A program made the translations under genes and the position numbers. A stretch of DNA of 64,000 nt from Bacteroidales bacterium (GTDB lineage: Bacteria > Bacteroidota > Bacteroidia > Bacteroidales > Bacteroidaceae), in NCBI GenBank assembly GCA_015060965.1, contig SUXN01000002.1, forward strand, positions 1-64,000, written 5' to 3'. A model generated the notes under the pieces. It did no database searches. It saw only the letters and a list, made by a program, of their open reading frames with translations, and had not been told where the DNA came from. This document shows, piece after piece, positions 1 through 64,000 of the stretch (position 1 is its first letter; every line of letters starts with the position of its first letter).

Positions 1-756
1 TTCCGAGATTTTCAGCGTAATGCGTTTATTATCAGTGCAGGATGCACTATTATTCCGATTTCGGTTGATTATTCCAGTGTTTATGTATCACTTTGTGTAG
101 TGCTTTGTTCTGCACTGGTATTGTCTGGTTGCGCAAGCTGGAACAACACAGCCAAGGGTGGTGTAATCGGTGCTGCAGGTGGTGCGGCTCTGGGTGCTCT
201 CATCGGTAAGATTGCAGGTAACACAGCCATCGGTGCTGCTGTAGGTACTGCTGTGGGTACAGGTGCGGGTGTAATCATCGGCAAGAGAATGGATAAGGCT
301 GCTGCAGCTGCAGCAGAGCTTGAGAATGCTAAGGTTGAGACAATCAAGGATGCAAACGACCTTACAGCCGTTAAGGTTACTTTTAACTCAGGTCTTATGT
401 TCGATACCAACAAGTATGACCTCAAGAACAATGCAAAGGCTGACCTCGCAGAGTTTGCTAAGATTCTCATCGAGTTCAACGATGCTGACGTTGCAGTATT
501 CGGCCACACCGATTCTACAGGTTCAGACCAGATCAACGATCCTCTTTCTGTTAACCGTGCGAATTCTGTAGCAAACTACCTTCTTTCTGCAGGTGTTGCT
601 CCCACACAGATCAAGAGTGTTGTAGGTAAGGGTTCTAAAGAGCCTATTGCTGATAACGGTACATCTGCCGGTCGTGCCGAGAACCGCCGCGTTGAGGTTT
701 ATCTCTATGCAAGCGAGGCTATGATCAATGCAGCTAACAATGGCGCATTGGAGTAA
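1..756 (+). CDS. OmpA-family lipoprotein with glycine-zipper segment (start not visible)
   Basis: Cell-envelope lipoprotein that probably ties the outer membrane to peptidoglycan. A lipobox (LSGC, cysteine codon near 130) is followed by a glycine/alanine-rich zipper of the type that inserts in membranes (about 150-290) and a C-terminal OmpA domain (about 380-720) with the GHTDSTG and AENRRVEV peptidoglycan-binding signatures. The frame is open back to base 1 but has no ATG; the first usable codon is GTG at 100, which would leave a signal peptide of about ten residues without a positive charge. Codons from 82 on (VYVSLCVVLCSALVLSGC) read like a normal signal peptide, so the natural start has been lost through an assembly junction, an error or a real rearrangement. 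Single gene, followed by a strong terminator. Family assignment is secure; the 5' end is not. Confidence 0.8.
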   Translation, partial: FRDFQRNAFIISAGCTIIPISVDYSSVYVSLCVVLCSALVLSGCASWNNTAKGGVIGAAGGAALGALIGKIAGNTAIGAAVGTAVGTGAGVIIGKRMDKAAAAAAELENAKVETIKDANDLTAVKVTFNSGLMFDTNKYDLKNNAKADLAEFAKILIEFNDADVAVFGHTDSTGSDQINDPLSVNRANSVANYLLSAGVAPTQIKSVVGKGSKEPIADNGTSAGRAENRRVEVYLYASEAMINAANNGALE

Positions 757-770
757 TCCGATAATATGAC

Positions 771-813
771 AAAAAACAAGCTCCCAAGCGTCGCTTGGGA
801 GCTTGTTTTTTTG
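771..813. terminator. Bidirectional intrinsic terminator
   Basis: A long GC-rich hairpin (arms around 777-790 and 792-805, loop near TCG) has an A-run on its left and a T-run on its right. It can stop transcription from both the OmpA-type gene (+) and the convergent transferase gene (-). Confidence 0.9.
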
Positions 814-823
814 TTATACGGTA

Positions 824-1876
824 TTATTTTCTCTTCTTTATGTATCCGAAAGTCTTTATTCCCGTGTATTTTCTCCACAGGTTGACTTTCCTCTTCTGTG
901 GTACACCGTGTCGGCGGATGTAATCGCGTGCGCCCTCAAGCATGCGTTTGGCTACCAGTCCGTCGTTGTACGGATCGTAGTTGGAGATGACCCATTTGCG
1001 CAGCTCCACATATTTGCTGCCTTGTACCTCCTCGTATGCATCACATAACTCCGATACCTCGTTTATATCTTTCCAGTATATGTTCTTTGCTGATGCACGG
1101 TATGTTATAACGGGTTTGTCCTTGAGCAGGAACTCGTATATGGTTGATGAGGTATCGCTTATCATGATATCGGCCATAAGCTGGTATTTCGCGACAGAAA
1201 AATCATCGGTCCATATGATATGCTCATGATTCTTTGCCAGTTCACGATATTCGTCGGCCCACTCTTGACGGGTCAGCGGATGAAGTTTGATTATCACTAC
1301 CACATCTTTCTTCTCTGTAAGTTCCACAAGGGCCTCCTTCATCACCGGTAACGATGTGAGTGATGGAGAGAAGGTCGGGGCATAAAGTACAATCTTGCCT
1401 CTTTTGTGCTCGTCCAGGATTCCGGCTTTCTCCTCTTCAAAGTCGTGCTGGTGTTTCTTTACCCAGTCCTGACGCGGCCAACCGGTTTCGAGGACCTCGA
1501 AGTCTCCGTGCTTTTTTGCCAGTTCTTTGAATCCTGCTGTAAAGAACGGGCCTTGTGTGAAGTATGTGTCAAAGTAGTGCCTGATGACCCAGTGCCCTTT
1601 TTTCTCGCCTGCGTAACCGTGGAAAACCTGTATTTTGACTCCCGGCAGGTAATAGGGTACAATGTTTCCCGGGCAGAAGATGGCCTCGGGCGAGAAATCG
1701 TAGGCCTCCTGTATGCTGTTGCACCATTTAGCCTCGTCCTTGAACGGGAATTCTGTTATCTTCTTAGGGTGGACGTACCATAAGATCTCGTTGTTTCCCT
1801 CCTTCAACGCCTCTTCCTGTATCGGCATCAGGATGTCGAAGGCATATTTGTTTTCACAGAAAAGTAGTATTCTCAT
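824..1876 (-). CDS. CDP-glycerol glycerophosphotransferase-family (TagB/TagF-like) protein
   Basis: About 350 residues of the CDP-glycerol:poly(glycerophosphate) glycerophosphotransferase family, which transfers glycerol- or ribitol-phosphate units to envelope polymers in Gram-positives; in Bacteroidales the acceptor is usually unknown and is probably a capsule or O-antigen-like glycan. Visible family features are the HGYAGEKKGHW segment, a GWPRQDW motif, VLYAPTFS before a nucleotide-binding region with IIKLHP, and SDTSSTIYEFLL near the C-terminus. The frame opens three codons earlier at a TTG (1885), but the ATG at 1876 starts directly with the typical Rossmann strand MRILLF, so I prefer it. 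Downstream of and same-strand with the DUF1460 gene. The family is clear, the substrate is inferred. Confidence 0.8.
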   Translation of the reverse strand: MRILLFCENKYAFDILMPIQEEALKEGNNEILWYVHPKKITEFPFKDEAKWCNSIQEAYDFSPEAIFCPGNIVPYYLPGVKIQVFHGYAGEKKGHWVIRHYFDTYFTQGPFFTAGFKELAKKHGDFEVLETGWPRQDWVKKHQHDFEEEKAGILDEHKRGKIVLYAPTFSPSLTSLPVMKEALVELTEKKDVVVIIKLHPLTRQEWADEYRELAKNHEHIIWTDDFSVAKYQLMADIMISDTSSTIYEFLLKDKPVITYRASAKNIYWKDINEVSELCDAYEEVQGSKYVELRKWVISNYDPYNDGLVAKRMLEGARDYIRRHGVPQKRKVNLWRKYTGIKTFGYIKKRK

Positions 1877-1898
1877 AAGTGTCAATGTTTACCAATCG

Positions 1899-2747
1899 TT
1901 ATTTTATGCGTATGGCTCGTATGCCGCACTGCTTGCTTTTGCCTTTCTGGTAATCGAAAAGGGTAGTCGGGTCCATAATTACCTCACCTTTGGCGCTGGA
2001 TGCGTGCATGAGGTGCAGTTTTCCGTCTTGCCAGAATGCAAATCCTACGTGTGACACATCAAGGCCTTTTATGGTTGTTACCAAGGCTATTATATCGCCG
2101 TCTTCAATATTTATTTTCCTCTTGCTCCCGTTTAGCGATTCTTTGGGAATATATGGTATGTCGATGTCACGGAACGGTTTTTCCAATTCTGCAATCCTTG
2201 CCTGCATTGAGGGGTTGTCCTTCAGCATTGAGTAGCTGTCGGGGTGAGTGCTCATGAAGTCAAGGTTGAGTCTGTTGTACCTGTACTTTGAGTCGGTTGT
2301 CACCTCCTCTACTGTGCCCCTTTCTTCATTGTCGGCAATCCACCAGCTGGTATAGTGCAGGCGGCTGGCGTATCCGGTTCTTTTGCCTTCGCGATAGCGT
2401 ATCTTCTCGAGGTTGCGGCACACGGCTGCAAAAGTGTTTTCCTGTTCCTTTATACTCAATGTTATTGCAGTTACAAGTTCTACAAAGGTTGTACAGTCGA
2501 GCTTTGTGCAGCTGATGAAAAGAGGCTCGTAACTATCATTCTCCAACGTGCCGGCCACATATCTGCAGCCGATGAACTCCCCGGCAACGGCAAGGGCCAG
2601 CTCGCCGGTACTCTTGTGTTTATGGCAGGAGTGCCTCTGCAGTATCCGTTCAATTGTTATGCTGTCGTTTGACGTGTATATGATCTCCTGTGCCGTCGTG
2701 AGCAACGGCAATATGAATAGCAGCATAATTGTTGGCACCCGCTTCAT
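1899..2747 (-). CDS. DUF1460 (N-acetylmuramoyl-L-alanine amidase-like) exported protein
   Basis: Secreted protein of the DUF1460 family, whose solved members have an NlpC/P60-like papain fold and are thought to cut cell-wall peptides. An N-terminal signal peptide (MKRVPTIMLLFILPLLTTAQ) is followed by the conserved region with the probable catalytic cysteine in KLDCTTFVELV and the probable histidine in LDVSHVGFAFW. I place the start at the ATG at 2747 because the signal peptide begins there; a second ATG at 2759 is also possible, and the open frame reaches 2810. Just upstream of, and co-oriented with, the CDP-glycerol transferase-like gene (about 20 bases apart), so the two may share a transcript. 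Peptidoglycan as substrate is an inference from the family. Confidence 0.8.
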   Translation of the reverse strand: MKRVPTIMLLFILPLLTTAQEIIYTSNDSITIERILQRHSCHKHKSTGELALAVAGEFIGCRYVAGTLENDSYEPLFISCTKLDCTTFVELVTAITLSIKEQENTFAAVCRNLEKIRYREGKRTGYASRLHYTSWWIADNEERGTVEEVTTDSKYRYNRLNLDFMSTHPDSYSMLKDNPSMQARIAELEKPFRDIDIPYIPKESLNGSKRKINIEDGDIIALVTTIKGLDVSHVGFAFWQDGKLHLMHASSAKGEVIMDPTTLFDYQKGKSKQCGIRAIRIK

Positions 2748-2837
2748 CTTCAAATACATAATTTTTGTAAATATACTACAATATTCTTTTTTAATGCTTA
2801 TCTTAGCCACAAAATAATCGGTTTTTGCAGTCGCTGT

Positions 2838-4091
2838 ATGCTACGTAATATACTATTGACACTTTTTACACTGCTTGCCTTTTCGGGCAGCGCACAGTTT
2901 GTACATACGAACTCACAGGAAGTACGTTCACCGATGATGGAACTGAACGGCGAATGGGGCGTGCTTCCTGTGATGACGCTTGGAAGTGACGATGTTCTGC
3001 TGTTCTCGTTCGATGAGATGTCGCATACTTATCGCCGTTTTATCTATCGCATAACACATTGTGATGCTTCGTGGAATCCATCGGACATAAGCGAGATCGA
3101 TTACATTGAAGGCTTCAACAATATGCCCATCGAAGAGTGGGAGAACTCTGTCAATACCACCCGGCTTTACACCCACTATAGCTTTACCTTGCCTAACGAG
3201 AATGTTTCCTTGCTGCTTTCGGGAAACTATAAGGTAGAGATATATGACGATGGGTCCGAGGATGAAGAACCTGTTATTGTCTATGGCTTCTCTGTCGTTG
3301 AACCACGCATATCAATAGATGCTTCTGTTAGTGGCGACACTGATGTGTCGCTTAATGCTGGTCAACAACAACTATCGTTTGTGCTGAATTATGGCAGCTA
3401 CAGCATTCCGTCTCCCGCTACGGAAATAATCCCGGTTATCTACCAGAACCGCCGTCGCGACAATGCTGTCAGGGGTATCAAACCTACATATATGACAGGA
3501 AATTCGTTGGAATATGTGCATAACATTTCTCTGATCTTCAATGCGGGCAACGAATATCGCCGTTTTGAACTTAATGATCCCCGTACAGCGGGAATGAATG
3601 TCGAAGAAATTGCATTGTATGGCGACGAGTACCACGCTCTATTGTATATGGACAAGCAAAGACGTTCTCACTCCAATTATATTGATGAGAACGGACGTTA
3701 CTATGTCAACACCCATGAGGGTTACGGTTCTCCAATAGAGGCCGATTATGCCTATGTCCATTTTGCATTGGATGTCCCTTACCGTGAAGGCGGTGACTAT
3801 TATCTGTTGGGTGACTTGTGCAACAATATAATGACGCCGCTCAACAGGCTCGATTATGATGCAGAAGGAGGCTACTATCACACTACACAGTTGCTAAAAC
3901 TGGGACTATATAACTATATGTATGTATGGGTTCCCTCGGGTGGTGCCGAGGTCGCGACGTATCCCGCCGAAGGTGATTTCTATGAAACAGAGAATGAGTA
4001 CCATATTTATATCTACCATAGGGAATTCGGAGCACGTTACGATAAATTGATAGGTGTTTCTTCTGTCAATTACAAACTTGAACGTAACTGA
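2838..4091 (+). CDS. DUF5103 / type IX secretion plug-like exported protein
   Basis: 417 residues with a signal peptide (MLRNILLTLFTLLAFSGSAQ) and a DUF5103 domain, the family that includes the Plug protein which closes the SprA translocon of the type IX secretion system. Characteristic stretches are FDEMSHTYRRFIYRITHCDASW, the YSFTLPNENV segment and the repeated beta-rich YHALLYMD/YYLLGDLCNN region. It stands alone between a divergent DUF1460 gene and a convergent WecA-like gene. PorQ, another T9SS-associated protein, is encoded near 48.6-49.6 kb, but the core T9SS genes are not in this window. DUF5103 homologues also occur in gut Bacteroidales that lack a full T9SS, so the role here is uncertain. 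Confidence 0.75.
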   Translation: MLRNILLTLFTLLAFSGSAQFVHTNSQEVRSPMMELNGEWGVLPVMTLGSDDVLLFSFDEMSHTYRRFIYRITHCDASWNPSDISEIDYIEGFNNMPIEEWENSVNTTRLYTHYSFTLPNENVSLLLSGNYKVEIYDDGSEDEEPVIVYGFSVVEPRISIDASVSGDTDVSLNAGQQQLSFVLNYGSYSIPSPATEIIPVIYQNRRRDNAVRGIKPTYMTGNSLEYVHNISLIFNAGNEYRRFELNDPRTAGMNVEEIALYGDEYHALLYMDKQRRSHSNYIDENGRYYVNTHEGYGSPIEADYAYVHFALDVPYREGGDYYLLGDLCNNIMTPLNRLDYDAEGGYYHTTQLLKLGLYNYMYVWVPSGGAEVATYPAEGDFYETENEYHIYIYHREFGARYDKLIGVSSVNYKLERN

Positions 4092-4093
4092 TA

Positions 4094-4135
4094 TTTACGA
4101 GGAAAGACCGGCAAACGCCGGTCTTTCCTCGTAAA
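4094..4135. terminator. Long perfect hairpin between convergent genes
   Basis: A 19-base-pair perfect stem (4094-4112 with 4117-4135) around an AAAC loop lies just after the stop of the plug-like gene and before the 3' end of the WecA-like gene. There is no long T-run on either side, but the position and strength fit a shared terminator. Confidence 0.75.
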
Positions 4136-4153
4136 TGGTGTTTTGTGGAATGA

Positions 4154-5320
4154 TCAGAATTTGTCAACGATTCTCTGGATTTTCAACCATACGCCTTTCT
4201 TCTCGAAATGCATTATTCTTCCGATCTTCTGTAATGCGGCAAGGCACTTCCCATTCTTCCTGATCTGGTCACTTGCGCACTTGTACAGTATGAATGTTGC
4301 AATGAAACTCATTGCAAATACAATGTAGAACTGCAGGTCAATAGATGCTCCTGACTTGTATGCTATAAACCATGCTGCTATTACAAGCGCGTTGAGGAAC
4401 AATATTGAAAGTGTTGTTCCTGTGTGCGAGAATCCCAAGTCAATGAACAGGTGGTGCAGATGTGTCTTGTCGGGGCTGAACGGTGATTTGCCGTGGATAA
4501 TTCTCATCGTCATCACTCGTATAGTGTCGAATACCGGTATGGCAAATACGGCAAGTACGAAAGGTACAAGCCCTATGCCGTCTGTCACATACGGTGCGCA
4601 AGGCGATTTTGAGCTCAGAATACTGATGACGAACATTGACATCATGGTTCCGAATACCAATGTACCGCCGTCTCCGATGAACATTCTTGTGCGGTACCCG
4701 AAGACATTATGCAGGAAGAACGGTACAATGGCTCCGGCTGCCGATGCGGCAAGTATTGTCATGACAGTGTTGCCCGTTGCATTGAAAATTATGGCAAAAA
4801 TGGATGACGCCATAAAACAATATCCTGATGAGAGTCCGTTGACACCGTCAATCAGGTTAATGGCGTTGATGATGCCCACTGTCGCAAATATTGTCAATGG
4901 AATTGATATCCAATTGGAGATTATGTCCACACCCCATAGTCCCCAGAAACAGTTTATGGAACTCCTGTTGATGTACATCAGCCACATCACAATAAGGATC
5001 TCTATGACAAACCTGATGGTTGGGGTGAGGTCCAGGATGTCATCGATTGTGCCGACATAAAGCATGACCAGCATCGCCGATATAAGCATGAATACACTCG
5101 GGCTGTTGAACATTATCTGGGAACTGCACAATCCGATTACGATGCCGAAGAAAACAGCGATACCTCCAATCACCGGAACAGGGCTTCGCTGAAGCTTGCG
5201 TACGTCGGGGTTGTCGACAAGGTCCTTCATTATGGCAATCTTCAGAATCTTGGGATGCACCCAAAGAGTTCCTATGAATGCCAATATTGCAGGTATTATT
5301 ATTTGGAAAAAGTCTGCCAT
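4154..5320 (-). CDS. MraY/WecA-family undecaprenyl-phosphate sugar-1-phosphate transferase
   Basis: 388-residue polytopic inner-membrane enzyme of the glycosyltransferase 4 (MraY/WecA) family. It loads a sugar-1-phosphate, probably GlcNAc-1-P, onto undecaprenyl phosphate and so starts O-antigen or capsule synthesis. Visible are about eleven hydrophobic segments, KLQRSPVPVIGGIAVF at the first cytoplasmic loop, the aspartate motif NAINLIDGVNGL, GDGGTLVFG in place of the more usual GDSGS, and the histidine motif KTHLHHLF. The gene is single, flanked by a hairpin at its 3' end and divergent from a GDP-mannose pyrophosphorylase gene, which supports a surface-glycan role. It lacks the long conserved features of the true MraY, so lipid II synthesis is less likely. 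Confidence 0.82.
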   Translation of the reverse strand: MADFFQIIIPAILAFIGTLWVHPKILKIAIMKDLVDNPDVRKLQRSPVPVIGGIAVFFGIVIGLCSSQIMFNSPSVFMLISAMLVMLYVGTIDDILDLTPTIRFVIEILIVMWLMYINRSSINCFWGLWGVDIISNWISIPLTIFATVGIINAINLIDGVNGLSSGYCFMASSIFAIIFNATGNTVMTILAASAAGAIVPFFLHNVFGYRTRMFIGDGGTLVFGTMMSMFVISILSSKSPCAPYVTDGIGLVPFVLAVFAIPVFDTIRVMTMRIIHGKSPFSPDKTHLHHLFIDLGFSHTGTTLSILFLNALVIAAWFIAYKSGASIDLQFYIVFAMSFIATFILYKCASDQIRKNGKCLAALQKIGRIMHFEKKGVWLKIQRIVDKF

Positions 5321-5404
5321 AATTGAAATTTATTTATACCGTCAATCGGTATTCTTGGGGTTGTAGACGCTTATGCCTGATGGCTGTTGGAGCTGTCTTT
5401 GATG

Positions 5405-5412
5405 CAAAAATA
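5405..5412 (-). promoter_or_regulatory. -7 box (TATTTTTG) for the WecA-like gene
   Basis: Reads TATTTTTG on the minus strand, a full match to the Bacteroidota TAnnTTTG box. No TTTG lies at the usual 19-21 bases upstream. It would give a leader of roughly 75 bases. Confidence 0.4.
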
Positions 5413-5577
5413 ATAAAAATCTTGTTAACCTCTTGCCTGCAAAGTGAAAAATGTGTGGAACTGTATTTTTTTATATTAAAACCCTATAAATCTGTTTTAA
5501 TCTCGTCGTGAAGTGATCTTTATATGGTTCTCGGTTTCTGCACGTCGGTATATTGCTGTTTTTTCTTTCTCTCTTAC

Positions 5578-5607
5578 TTTGCGGTTAATCTTTTTTCACT
5601 ATCTTCG
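5578..5607 (+). promoter_or_regulatory. Candidate promoter for manC
   Basis: TTTG at 5578-5581 and TATCTTCG at 5600-5607 (7 of 8 to TAnnTTTG), 18 bases apart. The predicted start of transcription is about 60 bases before the manC ATG. Confidence 0.5.
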
Positions 5608-5676
5608 CATCTGTTAAGACTGATTTCAATAACAAAACTGACACGATAATTGTTTTACTATCATTAGGATTTTATT

Positions 5677-6735
5677 ATGGCAGGTTCAAATCATATAGTA
5701 ATTATGGCCGGTGGCGCGGGAAACCGTCTGTGGCCGATGAGTACCGAAGAGACTCCAAAGCAGTTCGTAGATGTGCTTGGTTGTGGAAAATCTTTGCTTC
5801 AGCTTACCGTTGACCGTTTTGCAGGGATATGTCCCATTGAGAATGTCTGGGTGGTCACCTCCGCGAAATATGCATCGCTTGTCAAGGAGCAGTTGCCGAT
5901 GCTGCCTGCCGAGAATATACTCAAGGAACCCTGCCGCCGTAATACGGCTCCCTGTATTGCATATGCTGCATGGAAGATAAAGAAACGTGACCCGTCGGCA
6001 AATATGGTGGTGACTCCAAGCGACCATTTTGTAGCCGATGTGCAGGAGTTCCGCAGGGTGATTGACTCGTCGCTCAATTTCGTCAACGGTTCAGATGCGA
6101 TACTTACGATAGGTATCAAACCGACACGTCCCGAGGTCGGCTATGGCTATATCGAGGCCGTGCTCGGAAACTCCACGCTCTCCAACAAGGAGGTCTTCCG
6201 TGTGGATTCTTTCAAGGAAAAGCCCTCGTATGAGGTTGCCGAGGCTTATGTGGCAAAGAACAATTTCTATTGGAATGCAGGTATCTTCATCTGGAATGTG
6301 TCTACAATTGTGAATGCCTTCCGTGTGTACCAGTCGCCGATTGCTTCAATCTTTGAATACTTGATGCCGTATTTCTTTACTCCCGAGGAGCAGGAACAGG
6401 TGGATGCACGTTTCCCGGAGTGCCGCAATATATCGGTCGACTATGCGATCATGGAGCGTGCTGATGAGATATTCGTGTTTCCGGCAAGCTTCGGATGGAG
6501 TGATCTGGGTACATGGCTGTCGCTACATGACAATCTGCAGCAGGATATCAACAGGAATGTGGCAATTGGCGGTGATGTCCGCTTTGCCGACACGCGCAAC
6601 TGCTTTGTCAGCACGCATGGAATGAAACGTGTCGTGGTGATAGGTATGGACAATTGTGTCATTGCCGAGAAGGACAACAACCTTCTTGTATGTAAGATGG
6701 GTGAGGAAAACAGGATAAAGGATATTACAGACTGA
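5677..6735 (+). CDS. manC: Mannose-1-phosphate guanylyltransferase (GDP-mannose pyrophosphorylase)
   Basis: 352-residue cytoplasmic nucleotidyltransferase that makes GDP-mannose from mannose-1-phosphate and GTP, the precursor of GDP-fucose and mannose units of surface glycans. The N-terminal signature GGAGNRLWPMSTEETPKQF is the GTP-binding loop with the catalytic arginine and lysine, followed by NTAPCIAYAAW, TPSDHFV (metal-binding aspartate) and FKEKPSYEVAEAYV, all standard for the family. It is the short form: there is no C-terminal phosphomannose isomerase domain. The ATG at 5677 is the natural start. Single gene with its own candidate promoter and a terminator palindrome; divergent from a WecA-like gene. 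Confidence 0.9.
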   Translation: MAGSNHIVIMAGGAGNRLWPMSTEETPKQFVDVLGCGKSLLQLTVDRFAGICPIENVWVVTSAKYASLVKEQLPMLPAENILKEPCRRNTAPCIAYAAWKIKKRDPSANMVVTPSDHFVADVQEFRRVIDSSLNFVNGSDAILTIGIKPTRPEVGYGYIEAVLGNSTLSNKEVFRVDSFKEKPSYEVAEAYVAKNNFYWNAGIFIWNVSTIVNAFRVYQSPIASIFEYLMPYFFTPEEQEQVDARFPECRNISVDYAIMERADEIFVFPASFGWSDLGTWLSLHDNLQQDINRNVAIGGDVRFADTRNCFVSTHGMKRVVVIGMDNCVIAEKDNNLLVCKMGEENRIKDITD

Positions 6736-6751
6736 AAAACTGGTTCTATTA

Positions 6752-6793
6752 TGATAAAAGACCTTCGGAGCGCGCTCCGAAGGTCTTTTATCA
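6752..6793. terminator. 42-base perfect palindrome shared by convergent genes
   Basis: Two 21-base arms (6752-6772 and 6773-6793) are exact reverse complements. The right arm contains the stop codon of the minus-strand TPR gene (6791-6793), so the hairpin begins inside that gene's last codon. It is a bidirectional terminator with A/T tails inside the stem. Confidence 0.85.
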
Positions 6794-8200
6794 TTTCTTG
6801 TTTACTTTGTCTATGAACTCCTGCGGCATCATGTTCGCATCGTACGATATGCCGAACAGCTTGAACAGCATGTCCGATTTCCCGTTAAGGGCATTTTCTA
6901 CTGCCGGTTCAATCCTTTCTGGTTCGCCGGTCTTCCACAGGATGTATGCGATGTATGCGTCAATCTCTGTAGGGTCCTGGCTGAATGGACGTATGTAACG
7001 GAAGACCCGCAGCGCAAGTCTCAGGTGGTTGTGTTCTACAAGGTGTGTGCCCCAATCGTACATCTCTTCCTCAATGCTCCATTCCTTCTGCTCCAGGATG
7101 CTCATTTCCTTGAATGTGAGGTTCTCCTTGTCATGCAGTTCGTATAGGTGAGTGTCATGAAGCAGCAGTTGCTTCATGTTCTCGGGGTGCATCATTATCG
7201 CAATCGAGACAGCGTCCTCTGCGCGGGCATCCTCCCCCATGGTGTCAAGTATGACGGCTTTGTTTATTCTGGCAAGCATCATTTCTATGGTGCCTTCCGG
7301 CGCAATGTCTATTATACCCTTGAATGCATCTAACGATTCCTGTAGCTTGCCTTCATGGTAGAGTGACAATGCGATGTAGAACTGTGGCATCACCGACATG
7401 GGATATTTGCTGCTGAACCAACCGAACATCTCTTTTGCCTTGCAGTAGTCGCCGACGAAATAGTAACAGTATGCCTGCATCATGCGGGCATACTCAATCT
7501 CGTCATTGATGGTGCTTTCGTATTCGAAACACTCAAGGGCCTTGCCGTATCTGCCAATCATATAATATATGTGGCCCAATTGCTCCCAGTAGAATGTGGA
7601 GTAGGGATCTTCGTCGAGCAGTTTGTTGTATATGCCTATTGCCTCATTGGTCATCTGCATCTCGATATAACATTCGGCCTTTACCTCCAACAGCCCACGG
7701 TTGTCGGGCGTGTGTTTCAATGCCTGCTCGCAGATGAAGAGCGCGTCAAGCGCAAAACCGCAGTCGAGCAGTATCTCTAGGGCCTCGTAGATATTCTCCA
7801 TGCCGGGCAGGTTCTTGTTGATGATGGCAAGGGCAATTTCCCTTGCTTTCTTGAAGTCTTTTAAAGCAAGCAGGATTTCGGCGTGGAGAATCATTGTCTC
7901 GTCATCACCTTTGTAACCTATTCCTTCGAATATTTCGAGTGCCCTTTTGGGCTCGCCCTTGCTGAGCATGAGCTTTATCTCCATCTTTGCATTCTCGGGC
8001 GCAGTAGGGTGTAGCTGGCGGGCTACGGTGAGGACCTCCTCGGCGTTGTCGCACTTATCCATGAAAAGGTAATACGAGAGCAGGTCCACAAGCTCTTCAA
8101 TACCGAAATATGGAAATACGTTCATGGCTCTTGCCTGTTCGTATTTCTTGAGGAGCTCGCGGAACTCGGGCGTCTCGAAAAATCCTTTCTCGTAGTTCAT
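6791..8200 (-). CDS. Tetratricopeptide-repeat protein
   Basis: 469 residues built almost wholly of helix-turn-helix TPR-like repeats, with no signal peptide, so probably a cytoplasmic protein-protein scaffold. Recognisable units include DPYSTFYWEQLGHIYYMIGRYGKALECFEYE, YFVGDYCKAKEMFGWFSSKYP and PQFYIALSLYHEGKLQESLDAFKGII in the middle third. No catalytic motif is visible. It starts at an ATG 30 bases downstream of the stop of glnS on the same strand and could be co-transcribed with it. Homologues are common in Bacteroidales without an assigned role; I cannot give one. Confidence 0.75.
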   Translation of the reverse strand: MNYEKGFFETPEFRELLKKYEQARAMNVFPYFGIEELVDLLSYYLFMDKCDNAEEVLTVARQLHPTAPENAKMEIKLMLSKGEPKRALEIFEGIGYKGDDETMILHAEILLALKDFKKAREIALAIINKNLPGMENIYEALEILLDCGFALDALFICEQALKHTPDNRGLLEVKAECYIEMQMTNEAIGIYNKLLDEDPYSTFYWEQLGHIYYMIGRYGKALECFEYESTINDEIEYARMMQAYCYYFVGDYCKAKEMFGWFSSKYPMSVMPQFYIALSLYHEGKLQESLDAFKGIIDIAPEGTIEMMLARINKAVILDTMGEDARAEDAVSIAIMMHPENMKQLLLHDTHLYELHDKENLTFKEMSILEQKEWSIEEEMYDWGTHLVEHNHLRLALRVFRYIRPFSQDPTEIDAYIAYILWKTGEPERIEPAVENALNGKSDMLFKLFGISYDANMMPQEFIDKVNKK

Positions 8201-8230
8201 GCGTTACGGCGTGTTGTGCTTCCCTGGGGG

Positions 8231-9982
8231 TTACTTGCCTTTGAGGGAAACGGTACGGTTGAATACGGGTTTGCCGGGTTTGCTGTCAGGGTCTACGTTG
8301 AAGTAGCCGATGCGCTGGAACTGCAGATAGCTCAAGTGCGGCAGGTCGGCAGCCCACTCTTCGATGTAAGCCTTGTCGTTTATGCGCAGAGAATCGGGGT
8401 TGAGGAAGGGACGCATGGCGTCAATGCCTCTTACACCGTTCTCTTTCTCATACTGCTTGATTGCGTCACGCGGGTTCTCGCATGTCCACAGACAGCTGTA
8501 GTCGCGTACTTCGCAAGGTACGCTGTGGGCACAACTTACCCAGTGCAGTGTCTTGCCTTTGATGCGGCGGTCTGCTCCCGGCATGCCGCTACGGCTTTCG
8601 GGGTCGTATGTGGCATGGATGCAGGTGATGTTGCCGTTCTCGTCCTTCTCGATGCATTTGGCAGGGTCCTCATCGCACTTGATTATGTATGCGTTCTTCA
8701 GACGCACCTCCTTGCCTGGACCCAAACGAAGGAACTTCTTTCCGCCATCCTCCATGAAGTCCTCGCGCTCAATGTAAAGCTCGCGAGAGAAACGTATGAT
8801 GTGTGAATCGGAGTTTTCGTCCTCAGGGTTGTTTATTGCCATCATCTCCTCGACCTCTCCCTCGGGGTAGTTGTCGATGACCAGACGTACTGGGTCTACG
8901 ACAGCACTCACACGCAGTGCGCGGGCATTGAGGTCCTCACGGCACGCAGCCTCCATCAGTTTGATGTCGTTGAGGGCGTCAAAGGTGGTGTAGCCTATCT
9001 TGTCTATGAAGTTGAGTATAGCCTGCGGACTGTAACCGCGACGGCGGATACCGCAGATTGTCGGCATACGGGGGTCGTCCCAACCGTTTACCACTCCCTC
9101 CTTGGTGAGGATGAGCAGGTTTCGCTTGCTCATGAGTGTGTAGTTGAGGTTCAGCTTGTTGAACTCATACTGGCGTGGACGGTTGTCCTGAATATCTCCT
9201 TCGTCGCCTTTCCACTCCTTTATCCATGTTACGAACAGGTCGTAAAGGTCGCGGTGAGGCACGAACTCCAATGTGCAGATAGAGTGTGTCACGCCCTCGA
9301 GGTAGTCGCTCTGTCCATGTGTGAAGTCGTACATCGGGTATGCGTTCCATTTGTTCCCTGTGCGCCAATGCGGCATGTTCAGTACACGGTACATGATAGG
9401 ATCGCGGAAGTGCATGTTGGGGCTTGCCATATCTATCTTGGCACGGAGAATCATCTTGCCTGGCTCGACGTTTCCGCTGTTCATCTCGCGGAAAAGGCGC
9501 AGGCTCTCCTCGGCCGGACGGTCGCGGTAAGGGCTGTTCTGTCCCGGCTCGGTAGGTGTACCTTTCTGCTGTGCAATCTCCTCCGATGTCTGCTCGTCAA
9601 TGTATGCACGGTCAGTCATTATACACCACTCGGCAAAATCCCATAGCTCCTGGAAATAGTCGCTGGCATAACATACCTTGCCCCACTCGAAACCGAGCCA
9701 TTTGATGTCTTCCTCAATGGCACGTACGAACTCCATATCCTCCTTCTGTGGGTTGGTGTCATCAAAACGGAGGTTGCAAACACCGTTATATTTCTGTGCC
9801 ATTCCAAAATCTATGGCAATGGCCTTTGCATGGCCTATGTGGAGATAACCGTTGGGTTCGGGTGGGAAACGTGTCTGCAGTTTTCCTCCGTTCTTGCCGT
9901 TGGCCAGGTCATCTACTATAATCTGCTCGATAAAGCTGATGCTTTTCTTCTCGCTCTTTTCAGTTTCGTTTGTTACGGTCAT
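8231..9982 (-). CDS. glnS: Glutamine--tRNA ligase
   Basis: Class I aminoacyl-tRNA synthetase that charges tRNA-Gln with glutamine. The Rossmann catalytic core carries the HIGH motif (PPEPNGYLHIGHAKAI) and the KMSKS-type loop (TLMSKRNL), with the anticodon-binding beta-barrels in the C-terminal half ending in the GYFNVDPDSK region typical of GlnRS. The open frame runs upstream to 10063, but the ATG at 9982 (MTVTNETEK) gives the usual length of about 583 residues and lies just after a candidate promoter at 10022-10054, so I take it as the start. It is followed by the TPR gene. Presence of GlnRS implies that tRNA-Gln need not be made by the GatCAB route. Confidence 0.95.
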   Translation of the reverse strand: MTVTNETEKSEKKSISFIEQIIVDDLANGKNGGKLQTRFPPEPNGYLHIGHAKAIAIDFGMAQKYNGVCNLRFDDTNPQKEDMEFVRAIEEDIKWLGFEWGKVCYASDYFQELWDFAEWCIMTDRAYIDEQTSEEIAQQKGTPTEPGQNSPYRDRPAEESLRLFREMNSGNVEPGKMILRAKIDMASPNMHFRDPIMYRVLNMPHWRTGNKWNAYPMYDFTHGQSDYLEGVTHSICTLEFVPHRDLYDLFVTWIKEWKGDEGDIQDNRPRQYEFNKLNLNYTLMSKRNLLILTKEGVVNGWDDPRMPTICGIRRRGYSPQAILNFIDKIGYTTFDALNDIKLMEAACREDLNARALRVSAVVDPVRLVIDNYPEGEVEEMMAINNPEDENSDSHIIRFSRELYIEREDFMEDGGKKFLRLGPGKEVRLKNAYIIKCDEDPAKCIEKDENGNITCIHATYDPESRSGMPGADRRIKGKTLHWVSCAHSVPCEVRDYSCLWTCENPRDAIKQYEKENGVRGIDAMRPFLNPDSLRINDKAYIEEWAADLPHLSYLQFQRIGYFNVDPDSKPGKPVFNRTVSLKGK

Positions 9983-10021
9983 CTTATGTTGTATTATTTT
10001 TTTGTGTTCTGTTTGCTTCTG

Positions 10022-10054
10022 CAAAAATACTAAATATCTCCGGGAAAATCTAAA
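10022..10054 (-). promoter_or_regulatory. Candidate promoter for glnS
   Basis: On the minus strand: TTTA (10051-10054), 21 bases, then TATTTTTG (10022-10029). Transcription would start near 10015, about 33 bases before the chosen glnS ATG, which supports that start over the longer frame. Confidence 0.55.
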
Positions 10055-10077
10055 GATTTCCATAATTTATGGAACTC

Positions 10078-11214
10078 CTACAGGTGTGAGGTCAGTATGG
10101 TGATATTCCTGTTGTTGTCATATTTCTCAAACAGGACTTTTCGCCTCTCGGCAATCTCTTCCGTGCTTATCTCAGTTCTTGTCAGCCTGATGATAGCGTC
10201 GCGCATCTCAATGGGAGTGTTGGCAATGGTGCAAAGGGCATCGAGTCCGGTGCTCTCAATCATCTTGTCGTTTACTATGCAGTAACCGCCCTTGTATAGT
10301 GTACCGAGCAGTTTCAACTTTATTCCGGTTGCTTGGAATGTGGTAAGTATATTCACTGCCGCACCTGTAATTAGCCGTGTCATCTCATCGTTTGTGGGGT
10401 TCGCTATAATCTCTACATTTCCTGCTCTTTCTGCGGCTTCGTACAGACTTCCGGCAGGGGTGTTGCCGGCTATTATCCACTTTGTGCCTTCGGTTGCTAC
10501 GGCAACTTCGTTTATCAGGAACAATGCGGCCTTGATGTTCTCGTCAACGCACAGGTTGCCGTTGTAAAGGATATATCCTCCTTTGCCGATATCTTCGGCA
10601 GCCACTTCGGATGAGAGGCCATTGTGGAAACAAGGCAGCAACTCAACTTTTGTTCCCGGGCAAATGCTCTCGAATGTCTTTTTTTCCTTGTCTGTTATCG
10701 TAAACAGAATGTCGGCGTCTTTCAGTTCTGGCTCATAGCGTTTTAGTTTCCATGATTCCATTATGAAGAACAACTTTTTGAACGGTGATGTTGATGCACG
10801 CGCAAGCTCCCTGTAGTATTCACTTTCTACGTTGTGTGTCCTTACAAACTTCTTTCTGCCTTTGAGCAGGGGGGATGACAATAGGGCTGTGGTATGTGCC
10901 CCTTCGAACAGGATAGGTGCGTCGTCCTTGATTAAATCTTTGAGCAATTCGTCCGATTTACGGCTGTTGACAATATATGGCGTGAATGAAAGGAGGCTGC
11001 GCAGGCCGGTCTTGCGTTTGTATGTGTATACCTCATCGGCGATTTCTTGCAGTTCGCTGCAATTCTCCCTTCCGTGGTAAGCGTATGAGTGCAAAACGAC
11101 GTTGTATCCTGCGTCTTTAAGGGCTTTTGCCTTGTAGTATACGTCTATTACTCCTCCGCTGTCGGCAGGGTAGGGTACCTGGAATGAAACTATATGTATG
11201 CGCTTTGCTGCCAT
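10078..11214 (-). CDS. Glycosyltransferase family 4 (GT-B fold) protein
   Basis: 378-residue cytoplasmic or membrane-associated glycosyltransferase with a GT-B fold. The N-terminal half has VSFQVPYPADSGGVIDVYYKAKAL, a hallmark of sugar transferases that act on surface polysaccharide, and FVRTHNVESEYYRELA; the C-terminal half has YILYNGNLCVDENIKAALFLI, WIIAGN and TFQATGIKLKLLGTLYKGGYCIVN, corresponding to the donor-binding domain. The frame extends upstream to 11406 but the ATG at 11214 (MAAKRIHIVSFQ) begins at the first beta-strand and is the natural start. Donor and acceptor sugars are not predictable. Single gene, divergent from fhs; no other glycan genes adjoin it. Confidence 0.8.
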   Translation of the reverse strand: MAAKRIHIVSFQVPYPADSGGVIDVYYKAKALKDAGYNVVLHSYAYHGRENCSELQEIADEVYTYKRKTGLRSLLSFTPYIVNSRKSDELLKDLIKDDAPILFEGAHTTALLSSPLLKGRKKFVRTHNVESEYYRELARASTSPFKKLFFIMESWKLKRYEPELKDADILFTITDKEKKTFESICPGTKVELLPCFHNGLSSEVAAEDIGKGGYILYNGNLCVDENIKAALFLINEVAVATEGTKWIIAGNTPAGSLYEAAERAGNVEIIANPTNDEMTRLITGAAVNILTTFQATGIKLKLLGTLYKGGYCIVNDKMIESTGLDALCTIANTPIEMRDAIIRLTRTEISTEEIAERRKVLFEKYDNNRNITILTSHL

Positions 11215-11247
11215 TGTACCATGCTTCTTTATTCTATGCAATATTAT

Positions 11248-11290
11248 AAAAAAAACGCAAGAAACGCCTCTCTTGGGCGTGTTTTTCTTT
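11248..11290. other. Hairpin with T-runs on both strands in the fhs/glycosyltransferase divergent region
   Basis: A short stem (11264-11268 with 11276-11280, extendable with bulges) has eight A residues on the left and a T-rich tract on the right. On the minus strand it looks like a small intrinsic terminator in the leader of the glycosyltransferase gene. It could be a weak attenuator or a barrier between divergent promoters. Confidence 0.3.
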
Positions 11291-11338
11291 GCGGTATCAT
11301 TAAAATGATGTAATGGGTGAATATATAGGCGGTTTGAT

Positions 11339-11369
11339 TTTGTTTTAGGCGGTAATTTTTGTACTTTTG
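11339..11369 (+). promoter_or_regulatory. Consensus promoter for fhs
   Basis: TTTG (11339-11342), 19 bases, TACTTTTG (11362-11369): an exact match to the Bacteroidota housekeeping promoter. The predicted mRNA starts near 11376 and opens with a small hairpin (11378-11383 with 11396-11401). Confidence 0.75.
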
Positions 11370-11433
11370 CGGTAAGGCTTGCTGTGGTTTGACAGAGCAA
11401 GTCCACCTATTTGAAAATTTAAATTTTTATAAT

Positions 11434-13095
11434 ATGAAAACTGATATCCAGATTGCTCAGGAGACCAAGCTTGAGCGCATTGAGAATGTAGCTGCCCAGA
11501 TCGGTATCGAGGCAAACGACCTCGAACATTATGGCAAGTATATTGCAAAGTTGCCTTTGAATCTCATCGGCGGGCAGAAAGGCAAACTGATTCTTGTGAC
11601 TGCAATCACTGCAACAAAGGCCGGTATCGGCAAGACAACCGTTTCAATCGGTCTTGCGTTGGGTCTTAACAAGATTGGCAAGAAAGCTGTCGTTGCTTTG
11701 CGCGAGCCTTCACTCGGTCCCTGCTTCGGTATGAAGGGTGGTGCAGCCGGCGGCGGTTATGCACAGGTTCTCCCGATGGAGAAAATCAACCTCCACTTCA
11801 CAGGTGACTTCCACGCGATTACATCAGCCCACAATATGATTTCGGCATTGCTCGACAACTATCTCTATCAGCATGCAAAAGAGGGTTTCGGTCTCAAGGA
11901 GATCCTGTGGCGTCGCGTGCTTGACGTGAACGACCGTTCATTGCGTCAGATAATCACGGGTGTAGGCCCTGCGACCAATGGTCTTGTCGAGCAGGCAGGT
12001 TTCGATATCACTCCAGCTTCGGAACTCATGGCAATCCTCTGCCTTGCAAGTGATGAGGCTGATCTCCGTCGTCGCATCGAGAATATCATGCTCGGTTACA
12101 CATATGCAGGCGAGCCTTTCACTGTAAAGGACCTCGGTGTTGCCGGTTCTATCGTTGTGTTGCTCAAGGATGCTATCCAGCCTAACCTCGTGCAGACAAC
12201 AGAGAACACTCCTGCAATTATCCACGGTGGTCCGTTCGCAAACATCGCCCACGGATGCAACTCACAGCTCGCTACAAAGATGGCCCTTGCCCACAGCGAA
12301 TATACAATTACAGAGGCGGGCTTCGGTGCAGACCTCGGTGCTGAGAAATTCTACAATATCCTTTGCCGCAAGAGCGGTCTGCAGCCCGATGCAACAGTAA
12401 TCGTTGCAACAGCGCAGGGTCTGAAGATGCACGGTGGTGTTGAACTGGACAAGATTAAGGAACCTGATATGGATGGTCTCCGCAACGGTCTTGCGAACCT
12501 CGACCGTCACGTTGCCAACCTCCGTTCTTTCGGTCAGTCTGTTGTTGTGGTATTCAACCGCTTTGCTACCGACACTGATGAGGAGATGGCATTGCTGCGT
12601 GAGCACTGCGAGAAGGAACTCGGCTTGCCGTTCGTAATCAATAATGCCTTTGCACAGGGTGGCGAGGGCGCTATGGAGATGGCTCAGATTGTTGTTGATA
12701 CAATTGAGAACAATCCTTCAAAGAAACTCGAGTTCACATACAACGACGAGGACAGCATCCAGACAAAGATTGAGAAGGTTGCCAAGAATATCTACGGTGC
12801 AGCTTCTGTTACCTTTGCAAAGCCTGCACTTGACCGCATCAAGCTTGCCGAGAAATATGGCCTCGCGAAGTTCCCCGTATGTATTGCAAAGACACAGTTC
12901 TCTTTCAGCGCCGACGCCAAGCAGTACGGTGCCGTCAAGGGCTTCAACCTGCAGATACGTGACGTTGTCCTCAATGCAGGTGCCGAGATGATTGTTGCCA
13001 TTGCCGGTGATATCATCCGTATGCCGGGCTTGCCAAAGGATCCACAGGCTAACCACATTGATTTCATCAATGGTGAAATAGTTGGATTGAGTTAA
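11434..13095 (+). CDS. fhs: Formate--tetrahydrofolate ligase
   Basis: 553-residue cytoplasmic enzyme that joins formate to tetrahydrofolate with ATP, feeding 10-formyl-THF to purine and one-carbon metabolism. Seen in the sequence: the P-loop [20 protein letters not shown], the [36 protein letters not shown] signature that binds ATP and folate, and the C-terminal [16 protein letters not shown] segment. The frame is open upstream to 11359, but that region is the promoter; the ATG at 11434 follows an AT-rich leader and gives the standard length. Single gene with a consensus promoter. A formyl-THF cyclo-ligase gene lies at 45.4 kb, so two folate one-carbon steps are in this window but unlinked. 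Confidence 0.96.
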
Positions 13096-13151
13096 ATAGG
13101 ATGTCTTTATATAGGACAAAAAGACAAAAGAATACAAAAGTTTTCTTAAAA

Positions 13152-13182
13152 CACGCTGCCTCGCATCAAGCGGGGCAGCGTG
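13152..13182 (+). terminator. Hairpin after fhs
   Basis: A 13-base-pair GC-rich stem (13152-13164 with 13170-13182, one G-T pair) around ATCAA lies between fhs and rarA. No T-run follows, so termination may be partial. Confidence 0.55.
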
Positions 13183-13202
13183 CACTAAAAGATACATGAT
13201 TT

Positions 13203-14486
13203 ATGGCACAACCATTGGCGGAACGTTTGCGTCCCACATCATTTGAAGGATACGTCGGTCAACAGCATCTCGTTGGAGAGGGAGCTGTGCTGCGCCGTAT
13301 GATAGATTCTGGTAGAATCCTATCTTTTATCATGTGGGGCCCTCCTGGTACGGGCAAGACTACCATCGCAAAGATTATTGCACATCAGCTTAACCGTCCT
13401 TTCTACACTCTCAATGCTGTGTCATCTGGAGTCAAGGAGGTGCGCGAGGTCATTGACAAGGCCAAGAACTCGCCGCTGTTTGCGCGAGGCGGTGCTATCC
13501 TGTTCATCGACGAGATTCACCGTTTCAACAAGTCGCAGCAGGATTCCTTGTTGAGTGCGGTGGAGACAGGTACTGTCACTCTCATTGGAGCAACAACAGA
13601 GAATCCGTCGTTCGAGGTCATTCGCCCTCTGCTGTCACGTTGCCAGTTGTACGTGCTCAAGTCTCTTGAAGTGGATGACCTCATGAAACTGCTCAACTAT
13701 GCCATAACGGCCGATGAGGCTCTGAAGAATCGTGGGGTGGAGCTTCGCGAGACGGCTGCCATGATGCGTTACAGCGGTGGCGACGCGCGTAAACTGCTCA
13801 ATATCCTCGAGCTTGTTGTGGAGAGCGACCCCGATTCACCGGTTGTGATAACCGATGAGAAGGTGAAATTGTGTCTGCAACAGAATCCGCTTGCCTACGA
13901 TAAGGACGGTGAAATGCATTATGATATAATCTCTGCTTTCATAAAGTCAATCCGCGGCAGTGATCCCGATGCGGCGCTCTATTGGCTTGCACGTATGATA
14001 GAGGGAGGGGAAGATCCTGCTTTCATTGCAAGGCGTCTGATAATCTCCGCCTCGGAGGATGTGGGGCTTGCCAATCCCAATGCCTTGTTGCTTGCCAATG
14101 CGGCATTTGATGCTGTTACCAAAATCGGTTGGCCCGAAGGACGTATTCCGCTTGCCGAGGCAACGGTATATCTTGCCACATCGCCCAAGAGCAATTCGGC
14201 TTATATGGGCATCAACAACGCGCTTGCAACAGTAAGGGAAACAGGCAACCTGCCCGTGCCGTTGCATCTGAGGAATGCTCCCACCAAACTTATGGCCGAC
14301 CTGGGGTATTCCGATGGATATAAGTATTCCCACGATTATCCGGGGCATTTTGTCAAGCAGCAGTTCCTGCCGGATGGTGGCAAGGATTTCTCCTTCTGGA
14401 TTCCGCAGGAGAATCCTGTCGAGGCCAAGAGTAAGGCGTGGATGAGACAGTGTTGGGGTGACGATAAACCATTCAGTAAGGGGTGA
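13203..14486 (+). CDS. rarA: Replication-associated recombination protein A (RarA/MgsA AAA+ ATPase)
   Basis: 427-residue AAA+ ATPase of the clamp-loader superfamily that acts at stalled replication forks with SSB and RecQ-type helicases. The N-terminus (LAERLRPTSFEGYVGQQHLVG) is followed by Walker A GPPGTGKTT at residues 47-55, Walker B ILFIDE at 99-104, sensor 1 GATTENPSF at 129-137, and the arginine-finger region PLLSRCQLYVL. The C-terminal tetramerisation part includes SIRGSDPDAALYWLARMIEGGEDP and a typical GYSDGYKYSHDYPGHFV segment. ATG at 13203 is the natural start. The stop codon lies within the left arm of a 117-bp palindromic repeat. Highly conserved family; the call is secure. Confidence 0.95.
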   Translation: MAQPLAERLRPTSFEGYVGQQHLVGEGAVLRRMIDSGRILSFIMWGPPGTGKTTIAKIIAHQLNRPFYTLNAVSSGVKEVREVIDKAKNSPLFARGGAILFIDEIHRFNKSQQDSLLSAVETGTVTLIGATTENPSFEVIRPLLSRCQLYVLKSLEVDDLMKLLNYAITADEALKNRGVELRETAAMMRYSGGDARKLLNILELVVESDPDSPVVITDEKVKLCLQQNPLAYDKDGEMHYDIISAFIKSIRGSDPDAALYWLARMIEGGEDPAFIARRLIISASEDVGLANPNALLLANAAFDAVTKIGWPEGRIPLAEATVYLATSPKSNSAYMGINNALATVRETGNLPVPLHLRNAPTKLMADLGYSDGYKYSHDYPGHFVKQQFLPDGGKDFSFWIPQENPVEAKSKAWMRQCWGDDKPFSKG

Positions 14487-14596
14487 CTAAAAAGTAAATT
14501 TCTGTGTTACGTTTGCCTTCAAAATCCTCATTTACGTTTAGTAAACTGCGGTTTTGAAGCCTGCACAAGCCTTGAACTTTGCTTTTTATTCACCCC
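14480..14596. repeat. 117-bp imperfect palindrome (MITE/REP-like intergenic element)
   Basis: Outer arms 14480-14498 and 14578-14596 match 17 of 19 as inverted repeats. Within them lie a second inverted pair (CTTCAAAA near 14519 and TTTTGAAG near 14552) and a central stem (TTTAC/GTAAA). Symmetry is kept across almost the whole length, and the left arm includes the last codons of rarA. It has no coding potential. The form suggests a dispersed miniature element or REP-like hairpin. Confidence 0.55.
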
Positions 14597-14599
14597 CAA

Positions 14600-14635
14600 C
14601 ACAAAGAGGATGACTTTTGGGTCACCCTCTTTGTG
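14600..14635. terminator. Terminator hairpin between rarA and the carbamoyltransferase gene
   Basis: A 15-base-pair stem (14600-14614 with 14621-14635) has one A-C mismatch and a T-rich loop. It lies immediately beyond the 117-bp palindrome and before the 3' end of the minus-strand carbamoyltransferase gene. Confidence 0.65.
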
Positions 14636-14657
14636 GATGCGAAAGCATTGCTGTTGT

Positions 14658-15614
14658 TTATCCTAATCCTACAAGAATCCTCTTGAGCACTACTGTTGCC
14701 GATATCTCGCGGTTGGCGGCTTCGGGGATGACAAGCGAGCGCGGGCTTTCGATGATCTCGTCTGTCACAATCATGTTGCGGCGCACAGGCAGGCAATGCA
14801 TGAAAAAGGCGTTGTCGGTCACAGCCATCTGACGTTCGCTTACTGTCCAGCTACGGTCAGTGCTCAATATCTTGCCATAGTTGTCACCTGTGTATGCCGA
14901 CCAGTTCTTTGCATATATGAAATCGGCTCCCTCAAATGCTTTCATCTGGTCATATTCAACTCGTGCATTGCCCACAAATTCGGGATCAAGCTCATATCCT
15001 TTCGGGTGTGTAATCACAAATTCGTAATCTGTTGCGTTCATCCACTCTGCGAAAGAGTTTGGTACTGCCTGTGGCAGAGACTTTGGGTGGGGTGCCCAGG
15101 TCATTACAACTTTCGGACGAGATTTTGTCTTGTGCTCCTCAATGGTTATAAGGTCGGCAAAACTCTGCAAAGGGTGGCGGGTGGCTGCCTCCATTGAGAA
15201 TACGGGGCGGCCGGAGTGTTTGATGAACTGGTTGAGGATGACTTCGTTGTAGTCATCTTCCTTGCTCTCGAAACGTGCAAAAGAACGTACTCCGATAACA
15301 TCGCAATAACTGCCCATAACAGGAATGGCCTCAAGTATGTGTTCGGGCTTGTCGCCGTCCATTATTACACCGCGTTCGGTCTCCAGTTTCCAAGCTCCCT
15401 GGTTTATGTCTAATACAATCACGTTCATGCCAAGGTTGAGGGCTGCCTTCTGTGTGCTGAGCCTTGTGCGAAGGCTTGAATTGAAGAACACCATCATCAG
15501 GGTCTTGTTCCTGCCAAGCTCGCAGAATCTGTAGCGGTCGGCCTTTATTTCCAAAGCTTCTTTTACGGCGAGATCAAGGTTGCCGATATCTTTTACTGAT
15601 ATGAAATTTCTCAT
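14658..15614 (-). CDS. argF': N-succinylornithine carbamoyltransferase (ArgF'-type)
   Basis: 318-residue transcarbamylase of arginine biosynthesis. The carbamoyl-phosphate loop reads FFNSSLRTRLSTQ rather than the STRT of ordinary ornithine carbamoyltransferases, and HPLQSFADL and HCLPVRR are present. Residue 90 is proline (GDKPEH). In the Bacteroides fragilis enzyme Pro90 marks use of N-succinyl-L-ornithine, where the acetylornithine enzyme of xanthomonads has glutamate. I therefore infer the succinylated pathway. It begins 13 bases after the end of the TamB-like gene on the same strand and may be read from that transcript; no other arg gene is nearby. Confidence 0.9.
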   Translation of the reverse strand: MRNFISVKDIGNLDLAVKEALEIKADRYRFCELGRNKTLMMVFFNSSLRTRLSTQKAALNLGMNVIVLDINQGAWKLETERGVIMDGDKPEHILEAIPVMGSYCDVIGVRSFARFESKEDDYNEVILNQFIKHSGRPVFSMEAATRHPLQSFADLITIEEHKTKSRPKVVMTWAPHPKSLPQAVPNSFAEWMNATDYEFVITHPKGYELDPEFVGNARVEYDQMKAFEGADFIYAKNWSAYTGDNYGKILSTDRSWTVSERQMAVTDNAFFMHCLPVRRNMIVTDEIIESPRSLVIPEAANREISATVVLKRILVGLG

Positions 15615-15627
15615 ATTCTATGTTTTG

Positions 15628-18600
15628 TCATTTATTCATCTGTTTATCTTTCTCTTCCTCCTCCTTCTTCTTCTCAACATCTTCTGTCTCATTCTTTTTC
15701 TTTCTTTTCCACCATCTCCAGCTGTCAAAATCATGCTTGAACAGTATGCCTGCGCCTTGTGTGGTGAGGTTGGTCTTTGAGAAGTAACGGTCATTGGTCT
15801 TGCTGTATGCCTTGAGGTTGACATTGCCTTTAGGAGTAAGCAACCATTGCAACTCAAAGTCTCCAATGAAGTTGCTGTTGGCAATGGGGTTCTCCCTGTA
15901 ACCGAAATTGCCGTTGATGAGCAGACGGTTGTTGAGCAGACGTCCTCGGAGCATACCTTCTACTTCCATTCGGTTCCAACCTTTTTCGCTTGACGAGAAG
16001 TTACCCGAGATGTCCCAGTTGTCGTTGTTGATGATCTGACCGAGCATATTGTTGAGCTGGCCCGACAGGGTGTTTGAGATTAGGGATTCCATTGCTGTTG
16101 AACTCTGGCTTTCGTTGCTGGTGTTGTTGTAGTCATATGTGTAGAACTTGCCCACGCCAAGGAGATATATGAACTGCATGTTTTTCTGTTCGGTTGTGCT
16201 TGCAACACTTGCCAACAACTCCTTCTCCTCTCCACTGCCTTCGGGAAGTTCAAGGTCAAAAGTGAGTGCAGGGTTTGCAAGTGTACCGCCGATGTCCATA
16301 AGGCAATTTACCTTGACGGTCTTGTTCTTTGCGGTCTCTGTGGTGAGGTCACTCAGCGATGCCGATGGTACAAGGTACTTTGTCTTCAGGTTGAGTGCCA
16401 CTTTGAATGGGTCTCCGTCAAAAGAGAGGGTACTTCCCCTCTGTATATTGAATTCCTTGGGGAAAATGTCCTGGATGGTGAACTTGTATGTACCTCGGTC
16501 AAGGTTAAGCACTCCCTTCATTGAAAAACCGTTTTTCTCATCGTACAAGGCTGTGATAGGACCGTTGCCATAGAAATCGATGTAGTCTCCGGTTCTTATG
16601 TCGGTAAAGACTTTGACATGGAAATCATCCGTGACTTCAAGCCAGAACTCGAGGTTCAGCTTGCTGGTGACAAGGTCATAGGTGTTCTTTTTCTCTTCTC
16701 CTGTTGCCGTTGTGTAGGATATGCTCTTTTTGCTGCTGTCGACAAAGGAGACGAAACTGTTGTCCCTTGCTCCGCTTGCGGTGGTGGAGTTGTATACAAA
16801 GTTTGAGTTTGCTTCGCTACGTAGTCTTGCATTGAGCTGCAGGCCGCTTCCTTCGCTTATTATGCTTGCATTGCCGGTTGCGTATACGGAGCCGTAAAAA
16901 GGCATGCTTGAGAAATCATGAGTGTCATACACGAGCATTTTCTCCGCTTCAACGTCCAGATGGCAGGTCCATTTCTGGAAATTCTTGTGGGTGAGTCTGC
17001 CGTTGAGTGTACCATGATTCCCGTCCTTGTCTTTCAGGCCCAGATTCCTGAATTCAATGATTCCTGGGGACATGTAAATGGAGTCCTCCATGAAAGTATA
17101 CCTGGTGTTGTTGGCCCTTACTCTGGTGCTGCAGTTCTTGTTGAAAGCGAGTGTTCCCTTGAGGTCGACACTTCTCCAACCTCCCAGGACGTAGGCTGTG
17201 CCGCTTGCCGTGCCGTTGATGTCGTCGATGAAAGCGCTGACCTTCTTGTTCAGGAAACCGAGGTTCAGCCTGTCGGCATCAATCTTGAGCATGATCGTGT
17301 CATGGGCCGGTGAGAGAAAGCCTTTGACTTTCGATGTCGTACCCCTGTCAGTTATGTCGCAGTCAAGTGATATTGTCTTGCTGTAGTCCATCCAGCTTAT
17401 CTCCAGATCTCCGTCTCCCATGTGTGAGTGGTCGATGAGCATGCTGTCTATGCGGAAGTGTCCGTTGACATCAGGCCTATGGAGCAGACTTGTGAGGTGT
17501 GCACTGCCCGTGGCGCTGCCGCCGAAAAGCAGTGTGCGGAAGTTTACCAATCCCATTATGGTGGCTACATCCATATTGTTGAGGTAGACGTTGAGGCTGT
17601 CATCGATGAATTTTCCTGCAACACCTTCAATCTTCAGGCTTTGGTCGTGGCTGTATAGTCCCAGATCCTTTATAGTGATTTCTTCACTGTTGCCTAAGAT
17701 CTCTCCGGGGGTTATGTGCCATGGTGTGCCGTCAAGGGTGAAACTGCTTGGTGAAACACTTGCTTCTACGCAAAGTTTGCCTCTCGCGTCACGTCCCAAC
17801 ATAGCATCCATACGTAGTGCGCCACAGGTGTTTTCCTTGTCAAGGATGCTGCTCCAGTCAACGAATGTGCTGATGGTGTCCGAGTCGATAGTGGAGTGTA
17901 ACGCAATGATAAGGTCGTTGTCGCTGTTCTTGTAGTTGAATTCCTTCTTGTTCCTGGTTTGAGGCTTCAATATGTTGACGTCTAAAACAAATTCGTCTGC
18001 ATTGGAGTTTCCCTTAAAATTGATGGCACGGTAAATAGAGTTCCCTACAGACACGTTGTTGAGTTCCATGTCGACTGCGGCACTGTTGTTGCTGTCAAAA
18101 CAGAAGCCGCGTATAAACGATTTCTCGTTTATTGTTGCAGGCAGTGCAAACAGTCTGCTCAACAGCTTGCTGTCGATGATTTCCACACGGTAGAAATAGT
18201 CGTTCTTTGGCTTGCCTCCACGTCTCTTGATGTTGAGTGAGGGAATGTGCCTGTCTACAAGGTTTATGTAACTGTCCAACAGCCTTTCGGTGTTGAAGTA
18301 TCCTATGATGTCTGCATTGAGGATGTCCGAGTTGATAGTAATACTTCTTTTATCCTCGGTATTGTCATCATAAAGGTGGACATTCCTTACTGTTGTGCTT
18401 TCTTTGCCGTCGTCAAAGACGAAATTGTGCAATTTGATGTTTGTCAGGCTTTTGCCGTTGTTCCGCATGTCAATCTCACTGTCGATATTGAACGAGAAAT
18501 TGTGCTCTTCATGTTTGTACAGGTTGAGATTGTGTGGTATTATGGAGTCTACTTTAAGGTTGATGTTCACCTTGTTGCCGTGCCTGCTCTTGTTGTAGAG

Positions 18601-20061
18601 AAGGTCAATTCTGGCACTTATGTTTGTGTCTGCAGTAGTGATTGTTGCCTGTGAGTTTTTCTTGTCGGCATTTCCGTTGATGACAATCGGTGCGTATGTA
18701 TAGTCCTTGAAATGTAACTCAGTAACTTCAAGGTCAAAGTCTGCGAGCATTCCTTTCCCCTTTATATTACCTTTGGACTTGCCTTTCAGATTGCATGTCC
18801 CCAGCTCTTTTTGAGAGAGAATGTTTCCTAAGTGCATCTCTTTGCCTGTTGCTGTTAGATAATAGTTTCCAGTGCTGTCGGCAACAATTGTAACTTGCAG
18901 TAGTCCATTGCTGCTGTTTATGTTTGCGTAGCCGTCTATGGTATCGCATGACAGGTAAAGTTTTCCGTCAATGTCAGTGTCTCCAAGTCTTGACGCAATG
19001 TCCTGTGGCGCCTTCTCGAAGAGTGATGCCGCTTTGTCTATTGTGTTTTCCAATGCGGTAAGACGGTCAAGTGTTATCTCTATTCCGCGTTTCTTGTCAA
19101 AAGGCAATGTCACTCTGGCTGTGCCTTCTACAGCAAGGCTGCCGTCGGTTGCTGCAATGAGAATGTTGCCTTTTGCCAAAGTGCTGTCAGCGTGTCCACG
19201 TATGTCAAACCTGAACTCGGGCAATCCTGTCGGCAGTTCAGGGAATATCGGGGCCAGGTCTTCCAGGGTGAGCCTGTCGCAATGGAGTTCACCGTCAAAG
19301 GCCATCGATTTCATGTCGCCGTTGCCGGTCAACACAATTGTGTCCGATGCAATAATGCTGCCTGGGAACTCCAACCCGAAATCGCTGAGCAACATCTTGT
19401 TGCCCCTTGCTGTTACCCTCGTCTTCAGTTTATGCAGTTCCAGACCGCTCTTCTCTTTTCCTTTGATGGAACGGATGTAGAGGTTCAGGTTCTCCTTGTT
19501 GAAATCCTTGAGCGAGATGTTGCTGGCAAACTCCTTTATTTCAATGTGGTCGGGATCGAATTTCCCGTTTTCGTGTGCTTCGCTCAATACATCGTATTTG
19601 AATTTGCCGTCATATATTATGAGCTGGTTTATGCGAATGTCGGTTTCTTTTTTCTCTTTGCTGTCACTGCTCAGGTTGTCGATGATGAACTGTATGTTGA
19701 GCGGGGAGCCGGGGAGTGTACGGTTGAGCCTTATGTCGGGAGCGGCAAAAGCCAGTGTGTTGAAGTAGAGTTTTCCTTTCAGCAGGTCCAACAGTTCTAT
19801 GCTTGCTGCAGCCTCGTTTGCATATACGAGAGTGTCATGTTTCTCGTCAAGGACAAGCACATCGGTAAGGGTTATACCGTTAAGATTATCGACACGCAAT
19901 TGTCCGATGCTTATGGGGATTTCAAGCTGCTGCTTCACGTTGTCCGATACAAAGACAGCAAGCCAACGCTGTACTGCGTCAAGCTTTGGAAGCTGTATTG
20001 CGGTGTAGACCAATGCAATGAGTACAGCAATTACAATTGATATGTATTTGAGAATCCTGAT
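15628..20061 (-). CDS. TamB-like translocation/assembly module protein (DUF490), non-canonical start
   Basis: Very long envelope protein (about 1,480 residues) of the TamB/AsmA-like group, which spans the periplasm as a beta-taco groove and is implicated in outer-membrane protein or lipid transport. Most of it is repetitive beta-structure with AsmA-like stretches; the DUF490 domain is at the C-terminus (DRGTYKFTIQDIFPKEFNI, LNLKTKYLVPSASLSDL, LLASVASTTEQKNMQF, NNMLGQIINNDNWDISG). A highly charged Lys/Glu tail ends it. The first ATG/GTG/TTG in frame is a TTG at 20013, but the membrane anchor (RILKYISIVIAVLIALVY) is encoded upstream of it; an ATC at 20059-20061 preceded by AGGACGG would start it neatly. 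The frame is open further up with no standard start. Precedes argF'. Confidence 0.8.
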   Translation of the reverse strand: MRILKYISIVIAVLIALVYTAIQLPKLDAVQRWLAVFVSDNVKQQLEIPISIGQLRVDNLNGITLTDVLVLDEKHDTLVYANEAAASIELLDLLKGKLYFNTLAFAAPDIRLNRTLPGSPLNIQFIIDNLSSDSKEKKETDIRINQLIIYDGKFKYDVLSEAHENGKFDPDHIEIKEFASNISLKDFNKENLNLYIRSIKGKEKSGLELHKLKTRVTARGNKMLLSDFGLEFPGSIIASDTIVLTGNGDMKSMAFDGELHCDRLTLEDLAPIFPELPTGLPEFRFDIRGHADSTLAKGNILIAATDGSLAVEGTARVTLPFDKKRGIEITLDRLTALENTIDKAASLFEKAPQDIASRLGDTDIDGKLYLSCDTIDGYANINSSNGLLQVTIVADSTGNYYLTATGKEMHLGNILSQKELGTCNLKGKSKGNIKGKGMLADFDLEVTELHFKDYTYAPIVINGNADKKNSQATITTADTNISARIDLLYNKSRHGNKVNINLKVDSIIPHNLNLYKHEEHNFSFNIDSEIDMRNNGKSLTNIKLHNFVFDDGKESTTVRNVHLYDDNTEDKRSITINSDILNADIIGYFNTERLLDSYINLVDRHIPSLNIKRRGGKPKNDYFYRVEIIDSKLLSRLFALPATINEKSFIRGFCFDSNNSAAVDMELNNVSVGNSIYRAINFKGNSNADEFVLDVNILKPQTRNKKEFNYKNSDNDLIIALHSTIDSDTISTFVDWSSILDKENTCGALRMDAMLGRDARGKLCVEASVSPSSFTLDGTPWHITPGEILGNSEEITIKDLGLYSHDQSLKIEGVAGKFIDDSLNVYLNNMDVATIMGLVNFRTLLFGGSATGSAHLTSLLHRPDVNGHFRIDSMLIDHSHMGDGDLEISWMDYSKTISLDCDITDRGTTSKVKGFLSPAHDTIMLKIDADRLNLGFLNKKVSAFIDDINGTASGTAYVLGGWRSVDLKGTLAFNKNCSTRVRANNTRYTFMEDSIYMSPGIIEFRNLGLKDKDGNHGTLNGRLTHKNFQKWTCHLDVEAEKMLVYDTHDFSSMPFYGSVYATGNASIISEGSGLQLNARLRSEANSNFVYNSTTASGARDNSFVSFVDSSKKSISYTTATGEEKKNTYDLVTSKLNLEFWLEVTDDFHVKVFTDIRTGDYIDFYGNGPITALYDEKNGFSMKGVLNLDRGTYKFTIQDIFPKEFNIQRGSTLSFDGDPFKVALNLKTKYLVPSASLSDLTTETAKNKTVKVNCLMDIGGTLANPALTFDLELPEGSGEEKELLASVASTTEQKNMQFIYLLGVGKFYTYDYNNTSNESQSSTAMESLISNTLSGQLNNMLGQIINNDNWDISGNFSSSEKGWNRMEVEGMLRGRLLNNRLLINGNFGYRENPIANSNFIGDFELQWLLTPKGNVNLKAYSKTNDRYFSKTNLTTQGAGILFKHDFDSWRWWKRKKKNETEDVEKKKEEEEKDKQMNK

Positions 20062-20122
20062 ATGCCGTCCTGTTTTTACGGTGCCTTTGCCGGTGCAAAG
20101 GATACCTTGGTGTTTAATTGTG

Positions 20123-20130
20123 CGAAGATA
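20123..20130 (-). promoter_or_regulatory. -7 box (TATCTTCG) upstream of the TamB-like gene
   Basis: Minus-strand TATCTTCG matches TAnnTTTG at 7 of 8. Transcription would begin near 20116, so the start codon must lie between there and 20013, where no ATG, GTG or TTG occurs in frame until 20013. Confidence 0.45.
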
Positions 20131-20173
20131 ATATTTTTTCCTTACATAATGCGATGCGCAAGGTTCTTTTTGC

Positions 20174-20204
20174 TTTGTTTTTGCGCTTGAAAATATTAAC
20201 TTTG
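20174..20204 (+). promoter_or_regulatory. Consensus promoter for the SLC13 transporter
   Basis: TTTG (20174-20177), 19 bases, TAACTTTG (20197-20204): a full match to the Bacteroidota consensus, giving a leader of roughly 20 bases. Confidence 0.7.
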
Positions 20205-20229
20205 CGAAAATTTATTTTTTGGTGGATTT

Positions 20230-22083
20230 ATGATTGAGACGGTTGTAGTTCTTTTGCTTTCGGTGTTTTTCTTCATAAGTGGCAAGGTCCGTTCCGATAT
20301 AGTTGCACTTTGTGCGCTTGTCACCCTGATGGTACTTAATATCCTTACCCCGGAGGAGGCCCTTTCGGGCTTCTCCAACAATGTCATCATAATGATGATT
20401 GGCTTGTTTGTTGTGGGAGGTGCCATCTTCCAGACAGGTTTGGCAAAGATGATCAGTTCTAAACTGATGAAACTTGCCGGAAACAGCGAGACAAGGCTCT
20501 TCATCCTTGTGATGGTGGTAACTTCGCTGATGGGCGCTTTCGTGAGCAATACGGGTACAGTGGCCATTATGATACCCATTGTCGTGAGTATGGCAATGAG
20601 TGTGAAGATGAACCCGAGCCGTTTGCTTATGCCGCTTGCTTTCGCAAGCAGTATGAGCGGTATGATGACACTTATCGGTACCCCTCCCAACCTTGTGATA
20701 AACGAAGCCCTTATCAAGGAGGGATATCCCGGATTGGGATTCTTTACATTCCTGCCCGTGGGTGTCATCTGCATCCTTGTGGGTACGGTGCTGCTTCTGC
20801 CTTTGAGCAAGAAGTACCTCTCCAAACCCGGTGCTCTCAGCGGTGCGAGTGCCAGCAGCGGAAAGTCGCTGAAAGAACTTGTCAAGGAGTACGGTATTGC
20901 CAATAATCTGCACCGCCTTCAAGTAAATTCCAAGTCGTCGGTGGTAGGTAAGATGATTGGAGAACTCGATATCCGCAAAAGCTTCGGGCTCAATATAATA
21001 GAGGTCCGCCATATTGAACGCAACCAGCGTAACCTGTTGTCAAAGAATATGGTACAGCAGGCTGCGGATTCCGATACTATCCTGCGTGCTGATGATATCC
21101 TTTATGTTTCGGGTACAGAAGAGAGGGTCGCTGCATTTGCAAATCGTTATAATATAGAAATGGTGGCGGATGATGCATCAGACAGCAAGAGTGCCTTTGA
21201 TTTCTATGATATCGGTGTTGCCGAGATTGTGGTCATGTCAACCTCTTCGGTGGTGAACAAGAGTATACGTGAGATAGAGTTCCGTACAAAATACAACGTG
21301 AGCGTACTCGGCATATGCCGCAAAAACAAATATATACTCCAGGGTATAGCCGATGAGACGATACATGTGGGTGATGTGCTTCTGGTGCAGGGCGCATGGA
21401 ACAATATCGCGAATCTTGAGAAGGAAAGTACCGAGTGGATTGTGGTGGGTCGTCCTCTTGAAGAGGCTGCAAAGGTTACCCTCGACTATAAGGCGCCTGT
21501 TGCCGCTGTGATAATGGTTGCTATGGTGGCAGTCATGGTCTTTGACTTTATTCCCATTGCGCCTGTTACTGCGGTGATGATTGCCGGCCTGCTTATGGTA
21601 CTTACCGGTTGCTTCAGGAATGTGGAGGCTGCCTACAAGACTATAAACTGGGAAAGCATCGTGCTTATTGCTGCAATGATGCCTATGTCGGTCGCTCTGC
21701 AGAAAACGGGCGTGTCGGCTCTTATTTCAGGCTCGCTGGTGTCATGTCTGGGCGGTTACAGCCCCATCCTGCTTATGGCCGGGATATATTTCACCACTTC
21801 CTTTATGACCATGTTTATTAGTAACACGGCAACGGCGGTGCTTATGGCCCCTATTGCAATGAGCAGTGCCGTGCAGGTGGGGGTGAATCCCGTACCGTTC
21901 CTCTTTGCCGTGACGCTTGGTGCGAGCCTCTGTTTTGCATCTCCCTTCTCGACGCCACCCAATGCTCTTGTGATGCCTGCCGGCCAGTATAAGTTCTCCG
22001 ACTATGTGAAGGTGGGTTTGCCGTTGCAGATAATTTTGGGCATAGTGATGATTCTTGTGCTTCCGTTGCTCTTCCCGTTCTAA
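20230..22083 (+). CDS. SLC13/DASS-family anion transporter with two RCK_C (TrkA-C) domains
   Basis: 617-residue inner-membrane transporter of the divalent anion:Na+ symporter (CitT/SLC13) superfamily. N-terminal membrane half includes the SNNVIIMMIGLFVVGGAI hairpin and the substrate motif FVSNTGTVAIMIPI; the C-terminal half repeats it as MFISNTATAVLMAPI with FASPFSTPPNALV. Between them (about residues 215-390) are two soluble RCK_C domains (IGELDIRKSFGLNIIEVRH and SIREIEFRTKYNVSVLGICRKN) of the kind that bind nucleotides or anions in K+ channels and some sulfate or dicarboxylate carriers. The substrate could be sulfate, a dicarboxylate or another anion; the sequence does not decide. Single gene with a consensus promoter, divergent from the TamB-like gene. 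Confidence 0.85.
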   Translation: MIETVVVLLLSVFFFISGKVRSDIVALCALVTLMVLNILTPEEALSGFSNNVIIMMIGLFVVGGAIFQTGLAKMISSKLMKLAGNSETRLFILVMVVTSLMGAFVSNTGTVAIMIPIVVSMAMSVKMNPSRLLMPLAFASSMSGMMTLIGTPPNLVINEALIKEGYPGLGFFTFLPVGVICILVGTVLLLPLSKKYLSKPGALSGASASSGKSLKELVKEYGIANNLHRLQVNSKSSVVGKMIGELDIRKSFGLNIIEVRHIERNQRNLLSKNMVQQAADSDTILRADDILYVSGTEERVAAFANRYNIEMVADDASDSKSAFDFYDIGVAEIVVMSTSSVVNKSIREIEFRTKYNVSVLGICRKNKYILQGIADETIHVGDVLLVQGAWNNIANLEKESTEWIVVGRPLEEAAKVTLDYKAPVAAVIMVAMVAVMVFDFIPIAPVTAVMIAGLLMVLTGCFRNVEAAYKTINWESIVLIAAMMPMSVALQKTGVSALISGSLVSCLGGYSPILLMAGIYFTTSFMTMFISNTATAVLMAPIAMSSAVQVGVNPVPFLFAVTLGASLCFASPFSTPPNALVMPAGQYKFSDYVKVGLPLQIILGIVMILVLPLLFPF

Positions 22084-22125
22084 AAATAGTCTGCCAATAT
22101 TGCTCGGTTTTTGAAGTAAAATGAG

Positions 22126-22133
22126 TAATTTTG
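22126..22133 (+). promoter_or_regulatory. -7 box (TAATTTTG) of the sigma-54 activator operon
   Basis: A full TAnnTTTG match ending 18 bases before the ATG at 22152. The -33 element is poor, so support is limited. Confidence 0.35.
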
Positions 22134-22151
22134 TCACAAATTGATTGTTCT

Positions 22152-23378
22152 ATGGATATATCAGAGGTACAGAGGGCAAAACAGCAGTTCGGGATTATAG
22201 GAAACGACCCGGTTCTGCTCAGGGCTATTGATACGGCCATACAGGTAGCGAAAACAGACCTTACCGTGCTCATTACAGGTGAGAGCGGTGTGGGTAAGGA
22301 GTTTTTCCCGAAAATAATACATACAAACAGTGTCCGCAAGCATGGTAAGTATATAGCTGTCAACTGCGGTGCCATACCCGAGGGTACAATAGATTCGGAA
22401 CTCTTCGGACATATAAAGGGTGCTTTTACAGGTGCAGTAAGCGAGCGGAAGGGATATTTCAGCGAGGCCAACGGAGGAACAATCTTCCTTGATGAGGTTG
22501 CAGAGCTCCCTTTGCCCACTCAGGCGCGTCTGTTGCGTGTACTCGAGAACGGAGAGTTCCTGCGTGTGGGTTCATCCGAGGTCGAGAAGACCAATGTACG
22601 CATTGTGTGTGCTACAAACGTGAATCTTCCCGAGGCGATAGCCGAAGGACGTTTCCGTGAGGATCTGTATTACCGTTTGAGCACTGTGCCCATATCCGTT
22701 CCTCCTTTGCGCAAGAGAGGTGATGACGTAGTGCTCCTGTTCAAGAAGTTCTGTATAGATTTCGCGACAAAATACAATGTTCCAAGAGTGCAACTCGACG
22801 AAGGTGCGGTATCGGCTATAGTCAATTATTCATGGCCGGGCAATATCCGTCAGCTCAAGAATATTGCGGAACAGGTGTCTATCCTCGAACTGAACAGGGA
22901 GTTGAGTGCAGATGCAATGATGCGTTATCTGCCGCAGGAGAACATCGGTGGAAATCTTCCTATTCTGGCCGGACAGCGTGGCGGTGACCGCAAGAGCTTC
23001 GAGAGCGAGAGGGAAATCCTATATAGCGTGCTTTTCGATATGCGCCGTGACATAACGGAACTGAAAAAACAGATGGAGAGTCTGCGCGCCATGAACAAGG
23101 AGGCTGTTGAGCATATGCCGTTCTACACCGATGCACAAGAGATGCCGGTAGTCCAACATCAGCCGACATATCATCTGCAACCTCAGGTTACGCATTATGA
23201 CCATGTCGCAAATGCCGAGGAGTATGTCGAGGAGGCTGTGTCGCTTGATGATGTTGAGAAGAGGGCTATCCTTGCTGCACTCGAAAGGAACAAAGGTAAG
23301 CGAAGGAATGCGGCAAAGGAACTGAATATCTCTGAACGTACATTGTACCGAAAAATAAAAGAATATGGAATTGAATAA
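22152..23378 (+). CDS. Sigma-54-dependent transcriptional activator without receiver domain
   Basis: 408-residue bacterial enhancer-binding protein. The AAA+ domain has Walker A GESGVGKE at residues 43-50, the sigma-54 contact loop GAFTGA at 90-95 and Walker B IFLDEV at 111-116; a C-terminal Fis-type helix-turn-helix (RRNAAKELNISERTLYRKIKEYG) binds DNA. There is no response-receiver or GAF domain, so activity must be set by another protein, by levels or by a linker of about 70 residues rich in polar residues (about 285-360). The open frame starts at a TTG (22131), but the ATG at 22152 is preferred. Its last 14 bases overlap lptE, so it heads the operon with lptE, a TPR gene and secG. An intact GAFTGA loop implies a functional sigma-54 elsewhere. 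Confidence 0.88.
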   Translation: MDISEVQRAKQQFGIIGNDPVLLRAIDTAIQVAKTDLTVLITGESGVGKEFFPKIIHTNSVRKHGKYIAVNCGAIPEGTIDSELFGHIKGAFTGAVSERKGYFSEANGGTIFLDEVAELPLPTQARLLRVLENGEFLRVGSSEVEKTNVRIVCATNVNLPEAIAEGRFREDLYYRLSTVPISVPPLRKRGDDVVLLFKKFCIDFATKYNVPRVQLDEGAVSAIVNYSWPGNIRQLKNIAEQVSILELNRELSADAMMRYLPQENIGGNLPILAGQRGGDRKSFESEREILYSVLFDMRRDITELKKQMESLRAMNKEAVEHMPFYTDAQEMPVVQHQPTYHLQPQVTHYDHVANAEEYVEEAVSLDDVEKRAILAALERNKGKRRNAAKELNISERTLYRKIKEYGIE

Positions 23379-23883
23379 GATCAGACGTCTGTTATATATT
23401 TTGCCGGTTTTTATGCTCATTGCCGGCTGTACAGTCAGTTACAAGTTTACAGGTGCATCAATTGATTACACCAAGGTAAAGACAATCTCCCTCGCGCAGT
23501 TCCAGAATCGGGCTGCATACCAGTGGGGTCCCATGGCTGCTATGTTCAATGAGGCGTTGAGCGATATGTTCGTGCAGCAGACAAAACTTGAGCAGGTGCG
23601 TCAGGGCGGTGATCTCCAGTTGGATGGTGAGATCACAGCATACGACCAGCTTAACAAGTCAATCTCTTCGGACGGTTACTCTGCTATGGTGCAGTTGAAA
23701 ATGACCGTGAATGTGCGTTTTACAAACAATACAAACCACGAAGAGGATTTCGAGCGCACTTTCAGTGCTACACGTGACTTTGATGCGACACAGTCACTTG
23801 ACTCTGTTCAGGAGGAACTTGTCTCACAGATGATAAAGGAGATTGTGGAGAGTATTTTCAATGCTGCTGTAGCCAACTGGTAA
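23365..23883 (+). CDS. lptE: LptE-family LPS-assembly lipoprotein
   Basis: 172-residue outer-membrane lipoprotein of the LptE family, the plug partner of LptD that inserts lipopolysaccharide in the outer leaflet. A lipoprotein signal peptide ends at LIAGC (cysteine 22). The mature part begins YKFTGASIDYTKVKTISLAQFQNRA, has DLQLDGEITAYDQLN and ends with a helix EELVSQMIKEIVESIFNAAVANW, as in Bacteroidota LptE-like proteins. It overlaps the sigma-54 activator by 14 bases and the next gene by one base, so translational coupling is likely. The assignment rests on family resemblance and lipoprotein topology rather than on any catalytic residue. Confidence 0.78.
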   Translation: MELNKIRRLLYILPVFMLIAGCTVSYKFTGASIDYTKVKTISLAQFQNRAAYQWGPMAAMFNEALSDMFVQQTKLEQVRQGGDLQLDGEITAYDQLNKSISSDGYSAMVQLKMTVNVRFTNNTNHEEDFERTFSATRDFDATQSLDSVQEELVSQMIKEIVESIFNAAVANW

Positions 23884-24596
23884 TGGAAAACCTCTCGCAT
23901 TACATAGCACACCCTGAGCGTCTCAACCGCGACACGTTGTACGAACTGCGACTGATTGTGGGCAAGTACCCCTATTTTGATGTGGCCCGCCTTCTGATGC
24001 TCAAGAACCTGTATCTGCTTCACGATATTGATTTCGGAAAGGAGATGCGCAAGGCTGCCGTGTACCTCAAGAGCCGTTGGCCTATATTTGAACTTATGGC
24101 AGGCTATGGGACGGCAAGCGTGATTGAGCAGGCTCCCGAGGATATCCCTGTTGACAGGACGATGTCGCTGATTGATGCCTTCCTTGAGACACTGCCGGCC
24201 GATTCGTTCTCGCTTGAGGCCGAAGGTGCAGCAGCAGTGGATTATGTATCGGCCTATCTCAAGGATAAGAAAGTCGACGACAAGTCTGTACCGGAATTGC
24301 GTGGACAGAGCTTGATAGATGACTTCCTTGCCGGTGACAATGAGAGGATTACCCTTGATTTGCGTGGTGAAAACGAGACAAATCTCCCGGTTGAGCCGGT
24401 GGCTGTTGAGGAGGCTCCTGCAGAGACATCGTTTTTTACTGAGACGCTGGCGAATATTTACATCAAACAGGGTAAATATGAGAAGGCACTTGAAATTATT
24501 AAACGATTATGTTTGGAATATCCGAATAAAAATCGTTACTTTGCAGACCAAATAAGATTTTTAGAAAAAATAATAAAACATATAAAAAAGAATTAG
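23883..24596 (+). CDS. Tetratricopeptide-like protein of the lptE-secG operon
   Basis: 237-residue soluble protein without signal peptide. The C-terminal third has a clear TPR-like unit (TLANIYIKQGKYEKALEIIKRLCLEYPNKNRYFADQIRFLEKII); the N-terminal part is helical (LYELRLIVGKYPYFDVARLLMLKNLYLLHD) and the middle is acidic and probably flexible. Its ATG overlaps the lptE stop codon (TAATG) and its stop is one base before secG. I do not know its function. Co-occurrence of such a protein with LptE and SecG in Bacteroidales suggests an envelope-biogenesis role, but this is an inference. Confidence 0.7.
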   Translation: MENLSHYIAHPERLNRDTLYELRLIVGKYPYFDVARLLMLKNLYLLHDIDFGKEMRKAAVYLKSRWPIFELMAGYGTASVIEQAPEDIPVDRTMSLIDAFLETLPADSFSLEAEGAAAVDYVSAYLKDKKVDDKSVPELRGQSLIDDFLAGDNERITLDLRGENETNLPVEPVAVEEAPAETSFFTETLANIYIKQGKYEKALEIIKRLCLEYPNKNRYFADQIRFLEKIIKHIKKN

Positions 24597-24597
24597 T

Positions 24598-24921
24598 ATG
24601 TATTTGCTTTGTGTTATACTGATTGTGTTGGCTTCAGTGCTGATGTGTGGAATCGTTCTGATACAGAATTCAAAGGGTGGCGGCTTGGCTTCAGGCTTTG
24701 CTTCTTCAAACCAGATTATGGGTGTTAGAAAGACTACAGACTTCCTTGAGAAGGCTACTTGGTCTCTTGCTGCTTTGATGGTTGTAATCAGTGTTATCGC
24801 GGCACACGCACTTCCTTCAGAGACTGCGGCAGTGGATATCAATCCTACTAAGATTGAGAACACAGTAGGTGCCGAGCTCCCTGCAGTTGAGGCTCCTGTT
24901 GCAGAAGAGGCTGCACAGTAA
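24598..24921 (+). CDS. secG: Preprotein translocase subunit SecG
   Basis: 107-residue inner-membrane subunit of the SecYEG channel that speeds protein export with SecA. It has two transmembrane segments (LLCVILIVLASVLMCGIVLIQ and ATWSLAALMVVISVIAAHAL) joined by the conserved cytoplasmic loop NSKGGGLASGFASSNQIMGVRKTTDFLEK. An acidic, alanine- and proline-rich tail of about 30 residues follows, common in Bacteroidota. Last gene of the operon; a terminator hairpin follows 30 bases after the stop. Confidence 0.92.
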   Translation: MYLLCVILIVLASVLMCGIVLIQNSKGGGLASGFASSNQIMGVRKTTDFLEKATWSLAALMVVISVIAAHALPSETAAVDINPTKIENTVGAELPAVEAPVAEEAAQ

Positions 24922-24950
24922 TTATACAGTACAGCTGTATAAGATAGCAT

Positions 24951-24974
24951 AAGCGGATCCGTCAGGGTCCGCTT
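24951..24974 (+). terminator. Terminator after secG
   Basis: A ten-base-pair stem (24951-24960 with 24965-24974, one T-G pair) around GTCA is followed by a T-rich stretch. A second small palindrome (24923-24941) lies between it and the secG stop. Confidence 0.8.
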
Positions 24975-25026
24975 TATTGTTGTCTCTTTATACGGACCGG
25001 ATGTGACTCTTGTTCTCCATGATGTT

Positions 25027-25072
25027 ATAATATAGTTCATCCCGACCTTTGGGCCGGGATGAACTATATTAT
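25027..25072. terminator. 18-base-pair hairpin between secG and the DUF349 gene
   Basis: Arms 25027-25044 and 25055-25072 are exact inverted repeats around a small loop, ten bases from the stop of the minus-strand DUF349 gene. It serves that gene and may also stop read-through from secG. Confidence 0.8.
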
Positions 25073-25082
25073 GTGAAAGGAT

Positions 25083-26960
25083 TTACTTCTGCTCCTTCTC
25101 AATCTCCTCTTCAACAAGGTGAATCTTCTGCAGAATGACCTGCGCATCCTGTTTGAGCTTGTCAACTTTCTGACGCATGACATCTACAAGGCTTGCACCC
25201 TTCTTGTTCGATACGCTCAAGAAACCGATGTTGTTCTCATATGTCGCAATCTCGTTCTTGAGTGCCTCATACTGGCGTATGAGGTGGTCGCGCTCACGCT
25301 GCAGACTGTTGCCTCCCTTGCCTATGTTGTTGCGGAAGTTGTTGAGTCTGCGCTCGTTGGCATCAAGATGCAGTTTTTCATAAAGGGCATTGAGTACTTG
25401 CTTGTATTCCTTGTATACCTTGTCCTTCTCCTTGAACGGAACAAAACCTATGGCGTTCCACTTTGCTGTGAGTGCCGATATCTCTCTTGTCTGCTCATCG
25501 GCCGGCATGGTGGTGTCAATGCCTTTGAGAGCCTCTATTACCTCACGTTTCTGCTTGAGGTTTTCCTGTTCAACGCTGCGCTGTGAAGAATTCGCTGCGT
25601 TGCGGCGCTCAAAGAATGTGTCGCAAGCTGTGACAAAACGTTTCCATAGTGCTTCGGAGTACTTCTGTGGTACAGGGCCAATCTCCTTCCACTCCTTCTG
25701 TATCTTTGTGAGCTTGTCGGCTGTGGCTTTCCACTCTTCGCTCTCCATCAGCTGCTCTGCCAGTTCGCAAAGGGCCTTCTTGCGCTCGAGATTGTTTGTG
25801 AGTGCATTCTTTGCCTCCTTGAAGAACTCGCTCTTCTGCTTGAAGAATTCGTCGCACGCAGCACGGAAACGCTCGAATATCTTCAGGTTCATCTTCTGTG
25901 GAGCAAATCCGATCTCTTTCCACTGCGCCTGAAGCTGGAGAATCTGTTCCGTTGCATTGTTCCATGCCTGATAGCTTGTGAGTGCGCCGCTGTTGATAGC
26001 TTCGATTTGCTCGCATATTGCGGCCTTCTTGTCAAGGTTCTCCTTCTCCTGCTCTTTCTTTGCCTCAAAGTGCTCCTGATGGCGGCGGTTGACGATGGTT
26101 GATGCTGCCTTGAAGCGTGTCCATATCTCCTCGCGCAACTCGGGTGATACCGGGCCGGTCTCACGGAACTCGTTGTGCAGTTGCTGGAGTTGGCGGAATG
26201 CGTTGATGACATCGGTCTCGTTCTCTAAGGCCTCGGCCGATTCGCACAGTCTTGTCTTTATCTCAAGGTTCTTCTTGAAATCGTATTCACGGAACTCGTG
26301 GTTTATCTTCAAAACGTCATAGAACTGTTCCACAAGCAGCTGGTACTGTTTCCATAGTGAAGTGACATTCTCTTGAGGAATATTCCTGATCTCTTTCCAT
26401 TCTGTCTGCAGGGCCTTGAACTCATTCACTTCCGGAGTTCCCTGACTTGCTTTCTCAACCAGTGTCTGCAGTTTCTCCAGCAGTGCTTCCTTCTTTGCCA
26501 GGTTTGCTTTCATCTCCTGCTCCTGTGCGGCAATCCAGGCGTTGCGTTTTGCTTTGATCTGCGCCATAGCCTCTTTGAAAGGCTCTTCAAGCTCGTCGGC
26601 AGTGGGAACGAAGAGGGATACCTCGCCGCCCTGTGCCACGAATTCCTGCTGGGCGGTCTCAATCTCAGCTGTACGCATGCGGTAGAACTGTACTTTAAGG
26701 CTCTCGGTTTCTGCCTTGCAGTTGAGTACGTCGTCGCTTTCGGCAATTGCCTTCAAGCGTTCGATGATCTCCTGACGGTCGGCCGGTCTTGAGTCTGCGT
26801 TGTCACTCTCACCCTCTGCTGCTGCAGGGGCTTCTACTACTGTTTCCTCAACAGGTTGTTCGTGGCTCAACTCGGTCATAGCGGCATTGTCAGCCTGTTC
26901 AGGGGTGTTCACGATGTTCTGCTCGTTTGGCAATGCATCGGGGTTCAATGTTTCACTCAT
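25083..26960 (-). CDS. DUF349-repeat protein
   Basis: 625-residue soluble protein made of five or so tandem DUF349 units. Each is a helical hairpin with the pattern LQ.QWKEIGFAPQK...IFERFRAACDEFF; units visible include TEWKEIRNIPQENVTSLWKQY, RETGPVSPELREEIWTRFKAAS, QWKEIGFAPQKMNLKIFERFRAA, EWKEIGPVPQKYSEALWKRFVTA and KWNAIGFVPFKEKDKVYKEY. The N-terminus (about 70 residues) is acidic and low-complexity, the C-terminus is coiled coil. DUF349 is widespread in Bacteroidota and its biochemical role is not settled; in other phyla single-unit relatives have been linked to stress tolerance. Single gene with a possible promoter at 27041-27048. Confidence 0.85.
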   Translation of the reverse strand: MSETLNPDALPNEQNIVNTPEQADNAAMTELSHEQPVEETVVEAPAAAEGESDNADSRPADRQEIIERLKAIAESDDVLNCKAETESLKVQFYRMRTAEIETAQQEFVAQGGEVSLFVPTADELEEPFKEAMAQIKAKRNAWIAAQEQEMKANLAKKEALLEKLQTLVEKASQGTPEVNEFKALQTEWKEIRNIPQENVTSLWKQYQLLVEQFYDVLKINHEFREYDFKKNLEIKTRLCESAEALENETDVINAFRQLQQLHNEFRETGPVSPELREEIWTRFKAASTIVNRRHQEHFEAKKEQEKENLDKKAAICEQIEAINSGALTSYQAWNNATEQILQLQAQWKEIGFAPQKMNLKIFERFRAACDEFFKQKSEFFKEAKNALTNNLERKKALCELAEQLMESEEWKATADKLTKIQKEWKEIGPVPQKYSEALWKRFVTACDTFFERRNAANSSQRSVEQENLKQKREVIEALKGIDTTMPADEQTREISALTAKWNAIGFVPFKEKDKVYKEYKQVLNALYEKLHLDANERRLNNFRNNIGKGGNSLQRERDHLIRQYEALKNEIATYENNIGFLSVSNKKGASLVDVMRQKVDKLKQDAQVILQKIHLVEEEIEKEQK

Positions 26961-27040
26961 CTGCTTAAGATTTTAAGGTTACTGCAAATGCCGGGCTCAT
27001 TTCATGACATTCTTATGTCGTTGGCATATGCATTATTCTG

Positions 27041-27048
27041 CGAATATA
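27041..27048 (-). promoter_or_regulatory. -7 box (TATATTCG) for the DUF349 gene
   Basis: Minus-strand match of 7 of 8 to TAnnTTTG, about 80 bases upstream of the ATG. No clear -33 element. Confidence 0.3.
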
Positions 27049-27124
27049 AAAAATAAATTTGATTATAAAGCAATTGATACAAAAAGTTTTTCTCTTGCCT
27101 GCCGGCGCATACAAGAATGTATAC

Positions 27125-27154
27125 AAAAAATGCCGTGCAATTGCTTGCACGGCA
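27125..27154 (-). terminator. Intrinsic terminator of the secreted repeat-domain gene
   Basis: A ten-base-pair GC-rich stem (27131-27140 with 27145-27154, loop TTGC) is followed on the minus strand by six T residues (27125-27130), 27 bases after the stop of the gene that ends at 27182. Confidence 0.85.
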
Positions 27155-27181
27155 ATAATATACAATTGAGTCTGCTTTACT

Positions 27182-29224
27182 TTATTTTACAATGCATTTT
27201 ACACCGTTGATGATGTAGAGGCCTTTGGTGAGAGCCTTCACCTTTGCGGCATCTGTTGTCTCAAGGACTTTTATACCTGCAGTGTTGTAAACTGTCCAGC
27301 TGTTTACGTCAGTGCCAAGAATCTCCTCAATGCCGGTGTCATTCTGTACTGTGTATTTGAGTGTCACACCCTCTATGGCTTTGTTGTTTGCATCAATAAA
27401 ATAGCCAGTAGGAACCTCGAGGACATATGTTCCGTTTGCAGTTACTGGATCAACAGCCTTGATTGCACCCTGTGTCATGGTCTTTACGCCGTCCTCCGGT
27501 CTTGTGCTGTACTCAACCGGTATAAGCTCTGTTGTGCCTTCAAGGTACAGGCGTGGCTGAAGTGTCTCGTCCTCTGATGCGTTCATATAGTAGCTGAAAG
27601 TGAATACGACGCTTGTCAGTTCCTCGAGGACTGAACCGTCGGCTGGGTCGACATTGTCGATTGTAGCAGCCGGTGCATCACCCACAAGGTCATATGATAC
27701 CAATGTCTTCTTTCCGTATTTTGTAGGGATTGGAATAGACATGTTCATACCGTTGGGGTTCAGCAATATGTCGCCTGTGAAATTGATGTTGAGGTTCACA
27801 TTGTTTGTTGTAGTAAGCTCTTTTTTTGCAGTCAAGGTAAGTGTTGTGCTGTTTGTCTGCTCGACTGTGAATGTTGTCACTGCACCCTCTGATGTTACCT
27901 TGAGGTTGCTTGCCTTGATACCCTCGTCACATGTCACGATAACCTCTGTCAGTTTCTCGAGCACTGTTCCTTGCGCAGGTGTTACAGTGAATGTCGGGTA
28001 CTCACGCTGCATGTAGAGCATAGGAAGAATGTGGGTCTCGTTTGTTTCGCTCGGGAGGAAACATCCGAATGTCTGTGACTCTGTGGAGAAACAGATTATA
28101 TATCCGGCTGCATTCTTTATGAATGCAATACCATCGGCATCGTCGACCGATACATCCCATGCTGCATCCTTTCCCGGCAACTCATTGGTGAATGCGAAAC
28201 CGTTGCCTTTCTGGATGATGTAACGGCCGTCGTAATTCTTGATGGCGTATCCACCGTCTGTCGCTGTGAACGTAAAGCCGTTACACTCTGTAGTCTCGAT
28301 GTAGTTTCCGCTTGGAATTGTCGCACCGTTTGTGAGAAGATTGCCCTCGGCATCTTTTGCGAAGAAATAGTTCGCTACGCTGTCTGCAGCAAAGAGTGCA
28401 TAGTTCTTGTCTGCTGTAATCTCCAGAGTAGGAATATATGGCATTGTGCGTGATACGATATATGTTGCCTCTGCTGTCTCGCTCTTGTATACAGCATCGC
28501 CATCAACTTTTACTGCAATAGCCTTGATGGTTGTGGTCTCTGTGAGCTTGGGGTACATTACCCAGTATTTGCTGCACTTTGTGGTTCCTGTGTCGTTGGT
28601 GTAGTCCTCGTAGCTTGGCTCAGTACCGTCAAGTGTATAGTAGAGCACAGCTGTCTGGTCTGTTGTCTCGGCTGTTACTGTCACCTCATCGGCATATATG
28701 CCGACAGGGGTCTTGAATTCCGGCGCAGGAACTGTCACCATGCTTGCGTCAAGTGTATATTCAATGCTGATGCCGCTTACGTAGTATGCCTTTGCTGTAG
28801 CCTCCCATTTGATTGTGATGTCACCTTTTGCTCCGTTGCAGTCAAATGTGTATGCTGCGTCTGATGTACCGAGTGCATAGGACTCTGACATCTGGTTACC
28901 AACTGTAATGGTAAGCTTTGCATCACCGCCGTTCGCCATGCTGCTGTTGACTGTAATGCTTTTTACTGTACAGGTTGACAATGCTGATGTGGTCAAACTG
29001 TAAGATGGGTTTGGGTTGCTGCCGCTGCCAATCTGGATACCTTTGCCATTGGCATTCCAACCGATGCTTGTTGCAGATGACGCGTTCCACTCGATGTCGC
29101 TCAAGACTACGGTGCCGCCGTCTGCTGTCAACTGACCCTCCTCGAAAGTGTGGGTATAAGTCTCGGCATTACTTGTCGCTGCCATAAAAACAAGGCAGAA
29201 AAGTGAAAGTAGAAATTTCTTCAT
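27182..29224 (-). CDS. Secreted multidomain protein with chitobiase-C/Ig-like repeats and T9SS-like C-terminal tail
   Basis: 680-residue exported protein. Order: signal peptide (MKKFLLSLFCLVFMAATSNA), a beta-rich N-terminal module of about 150 residues (resembling carbohydrate-binding folds), a CHB_HEX_C-type domain (VPAPEFKTPVGIYADEVTVTAETTDQTAVLYYTLDGTEPSY), a middle module on a RYIIQKGNGF pattern, two Ig-like Big domains (FTVTPAQGTVLEKLTEVIVTCDEGI; ATIDNVDPADGSVLEELTSVVFTFSYYM), and a C-terminal segment WTVYNTAGIKVLETTDAAKV...LTKGLYIINGVKCIVK that resembles type A sorting signals of the type IX system. No catalytic site is visible; it is probably a surface or secreted adhesin or carbohydrate-binding protein. 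The frame is open to 29266; the ATG at 29224 starts the signal peptide. Confidence 0.7.
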   Translation of the reverse strand: MKKFLLSLFCLVFMAATSNAETYTHTFEEGQLTADGGTVVLSDIEWNASSATSIGWNANGKGIQIGSGSNPNPSYSLTTSALSTCTVKSITVNSSMANGGDAKLTITVGNQMSESYALGTSDAAYTFDCNGAKGDITIKWEATAKAYYVSGISIEYTLDASMVTVPAPEFKTPVGIYADEVTVTAETTDQTAVLYYTLDGTEPSYEDYTNDTGTTKCSKYWVMYPKLTETTTIKAIAVKVDGDAVYKSETAEATYIVSRTMPYIPTLEITADKNYALFAADSVANYFFAKDAEGNLLTNGATIPSGNYIETTECNGFTFTATDGGYAIKNYDGRYIIQKGNGFAFTNELPGKDAAWDVSVDDADGIAFIKNAAGYIICFSTESQTFGCFLPSETNETHILPMLYMQREYPTFTVTPAQGTVLEKLTEVIVTCDEGIKASNLKVTSEGAVTTFTVEQTNSTTLTLTAKKELTTTNNVNLNINFTGDILLNPNGMNMSIPIPTKYGKKTLVSYDLVGDAPAATIDNVDPADGSVLEELTSVVFTFSYYMNASEDETLQPRLYLEGTTELIPVEYSTRPEDGVKTMTQGAIKAVDPVTANGTYVLEVPTGYFIDANNKAIEGVTLKYTVQNDTGIEEILGTDVNSWTVYNTAGIKVLETTDAAKVKALTKGLYIINGVKCIVK

Positions 29225-29270
29225 ATAACTCTTTTTTAGGTTTTCTTTAAAAGACTCTGTTTCCAAGTTG

Positions 29271-29302
29271 CAAAGTTAAGTATTTCCCCTGATTTGATGA
29301 AA
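29271..29302 (-). promoter_or_regulatory. Promoter of the secreted repeat-domain gene
   Basis: On the minus strand TTTC (29299-29302), 20 bases, TAACTTTG (29271-29278). The -7 box is an exact match. The leader would be about 40 bases. Confidence 0.6.
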
Positions 29303-29349
29303 TAACATCCTGTTTTGTATATATGTTTAACATATGTTACTCAATATAT

Positions 29350-29389
29350 TATAGCAAAACTTGCGGGAAAATCCGCAAGTTTTGCTATA
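29350..29389 (-). terminator. Terminator of the SusCD operon
   Basis: A 17-base-pair perfect stem (29350-29366 with 29373-29389) sits nine bases after the stop of the last gene in the operon (29398). Confidence 0.8.
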
Positions 29390-29397
29390 AGGTGTAT

Positions 29398-29913
29398 TCA
29401 ATCTTTTTCGTGTATGATTTTCTTTAACATTTCAATCAAATCGTCGATATTGAATTCAGTGCCTATGATTTCTCCTTCTTTCGCTCCGTTAGGCAGCAAT
29501 ATGAGATAGGTGGGGAATATCTGTACATTGTATTTCTCTGCAATAGCAGGACCTTCTCCTTCGTCCATGTCCACCATTATGGGTACGAAACGCTCATTTA
29601 TGAATTTGCCGAGTTTCTCTTGTGGAAATGTCTCTCGTTCCATCTTACGGCAGGGACCACAGGTCTTGGTATGGCAGTCCACGAGTACATATTTGCCGTC
29701 ATTCTTTGCCTTCTCAAGAGCCTTCTCAAGGGTGAGGTCGTAGAACACTGTTCCGGGTTCTTGGGTAAGAGCCTTTACGTATTCGGCCTGTACTGCCGGT
29801 GTCTCTACTGTCGGACTCTCTGCTCCCTGCTCTTCTTTTACCGTGCTGTTTGTGTTTGCACATGAACACATTGCCATAATCATCAATGTGCAGATTATCT
29901 TACCTTTTTTCAT
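29398..29913 (-). CDS. Thioredoxin-fold lipoprotein
   Basis: 171-residue exported lipoprotein with a DsbD-gamma-like thioredoxin domain. The signal peptide ends at a lipobox near residues 14-18 (AMCSC). After an acidic linker comes FYDLTLEKALEKAKNDGKYVLVDCHTKTCGPCRKMERETFP, with the redox pair C85 and C88 (CGPC), and later the cis-proline region VQIFPTYLILLPNG. The extra cysteine of VDCHTKTC is next to it. It would act as a thiol reductase or oxidase at the periplasmic or surface face. Last gene of a five-gene SusC-SusD operon, two bases after the TlpA-like gene, so the two redox proteins probably work together. The partner substrate is unknown. Confidence 0.83.
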   Translation of the reverse strand: MKKGKIICTLMIMAMCSCANTNSTVKEEQGAESPTVETPAVQAEYVKALTQEPGTVFYDLTLEKALEKAKNDGKYVLVDCHTKTCGPCRKMERETFPQEKLGKFINERFVPIMVDMDEGEGPAIAEKYNVQIFPTYLILLPNGAKEGEIIGTEFNIDDLIEMLKKIIHEKD

Positions 29914-29914
29914 C

Positions 29915-31030
29915 TTATTTGTTGATTGTATTCATTATTATCTCATCCAGGCCTTCTCCTGCGGGCGGAGCATAGGCTGTAACAATGTTTCCCTCCTTGT
30001 CTATCACCATATACCTTGGTATTCCTGATATATGGTAGTCGCTCTCGAATTGTGACTCCTCGGAGCACTCCGGTGTAAGGTTCAACAGGTTCCACATCTT
30101 ACGCTTTTCAATGGCCGCAAGCCATGAATCCCTTACTTCCTTGCGGTCAATGGAGACTGTCAGGAATATGATCTCCTCATTTCCTTTGTATTTTTCGCTG
30201 AGTGCAATGAAGTCCGGCATCTTTGCCAGGCAACTGCTGCACCACGTCGCCCAAATGTCAATGACAATCACTTTGCCGCGGAACTGGGCGAATGTATACT
30301 CCTTGCCGTTGGCATCCTTCAGGGGTGGGGTAGGGGCCGGTTCGCCGGGCATTGTCCCTTTGTGCTGGTCAAAAAGGTCGAGAATCTCCTTTTTCAATCT
30401 GCTTGGCTTTACGTTCTGCTCTATAATCGGACGTATAGCATACAATTCTTCGCTACAACCGCCATTGCCTATGGGGTATTTCAGCTTTTTCATGTAGGCT
30501 ATGTGTAATGCTTCGTTATTGCTTGAGAATACCTCGCGGAGTTTTCTGTAGTCGTTCCCGTTCATGCTTCGTGGAAAATAGAATACCGTTATGGTTATTC
30601 CGTCGCGCGAATCCTCAAAACTGCTACCTTCCTGCATGAACTTCAACGTAAAGTAGTGGTCGACAAAGCGTGCTGTATCGCGCTCAATCATAAAGGATTT
30701 TACAATCTCGTTGTCAAGATTGATATCGCTTATCAGTTGCGGCAGCTTTGAGATGTCATCGTTCTTACCCCTGCATTTGAACATGTATTCACCGCTGTGC
30801 CATATATATTGGCACAGGTTCGCAGTCCTGCCACAGGTGTCTTTCTCGGCCAATTGTTCTCCTATGGCTGTGAAATTGTCAACAAGTTCCTGGGCTGTCT
30901 TGAACTCTTTCTGCCACAACGTGTCTACATGCTCGGGCGATGTTTGTGGTATGTTATGGTCTGTAGCTCCGGAACAGGCAACACTCAATAGCAGTGTCGC
31001 AAACAATGTTGTAATTGCTGTGTACCTCAT
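29915..31030 (-). CDS. TlpA-like thiol-disulfide oxidoreductase lipoprotein
   Basis: 371-residue lipoprotein (lipobox SVAC, cysteine 19). The N-terminal 220 residues form a helical accessory region with additional cysteines (C66, C73, C86, C192) and resemble the poorly characterised N-terminal parts of Bacteroidales TlpA-like proteins. The C-terminal TlpA/ResA domain (about 228-370) starts MPGEPAPTPPLKDANGKEYTFAQFRGKVIVIDIWATWCSSC, giving the redox pair C264 and C267 (CSSC), and includes GIPRYMVIDKEGNIV with the cis-proline. It would reduce or isomerise disulfides outside the inner membrane. It lies between the metallopeptidase-like lipoprotein gene and the thioredoxin lipoprotein gene, with gaps of a few bases. 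Confidence 0.85.
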   Translation of the reverse strand: MRYTAITTLFATLLLSVACSGATDHNIPQTSPEHVDTLWQKEFKTAQELVDNFTAIGEQLAEKDTCGRTANLCQYIWHSGEYMFKCRGKNDDISKLPQLISDINLDNEIVKSFMIERDTARFVDHYFTLKFMQEGSSFEDSRDGITITVFYFPRSMNGNDYRKLREVFSSNNEALHIAYMKKLKYPIGNGGCSEELYAIRPIIEQNVKPSRLKKEILDLFDQHKGTMPGEPAPTPPLKDANGKEYTFAQFRGKVIVIDIWATWCSSCLAKMPDFIALSEKYKGNEEIIFLTVSIDRKEVRDSWLAAIEKRKMWNLLNLTPECSEESQFESDYHISGIPRYMVIDKEGNIVTAYAPPAGEGLDEIIMNTINK

Positions 31031-31036
31031 ATGACC

Positions 31037-32065
31037 TTACTGCTTGTTTGCGCCTTTGGCTATTCCAACCAGATTGATACCGTATTCATCAAGCAGATGA
31101 TTTACAACAATGTTGTATTTCTCCTTTATCATAGGGTATTTTGCCGCAGGATAACGCGCCTCGAACTCCTCCGGTGTCAGCCACATCGCATTCTTGATAT
31201 ATGTGGTAAAGAGATTGTAGTGGGGGTATTTGTCCTTTTCCCAGTAGTAACAGCTTGTCTCGTTGGCATAGTCGGGTACCCATACCTGCTTCTGCACGCC
31301 AGTTCCGAAGTTGTCGTTTATCATATCAACAAATCCCAATTTGTACTTGTAGTTTGTCTTGGTTGGGTCTACATTATTCATCTTCTTGTCGGTAGAGAAA
31401 TCAAAGCCATCCCAAAATTCATCAGGCGAGTCTATCTCTCCCTTCTCTATCGCGTTGTAGATAGCCTGTATCATGAACATACAACGCTGCTGGCGCAATG
31501 AATATTCCGCATCACCGCCATTGATGACCTCATCCTTGAAGCTGATAGCCCAATTGTCGAAGTTGCCCAGTTTGATTGACTTGAACGGGTCGGTGTTTGT
31601 GCCACCAACTTCCCCGCTCTCCTCACCGAAATCACGTGGCTCGGTCCTGAGGTTATGTATCATATATATCTTTACGGGGAACGTTGTCTGTGCAAATTCC
31701 TTGCTTATATTGGGGAATATGTAACTGTAAAAAAAGTCTACATAGAACGGGAGATGTCTCTCGGGCAAGTTCCACGCCGGGTCGTCGCGTTCCTCGTCAT
31801 AGCCACCTACATATATGTCACCGGTTCCTGCCGAAACCCAGTCTCGGTTAAGGTCCTCCTCGGTGATATCCTTGTAAAGGAGATACACGCCATATTCGTT
31901 CTTTATGTCGTTTATGATTGAGTCGTATTCGCTGTTTCCTTGTGGGAAGCCACCTCGGATAGGGGAGTAGTTGCCCGATGGTGTCAGGTCATCCTCGCTG
32001 CTGCACGCATTGAAAAACGCGACCGTAGCCAAAATGATAATTGCGCTTTTTATGAATCTTTTCAT
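31037..32065 (-). CDS. SusCD-linked lipoprotein resembling putative zinc-metallopeptidases (Peptidase_Mx1-like), without HExxH
   Basis: 342-residue lipoprotein (cysteine 21 after FFNA). Its N-terminal DSIINDIKNEYGVYLLYKDITEEDLNRDW, the WNLPERHLPFYVDFFYSYIFPNISKEF stretch and the final YPMIKEKYNIVVNHLLDEYGINLV match what I know of the putative zinc-binding metallopeptidase lipoproteins encoded beside SusC/SusD pairs. Those proteins carry HExxH in the middle; here the equivalent stretch reads LRQQRCMFMIQAIY, and I find no HExxH anywhere. It is therefore probably a binding protein that has lost catalysis, perhaps a surface-exposed component of the SusCD complex. Encoded between susD and the TlpA-like gene. 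Family link is moderate, loss of the motif is direct. Confidence 0.6.
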   Translation of the reverse strand: MKRFIKSAIIILATVAFFNACSSEDDLTPSGNYSPIRGGFPQGNSEYDSIINDIKNEYGVYLLYKDITEEDLNRDWVSAGTGDIYVGGYDEERDDPAWNLPERHLPFYVDFFYSYIFPNISKEFAQTTFPVKIYMIHNLRTEPRDFGEESGEVGGTNTDPFKSIKLGNFDNWAISFKDEVINGGDAEYSLRQQRCMFMIQAIYNAIEKGEIDSPDEFWDGFDFSTDKKMNNVDPTKTNYKYKLGFVDMINDNFGTGVQKQVWVPDYANETSCYYWEKDKYPHYNLFTTYIKNAMWLTPEEFEARYPAAKYPMIKEKYNIVVNHLLDEYGINLVGIAKGANKQ

Positions 32066-32092
32066 AACTTTTGCTTATTGTTGTTTTCTGTC

Positions 32093-33655
32093 TTATTCTA
32101 CTATTGGAGTACGTTTGTCCGGCAATTCATTCTGCTCGAGGCTTGAGTTCATCTGCAATGCCTCATCGGGAATGGGTACGGTGTAGAGCAGGTCGTTCTC
32201 TTCGATACGGAATGTGCTTGTACTCTCTGCGTTGTCATGCCATTTGTGTGTGAATGATGGCATTCCCCAACGTCTGAGGTCAAACCAGCGGTGTCCCTCG
32301 AAGCAGAGCTCGCGTCGGCGCTCGTCGCGTACGAAGTCGATGAGTTCTTCCTGAGTCGCAAACTCCTCGTCCTCAAAGTCCTCCGGGTCAAAACGTTTGC
32401 TGCGCAGAGTGTTGAGGGTTGACGTCGCTTCACCCATACCTTCGCCACCGATCATCGCTTTTGCCTCGGCATAGTTGAGGTATGCCTCTGACAAGCGCAG
32501 ACAGCGTCCGAATACACCTACGGCATTCTGTGGCAGGTAATATGTGGTTCCTACGTTTACCTTGCCGAAAGCCATAGGCATCAGTTCTCCGCTACTGCCT
32601 TTGGGGGCTCTGACGATGTATCTGTTCAGACGCAAGTCGTAGTCGACATAGGTATTGAGCAACTCCTCCGATGCCTGAAAGTATGCGTGCATCTTGTTGC
32701 CTGTGGTAGAGTTTGTGCTGTTGGCACCCTCGTATGTCCATTCGAACATGTCCTGGACGTTGCCATACGGCCAGATTGTCTCCGAAGATGAGTATGTCGG
32801 GTAAACCATGTATGTACGTACGGTCTCGCCGGCATCATTCTTGCCGTTGAGAGGTATGTTGTTGAGGTCCTCAAGCTTGAAGTTCGGGTTCTCCATTACA
32901 AGCTTTGCGTAATGAGCCGCCTTCTCCCAGTTCTCCATGTAGAGGTAGGTTCTTGAAAGCGTAAGCTGTACCATAGGCAGACTGGTGCGGAAATTGTCAT
33001 TCCACTGCTCACCCTGCGGCAGTGACAGGTATATCTCTTCTGCTGTGTGCAGGTCGGTGAGAATCTGTTCATATACCTCGGCAACCGTCTTTCTCTTCAG
33101 ATAGTCTTCGCTCTCCTCGATGCCGCTGTTCAGCTTGAGCGGAACGCCAAGGGCTTCGGGGTTGTAGCTGTATGGCTGTCCGAAGATGTTCACAAGGTTC
33201 AGGTAATAGAAACCGCGTAGGGCAAGTGCCTGTGCCTTAACCTTGTTTATGTTCTCTTCGGTGTCCCTTACGTTAGGGATGTAGTCCAATACTGCATTCG
33301 CACCGAGAATTACCTCGTAGTAGCTCTCATATACATTTATGTGTCCTGCTCCGGCCTCTTCCATCATCTTGAACATGTCGGGTTGCCAAGAGAAACTTGC
33401 AAGGTAGAGGTTGCCGTCGAACCCATCGTTAGGGACCTGATATGGTGCAGCCTCAATGTCATCGTCAAGCAATCCGAGGAAAATGTTGAACCCCTCCATG
33501 TCGTTTCGCTGGTATGCCTCACCTAAGAGAAGTTCGTTCAATGAGGTGGCATCCTCGGGGACAAACTCGCTCTCAGAATCGGGCTCAAGGAAATCGCCGC
33601 AGGCTGTGAATGAGAGCGCTGCCAATATTGTGAGTATATTGTATTTAAGTTTCAT
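32093..33655 (-). CDS. SusD/RagB-family nutrient-binding outer-membrane lipoprotein
   Basis: 520-residue lipoprotein (FTAC, cysteine 19) that forms the lid of a SusCD importer and binds its substrate at the cell surface. Typical SusD features are the N-terminal DFLEPDSESEF, the TPR-like helical core (RGFYYLNLVNIFGQPYSY, VYEQILTDLHTAEEIY, TLSRTYLYMENWEKAAHYAKLVM), the LSEAYLNYAEAKA segment and the C-terminal FVRDERRRELCFEGHRWFDLRRWG motif. It begins 12 bases after the SusC stop. No glycoside hydrolase, sulfatase or sugar kinase gene adjoins, so the ligand is more likely a peptide, cofactor or metal complex than a polysaccharide; that is an inference. Confidence 0.92.
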   Translation of the reverse strand: MKLKYNILTILAALSFTACGDFLEPDSESEFVPEDATSLNELLLGEAYQRNDMEGFNIFLGLLDDDIEAAPYQVPNDGFDGNLYLASFSWQPDMFKMMEEAGAGHINVYESYYEVILGANAVLDYIPNVRDTEENINKVKAQALALRGFYYLNLVNIFGQPYSYNPEALGVPLKLNSGIEESEDYLKRKTVAEVYEQILTDLHTAEEIYLSLPQGEQWNDNFRTSLPMVQLTLSRTYLYMENWEKAAHYAKLVMENPNFKLEDLNNIPLNGKNDAGETVRTYMVYPTYSSSETIWPYGNVQDMFEWTYEGANSTNSTTGNKMHAYFQASEELLNTYVDYDLRLNRYIVRAPKGSSGELMPMAFGKVNVGTTYYLPQNAVGVFGRCLRLSEAYLNYAEAKAMIGGEGMGEATSTLNTLRSKRFDPEDFEDEEFATQEELIDFVRDERRRELCFEGHRWFDLRRWGMPSFTHKWHDNAESTSTFRIEENDLLYTVPIPDEALQMNSSLEQNELPDKRTPIVE

Positions 33656-33667
33656 AGTCCAAATTAT

Positions 33668-36600
33668 TTAAAGTCCAAGACTCAAACCTATAGAATAGAT
33701 TCTCGGCTGTATGCTGTAGCCCAACTCGGGGTCATAGCCTTTCCAGTCGTCGCTCGCAATCACGAACAGGTTGTTTATGTTCGCGCTGAGCTGTATGCGT
33801 GAAAGGCCTATCTTCTGGCAGAATGTGCGTGGTACACTGTATGACAATGACAACTGTGTACAACGCAGGAATGATGCACTGGCTACCCTCACGTCAGACT
33901 GCGCCCACATTGAGTAGATGTTGTCATACAGACCGTTTGGCAGATTCAGGTTGTAGAGGTCCCGTACTGATGTGTACAGGCCGGGAATGTTTGTATGTGC
34001 CTCATCGCCAGGCTCTTTCCAACGGTCGTTCAGCTCTTTGGAGAGGTTGCTGAAGATGTCCGGCATCTTGCCGTATGTGAATGTAGAGTAGGGGTTGGGC
34101 AGGCGCTTCTTGGCTCCTAATGCAACCGCAAAGTCCATTCCTATGTTGAAGTTCTTCCAACGCAGACGTGTGTTGAAACCGCCCGAGAAATCCGGCTCGC
34201 TCGGTCCCGAGTAGACAAGGAATGTCGTCGGGTCTACACTGCCGTTGCCCTCCACTGCGTCATAGGTGGCATTCTCGAATGTGGGATAACCGTTCTTGCC
34301 GTCAAGTCCGGTGAACTTGTATGACCAGAACGCTGATAGCGGATAACCCTTCTTGAGCGGGCGGTCACTGCTGCCGTTGAGAAAGTCGGTGTGTGTCAGT
34401 TCATCGGCCTTTGCTGTGCGGTCATCGCTTGACGACTCGTTCCAGTTCTTGCCGGCATTGACACCGATGGTCCACGCGATGTCGTTGGTACGTATCGGGG
34501 TGAAGTTGAGCGTAACCTCAAGACCGCTGTTGCTGATGAGACCACCGTTCAAAGGCATTGTCGCCATACCGTACTCCTGTGCAATGTCTTGTCTTATAAT
34601 GGCATTGGAGTTACGGCGATAATACTCGAAGTTCATTGTAATACCGAACAGGGCAAGGTCAACGCCAAGGTTGAGTGACTTTGTGCGCTCCCACTTGAGC
34701 TGCTTGTTGGGCAAGCTCGAGATGGAAAGGTAATATTCGTTGTAGCTCTGCAGGAGTCCCTGATAGCGTACAATCATCTCCGGGCTCAATGTGTTCACCA
34801 CATTACCCTGGATACCGTATGATGCACGCAGGTTCAGCTGGTCGAGCCAGTGTACATGTTCCATCATGAACGGTTCCTGTGCGATCTTCCATGATGCACC
34901 GAATGACCATGTGGGGTCGAACTGCTTGTTCACGTCCTGACCGAAACGGTTCGATGCATCGGAACGCACGTTGACGTTGATGACGTAACGGTTCTTGAAC
35001 GCGTAGGCAACTGTTGCAAAGAACGACATATAGTTTGTTGTGGTCGACATCTTGTTCCATGCTCCGTTGTAGAGCTGTGCGAGTGCTCCCCAACCGATGG
35101 TTACATCGCTGCCGATGGGCTTGAAGTTCTCGGGCAGGGTAGGTGACACAAGGATTGAACCGCGCTCTGGTACATAACCCCAAACCGTGTTACCCTCACT
35201 TGTGCTTTCGCTTGAACGAATCTCCATACCCAACATTGCGTTCAGGCGGTGGTTCTCGTTGAACTCCTTGCTGAACAGCAGACGGTGGGATGTGCTGTAA
35301 GACACACCCTGTGAATTGGCCTGGTTGAGCACACCGCCGTATGGCATCAGGGCGGCGTTGAAACGGTCCGAGCCGGCTTTCTCCGTGCCGTAGGCGTATC
35401 CGCGGTAGAGCTGTTCAACCCTTGAGGTTTTCTCGCCGGCATAGCTCTCGCTCTTGTTGTTTGTCACTGACATGCTGGCTGTACCCTGATAGGTGAGCCA
35501 CTTGAGAATCTTGTACGATACGTTTATCGACGCGTTGAAGTTTGTTCCGCGGTTGAACGAGAAACTGTTCTCCATCTCGTTGAATATGTTGTATGAGTAC
35601 TGGTTCTTGCCTCCAAGCAACGTGTTGTACTGGTATGTGTAATACTTCGAGTAGAATGCGCGGTCGCCGTTCTCTTCGAATGCGGGTATGGCACGGCTGG
35701 TGTTCATCGCGTATGTGTAGGGGTTCACGCCTGCACCGTAACCGTCGGCGTCGCGTACACTACCGTTTAATTGTGCATTGATGCTAAGCTTCTCGTTGAT
35801 GTTGCTGTTGATGCTCAGACGTGCGGTAATCTGGTCGTTCTCGTTGCCGACCTCATATCCCTTGTTGTTCTGGTAGCCAACGGATGCATTGTAGGTGTAC
35901 TTGTCAGTACCGCCGGAGATACTCAGGTTGTGGCTCTGGCTCACAGAGTTGCGTGTGAGCAGGTCGAACCAGTCGGTGTTCACGGTCTCAAGGCGCTGTA
36001 GGTATCTTGAGAACTCATCCTCGGTTATCATGCGCTTGTTGAACATTGCCATCAGACCCTCGTATGTGTATATCTGCGGCAATGGCTCGCTCTGGTAGCG
36101 TACACCTGCTTCATATGCTTCTTTGCTGAACTGGATGCGCTCGTATGAGTTCATGAAATCATACATGTCGTATGTCGGGCGCTCCCTTACCGACACGTTG
36201 GTGTTGTAGTTGACACTCACACGGCCCGGTGTACCCTTCTTTGTGGTGACTACGATGACACCGTTCGATGCCTTTGAACCGTAAATGGCTGTTGCAGATG
36301 CGTCCTTGAGCACGGTGATGTTGTCAATGTCCTGCGGGTTCAACCAAGAAATCTGGTTGCCTATAAGCTCCCTCATGTCAGAGGTGATGGCAGAACTCAT
36401 ATCAATTGATAGCGGGTCCTCCTGAATCACTCCGTCAACCACCCACAGAGGGTCACTGTTACCCAGAATTGTCGATGTACCGCGGATGGTAATCTTAGGT
36501 GATGCACCCACACGTGCCGAGGTGTTTACCACAGACATACCGGCAACCTTTCCCTGTAGCATCTGGTCAATGCTCTGGTATGCGGGCATCATGATGTCGT

Positions 36601-37027
36601 CGGCCTTTACCGTGGTGAACGCACCTACCATGTCCTTGCGTGGCAAGCGGTTATAACCGTCCTCCACGATGGTTACGTCTGCAAGCATGGTCTCGTCGGT
36701 CTTGAGTACTATCTCGATAGGCTTCTTGATAACCTCGGGAGTCAGTTTCACTCTCACGGTCTTTGTACCTATGTAACTCACTACAAGTTCGTTGTCGCCG
36801 CCGCTGAGGTTTGCCTCAATGGAGAACTCTCCGTAAAGGTTTGTGTTTGCACCTCTCGCAATCTTTTTATTGTTCATTACCGCAATGCTTGCTGCGGGTA
36901 ATGGATCGCCGAACTCATCGGTGACAACACCTGTTATGCCTGTACCTTTCTGTGCAAATGCAGGGATTGTGCATAAGAAGCACAGTAATAGGCATAATGT
37001 GTTGATTGTCAACTGCTTGAATTTCAT
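33668..37027 (-). CDS. SusC/RagA-family TonB-dependent outer-membrane transporter
   Basis: 1,119-residue outer-membrane transporter. Order: signal peptide (to about residue 25), a carboxypeptidase-regulatory-like domain (TGITGVVTDEFGDPLPAASI... about 28-115), a plug domain with the SusC-type signature (DQMLQGKVAGMSVV, ITIRGTSTILGNSDPLWVVDGVIQ, VLKDASATAIYGSKASNGVIVVTTKKG), and a 22-strand beta-barrel to the C-terminus, which ends in the usual aromatic-hydrophobic strand. It pairs with SusD and is driven by TonB/ExbBD; a TonB protein gene is at 49.9 kb. First gene of the operon SusC-SusD-metallopeptidase-like-TlpA-like-thioredoxin, with a near-consensus -7 box at 37067-37074. No sigma/anti-sigma pair adjoins. 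Confidence 0.95.
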   Translation of the reverse strand: MKFKQLTINTLCLLLCFLCTIPAFAQKGTGITGVVTDEFGDPLPAASIAVMNNKKIARGANTNLYGEFSIEANLSGGDNELVVSYIGTKTVRVKLTPEVIKKPIEIVLKTDETMLADVTIVEDGYNRLPRKDMVGAFTTVKADDIMMPAYQSIDQMLQGKVAGMSVVNTSARVGASPKITIRGTSTILGNSDPLWVVDGVIQEDPLSIDMSSAITSDMRELIGNQISWLNPQDIDNITVLKDASATAIYGSKASNGVIVVTTKKGTPGRVSVNYNTNVSVRERPTYDMYDFMNSYERIQFSKEAYEAGVRYQSEPLPQIYTYEGLMAMFNKRMITEDEFSRYLQRLETVNTDWFDLLTRNSVSQSHNLSISGGTDKYTYNASVGYQNNKGYEVGNENDQITARLSINSNINEKLSINAQLNGSVRDADGYGAGVNPYTYAMNTSRAIPAFEENGDRAFYSKYYTYQYNTLLGGKNQYSYNIFNEMENSFSFNRGTNFNASINVSYKILKWLTYQGTASMSVTNNKSESYAGEKTSRVEQLYRGYAYGTEKAGSDRFNAALMPYGGVLNQANSQGVSYSTSHRLLFSKEFNENHRLNAMLGMEIRSSESTSEGNTVWGYVPERGSILVSPTLPENFKPIGSDVTIGWGALAQLYNGAWNKMSTTTNYMSFFATVAYAFKNRYVINVNVRSDASNRFGQDVNKQFDPTWSFGASWKIAQEPFMMEHVHWLDQLNLRASYGIQGNVVNTLSPEMIVRYQGLLQSYNEYYLSISSLPNKQLKWERTKSLNLGVDLALFGITMNFEYYRRNSNAIIRQDIAQEYGMATMPLNGGLISNSGLEVTLNFTPIRTNDIAWTIGVNAGKNWNESSSDDRTAKADELTHTDFLNGSSDRPLKKGYPLSAFWSYKFTGLDGKNGYPTFENATYDAVEGNGSVDPTTFLVYSGPSEPDFSGGFNTRLRWKNFNIGMDFAVALGAKKRLPNPYSTFTYGKMPDIFSNLSKELNDRWKEPGDEAHTNIPGLYTSVRDLYNLNLPNGLYDNIYSMWAQSDVRVASASFLRCTQLSLSYSVPRTFCQKIGLSRIQLSANINNLFVIASDDWKGYDPELGYSIQPRIYSIGLSLGL

Positions 37028-37066
37028 AACAATAGTTGTTGATGTTTTTTGTCGCTATTTGAATTG

Positions 37067-37074
37067 CTAAAGTA
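37067..37074 (-). promoter_or_regulatory. -7 box (TACTTTAG) upstream of SusC
   Basis: 7 of 8 match to TAnnTTTG, about 40 bases before the SusC ATG; no -33 match at normal spacing. A regulated promoter would fit. Confidence 0.35.
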
Positions 37075-37106
37075 AGGTTTTTTTCTCAAAAACTGTCAGC
37101 AAACGT

Positions 37107-37154
37107 AAAAAAAAATAAAACCCGGCCAACGTTTTTGTCGTAAATGGCCAGGTT
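37107..37154 (-). terminator. Terminator of the ksgA-mgtE-hydrolase operon
   Basis: Stem 37119-37128 with 37145-37154 (one mismatch) is followed on the minus strand by a long T-rich run (37107-37120). It lies 29 bases after the stop at 37184. Confidence 0.75.
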
Positions 37155-37183
37155 CTGTTGAAAATATGCTATTGAGGCAAAAA

Positions 37184-38383
37184 TCAGTCAAGTTCAATCT
37201 CCATTATGCACGGGAATGCATAGCTTCTGTCGCCACTCTGTGTGAGCGAATTGTAAATGTTCGCGATTGTACGTTTGAGTTTCTTGCTCTTGACTTTCTT
37301 GCCTTTGTAGTATACCTTGACTTTCTTGTCGAGATCCAACATGTTGTCGTTGAGCCGGATTGTCAGCCTTGAGTAGTCGCAATGCTCTATGTTGATGCTG
37401 TTGCCGTTGACACTTGCGATTACGGTGCTTCCGTGGCGCAACTCGTCGGCAGGTGCCGAAAGCCAGTAGAAATGCTCGCGCAACACCTCTTCCTGTCTCC
37501 ATACAACCTTTTTGGGGTATGGGTTCCTGCGGTATTGTGACATCCATCCTATGGCATCGGCGTCAGCGCGGTCCATCCAGTGTCCCTTGCCCTCGATTAT
37601 GTTGGTGCTGTGGATATATTTCCCGGGGTTGGCAGTCTCCAGTGAATCCATCACTGCTCCTTTCTCCTTTGCGAGTCTGTTACGGTCGTATGCGGCATCG
37701 TGCTCTCCCATCCAGATTGAGAACGGTACGTTCAACAGGTTTACCTGTGATGCATTGCCCGGATGCCCGGCCATCATTGAAGCTGCGGCCCATTTGTCGG
37801 CCATGCGCGGAGCCATACGCCATACGCCGTCACCTCCGGCTGAGTAGCCCATAAGGTAAACTTTATTGGGGTTGACGCCTTCAAATACCACGCAGCAACG
37901 GATGAGCTTCTCGAACAGCTCGTCAAGTCCCTTGCGGTGCCACATGTTCCAGGTGTTCCACGGTGCGCGAGGTGCTACATATACACCTTCGGGCAGTTCG
38001 TACAGGTAGATCTGGTTCATCCACTGCTCGTCATTAACCTCTTTGGGGCACTCGCCGCCTCCGTGCATGGAGATGTAAAGGCTGCGTCCGTCGCGTGGGA
38101 ACATGCCGAAAGTGCGTATGGCGCAAGCCAACTGCAGGGTGTCATGGGTGAGAATCATTTTTCCCCACTCTCCCTTCAACTCCCGAACCTGTTCCTGCAG
38201 CCACAGAGAGTCGATGATGATTGCAGCCTCTTCGGCCTCTTTCTTGTCAAGTTTCTTGTTCGCGAATTTCTGTTTTGCGAGTTCTCCTTTGCCGTTCTTT
38301 AGCCATGTCTTGAACGCGTCGGTCTGTGCAAAAGAAACGGCCGAAATAAGTACGGCCGTTATGAGTGTGAATACTCTTTTCAT
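37184..38383 (-). CDS. Secreted alpha/beta-hydrolase (esterase-like)
   Basis: 399-residue exported protein (signal peptide to about residue 19) with an alpha/beta-hydrolase fold related to PHB depolymerase or feruloyl-esterase-type enzymes. The catalytic triad can be read: Ser181 in GYSAGGDG (179-186), an acid at Asp229 in MGEHDA and His268 in GKGHWMD. SLYISMHGGGECP (about 101-113) supplies the oxyanion hole. A C-terminal domain of about 90 residues of beta-structure (STVIASVNGNSINIEHCDYSRLTIRLNDNMLDLD) may bind ligand or the surface. Substrate is unknown. Last gene of the operon with ksgA and mgtE, 26 bases after mgtE. Confidence 0.75.
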   Translation of the reverse strand: MKRVFTLITAVLISAVSFAQTDAFKTWLKNGKGELAKQKFANKKLDKKEAEEAAIIIDSLWLQEQVRELKGEWGKMILTHDTLQLACAIRTFGMFPRDGRSLYISMHGGGECPKEVNDEQWMNQIYLYELPEGVYVAPRAPWNTWNMWHRKGLDELFEKLIRCCVVFEGVNPNKVYLMGYSAGGDGVWRMAPRMADKWAAASMMAGHPGNASQVNLLNVPFSIWMGEHDAAYDRNRLAKEKGAVMDSLETANPGKYIHSTNIIEGKGHWMDRADADAIGWMSQYRRNPYPKKVVWRQEEVLREHFYWLSAPADELRHGSTVIASVNGNSINIEHCDYSRLTIRLNDNMLDLDKKVKVYYKGKKVKSKKLKRTIANIYNSLTQSGDRSYAFPCIMEIELD

Positions 38384-38409
38384 TTTGTCTGTTGTAAAAA
38401 CAATTTACC

Positions 38410-39762
38410 TTATATCATTATTTTACTCAATATCATTGAAATTATCATATAGAACGTCATACCGCTGAGGTCGTTGATGATCTGTATGAACGGTCCTGTT
38501 GCCACAGCCGGGTTTATGTCCATCCTCTCCAGAACCATTGGAATCATTGTTCCGAAAGAGGATGCGAAAAGCACGACAATGAACAGACTTATGGGCACAG
38601 CAAGTGTCACGATGTCAAAAGCCCCGTAGATGAAGAAATTGTACATATACACCATCAACGAGAGTATAGTGGCGTTGACAATCGCAACCACAAGCTCCTT
38701 GAGTATGTGCCTGAATATGTGTTGAGAGTTCAATGAGTTGTTGGCAAGTCCCTGGACGGCAATGGCCGAGGACTGTGTGCCCACGTTACCTCCCATACCG
38801 GCAAGCAACGGGATGAACAGCGCCATTTCGGGGTGCGAGCCCAGTGTGTTGGTAAAGCAGTTCAGCAGGATTGATGAACCGATACCTCCCAACATTCCTA
38901 TAATAAGCCACGGCAAGCGTGCTTTTGTCTGAACGAACACGCTGTCGCTTGTTTCGACGTCTTGGGTAAGACCGGCGGTCAACTGCTGGTCGTGCTCTGT
39001 CTGTTCACGTACCTCATCCATGATATCGTCGACGGTAATCTGTCCCACAAGGCGGTTGATCTTGTCAACGACGGGTATTGCCACGAGGTTGTACTTCTCG
39101 ATGAGCATTGTTACCTCATCGATGGGGGTATCCACGTCAACGCTTACCACCTTCTTGTTCATGACGTGCTTCACCTTCGATACCGACGGGCTTGTGATCA
39201 TCTTGGTGAGCGGGAACAGTCCGCAGAGCCTCTCGTCGTCATCCACTACATAGACATAATATATGTCGTCGAGTTCCTCGGCCTGCTGGCGCATCTCCTT
39301 CAAGCACTCCGGCATACTCCAATTCTCGTTCACGACCACCATCTCGGTACTCATGAGACCACCGGCTGTGTCCTCGTCATATTGCAGAAGGTCTACGATG
39401 TCGCCGGCCTGCTCAATGTCCTTGATATGCAAGAGGACCTCTTCCTGCTTCTCCTCGTCCATATCACGGATAATCTCCACGGCGTCGTCGGTATCCATGT
39501 AGTTGACGAAGCGCTTGGCGATGGCCTCCGACGGGAGTTCTTCCAGAAGCTCGTTACGGATATCCTCATCCATCTCGGTGAGGGCGTCGGCGGCCTTCTC
39601 GTTGTCAAGCTGCCTATAGAGGAAACGGGCCTCCTCAATGTCAAGCTCAAGGCAGATTTCGGCAATGTCGGCCGGGTGAAGCTTTGATATCTTCTCCTGC
39701 AGCAACACCGATTCTTTCTTTTCGATGAGCTCCTTTATGTAGTTGATGAATTCTAATGTCAT
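38410..39762 (-). CDS. mgtE: Magnesium transporter MgtE
   Basis: 450-residue Mg2+ channel of the MgtE family. Order: N-terminal superhelical acidic domain (LHPADIAEICLELDIEEARFLYRQL; DAVEIIRDMDEEKQEEVL), two CBS domains (about 130-250; LMSTEMVVVNENWSMPECL, VMNKKVVSVDVDTPIDEVTMLIEKYNLVAIPVVD), a connecting plug helix and five transmembrane helices that include GGNVGTQSSAIAVQGLA and SFGTMIPMVLERMDINPAVATGPFIQIINDLSG. The cytosolic N and CBS domains close the channel when internal Mg2+ is high. The start ATG is 11 bases downstream of ksgA and the gene is followed by a hydrolase gene. Call is secure. Confidence 0.95.
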   Translation of the reverse strand: MTLEFINYIKELIEKKESVLLQEKISKLHPADIAEICLELDIEEARFLYRQLDNEKAADALTEMDEDIRNELLEELPSEAIAKRFVNYMDTDDAVEIIRDMDEEKQEEVLLHIKDIEQAGDIVDLLQYDEDTAGGLMSTEMVVVNENWSMPECLKEMRQQAEELDDIYYVYVVDDDERLCGLFPLTKMITSPSVSKVKHVMNKKVVSVDVDTPIDEVTMLIEKYNLVAIPVVDKINRLVGQITVDDIMDEVREQTEHDQQLTAGLTQDVETSDSVFVQTKARLPWLIIGMLGGIGSSILLNCFTNTLGSHPEMALFIPLLAGMGGNVGTQSSAIAVQGLANNSLNSQHIFRHILKELVVAIVNATILSLMVYMYNFFIYGAFDIVTLAVPISLFIVVLFASSFGTMIPMVLERMDINPAVATGPFIQIINDLSGMTFYMIISMILSKIMI

Positions 39763-39773
39763 ATTTTCCTCTG

Positions 39774-40562
39774 CTATTTCGCTAACGCGAGTTCAACCTT
39801 CTGTGTCAAGTCAATGAACTGCTCTATGGACAGCTGCTCGGGGCGTTTTTCAAGAATCGGGTCGCTCAACAGGGGTGACTCCTTGCCGACAATCTGTTGG
39901 ATGGAATTCCTCAGTTTCTTGCGTCGTTGGTTGAAAGTGCCCTTGACAATCTTCCTGAACAGTTCTTCATCGCACTCCATGCACGTTCGTCCGTTGCGTT
40001 TCATCAGTACAACGGCACTCTTGACCTTGGGAGGAGGAGAGAAAACATTTTCGTTTACGGTGAACAGGTACTCTACGTCGTACCACAATTGTATGAATAT
40101 GCTCAAGATCCCGTAGGCTTTTGTGCCGGGCTTTGCAGCCAGGCGTTCGCCCACCTCTTTCTGTATCATACCGCTGCAGTAAGGGATGAACTCCTTGTAA
40201 TCGAGCATCTTGAAGAATATCTGGCTTGAAATGTTGTAAGGATAGTTTCCGATGAGCATGAACTGTCCGCCGTCGAAAAGACGGTCGAGGTGCATCTTGA
40301 GGAAGTCATCGGGGATGATGTTCTCCTCCTGCAGCTCCGGAAGGTTCTTGCACAGGTAGCTTACCGACTCCTCATCAATCTCCACAACCTTCAACGGGCG
40401 TTTCTTCTCTAAAAGGAACTGTGTCAGCACGCCCATACCCGGTCCCACTTCAAGGATAGGCAGTGAAGGACAGGTGTCAACGGTATCCGCAATATCCTTT
40501 GCTATGGAAAGGTCAACAAGAAAGTGCTGTCCCAATCTCTTTTTTGCTGTTACTGCTTTCAT
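39774..40562 (-). CDS. rsmA: 16S rRNA (adenine1518/1519-N6)-dimethyltransferase
   Basis: 262-residue S-adenosylmethionine-dependent RNA methyltransferase (KsgA) that dimethylates two adjacent adenines in helix 45 of 16S rRNA during 30S assembly. It has the N-terminal KKRLGQHFLVD, SAM motif I EVGPGMG (residues 38-44), DFLKM, the NYPYNISSQI motif (106-) that flips the target adenine, and a C-terminal helical domain (FNQRRKKLRNSIQQI). Operon head for mgtE and a secreted hydrolase. The 384-base region upstream contains tandem structured repeats and a minus-strand -7 box at 40909-40916, which would give a leader of about 340 bases. Confidence 0.95.
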   Translation of the reverse strand: MKAVTAKKRLGQHFLVDLSIAKDIADTVDTCPSLPILEVGPGMGVLTQFLLEKKRPLKVVEIDEESVSYLCKNLPELQEENIIPDDFLKMHLDRLFDGGQFMLIGNYPYNISSQIFFKMLDYKEFIPYCSGMIQKEVGERLAAKPGTKAYGILSIFIQLWYDVEYLFTVNENVFSPPPKVKSAVVLMKRNGRTCMECDEELFRKIVKGTFNQRRKKLRNSIQQIVGKESPLLSDPILEKRPEQLSIEQFIDLTQKVELALAK

Positions 40563-40623
40563 AGTCGGTGAGCCTGATTTTTTAATTAAATATACTTAAA
40601 AATGAGGTCTTATGTCCAATATA

Positions 40624-40830
40624 TTGTTATCTTTGCGGAAATCCGCGATGACAGCCTGCACTCGCTGTGAAATTATAAACAAGTTATATTTCGCTCGTTT
40701 GTTGCTGTCATTGCGCTAAAGCGCGAAAATAGTCAGCACTCGCTGTGAAATATTGAAACAAGTTTCATATATCTCGCTCGTTTGTTGCTATCTTTGCGGA
40801 AATCCGCGATGATAGTCTTCGCTTGCTGCA
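40624..40830. repeat. Two and a half tandem ~80-bp units with conserved hairpins
   Basis: Units begin at 40628, 40706 and 40789 (third partial). Shared blocks are the ACTCGCTGTGAAAT stretch, AACAAG, and CTCGCTCGTTTGTTGC at the end of each full unit. Each full unit has hairpin 1 (40635-40646 GCGGA-AA-TCCGC; 40713-40724 GCGCT-AA-AGCGC) and hairpin 2 (40674-40688; 40754-40767) with the same AA loops but changed, still complementary stems. Two units begin with TATCTTTG, the Bacteroidota -7 sequence. Confidence 0.75.
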
Positions 40831-40908
40831 TGAGCTGTGGCAGTTGTAAAATACTGCATGATGCCTAAATAACAATCCTGGCGGCCTTTTGTCCCCATCG
40901 GAATGTTG

Positions 40909-40916
40909 CAAAGGTA
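40909..40916 (-). promoter_or_regulatory. -7 box (TACCTTTG), minus strand, ksgA direction
   Basis: Full TAnnTTTG match on the minus strand, oriented towards rsmA. No -33 element at normal spacing. If used, the repeats would be in the 5' leader. Confidence 0.35.
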
Positions 40917-40946
40917 AATAAAACTATTAAAAATGTTTCTAAAGTT

Positions 40947-41930
40947 GTGAAAAAGATTTTCAATAAAACGATAAAAACCGTGCTGCCAATCGTCTTGGGG
41001 ATACTTATCCTGTACATGATTTATGCCGATTTTGATTTCACACAACTTTGGGGCGCTATCTCCGAAATGGACATGACATGGTTCGTGGTGTCAACTTTTT
41101 TCGGTATTATGAGCCACGTCATCAGGGGGTGGCGTTGGAAACTCACTCTTGCGCCGCTTGGTTATTATCCCTCTTCGAATATATGCGTGAACTCCATATT
41201 CGTGGCTTATGCCGCGAATCTTGTTGTGCCACGTGTGGGTGAGGTGTCCCGCTGCGTGGTACTTGAGCAGTATGAGCACGTTCCCTTTGCGCAGTCATTG
41301 GGTACGGTGGTGAGCGAACGCCTTATAGACACTCTTATGGTACTTACAATGACTTTGGTGGCGGTGCTGCTACAGTGGCCGGTCTTCACCCGCTTCTTGA
41401 GCGATGCAGGTTTCGGAAAGTCCGAAAGCCCGTTCTTTGCCTCAATAGGCGGTTGGGCGGTAATTCTGCTTTCATTTGTGGCGATAGTGGTACTGTTGTA
41501 TATGATTCTCCATAAGATGGCATTCTGGAAACGTATAAAGTCGTTCATTGCGAACTTTATCGTCGGAATAATGTCGCTCACCAAAATGAAGAACGGCTGG
41601 CTGTTCCTGCTCGAGACTGTGGGTATATGGTTCTGTTATTTTATGCAGTTCTACCTCTGTGTATTCTGTTTCGGGTTCAGCAGTGACCTCTCCGTTTTGG
41701 CAGGCCTGTTGCTCTTTGTGGCAGGAAGCATTGCGGTGGTGGTGCCTACTCCCAACGGCGCGGGTCCATGGCACTTTGCGATAATAAGCATAATGGTGCT
41801 TTACGGTATAAGCCCAAACAATGCGTCGGTTTTTGCGTTGATAGTTCACAGCACGCAGACGCTGCTTGTAGCGTTGTTGGGACTTTATGCGCTTGTGATG
41901 TTGCAATTCAAGAAATCCATTAACAAATAA
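40947..41930 (+). CDS. UPF0104 / lysylphosphatidylglycerol-synthase-type transmembrane protein
   Basis: 327-residue polytopic membrane protein with seven or eight hydrophobic segments, corresponding to the flippase-like N-terminal part of MprF/AglD-type proteins (UPF0104). Recognisable stretches are TFFGIMSHVIRGWRWKLTL, VNSIFVAYAANLVVPRVGEVSRCVVLEQYEHVPFAQSLGTVVSERLIDTL and the C-terminal VVPTPNGAGPWHFAIISIMVLYGI. The soluble aminoacyl-transferase part of MprF is absent, so lipid flipping or glycolipid handling is more likely than lipid lysinylation. The start is a GTG followed by AAA AAG; no in-frame ATG is nearby. Eleven bases precede pepD, so the two are probably one operon. Confidence 0.8.
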   Translation: MKKIFNKTIKTVLPIVLGILILYMIYADFDFTQLWGAISEMDMTWFVVSTFFGIMSHVIRGWRWKLTLAPLGYYPSSNICVNSIFVAYAANLVVPRVGEVSRCVVLEQYEHVPFAQSLGTVVSERLIDTLMVLTMTLVAVLLQWPVFTRFLSDAGFGKSESPFFASIGGWAVILLSFVAIVVLLYMILHKMAFWKRIKSFIANFIVGIMSLTKMKNGWLFLLETVGIWFCYFMQFYLCVFCFGFSSDLSVLAGLLLFVAGSIAVVVPTPNGAGPWHFAIISIMVLYGISPNNASVFALIVHSTQTLLVALLGLYALVMLQFKKSINK

Positions 41931-41941
41931 AAAGAATAATT

Positions 41942-43399
41942 ATGGCATTGACAATCAAAGATCTCCAGCCTCGTGAAGTGTGGAAGCATTTTGAGGCATT
42001 GACACAGGTTCCACGTCCATCGGGACATCTTGAGAAAGTACAGAAGTTCCTGCTCGACTTCGGCAAGAGCATTAATGTGAAGACATGGCAGGACGAGGCA
42101 GGCAACATTATCATGCGAAAGCCTGCAACACCGGGTCTTGAGGGCCGTAAGGGTATAATCCTTCAGGCTCATATGGATATGGTTCCCCAGAAGACTCCCG
42201 ACAGCAAGCACGATTTCGTAAATGACCCTATCACCACTGTAGTCAAGGGCGATTGGCTCTATGCCGATGATACTACACTTGGTGCAGATAACGGTCTTGG
42301 TGTCGCTGCAATCATGGCAATCATGGAGGACGATACCCTGCAGCACGGTCCGCTTGAGGCTCTCATAACAGCCGATGAGGAGACAGGTATGTACGGCGCA
42401 TTCGGCCTCAAGGGCGGTGAACTCGAAGGCAATATTCTTCTGAACCTCGACTCAGAGGAGGAGGGTGTCCTTTATATCGGCTGTGCCGGTGGTTTGGATA
42501 TCACAGCTACCATGGAGTTCATGGAAGAGGAGAGCGACGAAGAGGATGTTGCTGTCAAGGTGCAGCTCAAGGGGTTGCGCGGTGGCCACTCAGGTCTTGA
42601 GATCAACGCAGGCCGTGGCAACGCCAACAAACTTATGGCACGTTTTGTACGTGAGGCTATGGAGGAGTGCGGTGTCGTGCTCGCAAGCTGGAATGGCGGT
42701 AATATGCGCAATGCAATCCCTGCAAGCTGTGAGGTCGTGCTTACACTCCCCGAGGAGGGCGTTGAGGAACTCAAGGCCATCGCTGCAAAGTACGAGGCTC
42801 TCTACAACAACGAGTACGCTACAATAGAGGAGGGTATCACCCTTACTGTGACAGAGTGCGAGATGCCTGAGACTGTTGTTCCCGAGGAGATTCAGGACAA
42901 CCTTGTTGACGTTATCCTTGCTTGCCACGACGGTGTACTCCGCTTTATCCCTACAATCCCCGATACAGTTGAGACATCAAGCAACCTCTCTATCGTACGC
43001 ATTGCCGAGGGTAAGGCCGAGATCAATATCCTCGCACGCAGCTCTTGCGATACAATGAAGGAGTATCTTGCGCTGCAGCTATCAAGCTGTTTTGCAATGG
43101 CTGGAATGAAGGTTGAGCTCAGCGGCGGTTACAGCGGCTGGCAGCCCAACGTGAACTCTCCTCTGCTTGCTGCTTTGAAGAGAGCTTACAATGATATGTT
43201 CGGCAAGGAGCCCGATGTACGCGTAATCCACGCAGGTCTTGAGTGCGGTATCATCTCTACCAACTATCCCGGTATGGATATGGTGTCGTTCGGTCCCACA
43301 CTCATGTCTCCACACTCTCCAACAGAGCGCGTAGAGATTCCTACAGTAGAGAAGTTCTACTCTCTTGTGAAGTCTCTTGTGGTAAACGGTGTACTCTAA
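41942..43399 (+). CDS. pepD: Aminoacyl-histidine dipeptidase (Xaa-His dipeptidase)
   Basis: 485-residue cytoplasmic M20-family metallopeptidase that splits Xaa-His dipeptides such as carnosine and other small peptides. Metal ligands can be placed: H77 in AHMDMV, D116 in GADNGLG, the catalytic/ligand glutamates in ADEETGMYG (146-147), D170 in LNLDSEEEG, and a C-terminal histidine in HAGLECG. The dimerisation domain of M20 peptidases sits between about residues 200 and 350. ATG at 41942 follows the membrane protein gene by 11 bases; a strong terminator lies 24 bases past the stop. Confidence 0.93.
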   Translation: MALTIKDLQPREVWKHFEALTQVPRPSGHLEKVQKFLLDFGKSINVKTWQDEAGNIIMRKPATPGLEGRKGIILQAHMDMVPQKTPDSKHDFVNDPITTVVKGDWLYADDTTLGADNGLGVAAIMAIMEDDTLQHGPLEALITADEETGMYGAFGLKGGELEGNILLNLDSEEEGVLYIGCAGGLDITATMEFMEEESDEEDVAVKVQLKGLRGGHSGLEINAGRGNANKLMARFVREAMEECGVVLASWNGGNMRNAIPASCEVVLTLPEEGVEELKAIAAKYEALYNNEYATIEEGITLTVTECEMPETVVPEEIQDNLVDVILACHDGVLRFIPTIPDTVETSSNLSIVRIAEGKAEINILARSSCDTMKEYLALQLSSCFAMAGMKVELSGGYSGWQPNVNSPLLAALKRAYNDMFGKEPDVRVIHAGLECGIISTNYPGMDMVSFGPTLMSPHSPTERVEIPTVEKFYSLVKSLVVNGVL

Positions 43400-43422
43400 T
43401 ATATAATTAGGAGTGATTTCTG

Positions 43423-43453
43423 CGAGGTTGCCCAATGGGTAACCTCGTTTTTT
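43423..43453 (+). terminator. Intrinsic terminator after pepD
   Basis: Stem of about 11 bases (43423-43433 with 43437-43447, one mismatch), followed by six T residues. Confidence 0.88.
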
Positions 43454-43558
43454 GTCAATTATAAGATGAATCGTTGGGTTTGTCAGTGAATTTTTTATAA
43501 AAATAGTCTGAGTTGATAAAAAAAAGCACCGAAGATGTTGTTTTTCTTGAAAAAATGA

Positions 43559-43566
43559 TAAATTTG
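43559..43566 (+). promoter_or_regulatory. -7 box (TAAATTTG) for the DUF3332 gene
   Basis: Full TAnnTTTG match, giving a leader of about 60 bases rich in A/T. The -33 element is GTTG at 18 bases, a weak fit. Confidence 0.45.
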
Positions 43567-43635
43567 CGGTTGTGATGCTTGAGCAAAAAGAGTTGCCGCT
43601 CACAAACTGATTAATTAATTAAAAATATTTTTATT

Positions 43636-44172
43636 ATGAAAAAGCATTTCAAATTTACAGCGCTGTTGCTTACTGCAACTATCGTACTTTCATCTTGTAT
43701 CGGTTCTTTCCGCTTGACAAACAATATCAAGGACTGGAATGAGGGTCTTGGCAACAAGTTCGTCAATGAGCTCGTGTTCATCGCTCTCCACATTGTTCCT
43801 GTATACGAGATTGCAATGTTGGTTGACGGCGTTGTTCTCAACTCTATAGAATTCTGGACAGGCAACAATCTGGTTGCTGAGCCGGGTGAGACAAAGATCG
43901 TGAAGAACAGCCAGGGTCAGGATGTACAGGTTACAGCTCTTGAGAACGGTTACACAATCTCTAACGGTGATACAGCCATGAACCTTTTGTTCGATGCTGA
44001 GAACCAGGTATGGAGTGCAGAGTACAACAACCAGGTTACAGACCTTGTTAAACTCAACGGTGACAATACAGCACAGCTCTATGTTGATGGCGATATTGTA
44101 AATGTTACTCTTGATGCTCAGGGCGTAGGTTATGCACAGATGCTTCTGAACAACAGCTTTGCAATGAAATAA
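43636..44172 (+). CDS. DUF3332 lipoprotein
   Basis: 178-residue predicted lipoprotein of the DUF3332 family (lipobox LSSC, cysteine 21). The mature protein begins GSFRLTNNIKDWNEGLGNKFVNELVFIALHIVPVYEIAMLVDGVVLNSIEFWTGNN, an amphipathic region with two hydrophobic helices, followed by a polar C-terminal half with repeated turns (TKIVKNSQGQDVQVTALENGYTISNGD; DNTAQLYVDGDIVNVTLDAQG). Its function is unknown; DUF3332 proteins are small envelope lipoproteins found in several Gram-negative groups. Single gene with its own promoter and terminator. Confidence 0.8.
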   Translation: MKKHFKFTALLLTATIVLSSCIGSFRLTNNIKDWNEGLGNKFVNELVFIALHIVPVYEIAMLVDGVVLNSIEFWTGNNLVAEPGETKIVKNSQGQDVQVTALENGYTISNGDTAMNLLFDAENQVWSAEYNNQVTDLVKLNGDNTAQLYVDGDIVNVTLDAQGVGYAQMLLNNSFAMK

Positions 44173-44193
44173 TCATCAGATTGTCATAATTGT

Positions 44194-44226
44194 CGGGGTT
44201 ACCAATCGGTAATCCCGATTTTTTTT
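44194..44226 (+). terminator. Intrinsic terminator after the DUF3332 gene
   Basis: Ten-base-pair stem (44194-44203 with 44208-44217, one G-T pair) around AATC and a run of T residues. Confidence 0.9.
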
Positions 44227-44270
44227 GTTTTTTTGCCTGTTTATTCTTACCTTAGCTGAAAATATCTCTT

Positions 44271-45383
44271 ATGGAACATCCCGAAAATGACAAGGCTTAT
44301 AAAGGTCTCAAGGTGAACGATGGCGTAGAGGCTCCGGGCTCAATAAATCCTTACCTCTCCACTATGCGCCGTAAGCGTCAGACGCTGTTTTCGGTGAACG
44401 ACTATGTCGAAGGTATCCTTCGTGGCGATGTCACTATGCTCAGCCGTGCCGTGACGTTGGTAGAGAGCCTTCTGCCCGAGCATCAGGCCATTGCGCAGGA
44501 AGTGGTCGAGCATTGCCTGCCCCATTCGGGGAACTCGGTGCGTGTGGGTATCACCGGTGTGCCGGGTGCAGGAAAAAGTACCTCTATCGATGCGTTCGGA
44601 ATGCATATACTTGAACGTTGTGGCGGAAAACTGGCTGTGCTGGCTGTCGACCCCAGCAGCGAGAGAAGCAAGGGCAGTATACTTGGCGACAAAACACGTA
44701 TGGAACGCCTGTCGCAGCATCCCGACGCCTTCATACGCCCGAGTGCATCTGCGGGCTCGCTCGGCGGTGTTGCCCGCAAGACGCGCGAGACTATTGTGCT
44801 GTGTGAGGCTGCGGGGTATGACAAGGTTTTTGTTGAGACTGTGGGCGTGGGACAAAGCGAAACGGCTGTATATTCCATGGTCGACTTCTTTCTGCTTATA
44901 CAGATAACAGGTGCAGGAGATGAACTCCAGGGTATCAAGCGTGGCATAATGGAAATGGCCGACGGAGTCGTGATAAATAAGGCCGACGGTGACAACATAG
45001 ATGAGGCCCGACGTTCAGCCGTACATCTGCGCAATGCGTTGCACCTTTTCCCAATGCCTGCAAGCGGAATACGTCCACAGGTGCTTACCTACTCGGGCTT
45101 CTTTGATTTGGGTATAAAAGAGGTGTGGGATATGATATTTGATTATATCGCAAAAGTGAAGGAGAACGGGGCTTTTGATGAGCGTCGTCACAACCAGTCC
45201 AAATATTGGATGTATGAGACCATTGAGGAACAGTTGCGTATGCGTTTCATGAATGCTCCGGGGGTTGCCGACAGGTTGATGCACTATGAACAATTGTTGC
45301 TGTCGGGCAAGATGACCTCTTTTGCTGCCGCGGCTAGGATGCTCGATTTCTATGACAATATAAAGGATGGGACAGGAAGATAA
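44271..45383 (+). CDS. meaB: MeaB/ArgK-type GTPase (methylmalonyl-CoA mutase chaperone)
   Basis: 370-residue P-loop GTPase of the MeaB group that protects and loads B12 on methylmalonyl-CoA mutase. Residues 96-104 are the P-loop GVPGAGKST; VDPSSERSKGSILGDKTRMERLS (switch region) and VFVETVGVGQSE (Walker B region) are characteristic of MeaB/ArgK. The specificity loop NKADGDN supports GTP. Bacteroidales use this enzyme in the succinate-propionate route; the mutase genes mutA/mutB are not in the window. The stop overlaps the start of the following cyclo-ligase gene by 17 bases, so expression is coupled. Confidence 0.9.
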   Translation: MEHPENDKAYKGLKVNDGVEAPGSINPYLSTMRRKRQTLFSVNDYVEGILRGDVTMLSRAVTLVESLLPEHQAIAQEVVEHCLPHSGNSVRVGITGVPGAGKSTSIDAFGMHILERCGGKLAVLAVDPSSERSKGSILGDKTRMERLSQHPDAFIRPSASAGSLGGVARKTRETIVLCEAAGYDKVFVETVGVGQSETAVYSMVDFFLLIQITGAGDELQGIKRGIMEMADGVVINKADGDNIDEARRSAVHLRNALHLFPMPASGIRPQVLTYSGFFDLGIKEVWDMIFDYIAKVKENGAFDERRHNQSKYWMYETIEEQLRMRFMNAPGVADRLMHYEQLLLSGKMTSFAAAARMLDFYDNIKDGTGR

Positions 45384-45906
45384 AAGAATGCTCCGCAGAG
45401 CGGTGCGCGCGAGGCTTGCTGCCATGTCCGATGCCGAGAAAGAACAGCAGTCAGCTGCAATATGCCGCTCTCTGAAGGCGCATATAGCCGTTACCGGGGC
45501 AAGGGTGGTGGCGCTCTTTTCGCCATTGCCCGATGAACCCCGGATATGGCCATTGGTAGAGGAACTTTCCAAGAGTATGCTTGTGCTGTTGCCACGTGTC
45601 GAAGGTGATGTGATGAACTTCTGTTGTTATTCTCCGGAGAGTATGTCAAGTGGTGCTTTCGGTATAATGGAACCTGTTGGCGGCGAACCTGTAGCGTCTT
45701 ATGAGATTGATGTGATGGTTGTTCCCGGTGTCGCATTCACGGCAAAGGGTGAGCGTATGGGGCGCGGCAAGGGATTTTATGACAAGTATATGTCCCTGAA
45801 AGATTTCCGGGCTGTGAAGATAGGGGTATGTTATGATGTGCAGCTTGTCGATGTGTTGCCCACGGAAATACATGATGTTAAAATGGATAGTGTAATATAT
45901 GAATGA
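45367..45906 (+). CDS. 5-formyltetrahydrofolate cyclo-ligase
   Basis: 179-residue enzyme that converts 5-formyl-THF with ATP to 5,10-methenyl-THF, clearing an inhibitory folate. N-terminal DKRMLRRAVRARLAAMS, the FSPLPDEPRI active-site loop and the C-terminal ATP-binding motif VVPGVAFTAKGERMGRGKGFYDKYM are typical of the MTHFS (YgfA) family. The ATG at 45367 lies within meaB; a later ATG at 45388 could also serve. Ends at a 26-base palindrome shared with the convergent pfkA gene. Confidence 0.93.
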   Translation: MGQEDKRMLRRAVRARLAAMSDAEKEQQSAAICRSLKAHIAVTGARVVALFSPLPDEPRIWPLVEELSKSMLVLLPRVEGDVMNFCCYSPESMSSGAFGIMEPVGGEPVASYEIDVMVVPGVAFTAKGERMGRGKGFYDKYMSLKDFRAVKIGVCYDVQLVDVLPTEIHDVKMDSVIYE

Positions 45907-45931
45907 ACGGGCGGCCTCGAGGCCGCCCGTT
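45906..45931. terminator. 26-base perfect palindrome between convergent operons
   Basis: 13-base arms (45906-45918 and 45919-45931), very GC-rich, start at the last base of the cyclo-ligase stop codon. T/A-rich tails lie on both sides, so it can act as a bidirectional terminator. Confidence 0.85.
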
Positions 45932-45958
45932 TATTCATTCATATGTTTTGGAATCTGT

Positions 45959-46945
45959 TTATGATGCCAGAATCTCCTGTGCGCGTACGGTCTCCTTGTC
46001 GATGGGTTTGTCGTCCTTGATTGCCTTTGTGAATGGGATGTAGACAATCTCGTTGTTCCTCAAACCTATCATTACATTACGCTGGCCCTCGAGCAGAGCG
46101 TCGATGGCTGCCACGCCCAAGCGGCTGGCGAGGATGCGGTCGTTTGCAGTTGGGCTACCGCCACGCTGCAAGTAACCGAGGATTGATACTCGCACGTCAA
46201 GCTCGGGGAACTTCTGGCGCATGCTCTCTGCTACTTCCATGATGTTATAGTCCTTCTCGCGTCCTTCGGCAAACAGCACGATACTGCTGCTCTTTGTACG
46301 GCGCAGACCGTTTGCTATGAACTGGTTGATACGTTCGAACTCCGGGTCAATTTCGGGAAGCACGCAGGCCTCGGCACCGGTTGCGATTGTTCCGTTGAGT
46401 GCGAGGAAACCGGCATCACGGCCCATAACCTCTACAATAAACAGGCGCTCGTGCGATGAGGCTGTATCTCTGATTTTGTCGACACACTCCATGATTGTGT
46501 TGAGCGCTGTGTCGTAGCCGATTGTGGTGTCGGTACCATAGAGGTCATTGTCGATTGTGCCCGGCAATGCTATGCAGGGAATGTCATACTCTCTTGCAAG
46601 GTTGTATGCGCCCGTGATTGAACCGTCACCGCCAATAACCACAAGTGCGTCAATGCCCTCTTTCTGTAATGTCTCGTATGCCTTTGCACGTCCTTCCTCG
46701 GTCTTGAACTCGGGGCAACGGCTTGTCTTGAGGATTGTACCGCCACGCTGGATTATGTTACTCACGTTCTCTGTCTTGAACTCTGCGATTTCGCCTGTGA
46801 TAAGGCCCTTGTAACCACGGTAGATGGCTTTTACTCTGATACCGTGGTAGATACATGCACGTGTGACGGCGCGAATGGCTGCATTCATGCCAGGGGCGTC
46901 TCCTCCTGATGTGAGGATGCCCACGCAACTAAGTTTGTTTCTCAT
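45959..46945 (-). CDS. pfkA: ATP-dependent 6-phosphofructokinase
   Basis: 328-residue glycolytic enzyme making fructose-1,6-bisphosphate from fructose-6-phosphate and [21 protein letters not shown] near the N-terminus forms the ATP loop (G14-G15-D16), VVIGGDGSI (the second glycine site) has the ATP rather than the PPi form (GGDGS, not GGDDS), and [12 protein letters not shown] carries the catalytic aspartate. [13 protein letters not shown] binds the product site. It ends the operon porQ-cmk-ispH-pfkA, overlapping ispH by 17 bases. Confidence 0.94.
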
Positions 46946-47819
46946 TTTCTTTAGTATTATGGTAGTTTATGATTGCTTGTTTGCAGTTCTCCATGAGCCA
47001 CTTAGGGGTGGAGGTCGCCCCACAGATTCCTATTGATTCCACGCCGTTGGTGAGTGACAGGTCTATGTCCTCGGCCGACTCAATCTGGTGGGAGTTGGGG
47101 TTTACCCTTTTACATTCGTTGAAAAGGATCTTTCCGTTTGAACTCTTCTTGCCGCATACGAAGAAGAGTAACTGGTGCGATTTCGCGAATTCGCCGATAC
47201 CGTTCATCCTGCCTGCCACCTGGCCGCATACGGTGTTGAACGATTTGCACTCTTTGCCTGGCTCTATACGCTCTTCAATGGCGCTTACGATACGTTTGTA
47301 GCCCTCGAGCGACTTTGTGGTCTGTGAATATATGTATGTGTCCTTGCTGTTGTCGATACGGTCGAGCTGGTCGATGTTCTCGATGACAATAGCCTCGCCA
47401 CGGGTCTGGCCTACAAGTCCCAGCACCTCGGCATGTCCCGTCTGTCCGTGGATGATTATCTGACGCTGCTTTTCGGCAGTCTCTTGCCATTTCTGCTTGA
47501 TGCGCTGTTGCAGCTTGAGTACAACGGGGCAGGTGGCGTCAATGAGCTCGAGATTGTTCCTTTTGGCAATCTCATATGTTTCAGGCGGTTCTCCATGTGC
47601 CCTGAGCAACACCTTTGCGTTGTGGAGCTCCCTGTATGTGTCATGGTCAATGGTGATGAGCCCTATGCGTTTGAGCCTGTCGCACTCTATGCTGTTGTGC
47701 ACGATATCGCCCAGGCAGTAGAGCGTACCGCCATTGCTGAGCTCCTCTTCGGCCTTCTTTATTGCGGTCGTGACTCCGAAACAGAACCCTGAATTGTCAT
47801 CTATCTCAATTTTCAGCAT
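46929..47819 (-). CDS. ispH: 4-hydroxy-3-methylbut-2-enyl diphosphate reductase
   Basis: 296-residue iron-sulfur enzyme, the last step of the non-mevalonate (MEP) route, producing IPP and DMAPP. The three cluster ligands are visible: C13 in SGFCFGV, C97 in DATCPVV and C198 in NTVCGQV. Histidines in [12 protein letters not shown] (H41), RAHGEPPE (H75) and the QTGHAEV segment (H129) fit substrate binding. It overlaps cmk upstream by 7 bases and pfkA downstream by 17. IPP/DMAPP made here would feed the polyprenyl synthase coded at 50.7 kb. Confidence 0.95.
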
Positions 47820-48505
47820 TCCGATGTAAGTTTATTGAATGTTTCTACCAGCCAGTTCATCTGTTCTTCGCGTGTGAGGTTGCTGTTGTCAAGAAGCAGG
47901 GCGTCGTCGGCCTTTCTCAATGGGCTTACCTCGCGTGTCTGGTCTATATGGTCGCGCTGCAACACATTCTCCAGAATGTCGTTGAAATCGGGCTTGTCGC
48001 CTCGTGCAACCAACTCGTCGTAGCGGCGCTGCGCACGTACCTCGGCCGATGCGGTCACGAAAACCTTCATTTCGGCGTCGGGGAATACGGTGGTTCCTAT
48101 ATCCCTGCCGTCCATTACAATACCCTTCTGTTTGCCCATTTCGCGCTGCTGGTCAACCATAGCGCTGCGTACAAAGTCGAGTGCGGCAACCTTGCTTACA
48201 AAACGTGATACCTCAAGTGAGCGTATCTCGTGTTCCACATTCACTCCGTTGAGCAGTGTAACGGAATTCTTTGTCTCCGGGTCTGCCTCAAAAGAGATAT
48301 GTATCTCGTCGAGCCTATCGCGCAGTGCCGCAGTGTTGATATCCTCTCCCTCTATGAGCCCGTTCTGCATGCAGAACAGAGCAACGGCGCGGTACATTGC
48401 ACCGCTGTCAAAGTAAAGATATCCTATGTTGCGTGCAAGCGCTTTTGCCATTGTGCTTTTGCCACAAGACGAGAAACCGTCAATGGCTATGATGATTCTT
48501 TTCAT
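47813..48505 (-). CDS. cmk: Cytidylate kinase
   Basis: 230-residue (d)CMP kinase of the UMP/CMP kinase type, converting CMP and dCMP to diphosphates. P-loop GFSSCGKST (residues 10-18), the [13 protein letters not shown] substrate segment, [30 protein letters not shown] (LID region with catalytic arginines) support the call. The open frame extends to 48550 but the ATG at 48505 ([10 protein letters not shown]) is the normal start and lies behind a TATCTTTG box at 48548-48555. Downstream, ispH overlaps by 7 bases. Confidence 0.94.
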
Positions 48506-48547
48506 TGTCGCAATATTTTGTCTTATACTATTTCTTTGTAAAGTTAA

Positions 48548-48555
48548 CAAAGATA
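48548..48555 (-). promoter_or_regulatory. -7 box (TATCTTTG) upstream of cmk
   Basis: Full TAnnTTTG match on the minus strand; a start near 48541 would leave a leader of about 36 bases. It may let cmk-ispH-pfkA be read apart from porQ. Confidence 0.5.
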
Positions 48556-48626
48556 TTGCAACAAATGAACAAAAAAATCCGTAATTTTATTTTTGATGAG
48601 GATTTTTCTGTTGTTCCGGCATCTCC

Positions 48627-49604
48627 TTACAATGAATAGGAGAGGTTGAACAGGAATGATGACGATGATACGTGCAGTTTGCTGTATGATACTCCGAATT
48701 TCACCTTATTTATATGCAGTCCTGCTCCTGCTGTGAAGCCGTCCCATTTGCTGCCGTCAACAGACAACTCTTTGCCGGTCAGGAAGTTGTATCCCAAGGA
48801 TGCGTGGAAATTCTTTCCCAACAGGAAGTCGGCGCCCACTACTATGTGCTTGAGCAGCAGCTCGCCGAATCCGTCTTCGCTGCCGTCGGCATTGTAAAAA
48901 TCGTCCTTGCTCCATCTGTTCAGGTTTACAAGGGTGGCCGACAACAATATCGGTGCGTGTGAGAGTCTTTTTGTTATTCCTGCCTGTATGTCCAAAGGCA
49001 TCTTCTCATGTTTCTCCTCAAAAGCCTTTACCTGGCCGCCGAGGTTCTTTATGGCAAATGACAGGGATAGCTCGCTGTCGGGGTTATAGTAGTTGATACC
49101 AAGGTCTACGCCCAAGGCCATTGAGCTCATGCTCTCATACTTTGAGTATATGAATTTTGCTGTTACGCCTCCACTCCAGCGCTCGCTGAGCAGATAACTG
49201 TAAAGGAGGCCAATCTCCATATCCTTTGCGCTGAATGTGCCTGTAAAGATGTTGTCCTCGGTGTATCCGTCAAAATCTCCATGGTCAATATATCGTGCCG
49301 AAAGTGCTGCGGTAGAGCGCTCGCCGAAAGCTTTCCCGAACATGGCACCGGCGACTTTGCTGTCACTCATATATGTCATGTAAGTGAGGTTGATGGTGTT
49401 GTCCGACACATTAGCCAGGAGCGCGGGATTGTGCATGGACATTGTTATATCGTCTTCAATGATGCTGATGTTCTGTCCGCCAAGCCCTGCGGCGCGGTAA
49501 GAGTAGGGCATCCGCAGTATATTGAATGCGTTTTCGCCGCTTTGGGCCATGCATAAAAGCGGTAAAAAAAGAAAAATGCAAAAAAAGGTATATATATGTT
49601 TCAC
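48627..49604 (-). CDS. porQ: PorQ-like outer-membrane beta-barrel protein (type IX secretion)
   Basis: 325-residue exported beta-barrel protein of the PorV/PorQ group. After a signal peptide (HIYTFFCIFLFLPLLCMAQ) comes NAFNILRMPYSYRAAGLGGQNISIIEDDITMSMHNPALLANVSDNTINLTY, the PorQ signature, and a FadL-like barrel of beta-strands ending in LHVSSSSFLFNLSYSL. PorQ belongs to the surface attachment complex of the type IX system. A longer frame opens at an ATG at 49679, but a promoter -7 box (49654-49661) lies inside that extension, so I take the GTG at 49604, which directly begins the signal peptide. Upstream of cmk with a gap of 121 bases. Confidence 0.82.
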   Translation of the reverse strand: MKHIYTFFCIFLFLPLLCMAQSGENAFNILRMPYSYRAAGLGGQNISIIEDDITMSMHNPALLANVSDNTINLTYMTYMSDSKVAGAMFGKAFGERSTAALSARYIDHGDFDGYTEDNIFTGTFSAKDMEIGLLYSYLLSERWSGGVTAKFIYSKYESMSSMALGVDLGINYYNPDSELSLSFAIKNLGGQVKAFEEKHEKMPLDIQAGITKRLSHAPILLSATLVNLNRWSKDDFYNADGSEDGFGELLLKHIVVGADFLLGKNFHASLGYNFLTGKELSVDGSKWDGFTAGAGLHINKVKFGVSYSKLHVSSSSFLFNLSYSL

Positions 49605-49653
49605 TTTCCTGATATTTTGTTTAGTTTTGTAAACGGATATTGGCAGTGCACCG

Positions 49654-49661
49654 CGAAGATA
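49654..49661 (-). promoter_or_regulatory. -7 box (TATCTTCG) for porQ
   Basis: 7 of 8 match to TAnnTTTG. Transcription near 49647 would exclude the upstream ATG at 49679 and supports the GTG start at 49604. Confidence 0.45.
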
Positions 49662-49820
49662 CGTCTTTTTTTGTAACATTTATAATAATGAAGACCGTAA
49701 ACCTCGGGCGTCTGCAATAAAATAACGCAAAAAAAGCGTATTTATTCGGTGTATATTAAAGAAAATCTTTTTAAAATAAAAAAAAGATTGTTTTAATCGT
49801 GCGTATTGAAAAATATTGTT

Positions 49821-49828
49821 TATTTTTG
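49821..49828 (+). promoter_or_regulatory. -7 box (TATTTTTG) upstream of the TonB gene
   Basis: Full TAnnTTTG match about 30 bases upstream of the ATG at 49858; no TTTG at normal -33 spacing. Confidence 0.4.
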
Positions 49829-49857
49829 CCCATTAGAAAATAAATACATATCGCTAT

Positions 49858-50595
49858 ATGAGTACAAATGACAGACAGTTTAAAGGAAACGAGCACATTG
49901 AAGTTAAGAAAAGTGCTAAGGTGAACCTGGAGCAGCACAAGACAGTATGGCTTTTGATCGGTTTTGTAATGGTCTTTGCCGTTTTGTTTGTTGCTTTTGA
50001 GTGGACAACTTTCGAGGACAAGGATGCAAGAATCGTTGCAACTACTCCTCCACCGGCAATTGAGGAGCCAGAGGTTCTGAAGGAGATTCAGATTCAGGTA
50101 AAGCACCAGCTCCCACCTCCACCTGCTGCCCAGAAGCCTACAGAGGTCATTGAGATCATCAAGGACGAGATTGACCAGCAGGAGTCTGAGCTTATTTCAA
50201 CCGAGGATGTTGTTGCAGACCCGGTAGACGTATCAGAAAATCAAATGATTGTTGTCGACGACGAACCGGAGGAGGAGCAGATTTTCCAGGTTGTAGAGCA
50301 GCCCGCTGAGTTCCCCGGTGGTATGCAGGCTATGTACAAGTGGTTGAGCGACAATATTGAGTATCCACGTATTTCACGCGACAATAACTCACAGGGTAGA
50401 ACAATCCTCCGTTTCGTCGTTAACTCTGACGGTTCAATCCAGGGTATCGAGGTAATCAAGAGTTCCGGTGATATGTACCTTGACAAGGAGGCTGTACGCG
50501 TGGTAGGCCAGATGCCTAAGTGGTCTCCTGGTAGGCAGGCCGGTAAGGCTGTACGTTGCTGGTTTACTCTCCCGGTAATGTTCCGTTTGCAGTAA
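49858..50595 (+). CDS. TonB-family energy transducer
   Basis: 245-residue inner-membrane protein that passes proton-motive force from ExbB/ExbD to outer-membrane receptors. It has one N-terminal transmembrane segment (VWLLIGFVMVFAVLFVAFEW, about 31-50), a proline- and acid-rich periplasmic linker (PPPPAAQKP and Glu/Asp runs), and a C-terminal TonB domain (FPGGMQAMYKWLSDNIEYPRISRDNNSQGRTILRFVVNSDGSIQGIEVIKSSGDMYLDKEAVRVVGQMPKWSPG). The domain is complete, and the protein is a plausible partner for the SusC-type receptor. Single gene, with a terminator hairpin right after it; ExbB/ExbD are not adjacent. Confidence 0.93.
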   Translation: MSTNDRQFKGNEHIEVKKSAKVNLEQHKTVWLLIGFVMVFAVLFVAFEWTTFEDKDARIVATTPPPAIEEPEVLKEIQIQVKHQLPPPPAAQKPTEVIEIIKDEIDQQESELISTEDVVADPVDVSENQMIVVDDEPEEEQIFQVVEQPAEFPGGMQAMYKWLSDNIEYPRISRDNNSQGRTILRFVVNSDGSIQGIEVIKSSGDMYLDKEAVRVVGQMPKWSPGRQAGKAVRCWFTLPVMFRLQ

Positions 50596-50612
50596 AATGT
50601 AGAATAATAGAG

Positions 50613-50641
50613 GGAGGCTGCGTTGCAGCCTCCTTTTTTTT
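50613..50641 (+). terminator. Intrinsic terminator after the TonB gene
   Basis: Nine-base-pair GC-rich stem (50613-50621 with 50625-50633) around GTT, followed by eight T residues. Confidence 0.92.
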
Positions 50642-50662
50642 GATATATTAAATTGTGTTATC

Positions 50663-51637
50663 ATGTACAATTGGGAAGAAGTCAGAGATTTAGTAAACAA
50701 GTTCATTGACGAACTTCAGTTTGAACGCGAACCGCGCGAATTGTACGCGCCCATAAGATACACCATTGAACAGAGCGGCAAGCGAGTACGCCCGGTCCTG
50801 TTCCTTATGGCCTATAATATGTATAAGGAGTCTCTTGACGGGGCTTTCTATCCGGCTGTAGCTGTCGAGACTTATCATAACTACACTCTCATCCACGATG
50901 ATGTGATGGATCGTGCATCGATACGTCGCGGCAAACCTACCGTTTGTGCAAAGTGGGGCGATACGGCTGCAATCCTCTCGGGTGATACAATGCTTGTGCT
51001 GGCATACGAATTCCTCTCGCATGTGCCCGCCGACAAGTTGCCCGCTATGCTCTCGCTCTTCACCGAGACTGCAAAGGAAATTGGTGACGGTCAGCAGTAT
51101 GACCTGGGTTTCGAGACACGTGACGATGTCAAGGAAGAGGAGTATATGGAGATGATACGTCTGAAGACCTCTGTCCTGCTTGCGGCTGCATTGAAACTCG
51201 GCGGAATCCTTGCCGATGCTCCGGCCGAGGACCTCGAGAACCTCTATGCCTACGGCGAGAGGATGGGTCTCGCTTTCCAGCTGCAGGATGACCTCCTTGA
51301 CGTGTATGCCGACCAGGCACTCTTCGGCAAGAAGATTGGCGGTGACATCTGCTGCAACAAAAAGACATTCCTCCTGATTACGGCCATGAATCTTGCCTCT
51401 GCCGAGCAGTTGGTGACAATGAAGGAGTGGATGGAGAAGAGTGAGTTCGATGCCGATGCCAAGATTGCATACTTTACGAACCTTTATAATGAGTTGGGTG
51501 TGAAGGGGATCTGCGAGCGACGTATCCAGGCTCTCTTTGACGAGTGTGACGGGTATATGGAGAAACTCTCTGTCGCTCCCGAGAAGAAAAGATATCTCAA
51601 GGAGTTTGCCGACTCTCTGTTGAACAGAAATCTTTGA
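50663..51637 (+). CDS. Polyprenyl (all-trans) diphosphate synthase
   Basis: 324-residue prenyl-chain elongase that adds IPP to allylic diphosphates, probably making the C40-C55 tail of menaquinone. The first aspartate-rich motif is DDVMD at 79-83 (after TLIHDD) and the second is DDLLD at 209-213 (QLQDDLLDVYAD). GKRVRPVL near residue 39-46 binds IPP, and the G-Q-x-D-type segment GDGQQYDL is near 142. First gene of a six-gene operon; the next gene overlaps it by four bases. Final chain length cannot be told from sequence by eye. Confidence 0.92.
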   Translation: MYNWEEVRDLVNKFIDELQFEREPRELYAPIRYTIEQSGKRVRPVLFLMAYNMYKESLDGAFYPAVAVETYHNYTLIHDDVMDRASIRRGKPTVCAKWGDTAAILSGDTMLVLAYEFLSHVPADKLPAMLSLFTETAKEIGDGQQYDLGFETRDDVKEEEYMEMIRLKTSVLLAAALKLGGILADAPAEDLENLYAYGERMGLAFQLQDDLLDVYADQALFGKKIGGDICCNKKTFLLITAMNLASAEQLVTMKEWMEKSEFDADAKIAYFTNLYNELGVKGICERRIQALFDECDGYMEKLSVAPEKKRYLKEFADSLLNRNL

Positions 51638-52359
51638 TTGCCGTGCCTTACCGCCGATTGCCAAAGACTGACCAGGCTCGAATAAGGGCTCTGCAGAGCG
51701 CCGTGGAGAGCAGCGTTGAGAATGGGGTATTTACGAATGTCCTAACCCATAACACCTATCATCGTGCAAAGGACTTCCTACAGAGGTTCTCGGCCGAGGT
51801 GGAGGTGTACAAAGGCTGTGTCAAGGAGCAGGCATCCAAACGCGGGAATACTGAATATGAAGCCGCATTAAAGAAGGCGAGGATGTATGTGTCGCATTTC
51901 ATCCAGGTACTCAGTATGTGTATAATGCGTGGCGAGGTTGCCCGCAGCAAACGCTCTTATTATGGCTTGCCAGAGGATGAGGATACCGTGCCGAATCTCT
52001 TTTCGGAGTCGGCGGTGCTTGAATGGGGGCAGAAGGTGATGGACGGTGAACGTCGAAGGCAAGGTGAGGGAGGCGTACCGATCTATAACCCGACAATGGG
52101 ACGTGTGTCGGTGGTGTTCGATATGTTCAAGGAGAAATATGACCGTCAGCAGGCGTTGCAGCAGCGCACGGCCGAGGCTTTGCAGAATATATCGGATATG
52201 CGTTTCGAGGCCGATGAGATAATCTTCGAGGCGTGGGCCGAGATTGAGAAGGCTTTCTCTTCTTTTCAGGGTGAGGCCAGATTACGTAAGTGTGCGCAGT
52301 ATGGAGTGATATACTATGACCGTCCCGACCGTAAACGTAAAAAAGAGCAAGGGAAATGA
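51634..52359 (+). CDS. Uncharacterised conserved protein
   Basis: I do not recognise this 241-residue soluble protein. It has no signal peptide or membrane segment and looks mainly helical, with many charged residues (RIRALQSAVESSVENG, DFLQRFSAEVEVYKGCVKEQ, KKARMYVSHFIQVLSMCIMRGE, RMGRVSVVFDMFKEKYDRQQALQQRTAEALQNI). No known active site is visible. Homologues are, to my knowledge, seen in Bacteroidota genomes without a function. The frame starts with TTG at 51634 overlapping the preceding stop; a GTG at 51643 is the alternative. It overlaps the TatD gene by four bases, so it is co-translated with the polyprenyl synthase and TatD genes. Confidence 0.65.
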   Translation: MIAVPYRRLPKTDQARIRALQSAVESSVENGVFTNVLTHNTYHRAKDFLQRFSAEVEVYKGCVKEQASKRGNTEYEAALKKARMYVSHFIQVLSMCIMRGEVARSKRSYYGLPEDEDTVPNLFSESAVLEWGQKVMDGERRRQGEGGVPIYNPTMGRVSVVFDMFKEKYDRQQALQQRTAEALQNISDMRFEADEIIFEAWAEIEKAFSSFQGEARLRKCAQYGVIYYDRPDRKRKKEQGK

Positions 52360-53138
52360 TAGAGTTCATAGATACGCATACACATCTTTTTGAACCGGAA
52401 TTCGCCGAAGACAGAGAAATGGTGGTGCAGCGTGCCGTAGAGGCGGGAGTAAAGACTCTCTGTCTGCCGTGCATAACAGAAGCATCATTGTCTCGTATGG
52501 AGGAGATGTGTGCAGCTTTTCCCGGGATATGCTATCCCATGATAGGGTTACATCCAACAGAGCTTGGCGATGACTATCAGACAGTGCTCGACAGGATGTA
52601 TAAGGAACTGAAAGGCTGTGACCGTTATATCGCAGTTGGTGAGGTGGGCCTTGACCTCTATTGGGACGATACCCGCAAGAATGGGCAGCTCGATGCTTTC
52701 CGTCAGCAGATAGAGTGGGCCGCAGAGACCGGTCTGCCGCTCGCCATACATTCCCGTAGTGCTTTTGACGATTTGTACAGAGTGATGGATGATAGCCGCT
52801 CCAAAGGGCTGACGGGTGTTTTCCATTGCTTCTCCGGTGATGCCGATGAGGCACGGAAATTGCTCTCTTTCGACGGCTTCTGTCTGGGGATAGGCGGTGT
52901 GGTTACCTATAAGAAATCCACTTTGCTGTCGGTGCTTGCTGATGTACCCCTTGAGAGGGTGGTGCTTGAGACCGATTCCCCCTATCTTGCGCCTGTGCCA
53001 AGGCGTGGCAAGAGAAACGAGAGCTCTTATATCCCTTTCATAGCACAGAAACTTGCGGAAATATACGGATGCTCTGTTGAGGAGGTGGCGGCTGTAACCA
53101 CCGAGAATGCCCGTAGGCTTTTCCCGAAAATAAGATAA
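52356..53138 (+). CDS. TatD-family metal-dependent hydrolase (DNase)
   Basis: 260-residue TIM-barrel enzyme of the TatD family, which has 3'-5' exonuclease and D-aminoacyl-tRNA-related activities in different members. Two metal-binding histidines are in FIDTHTHL (8 and 10), with the glutamate of VGEVGLDLYWD, HSRSAFDD and FHCFSGDADEA, and the final aspartate of LETDSPYL. The start ATG overlaps the previous stop. Fourth position in this operon is DAHP synthase; nothing in the context narrows the substrate. Confidence 0.9.
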   Translation: MIEFIDTHTHLFEPEFAEDREMVVQRAVEAGVKTLCLPCITEASLSRMEEMCAAFPGICYPMIGLHPTELGDDYQTVLDRMYKELKGCDRYIAVGEVGLDLYWDDTRKNGQLDAFRQQIEWAAETGLPLAIHSRSAFDDLYRVMDDSRSKGLTGVFHCFSGDADEARKLLSFDGFCLGIGGVVTYKKSTLLSVLADVPLERVVLETDSPYLAPVPRRGKRNESSYIPFIAQKLAEIYGCSVEEVAAVTTENARRLFPKIR

Positions 53139-53139
53139 A

Positions 53140-54195
53140 ATGAAGATAGACAATATTGATATAGCAAAGAAACCCATGCTTATAGCAGGACCATGTAGCG
53201 CCGAGAACGAGGAGCAGGTTATGGCTGTGGCAAAGGCATTGGCCGGAAAGGCGGCCTTCTTTAGGGCGGGGCTCTGGAAACCCCGTACGCGTCCCGGATG
53301 CTTTGAGGGCGTTGGCAAAGAGGGACTGCTGTGGATGCAGCGTGTGCGTAACGAACTTTCTCAGCCTGTGGCGACGGAGGTTGCAACAGCCGAGCATGTA
53401 GAACTCGCCTTGTCGGCAGGGATAGACTTGCTGTGGGTGGGAGCACGTACCACTGCCAACCCTTTTGCAGTGCAGGAGATTGCCGATGCTCTCCGTGGCT
53501 GCGATGTTCCGGTGTTTGTGAAAAACCCGGTCAATCCCGACCTTGAACTGTGGATTGGAGCCCTTGAGAGGCTCAACAATGCCGGGGTAACCCGTTTGGG
53601 TGCTATCCACCGCGGTTTTTCGTCTTATGGCGAGAAATATTTCCGCAATGCTCCGCAGTGGCAGCTGCCGCTTGAGCTACGCCGCAGGCTGCCGCAGTTG
53701 CCGCTTGTTTGTGACCCGAGCCACATCTCGGGCAAACGTGAGCTGATAATGTCGCTGTCGCAGCAGGCTATGGACCTCAATTTCGATGGTCTCATGATAG
53801 AGACGCACTGTAATCCCGTGTGCGCGTTGAGCGACTCGCGCCAGCAGGTTACTCCCGATGAACTTTCTGTAATACTTGACCGCATAGTGCACCGTTCGGT
53901 TTCTGCCGATAACGGTGAATTCCAGAGCTACCGTAACCAGATAGATGAGATTGACGAGGCTCTTATGGGGCTCATTGCCAAACGCATGGAGGTGTCGCGT
54001 GAGATAGGGGAACTGAAACGTGATAAAGGGTTTACCGTGTTCCAGCCTTCGCGCTACGATGAGACGATGAAACGTTGCGAGGCATACTGCGAACGTGCAA
54101 GACTCGATGCCGAGGCAATGAAGGACATCTTCGAGGCTATCCACTCCGAGAGTATAAGGCAGCAGCTCCGCATACTCAACGACGATAAACGCTGA
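53140..54195 (+). CDS. Bifunctional 3-deoxy-7-phosphoheptulonate synthase / chorismate mutase (type II order)
   Basis: 351-residue fusion enzyme. The N-terminal domain (about 1-260) is a DAHP synthase of the KDO8PS-like class (AGPCSAENEEQ; KPRTRPGCFEGVGKEG; WVGARTTANPFAVQ; CDPSHISGKRELIM), committing PEP and erythrose-4-phosphate to aromatic synthesis. A C-terminal AroQ chorismate mutase domain (about 262-345; SYRNQIDEIDEALMGLIAKRMEVSREIGELKRDKG, then RYDETMKR) carries the KRMEVS active-site motif and probably gives feedback control. The gene starts two bases after tatD, in an operon with an isoprenoid synthase and an ABC importer; prephenate dehydrogenase is not adjacent. Confidence 0.93.
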   Translation: MKIDNIDIAKKPMLIAGPCSAENEEQVMAVAKALAGKAAFFRAGLWKPRTRPGCFEGVGKEGLLWMQRVRNELSQPVATEVATAEHVELALSAGIDLLWVGARTTANPFAVQEIADALRGCDVPVFVKNPVNPDLELWIGALERLNNAGVTRLGAIHRGFSSYGEKYFRNAPQWQLPLELRRRLPQLPLVCDPSHISGKRELIMSLSQQAMDLNFDGLMIETHCNPVCALSDSRQQVTPDELSVILDRIVHRSVSADNGEFQSYRNQIDEIDEALMGLIAKRMEVSREIGELKRDKGFTVFQPSRYDETMKRCEAYCERARLDAEAMKDIFEAIHSESIRQQLRILNDDKR

Positions 54196-54198
54196 CAA

Positions 54199-55353
54199 AT
54201 GATGGACGTCTCGTCAAGAATATCCCGCTTGTTTTACATTGCCTGTGCAGCGCTGACAATCTTGTTGGCGTTTATGCTTATTTTCTCAAAGGACGCTGTG
54301 CAGGAGGGAGTCCTTGCGGGAGAAAAGCTCGCGATGCGCCATTCGGCACTTCTTGATATTGTCGATGGCGACGGGTATTCTGCCGTTGAGGTAATGAATC
54401 CCTGGGGCCAGGGGCTCTTGAAGAGGTATCTGCTTGTCCCGTCTGATTCTGTATTGCCTGAGGATTTGCCCGAAGGCGTCGTTGTGAGGACTCCGATTAA
54501 AAAGGCGCTTGTGCTCTCTGGGGTTCACGTGGCTCTTTTTGAGGAACTTGGCGTGGCTGGGAGTGTCGCTGCGGTATGTGATGCCGAGTATGTGTATAGT
54601 GAAGAGACAGTGAATGCGTTGTCAAAAGGCGAGGTTGTCGATTGTGGAAGTTCGCTCGATGTCAGTATGGAGCAGGTAGCTGTGGCTTCGCCCGATGCTG
54701 CTTTTGTGCTGCCGTACGAGAATGGCGGTTATGGCAAACTGGAGAAGGTGGATTTTCCGCTTATCGAGTGTGCCGATTATATGGAGATATCGCCGCTTGC
54801 ATGTGCCGAATGGGTCCGTTTCTATGGCCGTCTGTTGGGTAAGGCTGCTGTTGCCGATTCCATATACGATGCAGTGTGCGATGAATATGATGTGCTCCGC
54901 CGGGTGGCATCGAAGGGTTGGCCTCGTCCAAGGCTGTTGTGCGAGTTGAAAAGCAGTTCGGCATGGTATGTGCCGGCAGGTGGCAGCACCATGGGACGTA
55001 TGTATGCCGATGCAGGTGCCGATTATCTGTTCTCGCATTGCAGTGGCAGCGGCTCAGTTCCGCTATCATTTGAACTTGTGCTTGAGAGGGCGGCTGATGC
55101 TGATGTGTGGCTTGTGAAATATAACTCCGGGGTGGACAAGACATACTCCTCTTTGCTTGATGAATATGAGGGCTATTCGCATTTCAGACCATTTAAGGAG
55201 AAGAATATATTTGTGTGCAATACAAGGGAGAAGAGGCTTTTCGAGGACAGGACATTCCATCCCGAAAGAATGTTGAAGGAGCTTGTTGCTCTGTTTCATC
55301 CGCATCTGTTGCCCGGTTATGAATTGAGATATTATGAGAGAATGCATCAATAA
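54199..55353 (+). CDS. Periplasmic binding protein of a siderophore/cobalamin-type ABC importer
   Basis: 384-residue class III (BtuF/FhuD-type) binding protein. A hydrophobic N-terminus (YIACAALTILLAFMLIF) is a signal peptide or membrane anchor; no lipobox cysteine is obvious after it. The body has RTPIKKALVLSGVHVALFEELGVAGSVAAV, CDAEYVY, VDCGSSLDVSMEQVAVASPDAAFV (family motif), a long connecting helix and ELKSSSAWYVPAGGSTMGRMYADAGADYLF. The ligand is iron-siderophore, haem or cobalamin; this cannot be resolved. Its 3' end overlaps the permease gene by 20 bases. The ATPase gene expected next is missing. Confidence 0.87.
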   Translation: MMDVSSRISRLFYIACAALTILLAFMLIFSKDAVQEGVLAGEKLAMRHSALLDIVDGDGYSAVEVMNPWGQGLLKRYLLVPSDSVLPEDLPEGVVVRTPIKKALVLSGVHVALFEELGVAGSVAAVCDAEYVYSEETVNALSKGEVVDCGSSLDVSMEQVAVASPDAAFVLPYENGGYGKLEKVDFPLIECADYMEISPLACAEWVRFYGRLLGKAAVADSIYDAVCDEYDVLRRVASKGWPRPRLLCELKSSSAWYVPAGGSTMGRMYADAGADYLFSHCSGSGSVPLSFELVLERAADADVWLVKYNSGVDKTYSSLLDEYEGYSHFRPFKEKNIFVCNTREKRLFEDRTFHPERMLKELVALFHPHLLPGYELRYYERMHQ

Positions 55354-56353
55354 TAATCTGCTGTTACCCGTTGCTGCCGTTGTGCTGCTATTCCTGCTCT
55401 TTATGCTGAATATTTTCTGCGGTGCAGTGGATGTGCCGTTTGTGGAGGTCTTCAAGGCAATTGCGGGTGAGAGTACGAATGAGATGTGGCGCCTTATTGT
55501 TGTAGAGACCCGTTTGCCGCAGGCTATTGTGGCGTTGCTTGCCGGTGCGGCAATCTCGGTGGCCGGTCTGATACTCCAGACCCTTTTCAATAATCCTCTG
55601 GCAGGTCCCGAGGTTCTTGGAATAAACAGCGGTGCAGGTCTTGGCGTGGCTCTTGTGATGCTTCTTTCGCATGGAGCTGTTGTGAGCGGAGCGTTTGGCG
55701 GCTTTGTTGCCGTTCTGTTGGGGGCTTTCATTGGCGCGCTGCTTGTGATAGCTCTGATACTCTCACTCTCCTCAATATTGAAGAACAAACTCTATCTGCT
55801 CATTGCCGGCGTGTCAATAAGCTATCTCGTTTCTTCCGTTATATCGGTGTTGAACTATTTTGCTACATCCGAGGGTGTGCACTCGTACATGATTTGGGGT
55901 ATGGGCAGTTTCGGCGCGGTATCTATGGGACAGATGCAGTGGTTCGCTCTTCCGTTGCTGCTGTTGCTTGCCGTTGCGCTGTTTATGATGAAACCCATGA
56001 ATGCGCTACTTCTGGGTGATGACTATGCGGCCAATCTGGGTGTTGATGTAATGGGTACAAGAGTGGTTCTGCTGGCAGTTACCGGCCTTCTTACCGCTGT
56101 TGTGACTGCGTTCTGCGGTCCTGTGGCGTTCATAGGTCTGGCTGTTCCACATATTGCCCGTCTTTCCCTTAAGACGGGCAACCACCGTCTTCTTTTGCCG
56201 GCGACAATGGTTGTGGGTGCTTCGGTTGCGCTTTTGTGCAATCTCCTGACGATGTTGCCTGGCGAGAGCGGGCTGTTGCCGTTGGGTGCAATAACACCGC
56301 TTGTGGGTGCTCCGGTTATAATTTATGTCGTGCTCAAGGATTGCCGTTTGTAA
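55334..56353 (+). CDS. FecCD-family ABC importer permease
   Basis: 339-residue membrane permease of the BtuC/FecCD family with about ten transmembrane segments. Signature runs are RLPQAIVALLAGAAISVAGLILQTLFNNPLAGPEVLGINSGAGLGV, the coupling region GLAVPHIARL(S/L), and GALIGVMGALLV-like helices; NNLLLPVAAVVLLFLLFMLNIF is the first. It pairs with the binding protein whose gene overlaps it by 20 bases. In related operons a FecE/BtuD ATPase gene follows; here 80 bases of AT-rich DNA and then the ilv promoter come next. Confidence 0.9.
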   Translation: MRECINNNLLLPVAAVVLLFLLFMLNIFCGAVDVPFVEVFKAIAGESTNEMWRLIVVETRLPQAIVALLAGAAISVAGLILQTLFNNPLAGPEVLGINSGAGLGVALVMLLSHGAVVSGAFGGFVAVLLGAFIGALLVIALILSLSSILKNKLYLLIAGVSISYLVSSVISVLNYFATSEGVHSYMIWGMGSFGAVSMGQMQWFALPLLLLLAVALFMMKPMNALLLGDDYAANLGVDVMGTRVVLLAVTGLLTAVVTAFCGPVAFIGLAVPHIARLSLKTGNHRLLLPATMVVGASVALLCNLLTMLPGESGLLPLGAITPLVGAPVIIYVVLKDCRL

Positions 56354-56422
56354 TAATTATACAAACTATAGCTGTTCGTGAAATCTTTTTGTTAAATATT
56401 TTTGTTGTTTTCGGCTAAATTG

Positions 56423-56454
56423 TTTGTATAAAACGAAAAAAGGGGTTATTTTTG
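56423..56454 (+). promoter_or_regulatory. Consensus promoter of the ilv operon
   Basis: TTTG (56423-56426), 20 bases, TATTTTTG (56447-56454): exact agreement with the Bacteroidota promoter. The expected mRNA start is near 56461, 34 bases before the leader ORF. Confidence 0.75.
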
Positions 56455-56494
56455 TCGAATGAAAGCGACTGCTTTTTGCAAATAGGAAACAGGT

Positions 56495-56551
56495 ATGCGC
56501 CAGTCAATAATTTTTACCCGAATTAATATTATAACCTCTCTTCTGCGTTAG
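56495..56551 (+). CDS. ilvL: Isoleucine-rich leader peptide of the ilv operon (ilv attenuator)
   Basis: An 18-codon [21 protein letters not shown], stop TAG at 56549-56551. Five of the 18 residues are isoleucine (with ATT-ATA in tandem at 56528-56533, and ATA-ATT at 56507-56512) and two are leucine, next to the stop; no valine is present. An AGGAAACAGGT stretch precedes the ATG as a fair ribosome-binding site. It is placed between a consensus promoter and an intrinsic terminator in front of ilvD, exactly where leader peptides of attenuated amino-acid operons lie. The protein product itself has no other expected role. I call it from composition, position and paired RNA structure; no comparison with related genomes was possible here. 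Confidence 0.7.
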
Positions 56552-56615
56552 GTCGGGTTTGGCTGTGTCTGTTATTCATCAGGTTGCCTTTCTCCCGTAC
56601 GAGAAGGGCGTTTTT
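56516..56615 (+). promoter_or_regulatory. Transcription attenuator of ilvDBNC (RNA segments 1-4)
   Basis: Segment 1 (ACCCG, 56516-56520, within the leader ORF) can pair with segment 2 (CGGGT, 56554-56558). Segment 2 (CGGG 56554-56557 plus GGC 56561-56563) can instead pair with segment 3 (CCCG 56594-56597 plus GCC 56586-56588). Segment 3 (GCCTTTCTC, 56586-56594) otherwise pairs with segment 4 (GAGAAGGGC, 56601-56609), forming the terminator. Ribosomes stalled at isoleucine codons would cover segment 1 and free segment 2 for the antiterminator. Confidence 0.6.
56586..56615 (+). terminator. Attenuator terminator upstream of ilvD
   Basis: Nine-base-pair stem (56586-56594 with 56601-56609, one T-G pair) around CCGTAC followed by G and five T residues, 17 bases before the ilvD ATG. 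It lies inside the operon leader, so it is regulatory. Confidence 0.75.
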
Positions 56616-56631
56616 GTTAAAAGGAATTCTT

Positions 56632-58434
56632 ATGAAGATAAAGTTGAGAAGTGCCCAAAGCACCGAGGGACGTCGTATGGCCGGAGCCCGTGCGCTGTGG
56701 ATAGCCAACGGTATGAAACGTGAGATGTTCGGCAAGCCTATTGTGGCTATTGCAAACTCTTTTACACAACTTGTTCCCGGTCACACACATCTGCACGAGG
56801 CGGGGCAGATAGTCAAGGCCGAGATTGAAAAACTCGGTTGCTATGCAGCGGAGTTCAATACCATAGCCATTGATGACGGTATTGCTATGGGTCATGACGG
56901 AATGCTCTATTCATTGCCTTCGCGCGACATCATCGCCGACAGTGTGGAGTATATGTGTAATGCGCACAAGGTAGATGCTCTTGTCTGTATCTCGAACTGC
57001 GATAAAATAACTCCGGGTATGCTCATGGCGGCAATGCGCCTTAATATCCCCACGGTCTTTGTATCAGGTGGCCCGATGGAGAAGGGAACATGGAAAAACG
57101 AGAACCTTGACCTTGTAATTGCTATGGTCAAGGCTGCCGATGAGAGTGTCAGTGACGAGGAGCTTGCCGAGATTGAGAAACGTTCATGTCCGGGTTGCGG
57201 ATGCTGCTCGGGTATGTTTACCGCAAATTCCATGAACTCGCTCACCGAGGCTATCGGCTTGTCGTTGCCCGGTAACGGAACAATCCTGGCAACTCATACC
57301 AACCGTGTTCAGCTTCTCAAGGATGCTGCAAAGGTGATTGTGAAGAATGCCATGAAGTATTATGGCGAGGGCGACACATCCGTGCTCCCACGCAGCATTG
57401 CCACACGTGAGGCTTTCCTCAATGCCATGACTCTTGACATAGCAATGGGCGGTTCTACAAATACAATCCTCCACCTTCTTGCTGTAGCGCAGGAGGCCGG
57501 AGTGGAGTTCAAGATGGAGGATATCGACAAGTTGAGCCGCAAGGTTCCCTGTCTGTGCAAGCTTGCTCCCAACGGACAGAAATATGCAGTACAGGATTGT
57601 GGCCGTGCAGGCGGTATAATCGGCATCATGGGCGAGCTTGCAAAGGGCGGTCTGCTCGATACTTCCGTTGTGCGTGTAAACGGTGCCACATTGGGTGAGG
57701 ATATCGCAAAATACTCGATAACAGGTGATGTGGTAGATGACGAGGCCATGCGGATATACAGCACAGCACCGGCCAATGTGTTCTGCAACAGGATGGGCGA
57801 GCAGAGCTGTACATACGATTCACTTGATAAGGACCGTGAGAACGGCTGTATACGCTCTCTTGAGAATGCCTATACAAAGGACGGAGGCCTTGCAATACTC
57901 TTCGGAAATATAGCCAAGGACGGTTGTGTGGTAAAGACTGCGGGCGTGGATGAGAGTATCTGGAAGTTCAGCGGCAAGGCAAAAGTGTTCGACTCGCAGG
58001 AGGCTGCCGTAGAGGGTATCCTTGGCGGTGAAGTCCAGGCAGGTGATGTGGTGGTGATTATCTACGAGGGTCCCAAGGGTGGCCCCGGTATGCAGGAGAT
58101 GCTTTATCCTACATCCTACATCAAGTCACGTCATCTCGGTAAGGAGTGTGCGCTCATTACCGACGGCCGTTTCAGCGGAGGAACATCGGGCCTGAGCATC
58201 GGACATATCTCGCCCGAGGCTGCTGCCGGTGGCAACATCGGTAAACTGCGCGACGGTGACATTATTGACATTGATATCCCCGCACGTTCAATCAATGTGA
58301 GGCTGAGCGATGAGGAGCTCGCGGCACGCGAGATGTTCCCGCTGACACGAGACAGGGTTGTTTCAAAGAGCCTCAAGGCGTATGCAAATATGGTAAGTTC
58401 TGCCGATAAGGGTGGAGTCAGAATAATAGACTAA
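56632..58434 (+). CDS. ilvD: Dihydroxy-acid dehydratase
   Basis: 600-residue iron-sulfur dehydratase forming the 2-keto acids of valine and isoleucine. [38 protein letters not shown] and the C-terminal [26 protein letters not shown] are family signatures; cysteines near 123 and 194-202 hold the cluster. The frame is open 16 codons upstream, but the ATG at 56632 ([16 protein letters not shown]) follows AAGGA and begins the conserved protein. First structural gene of ilvDBNC, 80 bases after the leader peptide stop. Confidence 0.95.
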
Positions 58435-58443
58435 GGCTAAACA

Positions 58444-60138
58444 ATGGGAAAAGATAAGATAACAGGTTGCGAGGCGCTGATGCGCTCGCTTGTGAATGAG
58501 GGAGTCGATACTGTCTTCGGCTATCCCGGCGGTTCGATAATGCCGGTGTTCGATGCGATGTACGACTACCAGAAAGTATTTCGCAGTGTGCTTGTACGCC
58601 ACGAACAGGGTGCAGTGCACGCCGCGCAGGGCTATGCCCGCAGTTCAGGCAAGGTTGGCCTCTGTATAGTTACAAGTGGTCCCGGTGCAACAAACACGCT
58701 TACAGGTATAAGTGATGCAATGCTCGACAGTACTCCTGTGGTTGTAATTGCAGGTCAGGTGCCTACGGCGGTGTTGGGTACTGATGCCTTCCAGGAGATT
58801 GACTTTGTTGGTATAACACAGCCTATAACAAAATGGAGCTATCAGATACGCCGTGCCGAGGATGTGGCATGGGCTGTCGCAAGAGCATTTTATATTGCCG
58901 GAACAGGACGTCCCGGGCCGGTGGTGCTTGACTTTACAAAGGACGCGCAGACCGCATTGACTGATTTTGAGCCGGTAAAGGTGGAGAATGTACGTAGCTA
59001 CATTCCTTATCCGACACCTGAAAAAGCGGCTGTAGAGGAGGCTGCAAGGCTTATCAACGCATCGAAGCGCCCATTTGTGCTTGTAGGTCAGGGCGTGGAG
59101 CTGGGCGAGGCGCATGAGGAACTTAAGGAGTTCATCGAGAAAGCCGATATCCCTTCGGCACGTACACTTATGGGACTTTCAGCGCTGCCTACCGACCATC
59201 CGCTCTGTGTGGGTATGTTGGGTATGCACGGTAATTATGGTCCTAATGTCAACACCAACGAGTGTGACCTGCTCATTGCCGTGGGAATGCGTTTCAGCGA
59301 CCGTGTGACAGGCAATGTAAAGACGTATGCCAAGCAGGCCAAAGTGATACATATCGATATTGACCATGCCGAGATAAACAAGAATGTCGTTGTGGACGTT
59401 CCTGTAGTGGGTGATTGCAAGGAGGTACTCCCGATGCTTACGGCGCTTGTGGAGAAGGCTTCACACAAGGAGTGGATAGAGAGCTTCCACAAATATAATG
59501 CGATAGAGCATGAGAAGGTAATTGAGAAGGCTCTTAACCCTGGTGAAGGCCCGTTGCTTATGGGTGAGGTCGCACGCAAGGTCAGTGAGGCCACAGGCAA
59601 CAGCGCAATCCTTGTTACCGACGTGGGCCAGAACCAGATGATGTCAGCACGTTACTTCAAGTTCACCAAGCCTCACAGCATCCTTACTTCAGGCGGTCTG
59701 GGAACAATGGGTTATGGTCTTCCTGCTGCCATCGGCGCAAAGATTGCTATGCCTGAGCGCACTGTATGTATCTTTGCCGGTGACGGAGGTCTGCAGATGA
59801 ACATCCAGGAGTTCGGTACAATAATGGAGCAGGGTGTGGCTGTGAAGATTATCCTCTTGAACAATAACTTCCTGGGCAATGTGCGCCAGTGGCAGGAGCT
59901 TTTCTTCAACCACCGTTATTCATGGACACCGATGCTGAACCCGGACTATGCTCTCGTGGCAAAGGGGTACGGTATCGCTTCTCGTCTGGTGACCGAGCGT
60001 GAACAGCTTGATGATGCCATTAAGGAGATGCTTGAGACTCCTGGTGCATTCCTGCTGCATGTGGCGGTGAAGGAGGAGGCGAACGTAATGCCTATGACAC
60101 CTCCGGGAGCAACAGTGAGCGAGATGATTTTTGAATAA
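58444..60138 (+). CDS. ilvB: Acetolactate synthase large (catalytic) subunit
   Basis: 564-residue thiamin-diphosphate enzyme that condenses pyruvate with pyruvate or 2-ketobutyrate. GCEALMRSLVNEGVDTVFGYPGGSIMPVFDAM with the catalytic glutamate in HEQGAVHAAQGYARS, the FAD-associated middle domain (GVELGEAHEELKEF), and the ThDP motif GDGGLQMNIQEFGTIMEQGVAVKIILLNNNFLG at the C-terminus are present. The start is 9 bases after ilvD. Works with IlvN, encoded 17 bases downstream. Confidence 0.95.
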   Translation: MGKDKITGCEALMRSLVNEGVDTVFGYPGGSIMPVFDAMYDYQKVFRSVLVRHEQGAVHAAQGYARSSGKVGLCIVTSGPGATNTLTGISDAMLDSTPVVVIAGQVPTAVLGTDAFQEIDFVGITQPITKWSYQIRRAEDVAWAVARAFYIAGTGRPGPVVLDFTKDAQTALTDFEPVKVENVRSYIPYPTPEKAAVEEAARLINASKRPFVLVGQGVELGEAHEELKEFIEKADIPSARTLMGLSALPTDHPLCVGMLGMHGNYGPNVNTNECDLLIAVGMRFSDRVTGNVKTYAKQAKVIHIDIDHAEINKNVVVDVPVVGDCKEVLPMLTALVEKASHKEWIESFHKYNAIEHEKVIEKALNPGEGPLLMGEVARKVSEATGNSAILVTDVGQNQMMSARYFKFTKPHSILTSGGLGTMGYGLPAAIGAKIAMPERTVCIFAGDGGLQMNIQEFGTIMEQGVAVKIILLNNNFLGNVRQWQELFFNHRYSWTPMLNPDYALVAKGYGIASRLVTEREQLDDAIKEMLETPGAFLLHVAVKEEANVMPMTPPGATVSEMIFE

Positions 60139-60155
60139 AGCCCAATTGTAAAAGT

Positions 60156-60710
60156 ATGGAAAAGAAACTTTATACAATCATTATATATACCGAGAACATC
60201 GCGGGTATGCTTAATCAGGTTACAGCCGAGTTCACCCGCAGAATGATGAATATTGACACTATAACAGCTTCATCTTCGTCGGTTGAAGGCGTACACCGTT
60301 ACACAATCTCATTGTGGGGTGAGGAGGATTCTGTGCATAAGGTAACAAAACGCATTGCCAAGAAGGTGGATGTCCTGAAGGCCGACTATTATGTCGACAA
60401 TGAGATATTCTTCCAGGAGGTTGCACTGTACAAGCTTTCTACACCGCGTTTGCTCGAGAACAACGAGATATCACGTATAATACGCCATAACAATGCGCGT
60501 GTGATAGAGGTGAATGCAAATTATACAGTTGTGGAGATGACAGGCCAGACAGATACCGTCGTGAACCTCTATAATGAGTTCGTGGCTCAGGACTGTATCC
60601 TGCAGTTTGTGAAATCGGGCCGTGTCGCGGTGCCACGTGCATCGCAGGCAAGTCTTGGCGATTTGCTTTTCGATGAGGATTATAAACGTAAATCAGTAAA
60701 AAACAGATAA
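60156..60710 (+). CDS. ilvN: Acetolactate synthase small (regulatory) subunit
   Basis: 184-residue regulatory subunit that gives IlvB its activity and valine feedback. An N-terminal ACT domain (YTIIIYTENIAGMLNQVTAEFTRRMMNIDTITASSSSVEGVHRYTISLWG, about 4-75) is followed by the IlvN C-terminal domain (IRHNNARVIEVNANYTVVEMTGQTDTVVNLYNEFV). Length and domain order are normal. Placed between ilvB and ilvC, four bases before ilvC. Confidence 0.93.
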   Translation: MEKKLYTIIIYTENIAGMLNQVTAEFTRRMMNIDTITASSSSVEGVHRYTISLWGEEDSVHKVTKRIAKKVDVLKADYYVDNEIFFQEVALYKLSTPRLLENNEISRIIRHNNARVIEVNANYTVVEMTGQTDTVVNLYNEFVAQDCILQFVKSGRVAVPRASQASLGDLLFDEDYKRKSVKNR

Positions 60711-60714
60711 AATT

Positions 60715-61758
60715 ATGGCAGAAATGAATTTTGGCGGAGTTGTTGAGAATGTAACCACTCCCGTAGAGTTTTCACTTGAGAAGGCACGTGAGGTGCTTAA
60801 GAACGAGAAAATCGCAGTGCTTGGATACGGCGTTCAGGGTCCTGGTCAGGCATGTAACTTGCGCGACAACGGTTTCAATGTTATCGTTGGCCAGCGTGAG
60901 GGTGCAACCTATGACAAGGCGGTAAAGGACGGTTGGGTTCCGGGCGAGACACTCTTCTCTCTTGAGGAGGCTGCCGAGCGCGGTACAATCGTATGTATGC
61001 TTCTTTCAGATGCTGCACAGATTGCTGTATGGCCCAGAATCAAGGGCTCGCTCACAGCAGGCAAGGCTCTCTACTTCTCTCACGGCTTCGGTATCAACTG
61101 GAGCGACCGTACAGGCATCGTTCCTCCACAGGATGTAGACGTGATTATGGTTGCTCCCAAGGGTTCGGGAACCTCTTTGCGTACAATGTTCCTCGAGGGC
61201 CGTGGTGTTAACGCATCTTATGCTGTTCATCAGGATGCTACAGGCAACGCTCTTGAGCGAGTTCTCGCTTTCGGTATCGGTATCGGCTCAGGTTATATGT
61301 TCGAGACAACATTCGAGCGTGAGGCTGTTTCGGACCTCACCGGTGAGCGTGGCTCACTGATGGGTGCTATCCAGGGACTCTTCCTTGCTCAGTACGAGGT
61401 TCTGCGTGAGAACGGCCACACTCCTTCAGAGGCTTTCAACGAGACTGTCGAGGAGTTGACACAGTCACTCATGCCTCTCTTCTCGGCAAAGGGTATGGAC
61501 TGGATGTATGCAAACTGCTCTACAACAGCACAGCGTGGTGCTCTTGACTGGATGACTCCATTCCACGATGCCATCAAGCCCGTGATGTACAAGCTCTATG
61601 AGTCAGTAAAGAGCGGTAACGAGGCACAGATCTCTATCGATTCGAACTCGCAGCCCGACTATCGCGAGAAGCTCAACGAGGAGCTCAAAGCGTTGCGTGA
61701 GAGCGAGATGTGGCGCACTGCAGAGGTTGTTCGCCGTCTGCGTCCCGAGAACAATTGA
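60715..61758 (+). CDS. ilvC: Ketol-acid reductoisomerase (class I)
   Basis: 347-residue NAD(P)H- and Mg2+-dependent enzyme turning acetolactate-type products into dihydroxy acids. The nucleotide fold is at AVLGYGVQGPGQACNLRDNGFNVIVGQREGATY, MVAPKGSGTSLR supports the active-site loop, and the C-terminal domain has the metal-binding pair in FERE.SDLTGERGSLMGAIQGLF and the ETVEELTQSLMPLFS segment. The loop after the second strand is GQREGATYDK; cofactor preference cannot be told with certainty. The operon ends here. Unlike some Bacteroides operons I know, no acyl-ACP thioesterase gene lies between ilvN and ilvC. Confidence 0.95.
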   Translation: MAEMNFGGVVENVTTPVEFSLEKAREVLKNEKIAVLGYGVQGPGQACNLRDNGFNVIVGQREGATYDKAVKDGWVPGETLFSLEEAAERGTIVCMLLSDAAQIAVWPRIKGSLTAGKALYFSHGFGINWSDRTGIVPPQDVDVIMVAPKGSGTSLRTMFLEGRGVNASYAVHQDATGNALERVLAFGIGIGSGYMFETTFEREAVSDLTGERGSLMGAIQGLFLAQYEVLRENGHTPSEAFNETVEELTQSLMPLFSAKGMDWMYANCSTTAQRGALDWMTPFHDAIKPVMYKLYESVKSGNEAQISIDSNSQPDYREKLNEELKALRESEMWRTAEVVRRLRPENN

Positions 61759-61777
61759 TCGGAGAAAACAATGATGC

Positions 61778-61813
61778 GAAAGGCTACGCTGTAGGGCGTG
61801 GCCTTTCTTGTTT
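61778..61813 (+). terminator. Intrinsic terminator of the ilv operon
   Basis: Twelve-base-pair stem (61778-61789 with 61796-61807, one T-G pair) around TGTAGG, followed by TTGTTT. Confidence 0.85.
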
Positions 61814-61861
61814 GATGATACTAATAGGGATTTTCCCCTCTTTTTGTAGGTTTTTTCCCTT

Positions 61862-61890
61862 TTTGCAGTGTTTATATGGTTATATTTTTG
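61862..61890 (+). promoter_or_regulatory. Promoter of the repeat-rich secreted protein
   Basis: TTTG (61862-61865) and TATTTTTG (61883-61890), 17 bases apart, slightly short of the ideal spacing. The leader is about 25 bases. Confidence 0.5.
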
Positions 61891-61920
61891 TAGCAGAATA
61901 AAAACCAAAGACGAACGACT

Positions 61921-63402
61921 ATGAAAGATCAGGTAATGAAAATGCAGTCAAGAGACGTCAAGATGATTGTTGCGATGTTTCTGGTTCTCGTTTCTCCGCT
62001 TGTTGCAACAGCACAGGTCGATGATGTGTATTTTGTACCCACAAAGGAGAATGAGGAGAAGGTACTGGTTGTGAAGAGTACAGCCGAGAAGTATAATATC
62101 GACAATACTTCTGCAAGTTCAATGCGCAATGTCGACGAGTATAACCGTCGTTCTACAGCATACACCAATGCTCCCGATGAGTATATCGATGAGAACTACA
62201 CCGATGAGTATGTGTATGAGGATGACTCTTACGATGACTACAGCTATTCGACACGCATAATACGTTTCCGTAATCCTCGCAGGGCTGTGTACAGTTCTAT
62301 CTATTGGGATCTGATGTACGGTTGCGGCATAAACGACTGGCTCATCTATGACAATGGATACAGCATCGACATATATCCTACTTATAATAATCCCTACTAT
62401 TTCTGGAGTGATTTCGCATTCTCTTGGAATCCTTTCAGCTGGTACAGTTGGCACAGTTGGCATCATGCAGCCCATTGGGGATGGCATCACCCTTATTACA
62501 GCCACTATTACGGTCACTGTTACGACCACTATTACGGTCACCACAACCACATAGCAATGCGTCCGAACCACAATTATTGGAGTCCTTCACGCCGTAACAC
62601 CCGTTATATCCCTACAAACGGTGCTGTAGGCGGGCGATATGAAAGAGGTGAGGGTAGCCGCGGAAACAGGGTGGCTGCATCTAACAATAACAGCAGCGGC
62701 AGAGTAAACCTTCGTGGTAGCGCGGGCAACCGCAGCGACAAGGTCGCATCGGCTGACAGAGGCGCTTCTGACAAAAACAGCAGCGGCAGAGTAAATCTTC
62801 GTGGTAGCACGGGCAACCGTAGCGACAAGGTCGCATCGGCTGACAGAGGCGCTTCTGACAAAAACAACAGCGGCAGAGTAAATCTGCGCGGTAATGCCGG
62901 CAACCGTGGCAACAATGCTGCTGCACAGAGCAGTAACAAGAGAAATGAGAATGGTGCAGGCTTCAAGATCGGCAGCAATCAGGGACGTGACAATGCGATA
63001 CGTCGTCAGCAACCGGCACGCGGTTCGGCGAATGTAAGCAACAGCCGTGCGGCAAGCAGTGGCAAGAGCAACAGCGAGAGTGTGCGTCAACAGAAAAGCA
63101 ACAGCACTTCAAACAGCTCAAACCGTGGCACTTCGGTCAACCGTAGAGGCTCAGGTTCTTCATCAGGGTACAACCGTCCGAGCAGCACCAGTGTGACACG
63201 TTCACGCAACTCTTCGTCATCAGAGAACCGCAGCAGTTCAAGCTACAGCCGCAGCTCAGGCAGCTCACGCAACAATAGCTCAAGCTATAGCCGTGGTTCA
63301 AGTTCACGCAGCAGCTCAAGCTTCGGTGGCGGTTCACGCAGCGGCTCTTCCGGCGGCTCACGCTCAGGTGGTTCACGCGGCGGTGGCGGCAGAGGCAGAT
63401 GA
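61921..63402 (+). CDS. Secreted low-complexity protein with tandem 29-residue repeats
   Basis: 493-residue exported protein without a recognised enzymatic domain. After an N-terminal hydrophobic signal (MIVAMFLVLVSPLVATAQ, processed near residue 31) comes an acidic Asp/Glu/Tyr-rich part (about 70-105), a His/Trp/Tyr-rich part (about 165-220, e.g. WHHAAHWGWHHPYY) and then a long Ser/Arg/Gly/Asn-rich region. In it two and a half perfect-period 29-residue repeats (from residue 257, pattern SSGRVNLRGSAGNRSDKVASADRGASDK) occur, followed by Ser/Arg tracts and GGSRGGGGRGR at the end. Basic, probably disordered or surface-bound; a metal-binding role for the histidine cluster is only a suggestion. Start ATG at 61921 or 61936. 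It precedes an OmpP1/FadL-like gene by 54 bases. Confidence 0.7.
   Translation: MKDQVMKMQSRDVKMIVAMFLVLVSPLVATAQVDDVYFVPTKENEEKVLVVKSTAEKYNIDNTSASSMRNVDEYNRRSTAYTNAPDEYIDENYTDEYVYEDDSYDDYSYSTRIIRFRNPRRAVYSSIYWDLMYGCGINDWLIYDNGYSIDIYPTYNNPYYFWSDFAFSWNPFSWYSWHSWHHAAHWGWHHPYYSHYYGHCYDHYYGHHNHIAMRPNHNYWSPSRRNTRYIPTNGAVGGRYERGEGSRGNRVAASNNNSSGRVNLRGSAGNRSDKVASADRGASDKNSSGRVNLRGSTGNRSDKVASADRGASDKNNSGRVNLRGNAGNRGNNAAAQSSNKRNENGAGFKIGSNQGRDNAIRRQQPARGSANVSNSRAASSGKSNSESVRQQKSNSTSNSSNRGTSVNRRGSGSSSGYNRPSSTSVTRSRNSSSSENRSSSSYSRSSGSSRNNSSSYSRGSSSRSSSSFGGGSRSGSSGGSRSGGSRGGGGRGR
62689..62910 (+). repeat. Tandem 87-bp coding repeats
   Basis: Copies begin at 62689, 62776 and 62863 (last one partial), period 87 bases, i.e. 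29 codons in frame. DNA identity between the first two is high (few silent or single-residue changes), implying recent slippage or duplication. Confidence 0.85.
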
Positions 63403-63456
63403 TGAAACATGTGAGTATATAGTTTAATGTCTACTATCAAATAAATAATGACTACT

Positions 63457-64000
63457 ATGAAAAAGATAATATGCAGTTTGCTCCTTTCACTCCCGTTGGG
63501 AGTCGGTGCACAGACCTTATATGACGTTACTCCATTTATGGACAACGACCTTACCGGTACTTCACGTTTCATCTCAATGGGTGGTTCTATGGGTGCTTTG
63601 GGTGGTGATATCTCTGTAATGGGAACGAACCCTGCCGGTATTGCCCTATACCGTCGTTCGGATTTCTCCTTTACAGGTAGCCTCAACTTCAACAACACCA
63701 AGGCAAAGTACAACAAGACATCCGTGTCGTCTGACTATGCTTCTGGTGATGTTGAGAGCATGGGTGCCGTACTCGCCAACAAGATGAATGACGGCGGTTC
63801 GTTGAAGTTCCTTAATGTGGGTATGGGCTATCGCCGCAAGAACGGTCTTTCAAGAGAGTTCGAGATGGCCGGTCCCGCTGATGATGGCTTTTCACAGCAG
63901 TATGTGATAAGGGACCTGTATGACAACAATCCTTTTGATTTGGGCTCAATAGACGGTTATTCATATTCCGACTTCTATTACAGTTGGTTGCCGTTGCTTG
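63457..64000 (+). CDS. OmpP1/FadL-like outer-membrane beta-barrel protein (3' end beyond the window)
   Basis: First 181 codons of an exported protein. A signal peptide (MKKIICSLLLSLPLGVGAQ) precedes TLYDVTPFMDNDLTGTSRFISMGGSMGALGGDISVMGTNPAGIALYRRSDFSFTGSLNFNN, the signature of the FadL/OmpP1/TodX transport group, with the alanine/glycine-rich plug and first beta-strands. The frame stays open to the window end. ATG at 63457 is preferred; another in-frame ATG is at 63448. Probably a hydrophobic-substrate channel, and in Bacteroidales often annotated as haemin receptor without direct proof. Follows the repeat-rich protein gene by 54 bases and may be in its transcript. Confidence 0.8.
   Translation, partial: MKKIICSLLLSLPLGVGAQTLYDVTPFMDNDLTGTSRFISMGGSMGALGGDISVMGTNPAGIALYRRSDFSFTGSLNFNNTKAKYNKTSVSSDYASGDVESMGAVLANKMNDGGSLKFLNVGMGYRRKNGLSREFEMAGPADDGFSQQYVIRDLYDNNPFDLGSIDGYSYSDFYYSWLPLL

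Follow-up and report, generated by a model that had tools for sequence, protein, structure and literature searches.

Structure of the ilvDBNC locus

The analyzed stretch of DNA (64,000 nucleotides, below called the window) carries the operon ilvDBNC, whose four genes all match NCBIfam models (Table 1). The operon is preceded, in this order, by a promoter, a leader ORF, segments 1 to 4 of the competing helices and a U-run extending to 56615, with the ATG of ilvD at 56632, and a transporter-like gene on the same strand ends upstream at 56353. The promoter sequence is TTTG-N20-TATTTTTG; this pattern, with spacers of 19-21, matches three times in the window (0.48 expected), and -7-like boxes are located 5' of the leader or the terminator in 42 of the 43 loci of the genus. 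Transcription presumably starts near 56460.

Table 1. Positions of the features of the ilvDBNC locus in the window.
Feature	Positions	Strand	Basis
Bacteroidota-type promoter, TTTG-N20-TAnnTTTG	56423..56454	+	exact pattern match; -7 box 56447-56454
Leader peptide ORF	56495..56551	+	sequence; many relatives have ILV-rich ORFs at this position
Segment 1 (ACCCG), within leader ORF, partner segment 2	56516..56520	+	pairing probability 1.0 without ribosome
Segment 2 (CGGGTTTGGC), partner segment 1 or 3	56554..56563	+	duplex search and folding
Segment 3 (GCCTTTCTCCCG), antiterminator partner of segment 2	56586..56597	+	duplex search, covariation, folding
Intrinsic terminator, segments 3 and 4, U-run	56585..56615	+	terminator scan; 3:4 covariation in relatives
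ilvD, dihydroxy-acid dehydratase, first structural gene	56632..58434	+	NCBIfam NF009103/TIGR00110
ilvB, acetolactate synthase large subunit	58444..60138	+	TIGR00118
ilvN, acetolactate synthase small subunit	60156..60710	+	TIGR00119
ilvC, ketol-acid reductoisomerase	60715..61758	+	TIGR00465

The leader ORF (ATG at 56495, stop codon TAG at 56549-56551) comprises 18 codons, five of them for Ile, two for Leu and none for Val, so that 7/18 encode Ile or Leu; the codons at 56522-56533 are ATT-AAT-ATT-ATA. When the 130 bases preceding the terminator were shuffled 5000 times with dinucleotides preserved, 5.0% of the shuffled sequences had an equally ILV-rich ORF in place, and the window ORF, taken alone, is borderline and not striking.

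Three alternative pairings are formed by the segments, all of standard pairs: 1:2 (56516-56520 with 56554-56558), 2:3 (56554-56557 with 56594-56597 and 56561-56563 with 56586-56588, the two blocks being separated by a U-rich internal loop) and 3:4 (56586-56594 with 56601-56609). Segment 2 begins two bases past the leader stop codon, and the first 9 bases of segment 3 are the 5' arm of the terminator, the antiterminator and the terminator thus sharing this arm and excluding each other, as in an attenuator. In the window, segment 2 can pair with segment 1, which a ribosome at the control codons would cover. The terminator scan yields a single match, 56585-56610 followed by TTTTTGTT (0.5 expected), with 10 pairs, 16 nt upstream of ilvD. 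The promoter, the Ile-rich leader, the three pairings, the terminator with its U-run and the gene content of the operon are thereby as described in the original prediction.

Predicted response to ribosome position

In the folding of the window, the ribosome was assumed to cover 12 nt beyond the first base of the A-site codon. With the ribosome absent, both the 1:2 pairing and the terminator have probability 1.0, and the antiterminator 0. As long as segment 4 has not emerged, a ribosome at any one of the five Ile codons gives the antiterminator a probability of 0.95-0.98, in agreement with the proposal that a ribosome stalled there covers segment 1. The probability is 0.99 at the first Leu codon, so Leu starvation could be sensed too, 0.52 at the second Leu codon, and falls to 0.16 at the stop codon, where the ribosome was proposed to mask segment 2. 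For a ribosome stalled at either of the last two Ile codons or at Leu, the terminator is the favoured structure at equilibrium, and therefore the switch must be kinetic, decided while transcription is under way. When the stall is at one of the three earlier Ile codons, leader bases at approximately 56538-56544 are additionally paired with segment 4 in the fold of lowest energy.

Leaders of ilvD in other genomes

The survey covered 188 regions upstream of ilvD, made up of 43 genus loci, 65 loci of other members of the family (out of about 207 further same-family genomes with ilvD) and 80 named loci; these rows include repeats (L013/L014 are identical; L050/L134 and L056/L179, each pair on contigs of equal length, are probably the same records). 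The named loci were the 80 best among at least 593, and the nearest among them are labelled Bacteroidaceae, Prevotella/Prevotellaceae, Phocaeicola and Bacteroides. A 5' terminator hairpin is present in 137 of the 188 loci. At the loose threshold, 86 of these 137 have an ILV-rich ORF, compared to 17.7 expected from shuffles, and at the strict threshold 64, compared to 4.3. The enrichment of the ORF in codons for the pathway products, although borderline in the window alone, is hence found across loci.

Among the 69 named loci from Bacteroidota or other, 31 have both the ORF and the antiterminator, seven the ORF without the antiterminator, 16 the terminator only and 15 none of these; the three loci labelled Prevotella are among the 38 failing to pass both tests. 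None of the 11 non-Bacteroidota named loci has an ILV ORF with a terminator. The ORF and the antiterminator precede ilvD in named loci of Bacteroides, Phocaeicola, Alistipes, Odoribacter, Marinifilum, Porphyromonas, Paludibacter and Prolixibacteraceae, typical leader peptides being MNVTTLNNLAVLHIIRFVVVTLGE in Phocaeicola faecalis (L056) and MYSGLFIIINLILVVLRR in Alistipes (L097). The codon-position signal of the relatives' ORFs is weak, with differences of 0.379/0.295/0.409 and 0.431/0.392/0.520, the third position being only slightly higher, and does not serve as proof.

The search for segment 2 was carried out in two versions. The narrower one was mostly limited to bases 3' of the stop codon, and 50 of 86 loci passed it, the P-value for the 2:3 duplex of the window being 0.07. 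After loci with segment 2 overlapping the end of the ORF were seen, the search was extended into the ORF end; in this wider version the window has P 0.025, and 70 of 83 distinct ORF-positive loci (three of the 86 were removed beforehand as duplicates) have a 2:3 duplex at shuffle P<=0.05. In these 70 loci, segment 2 pairs with its own segment 3 arm with the average energy of -16.7 kcal/mol, versus -13.0 kcal/mol with the arms of other loci, and the own arm beats the mean of the others in 56 of 70. Changes match across the helix, e.g. CCGTGAGAA/TTCTCACGG, TCGTAAGAA/TTCTTACGA and AAGAAGAAAGG/CCTTTCTTCTT, and the start of segment 2 ranges, from the 5th to the 95th percentile, from approximately 31 nt upstream to 4 nt downstream of the stop codon's end. 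By a generic ribosome-position score, predicted switching of at least 0.4 is observed in 68 of 86 loci versus 10.7% of shuffles. The window itself scores weakly, at 0.25, a value that 50 of 500 shuffles attain; one cause is that half of its antiterminator sits in the terminator loop, outside the scored arm.

Covariation of the two helices

Of the 70 loci passing the duplex test, 55 were used for alignment A1 and 15 were omitted as similar to the kept rows. The compensatory changes sought in the stems are present in both helices. The covariation score is 0.224 for 2:3 (0.151 in shuffled data) and 0.362 for 3:4 (0.248), and the cells changed on both sides number 29 versus 11.9 and 39 versus 9.6, respectively; none of 500 shuffles reaches any of these four values. 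The 2:3 figures are somewhat inflated, since the A1 loci had already passed the duplex test. Covariation scores of both helices also exceed those of all slides by 1-3 columns, the 2:3 slides of -2 and -3 columns having 28 and 25 two-sided cells versus 29, with the covariation score roughly halved. Counting the pairs changed on both sides gives an unremarkable number for 2:3 (6 versus 4.9, reached by 142 of 500 shuffles), and for 3:4 this measure is weaker, 40 of 500 shuffles reaching it.

Leaders of other genes

Other gene starts in the named loci (n=205) are preceded by a 5' terminator in 41 cases, with an ILV ORF in six and also an antiterminator in five; judging by their N-termini, these five are two ilvD genes with an alternative start (L086, L088) and three leuA genes (L104, L116, L120).

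Covariance model R1 was trained on 40 ilvD leaders, all from outside the genus. In 295 Bacteroidia genomes, searched with stricter filters at which weak matches are lost, it yields 22 matches at E<=0.001 in 18 genomes, with none in the window's own genome. The genes following these matches are ilvD (5), leuA (5), ilvB (5), ilvE-like (2), aspartokinase of the thrA type (1) and none of these (4); 14 of the 18 downstream proteins were checked with NCBIfam and four read by eye, and for both ilvE-like proteins the matches to branched-chain transaminase models fall short of the curated cut-offs. The 13 non-ilvD matches form the independent part, because the five ilvD matches include close kin of the training rows. 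The leaders are, for example, MLNSLIISLNIILLWERDRK before leuA and MKISTKNIISVVVVVS before ilvB, and the aspartokinase gene (L228, G476) is preceded by the Thr/Ile-rich leader MTINNTIITTIITTGIKDGGR and a terminator.

Similar ILV-rich leaders with terminators were seen in other Bacteroidia before leuA (L218, L219, L232, L234, L235), ilvB (L221, L223, L230, L231) and ilvE-like genes (L225, L229); L224 also precedes ilvB, and its ORF is not ILV-rich. The thrA-type genes at L238-L241 likewise have Thr/Ile-rich leaders and terminators, much like E. coli thrL. By a simple score, five of 30 thrA loci have a Thr/Ile-rich ORF with a terminator, nine of the 30 being unscored as they gave no start, and the positive L244 having a doubtful terminator.

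The leader is the sole R1 match in the 64 kb of the window (E 0.039). Genome-wide it ties with an apparent gene-end terminator (E 1.6), and R1 applied to the whole genome is too weak to single it out. No Rfam family matches at the gathering score in the window or in ten named loci, and at E<=10 the window has three chance-level matches to unrelated families. In particular, the covariance model of Bacteroid-trp (RF01692), which precedes trp genes and carries a Trp ORF, has no match in the window or in the ten named loci.

Variation within the genus

When the 43 genus loci are classed by eye, 24 have an ILV ORF and 19 lack it, 16 of the latter keeping a scored terminator; the automated count is 21 of 43, 18 of them also with the antiterminator, L033, L035 and L136 being below the automated threshold. 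On the tree of ilvD DNA (42 genus loci, some weak nodes; L138, with partial ilvD, left out), the ORF, as classed by eye, is present in all 21 loci outside the subclade of the window and in three of 21 inside. The expected conservation of an Ile-rich ORF in relatives thus holds outside the subclade but mostly fails inside it, where the ORF is kept by the window, L007 (G006) and L135 (G043) and is absent from the three loci closest by IlvD, L003-L005. The leaders of L007 and L135 are similarly Ile-rich and have their own matching segment 2 (duplex P 0.005 and 0.235, respectively, in the wider search; 0.01 and 0.03 in the narrower one). The R1 scores of the genus loci, L014 being omitted, lie at 31-56 bits in each of the 21 ILV loci that fall outside the subclade, and at 24 (the window), 22.5 and 19.1 bits in the three ORF-bearing loci inside it, where the ORF-less L006 scores 31.

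The three subclade leaders together contain 17 Ile, 4 Leu and 1 Val codons, versus 56 Ile, 55 Leu and 72 Val in the 21 leaders outside (Fisher P 0.0007, uncorrected for relatedness). A leuA gene above the cut-off is found in 27 of 44 genus genomes. The window's genome and 14 more ilvD-bearing genomes, all from the subclade and several incomplete, yielded none; in the window's genome, the only PF00682 match is partial, within a frame of 601 aa, and the leuA cut-off is not reached by any match. Retuning to Ile after the loss of leucine synthesis would fit these sequences, but three related loci cannot prove it. Loss of the leader as a consequence of leuA loss was rejected, as six leuA-bearing subclade genomes also lack the ORF (L138, one of the six, is placed in the subclade by leader similarity only). 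Upstream of leuA in ten genus members, one ATG ORF with at least five ILV codons was found, not leader-like by eye.

Several other features of these genomes were observed. By eye, leuA follows the apparent end of ilvC in five relatives (L201, L202, L203, L205, L206), and in the window (61758-61921) the ORF that comes after ilvC is unrelated and matches no NCBIfam model at E<=1e-30. In L003 and L004, only about 40 nt separate the -7 box from the terminator; the leader ORF is apparently deleted, and nearly everything between the promoter and the GAAAGG segment 2 seems to be lacking, a loss that would favour constant read-through. In L012, L017, L018, L019 and L138, a long hairpin with no ILV-rich ORF lies directly before the same terminator upstream of ilvD, its stems changing on both sides (TTCGG/CCGAA, TCGGG/CCCGA, TCCGG/CCGGA); it may be a sensor that uses no peptide, or what is left of the 1:2 hairpin. 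The search of the window's genome (94.9% complete) found no hisG and no chorismate-binding (PF00425, trpE-type) genes, and auxotrophy for His and Trp is possible. No terminator hairpin was found upstream of thrA on C41 of this genome. As it keeps ilvA (TIGR01127) along with ilvDBNC, it could make Ile.

Relation to known attenuators

Attenuation, a mechanism found in textbooks, was elucidated in enteric bacteria. The enterobacterial attenuators of ilvGMEDA/ilvBN, leuABCD and thrABC have the same short ORF rich in codons for the product, with the stop codon near segment 2, the same exclusive pairings 1:2, 2:3 and 3:4, and an intrinsic terminator before the first gene. The window differs from them in the phylum, the promoter type, the gene order ilvD-B-N-C and the nearly Ile-only leader; common ancestry with them is not shown.

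No experimental study of ilv attenuation in Bacteroidota was found in the open-licence literature. Lopatovskaya et al. 2010, cited in PMC4833913, may predict part of the present findings. The claim that the mechanism would be new to the phylum does not extend to predictions: in Flavobacterium psychrophilum, of the same phylum, strong clues for the same proposed mechanism, leader-peptide attenuation, have been described before amino-acid operons, though the passage in question names no ilv operon and "ilv" is absent from the main text (PMC9723704). Bacteroid-trp, which Table 1 of PMC2864571 gives as a cis-regulatory motif of Bacteroidetes and not as a switch, may be compared here, but it is a different RNA, unmatched in the window. 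An account of long 5' UTRs in B. thetaiotaomicron, with sORFs reminiscent of leader peptides, does not contain "ilvD" (PMC7366714), and "Bacteroid" is absent from the main text of a survey of premature terminators (PMC2965389). The ilvBNC attenuator of Corynebacterium (PMC11857589, PMC10272879) is an example of leader control of a branched-chain amino-acid operon outside enterics, but in Actinobacteria, and an ilvD motif is described in Veillonella (PMC8632094). Leader-peptide attenuation seems hardly studied in Bacteroidota, though related versions seem widespread there.

Model of regulation and alternative explanations

The anatomy of the locus, its conservation in the family, the covariation and the folding indicate that ilvDBNC is most probably controlled by ribosome-mediated transcription attenuation, read mainly by isoleucine. 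The start site, the translation of the leader, premature termination and the response to isoleucine are inferred parts of this model. RNA polymerase would start near 56460, with a ribosome translating the 18-codon leader behind it. When charged tRNA-Ile is scarce, the ribosome would stall at one of the five Ile codons and cover segment 1, segments 2 and 3 would pair before segment 4 emerges, and ilvDBNC would be transcribed, as no terminator would form. When Ile is plentiful, the ribosome would reach the stop codon and cover most of segment 2, so that segments 3 and 4 would pair and transcription would end near 56615. Without translation, segment 1 would hold segment 2, and the terminator would form. 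The geometry of classical ilv/trp-type attenuation, suggested in the original prediction, is supported by the recurrence in relatives, the covariation and the folding switch; this comparative case does not rest on the narrower duplex P-values, the counts of pairs with two-sided change or the R1 scores. For the family, there is good support for a genuine attenuator, of a known kind and in a phylum that has received little study, while its full working in the window's own lineage is likely but less certain.

The state of the subclade bears directly on this last point, since the window copy could be a decaying relic of a family-wide attenuator, in which the promoter and the terminator are left, the sensor is poor and ilvDBNC is fixed at a reduced level. 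The ORF is missing from 18 of 21 subclade loci and the terminator is kept in 16 of the 19 ORF-less genus loci, the R1 score of the window is low, no better than that of some ORF-less loci, Val codons are gone from its leader, and leuA, hisG and the chorismate-binding (trpE-type) gene were not found in its genome. Still, the three exclusive pairings are unbroken in the window and the ribosome spacing is preserved there, and L007 and L135 retain similar Ile-rich leaders with their own matching segment 2, leaving decay an improbable explanation. The retention of the terminator without the ORF in several near relatives, five of which share the non-peptide hairpin with two-sided stem changes, could also speak for attenuation sensed by RNA or protein without translation (a riboswitch, a T-box or an RNA-binding protein), the ORF being incidental. 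This is very unlikely, given the Rfam results for the window, chance-level only, and for the ten named loci, and since the peptide content follows the gene function (Thr/Ile before aspartokinase), which points to translation. That the hairpin merely terminates the upstream transporter gene, next to a chance ORF, is suggested by the proximity of that same-strand gene and by the borderline ORF statistics of the window alone, but the arrangement recurs in distant families, and the hairpin is 3' of the promoter, 16 nt before ilvD, so ilvD transcripts from this promoter must cross it; such an origin is hardly credible.

On a broader scale, we tentatively consider a scenario that is somewhat doubtful at present: attenuation of branched-chain amino acid and threonine genes may be class-wide in Bacteroidia and largely unrecognized, and the lineage of the window, where leuA was seemingly lost several times, may have retuned a Val/Leu/Ile sensor to a nearly pure Ile one, sister species having kept only the promoter and the terminator. 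If true, this lineage is a natural series of how such a switch is retuned and dismantled.

The leader would represent an RNA family with no present Rfam match. Bacteroidia, a class that includes dominant gut bacteria, use a promoter type different from that of enterics and little Shine-Dalgarno initiation. The attenuator would explain how they set the production of Ile, Val and Leu, and a conserved version of it would imply that ribosome and RNA polymerase are coupled closely enough in these bacteria for such a switch. Moreover, the system would give a ready genetic test of transcription-translation coupling.
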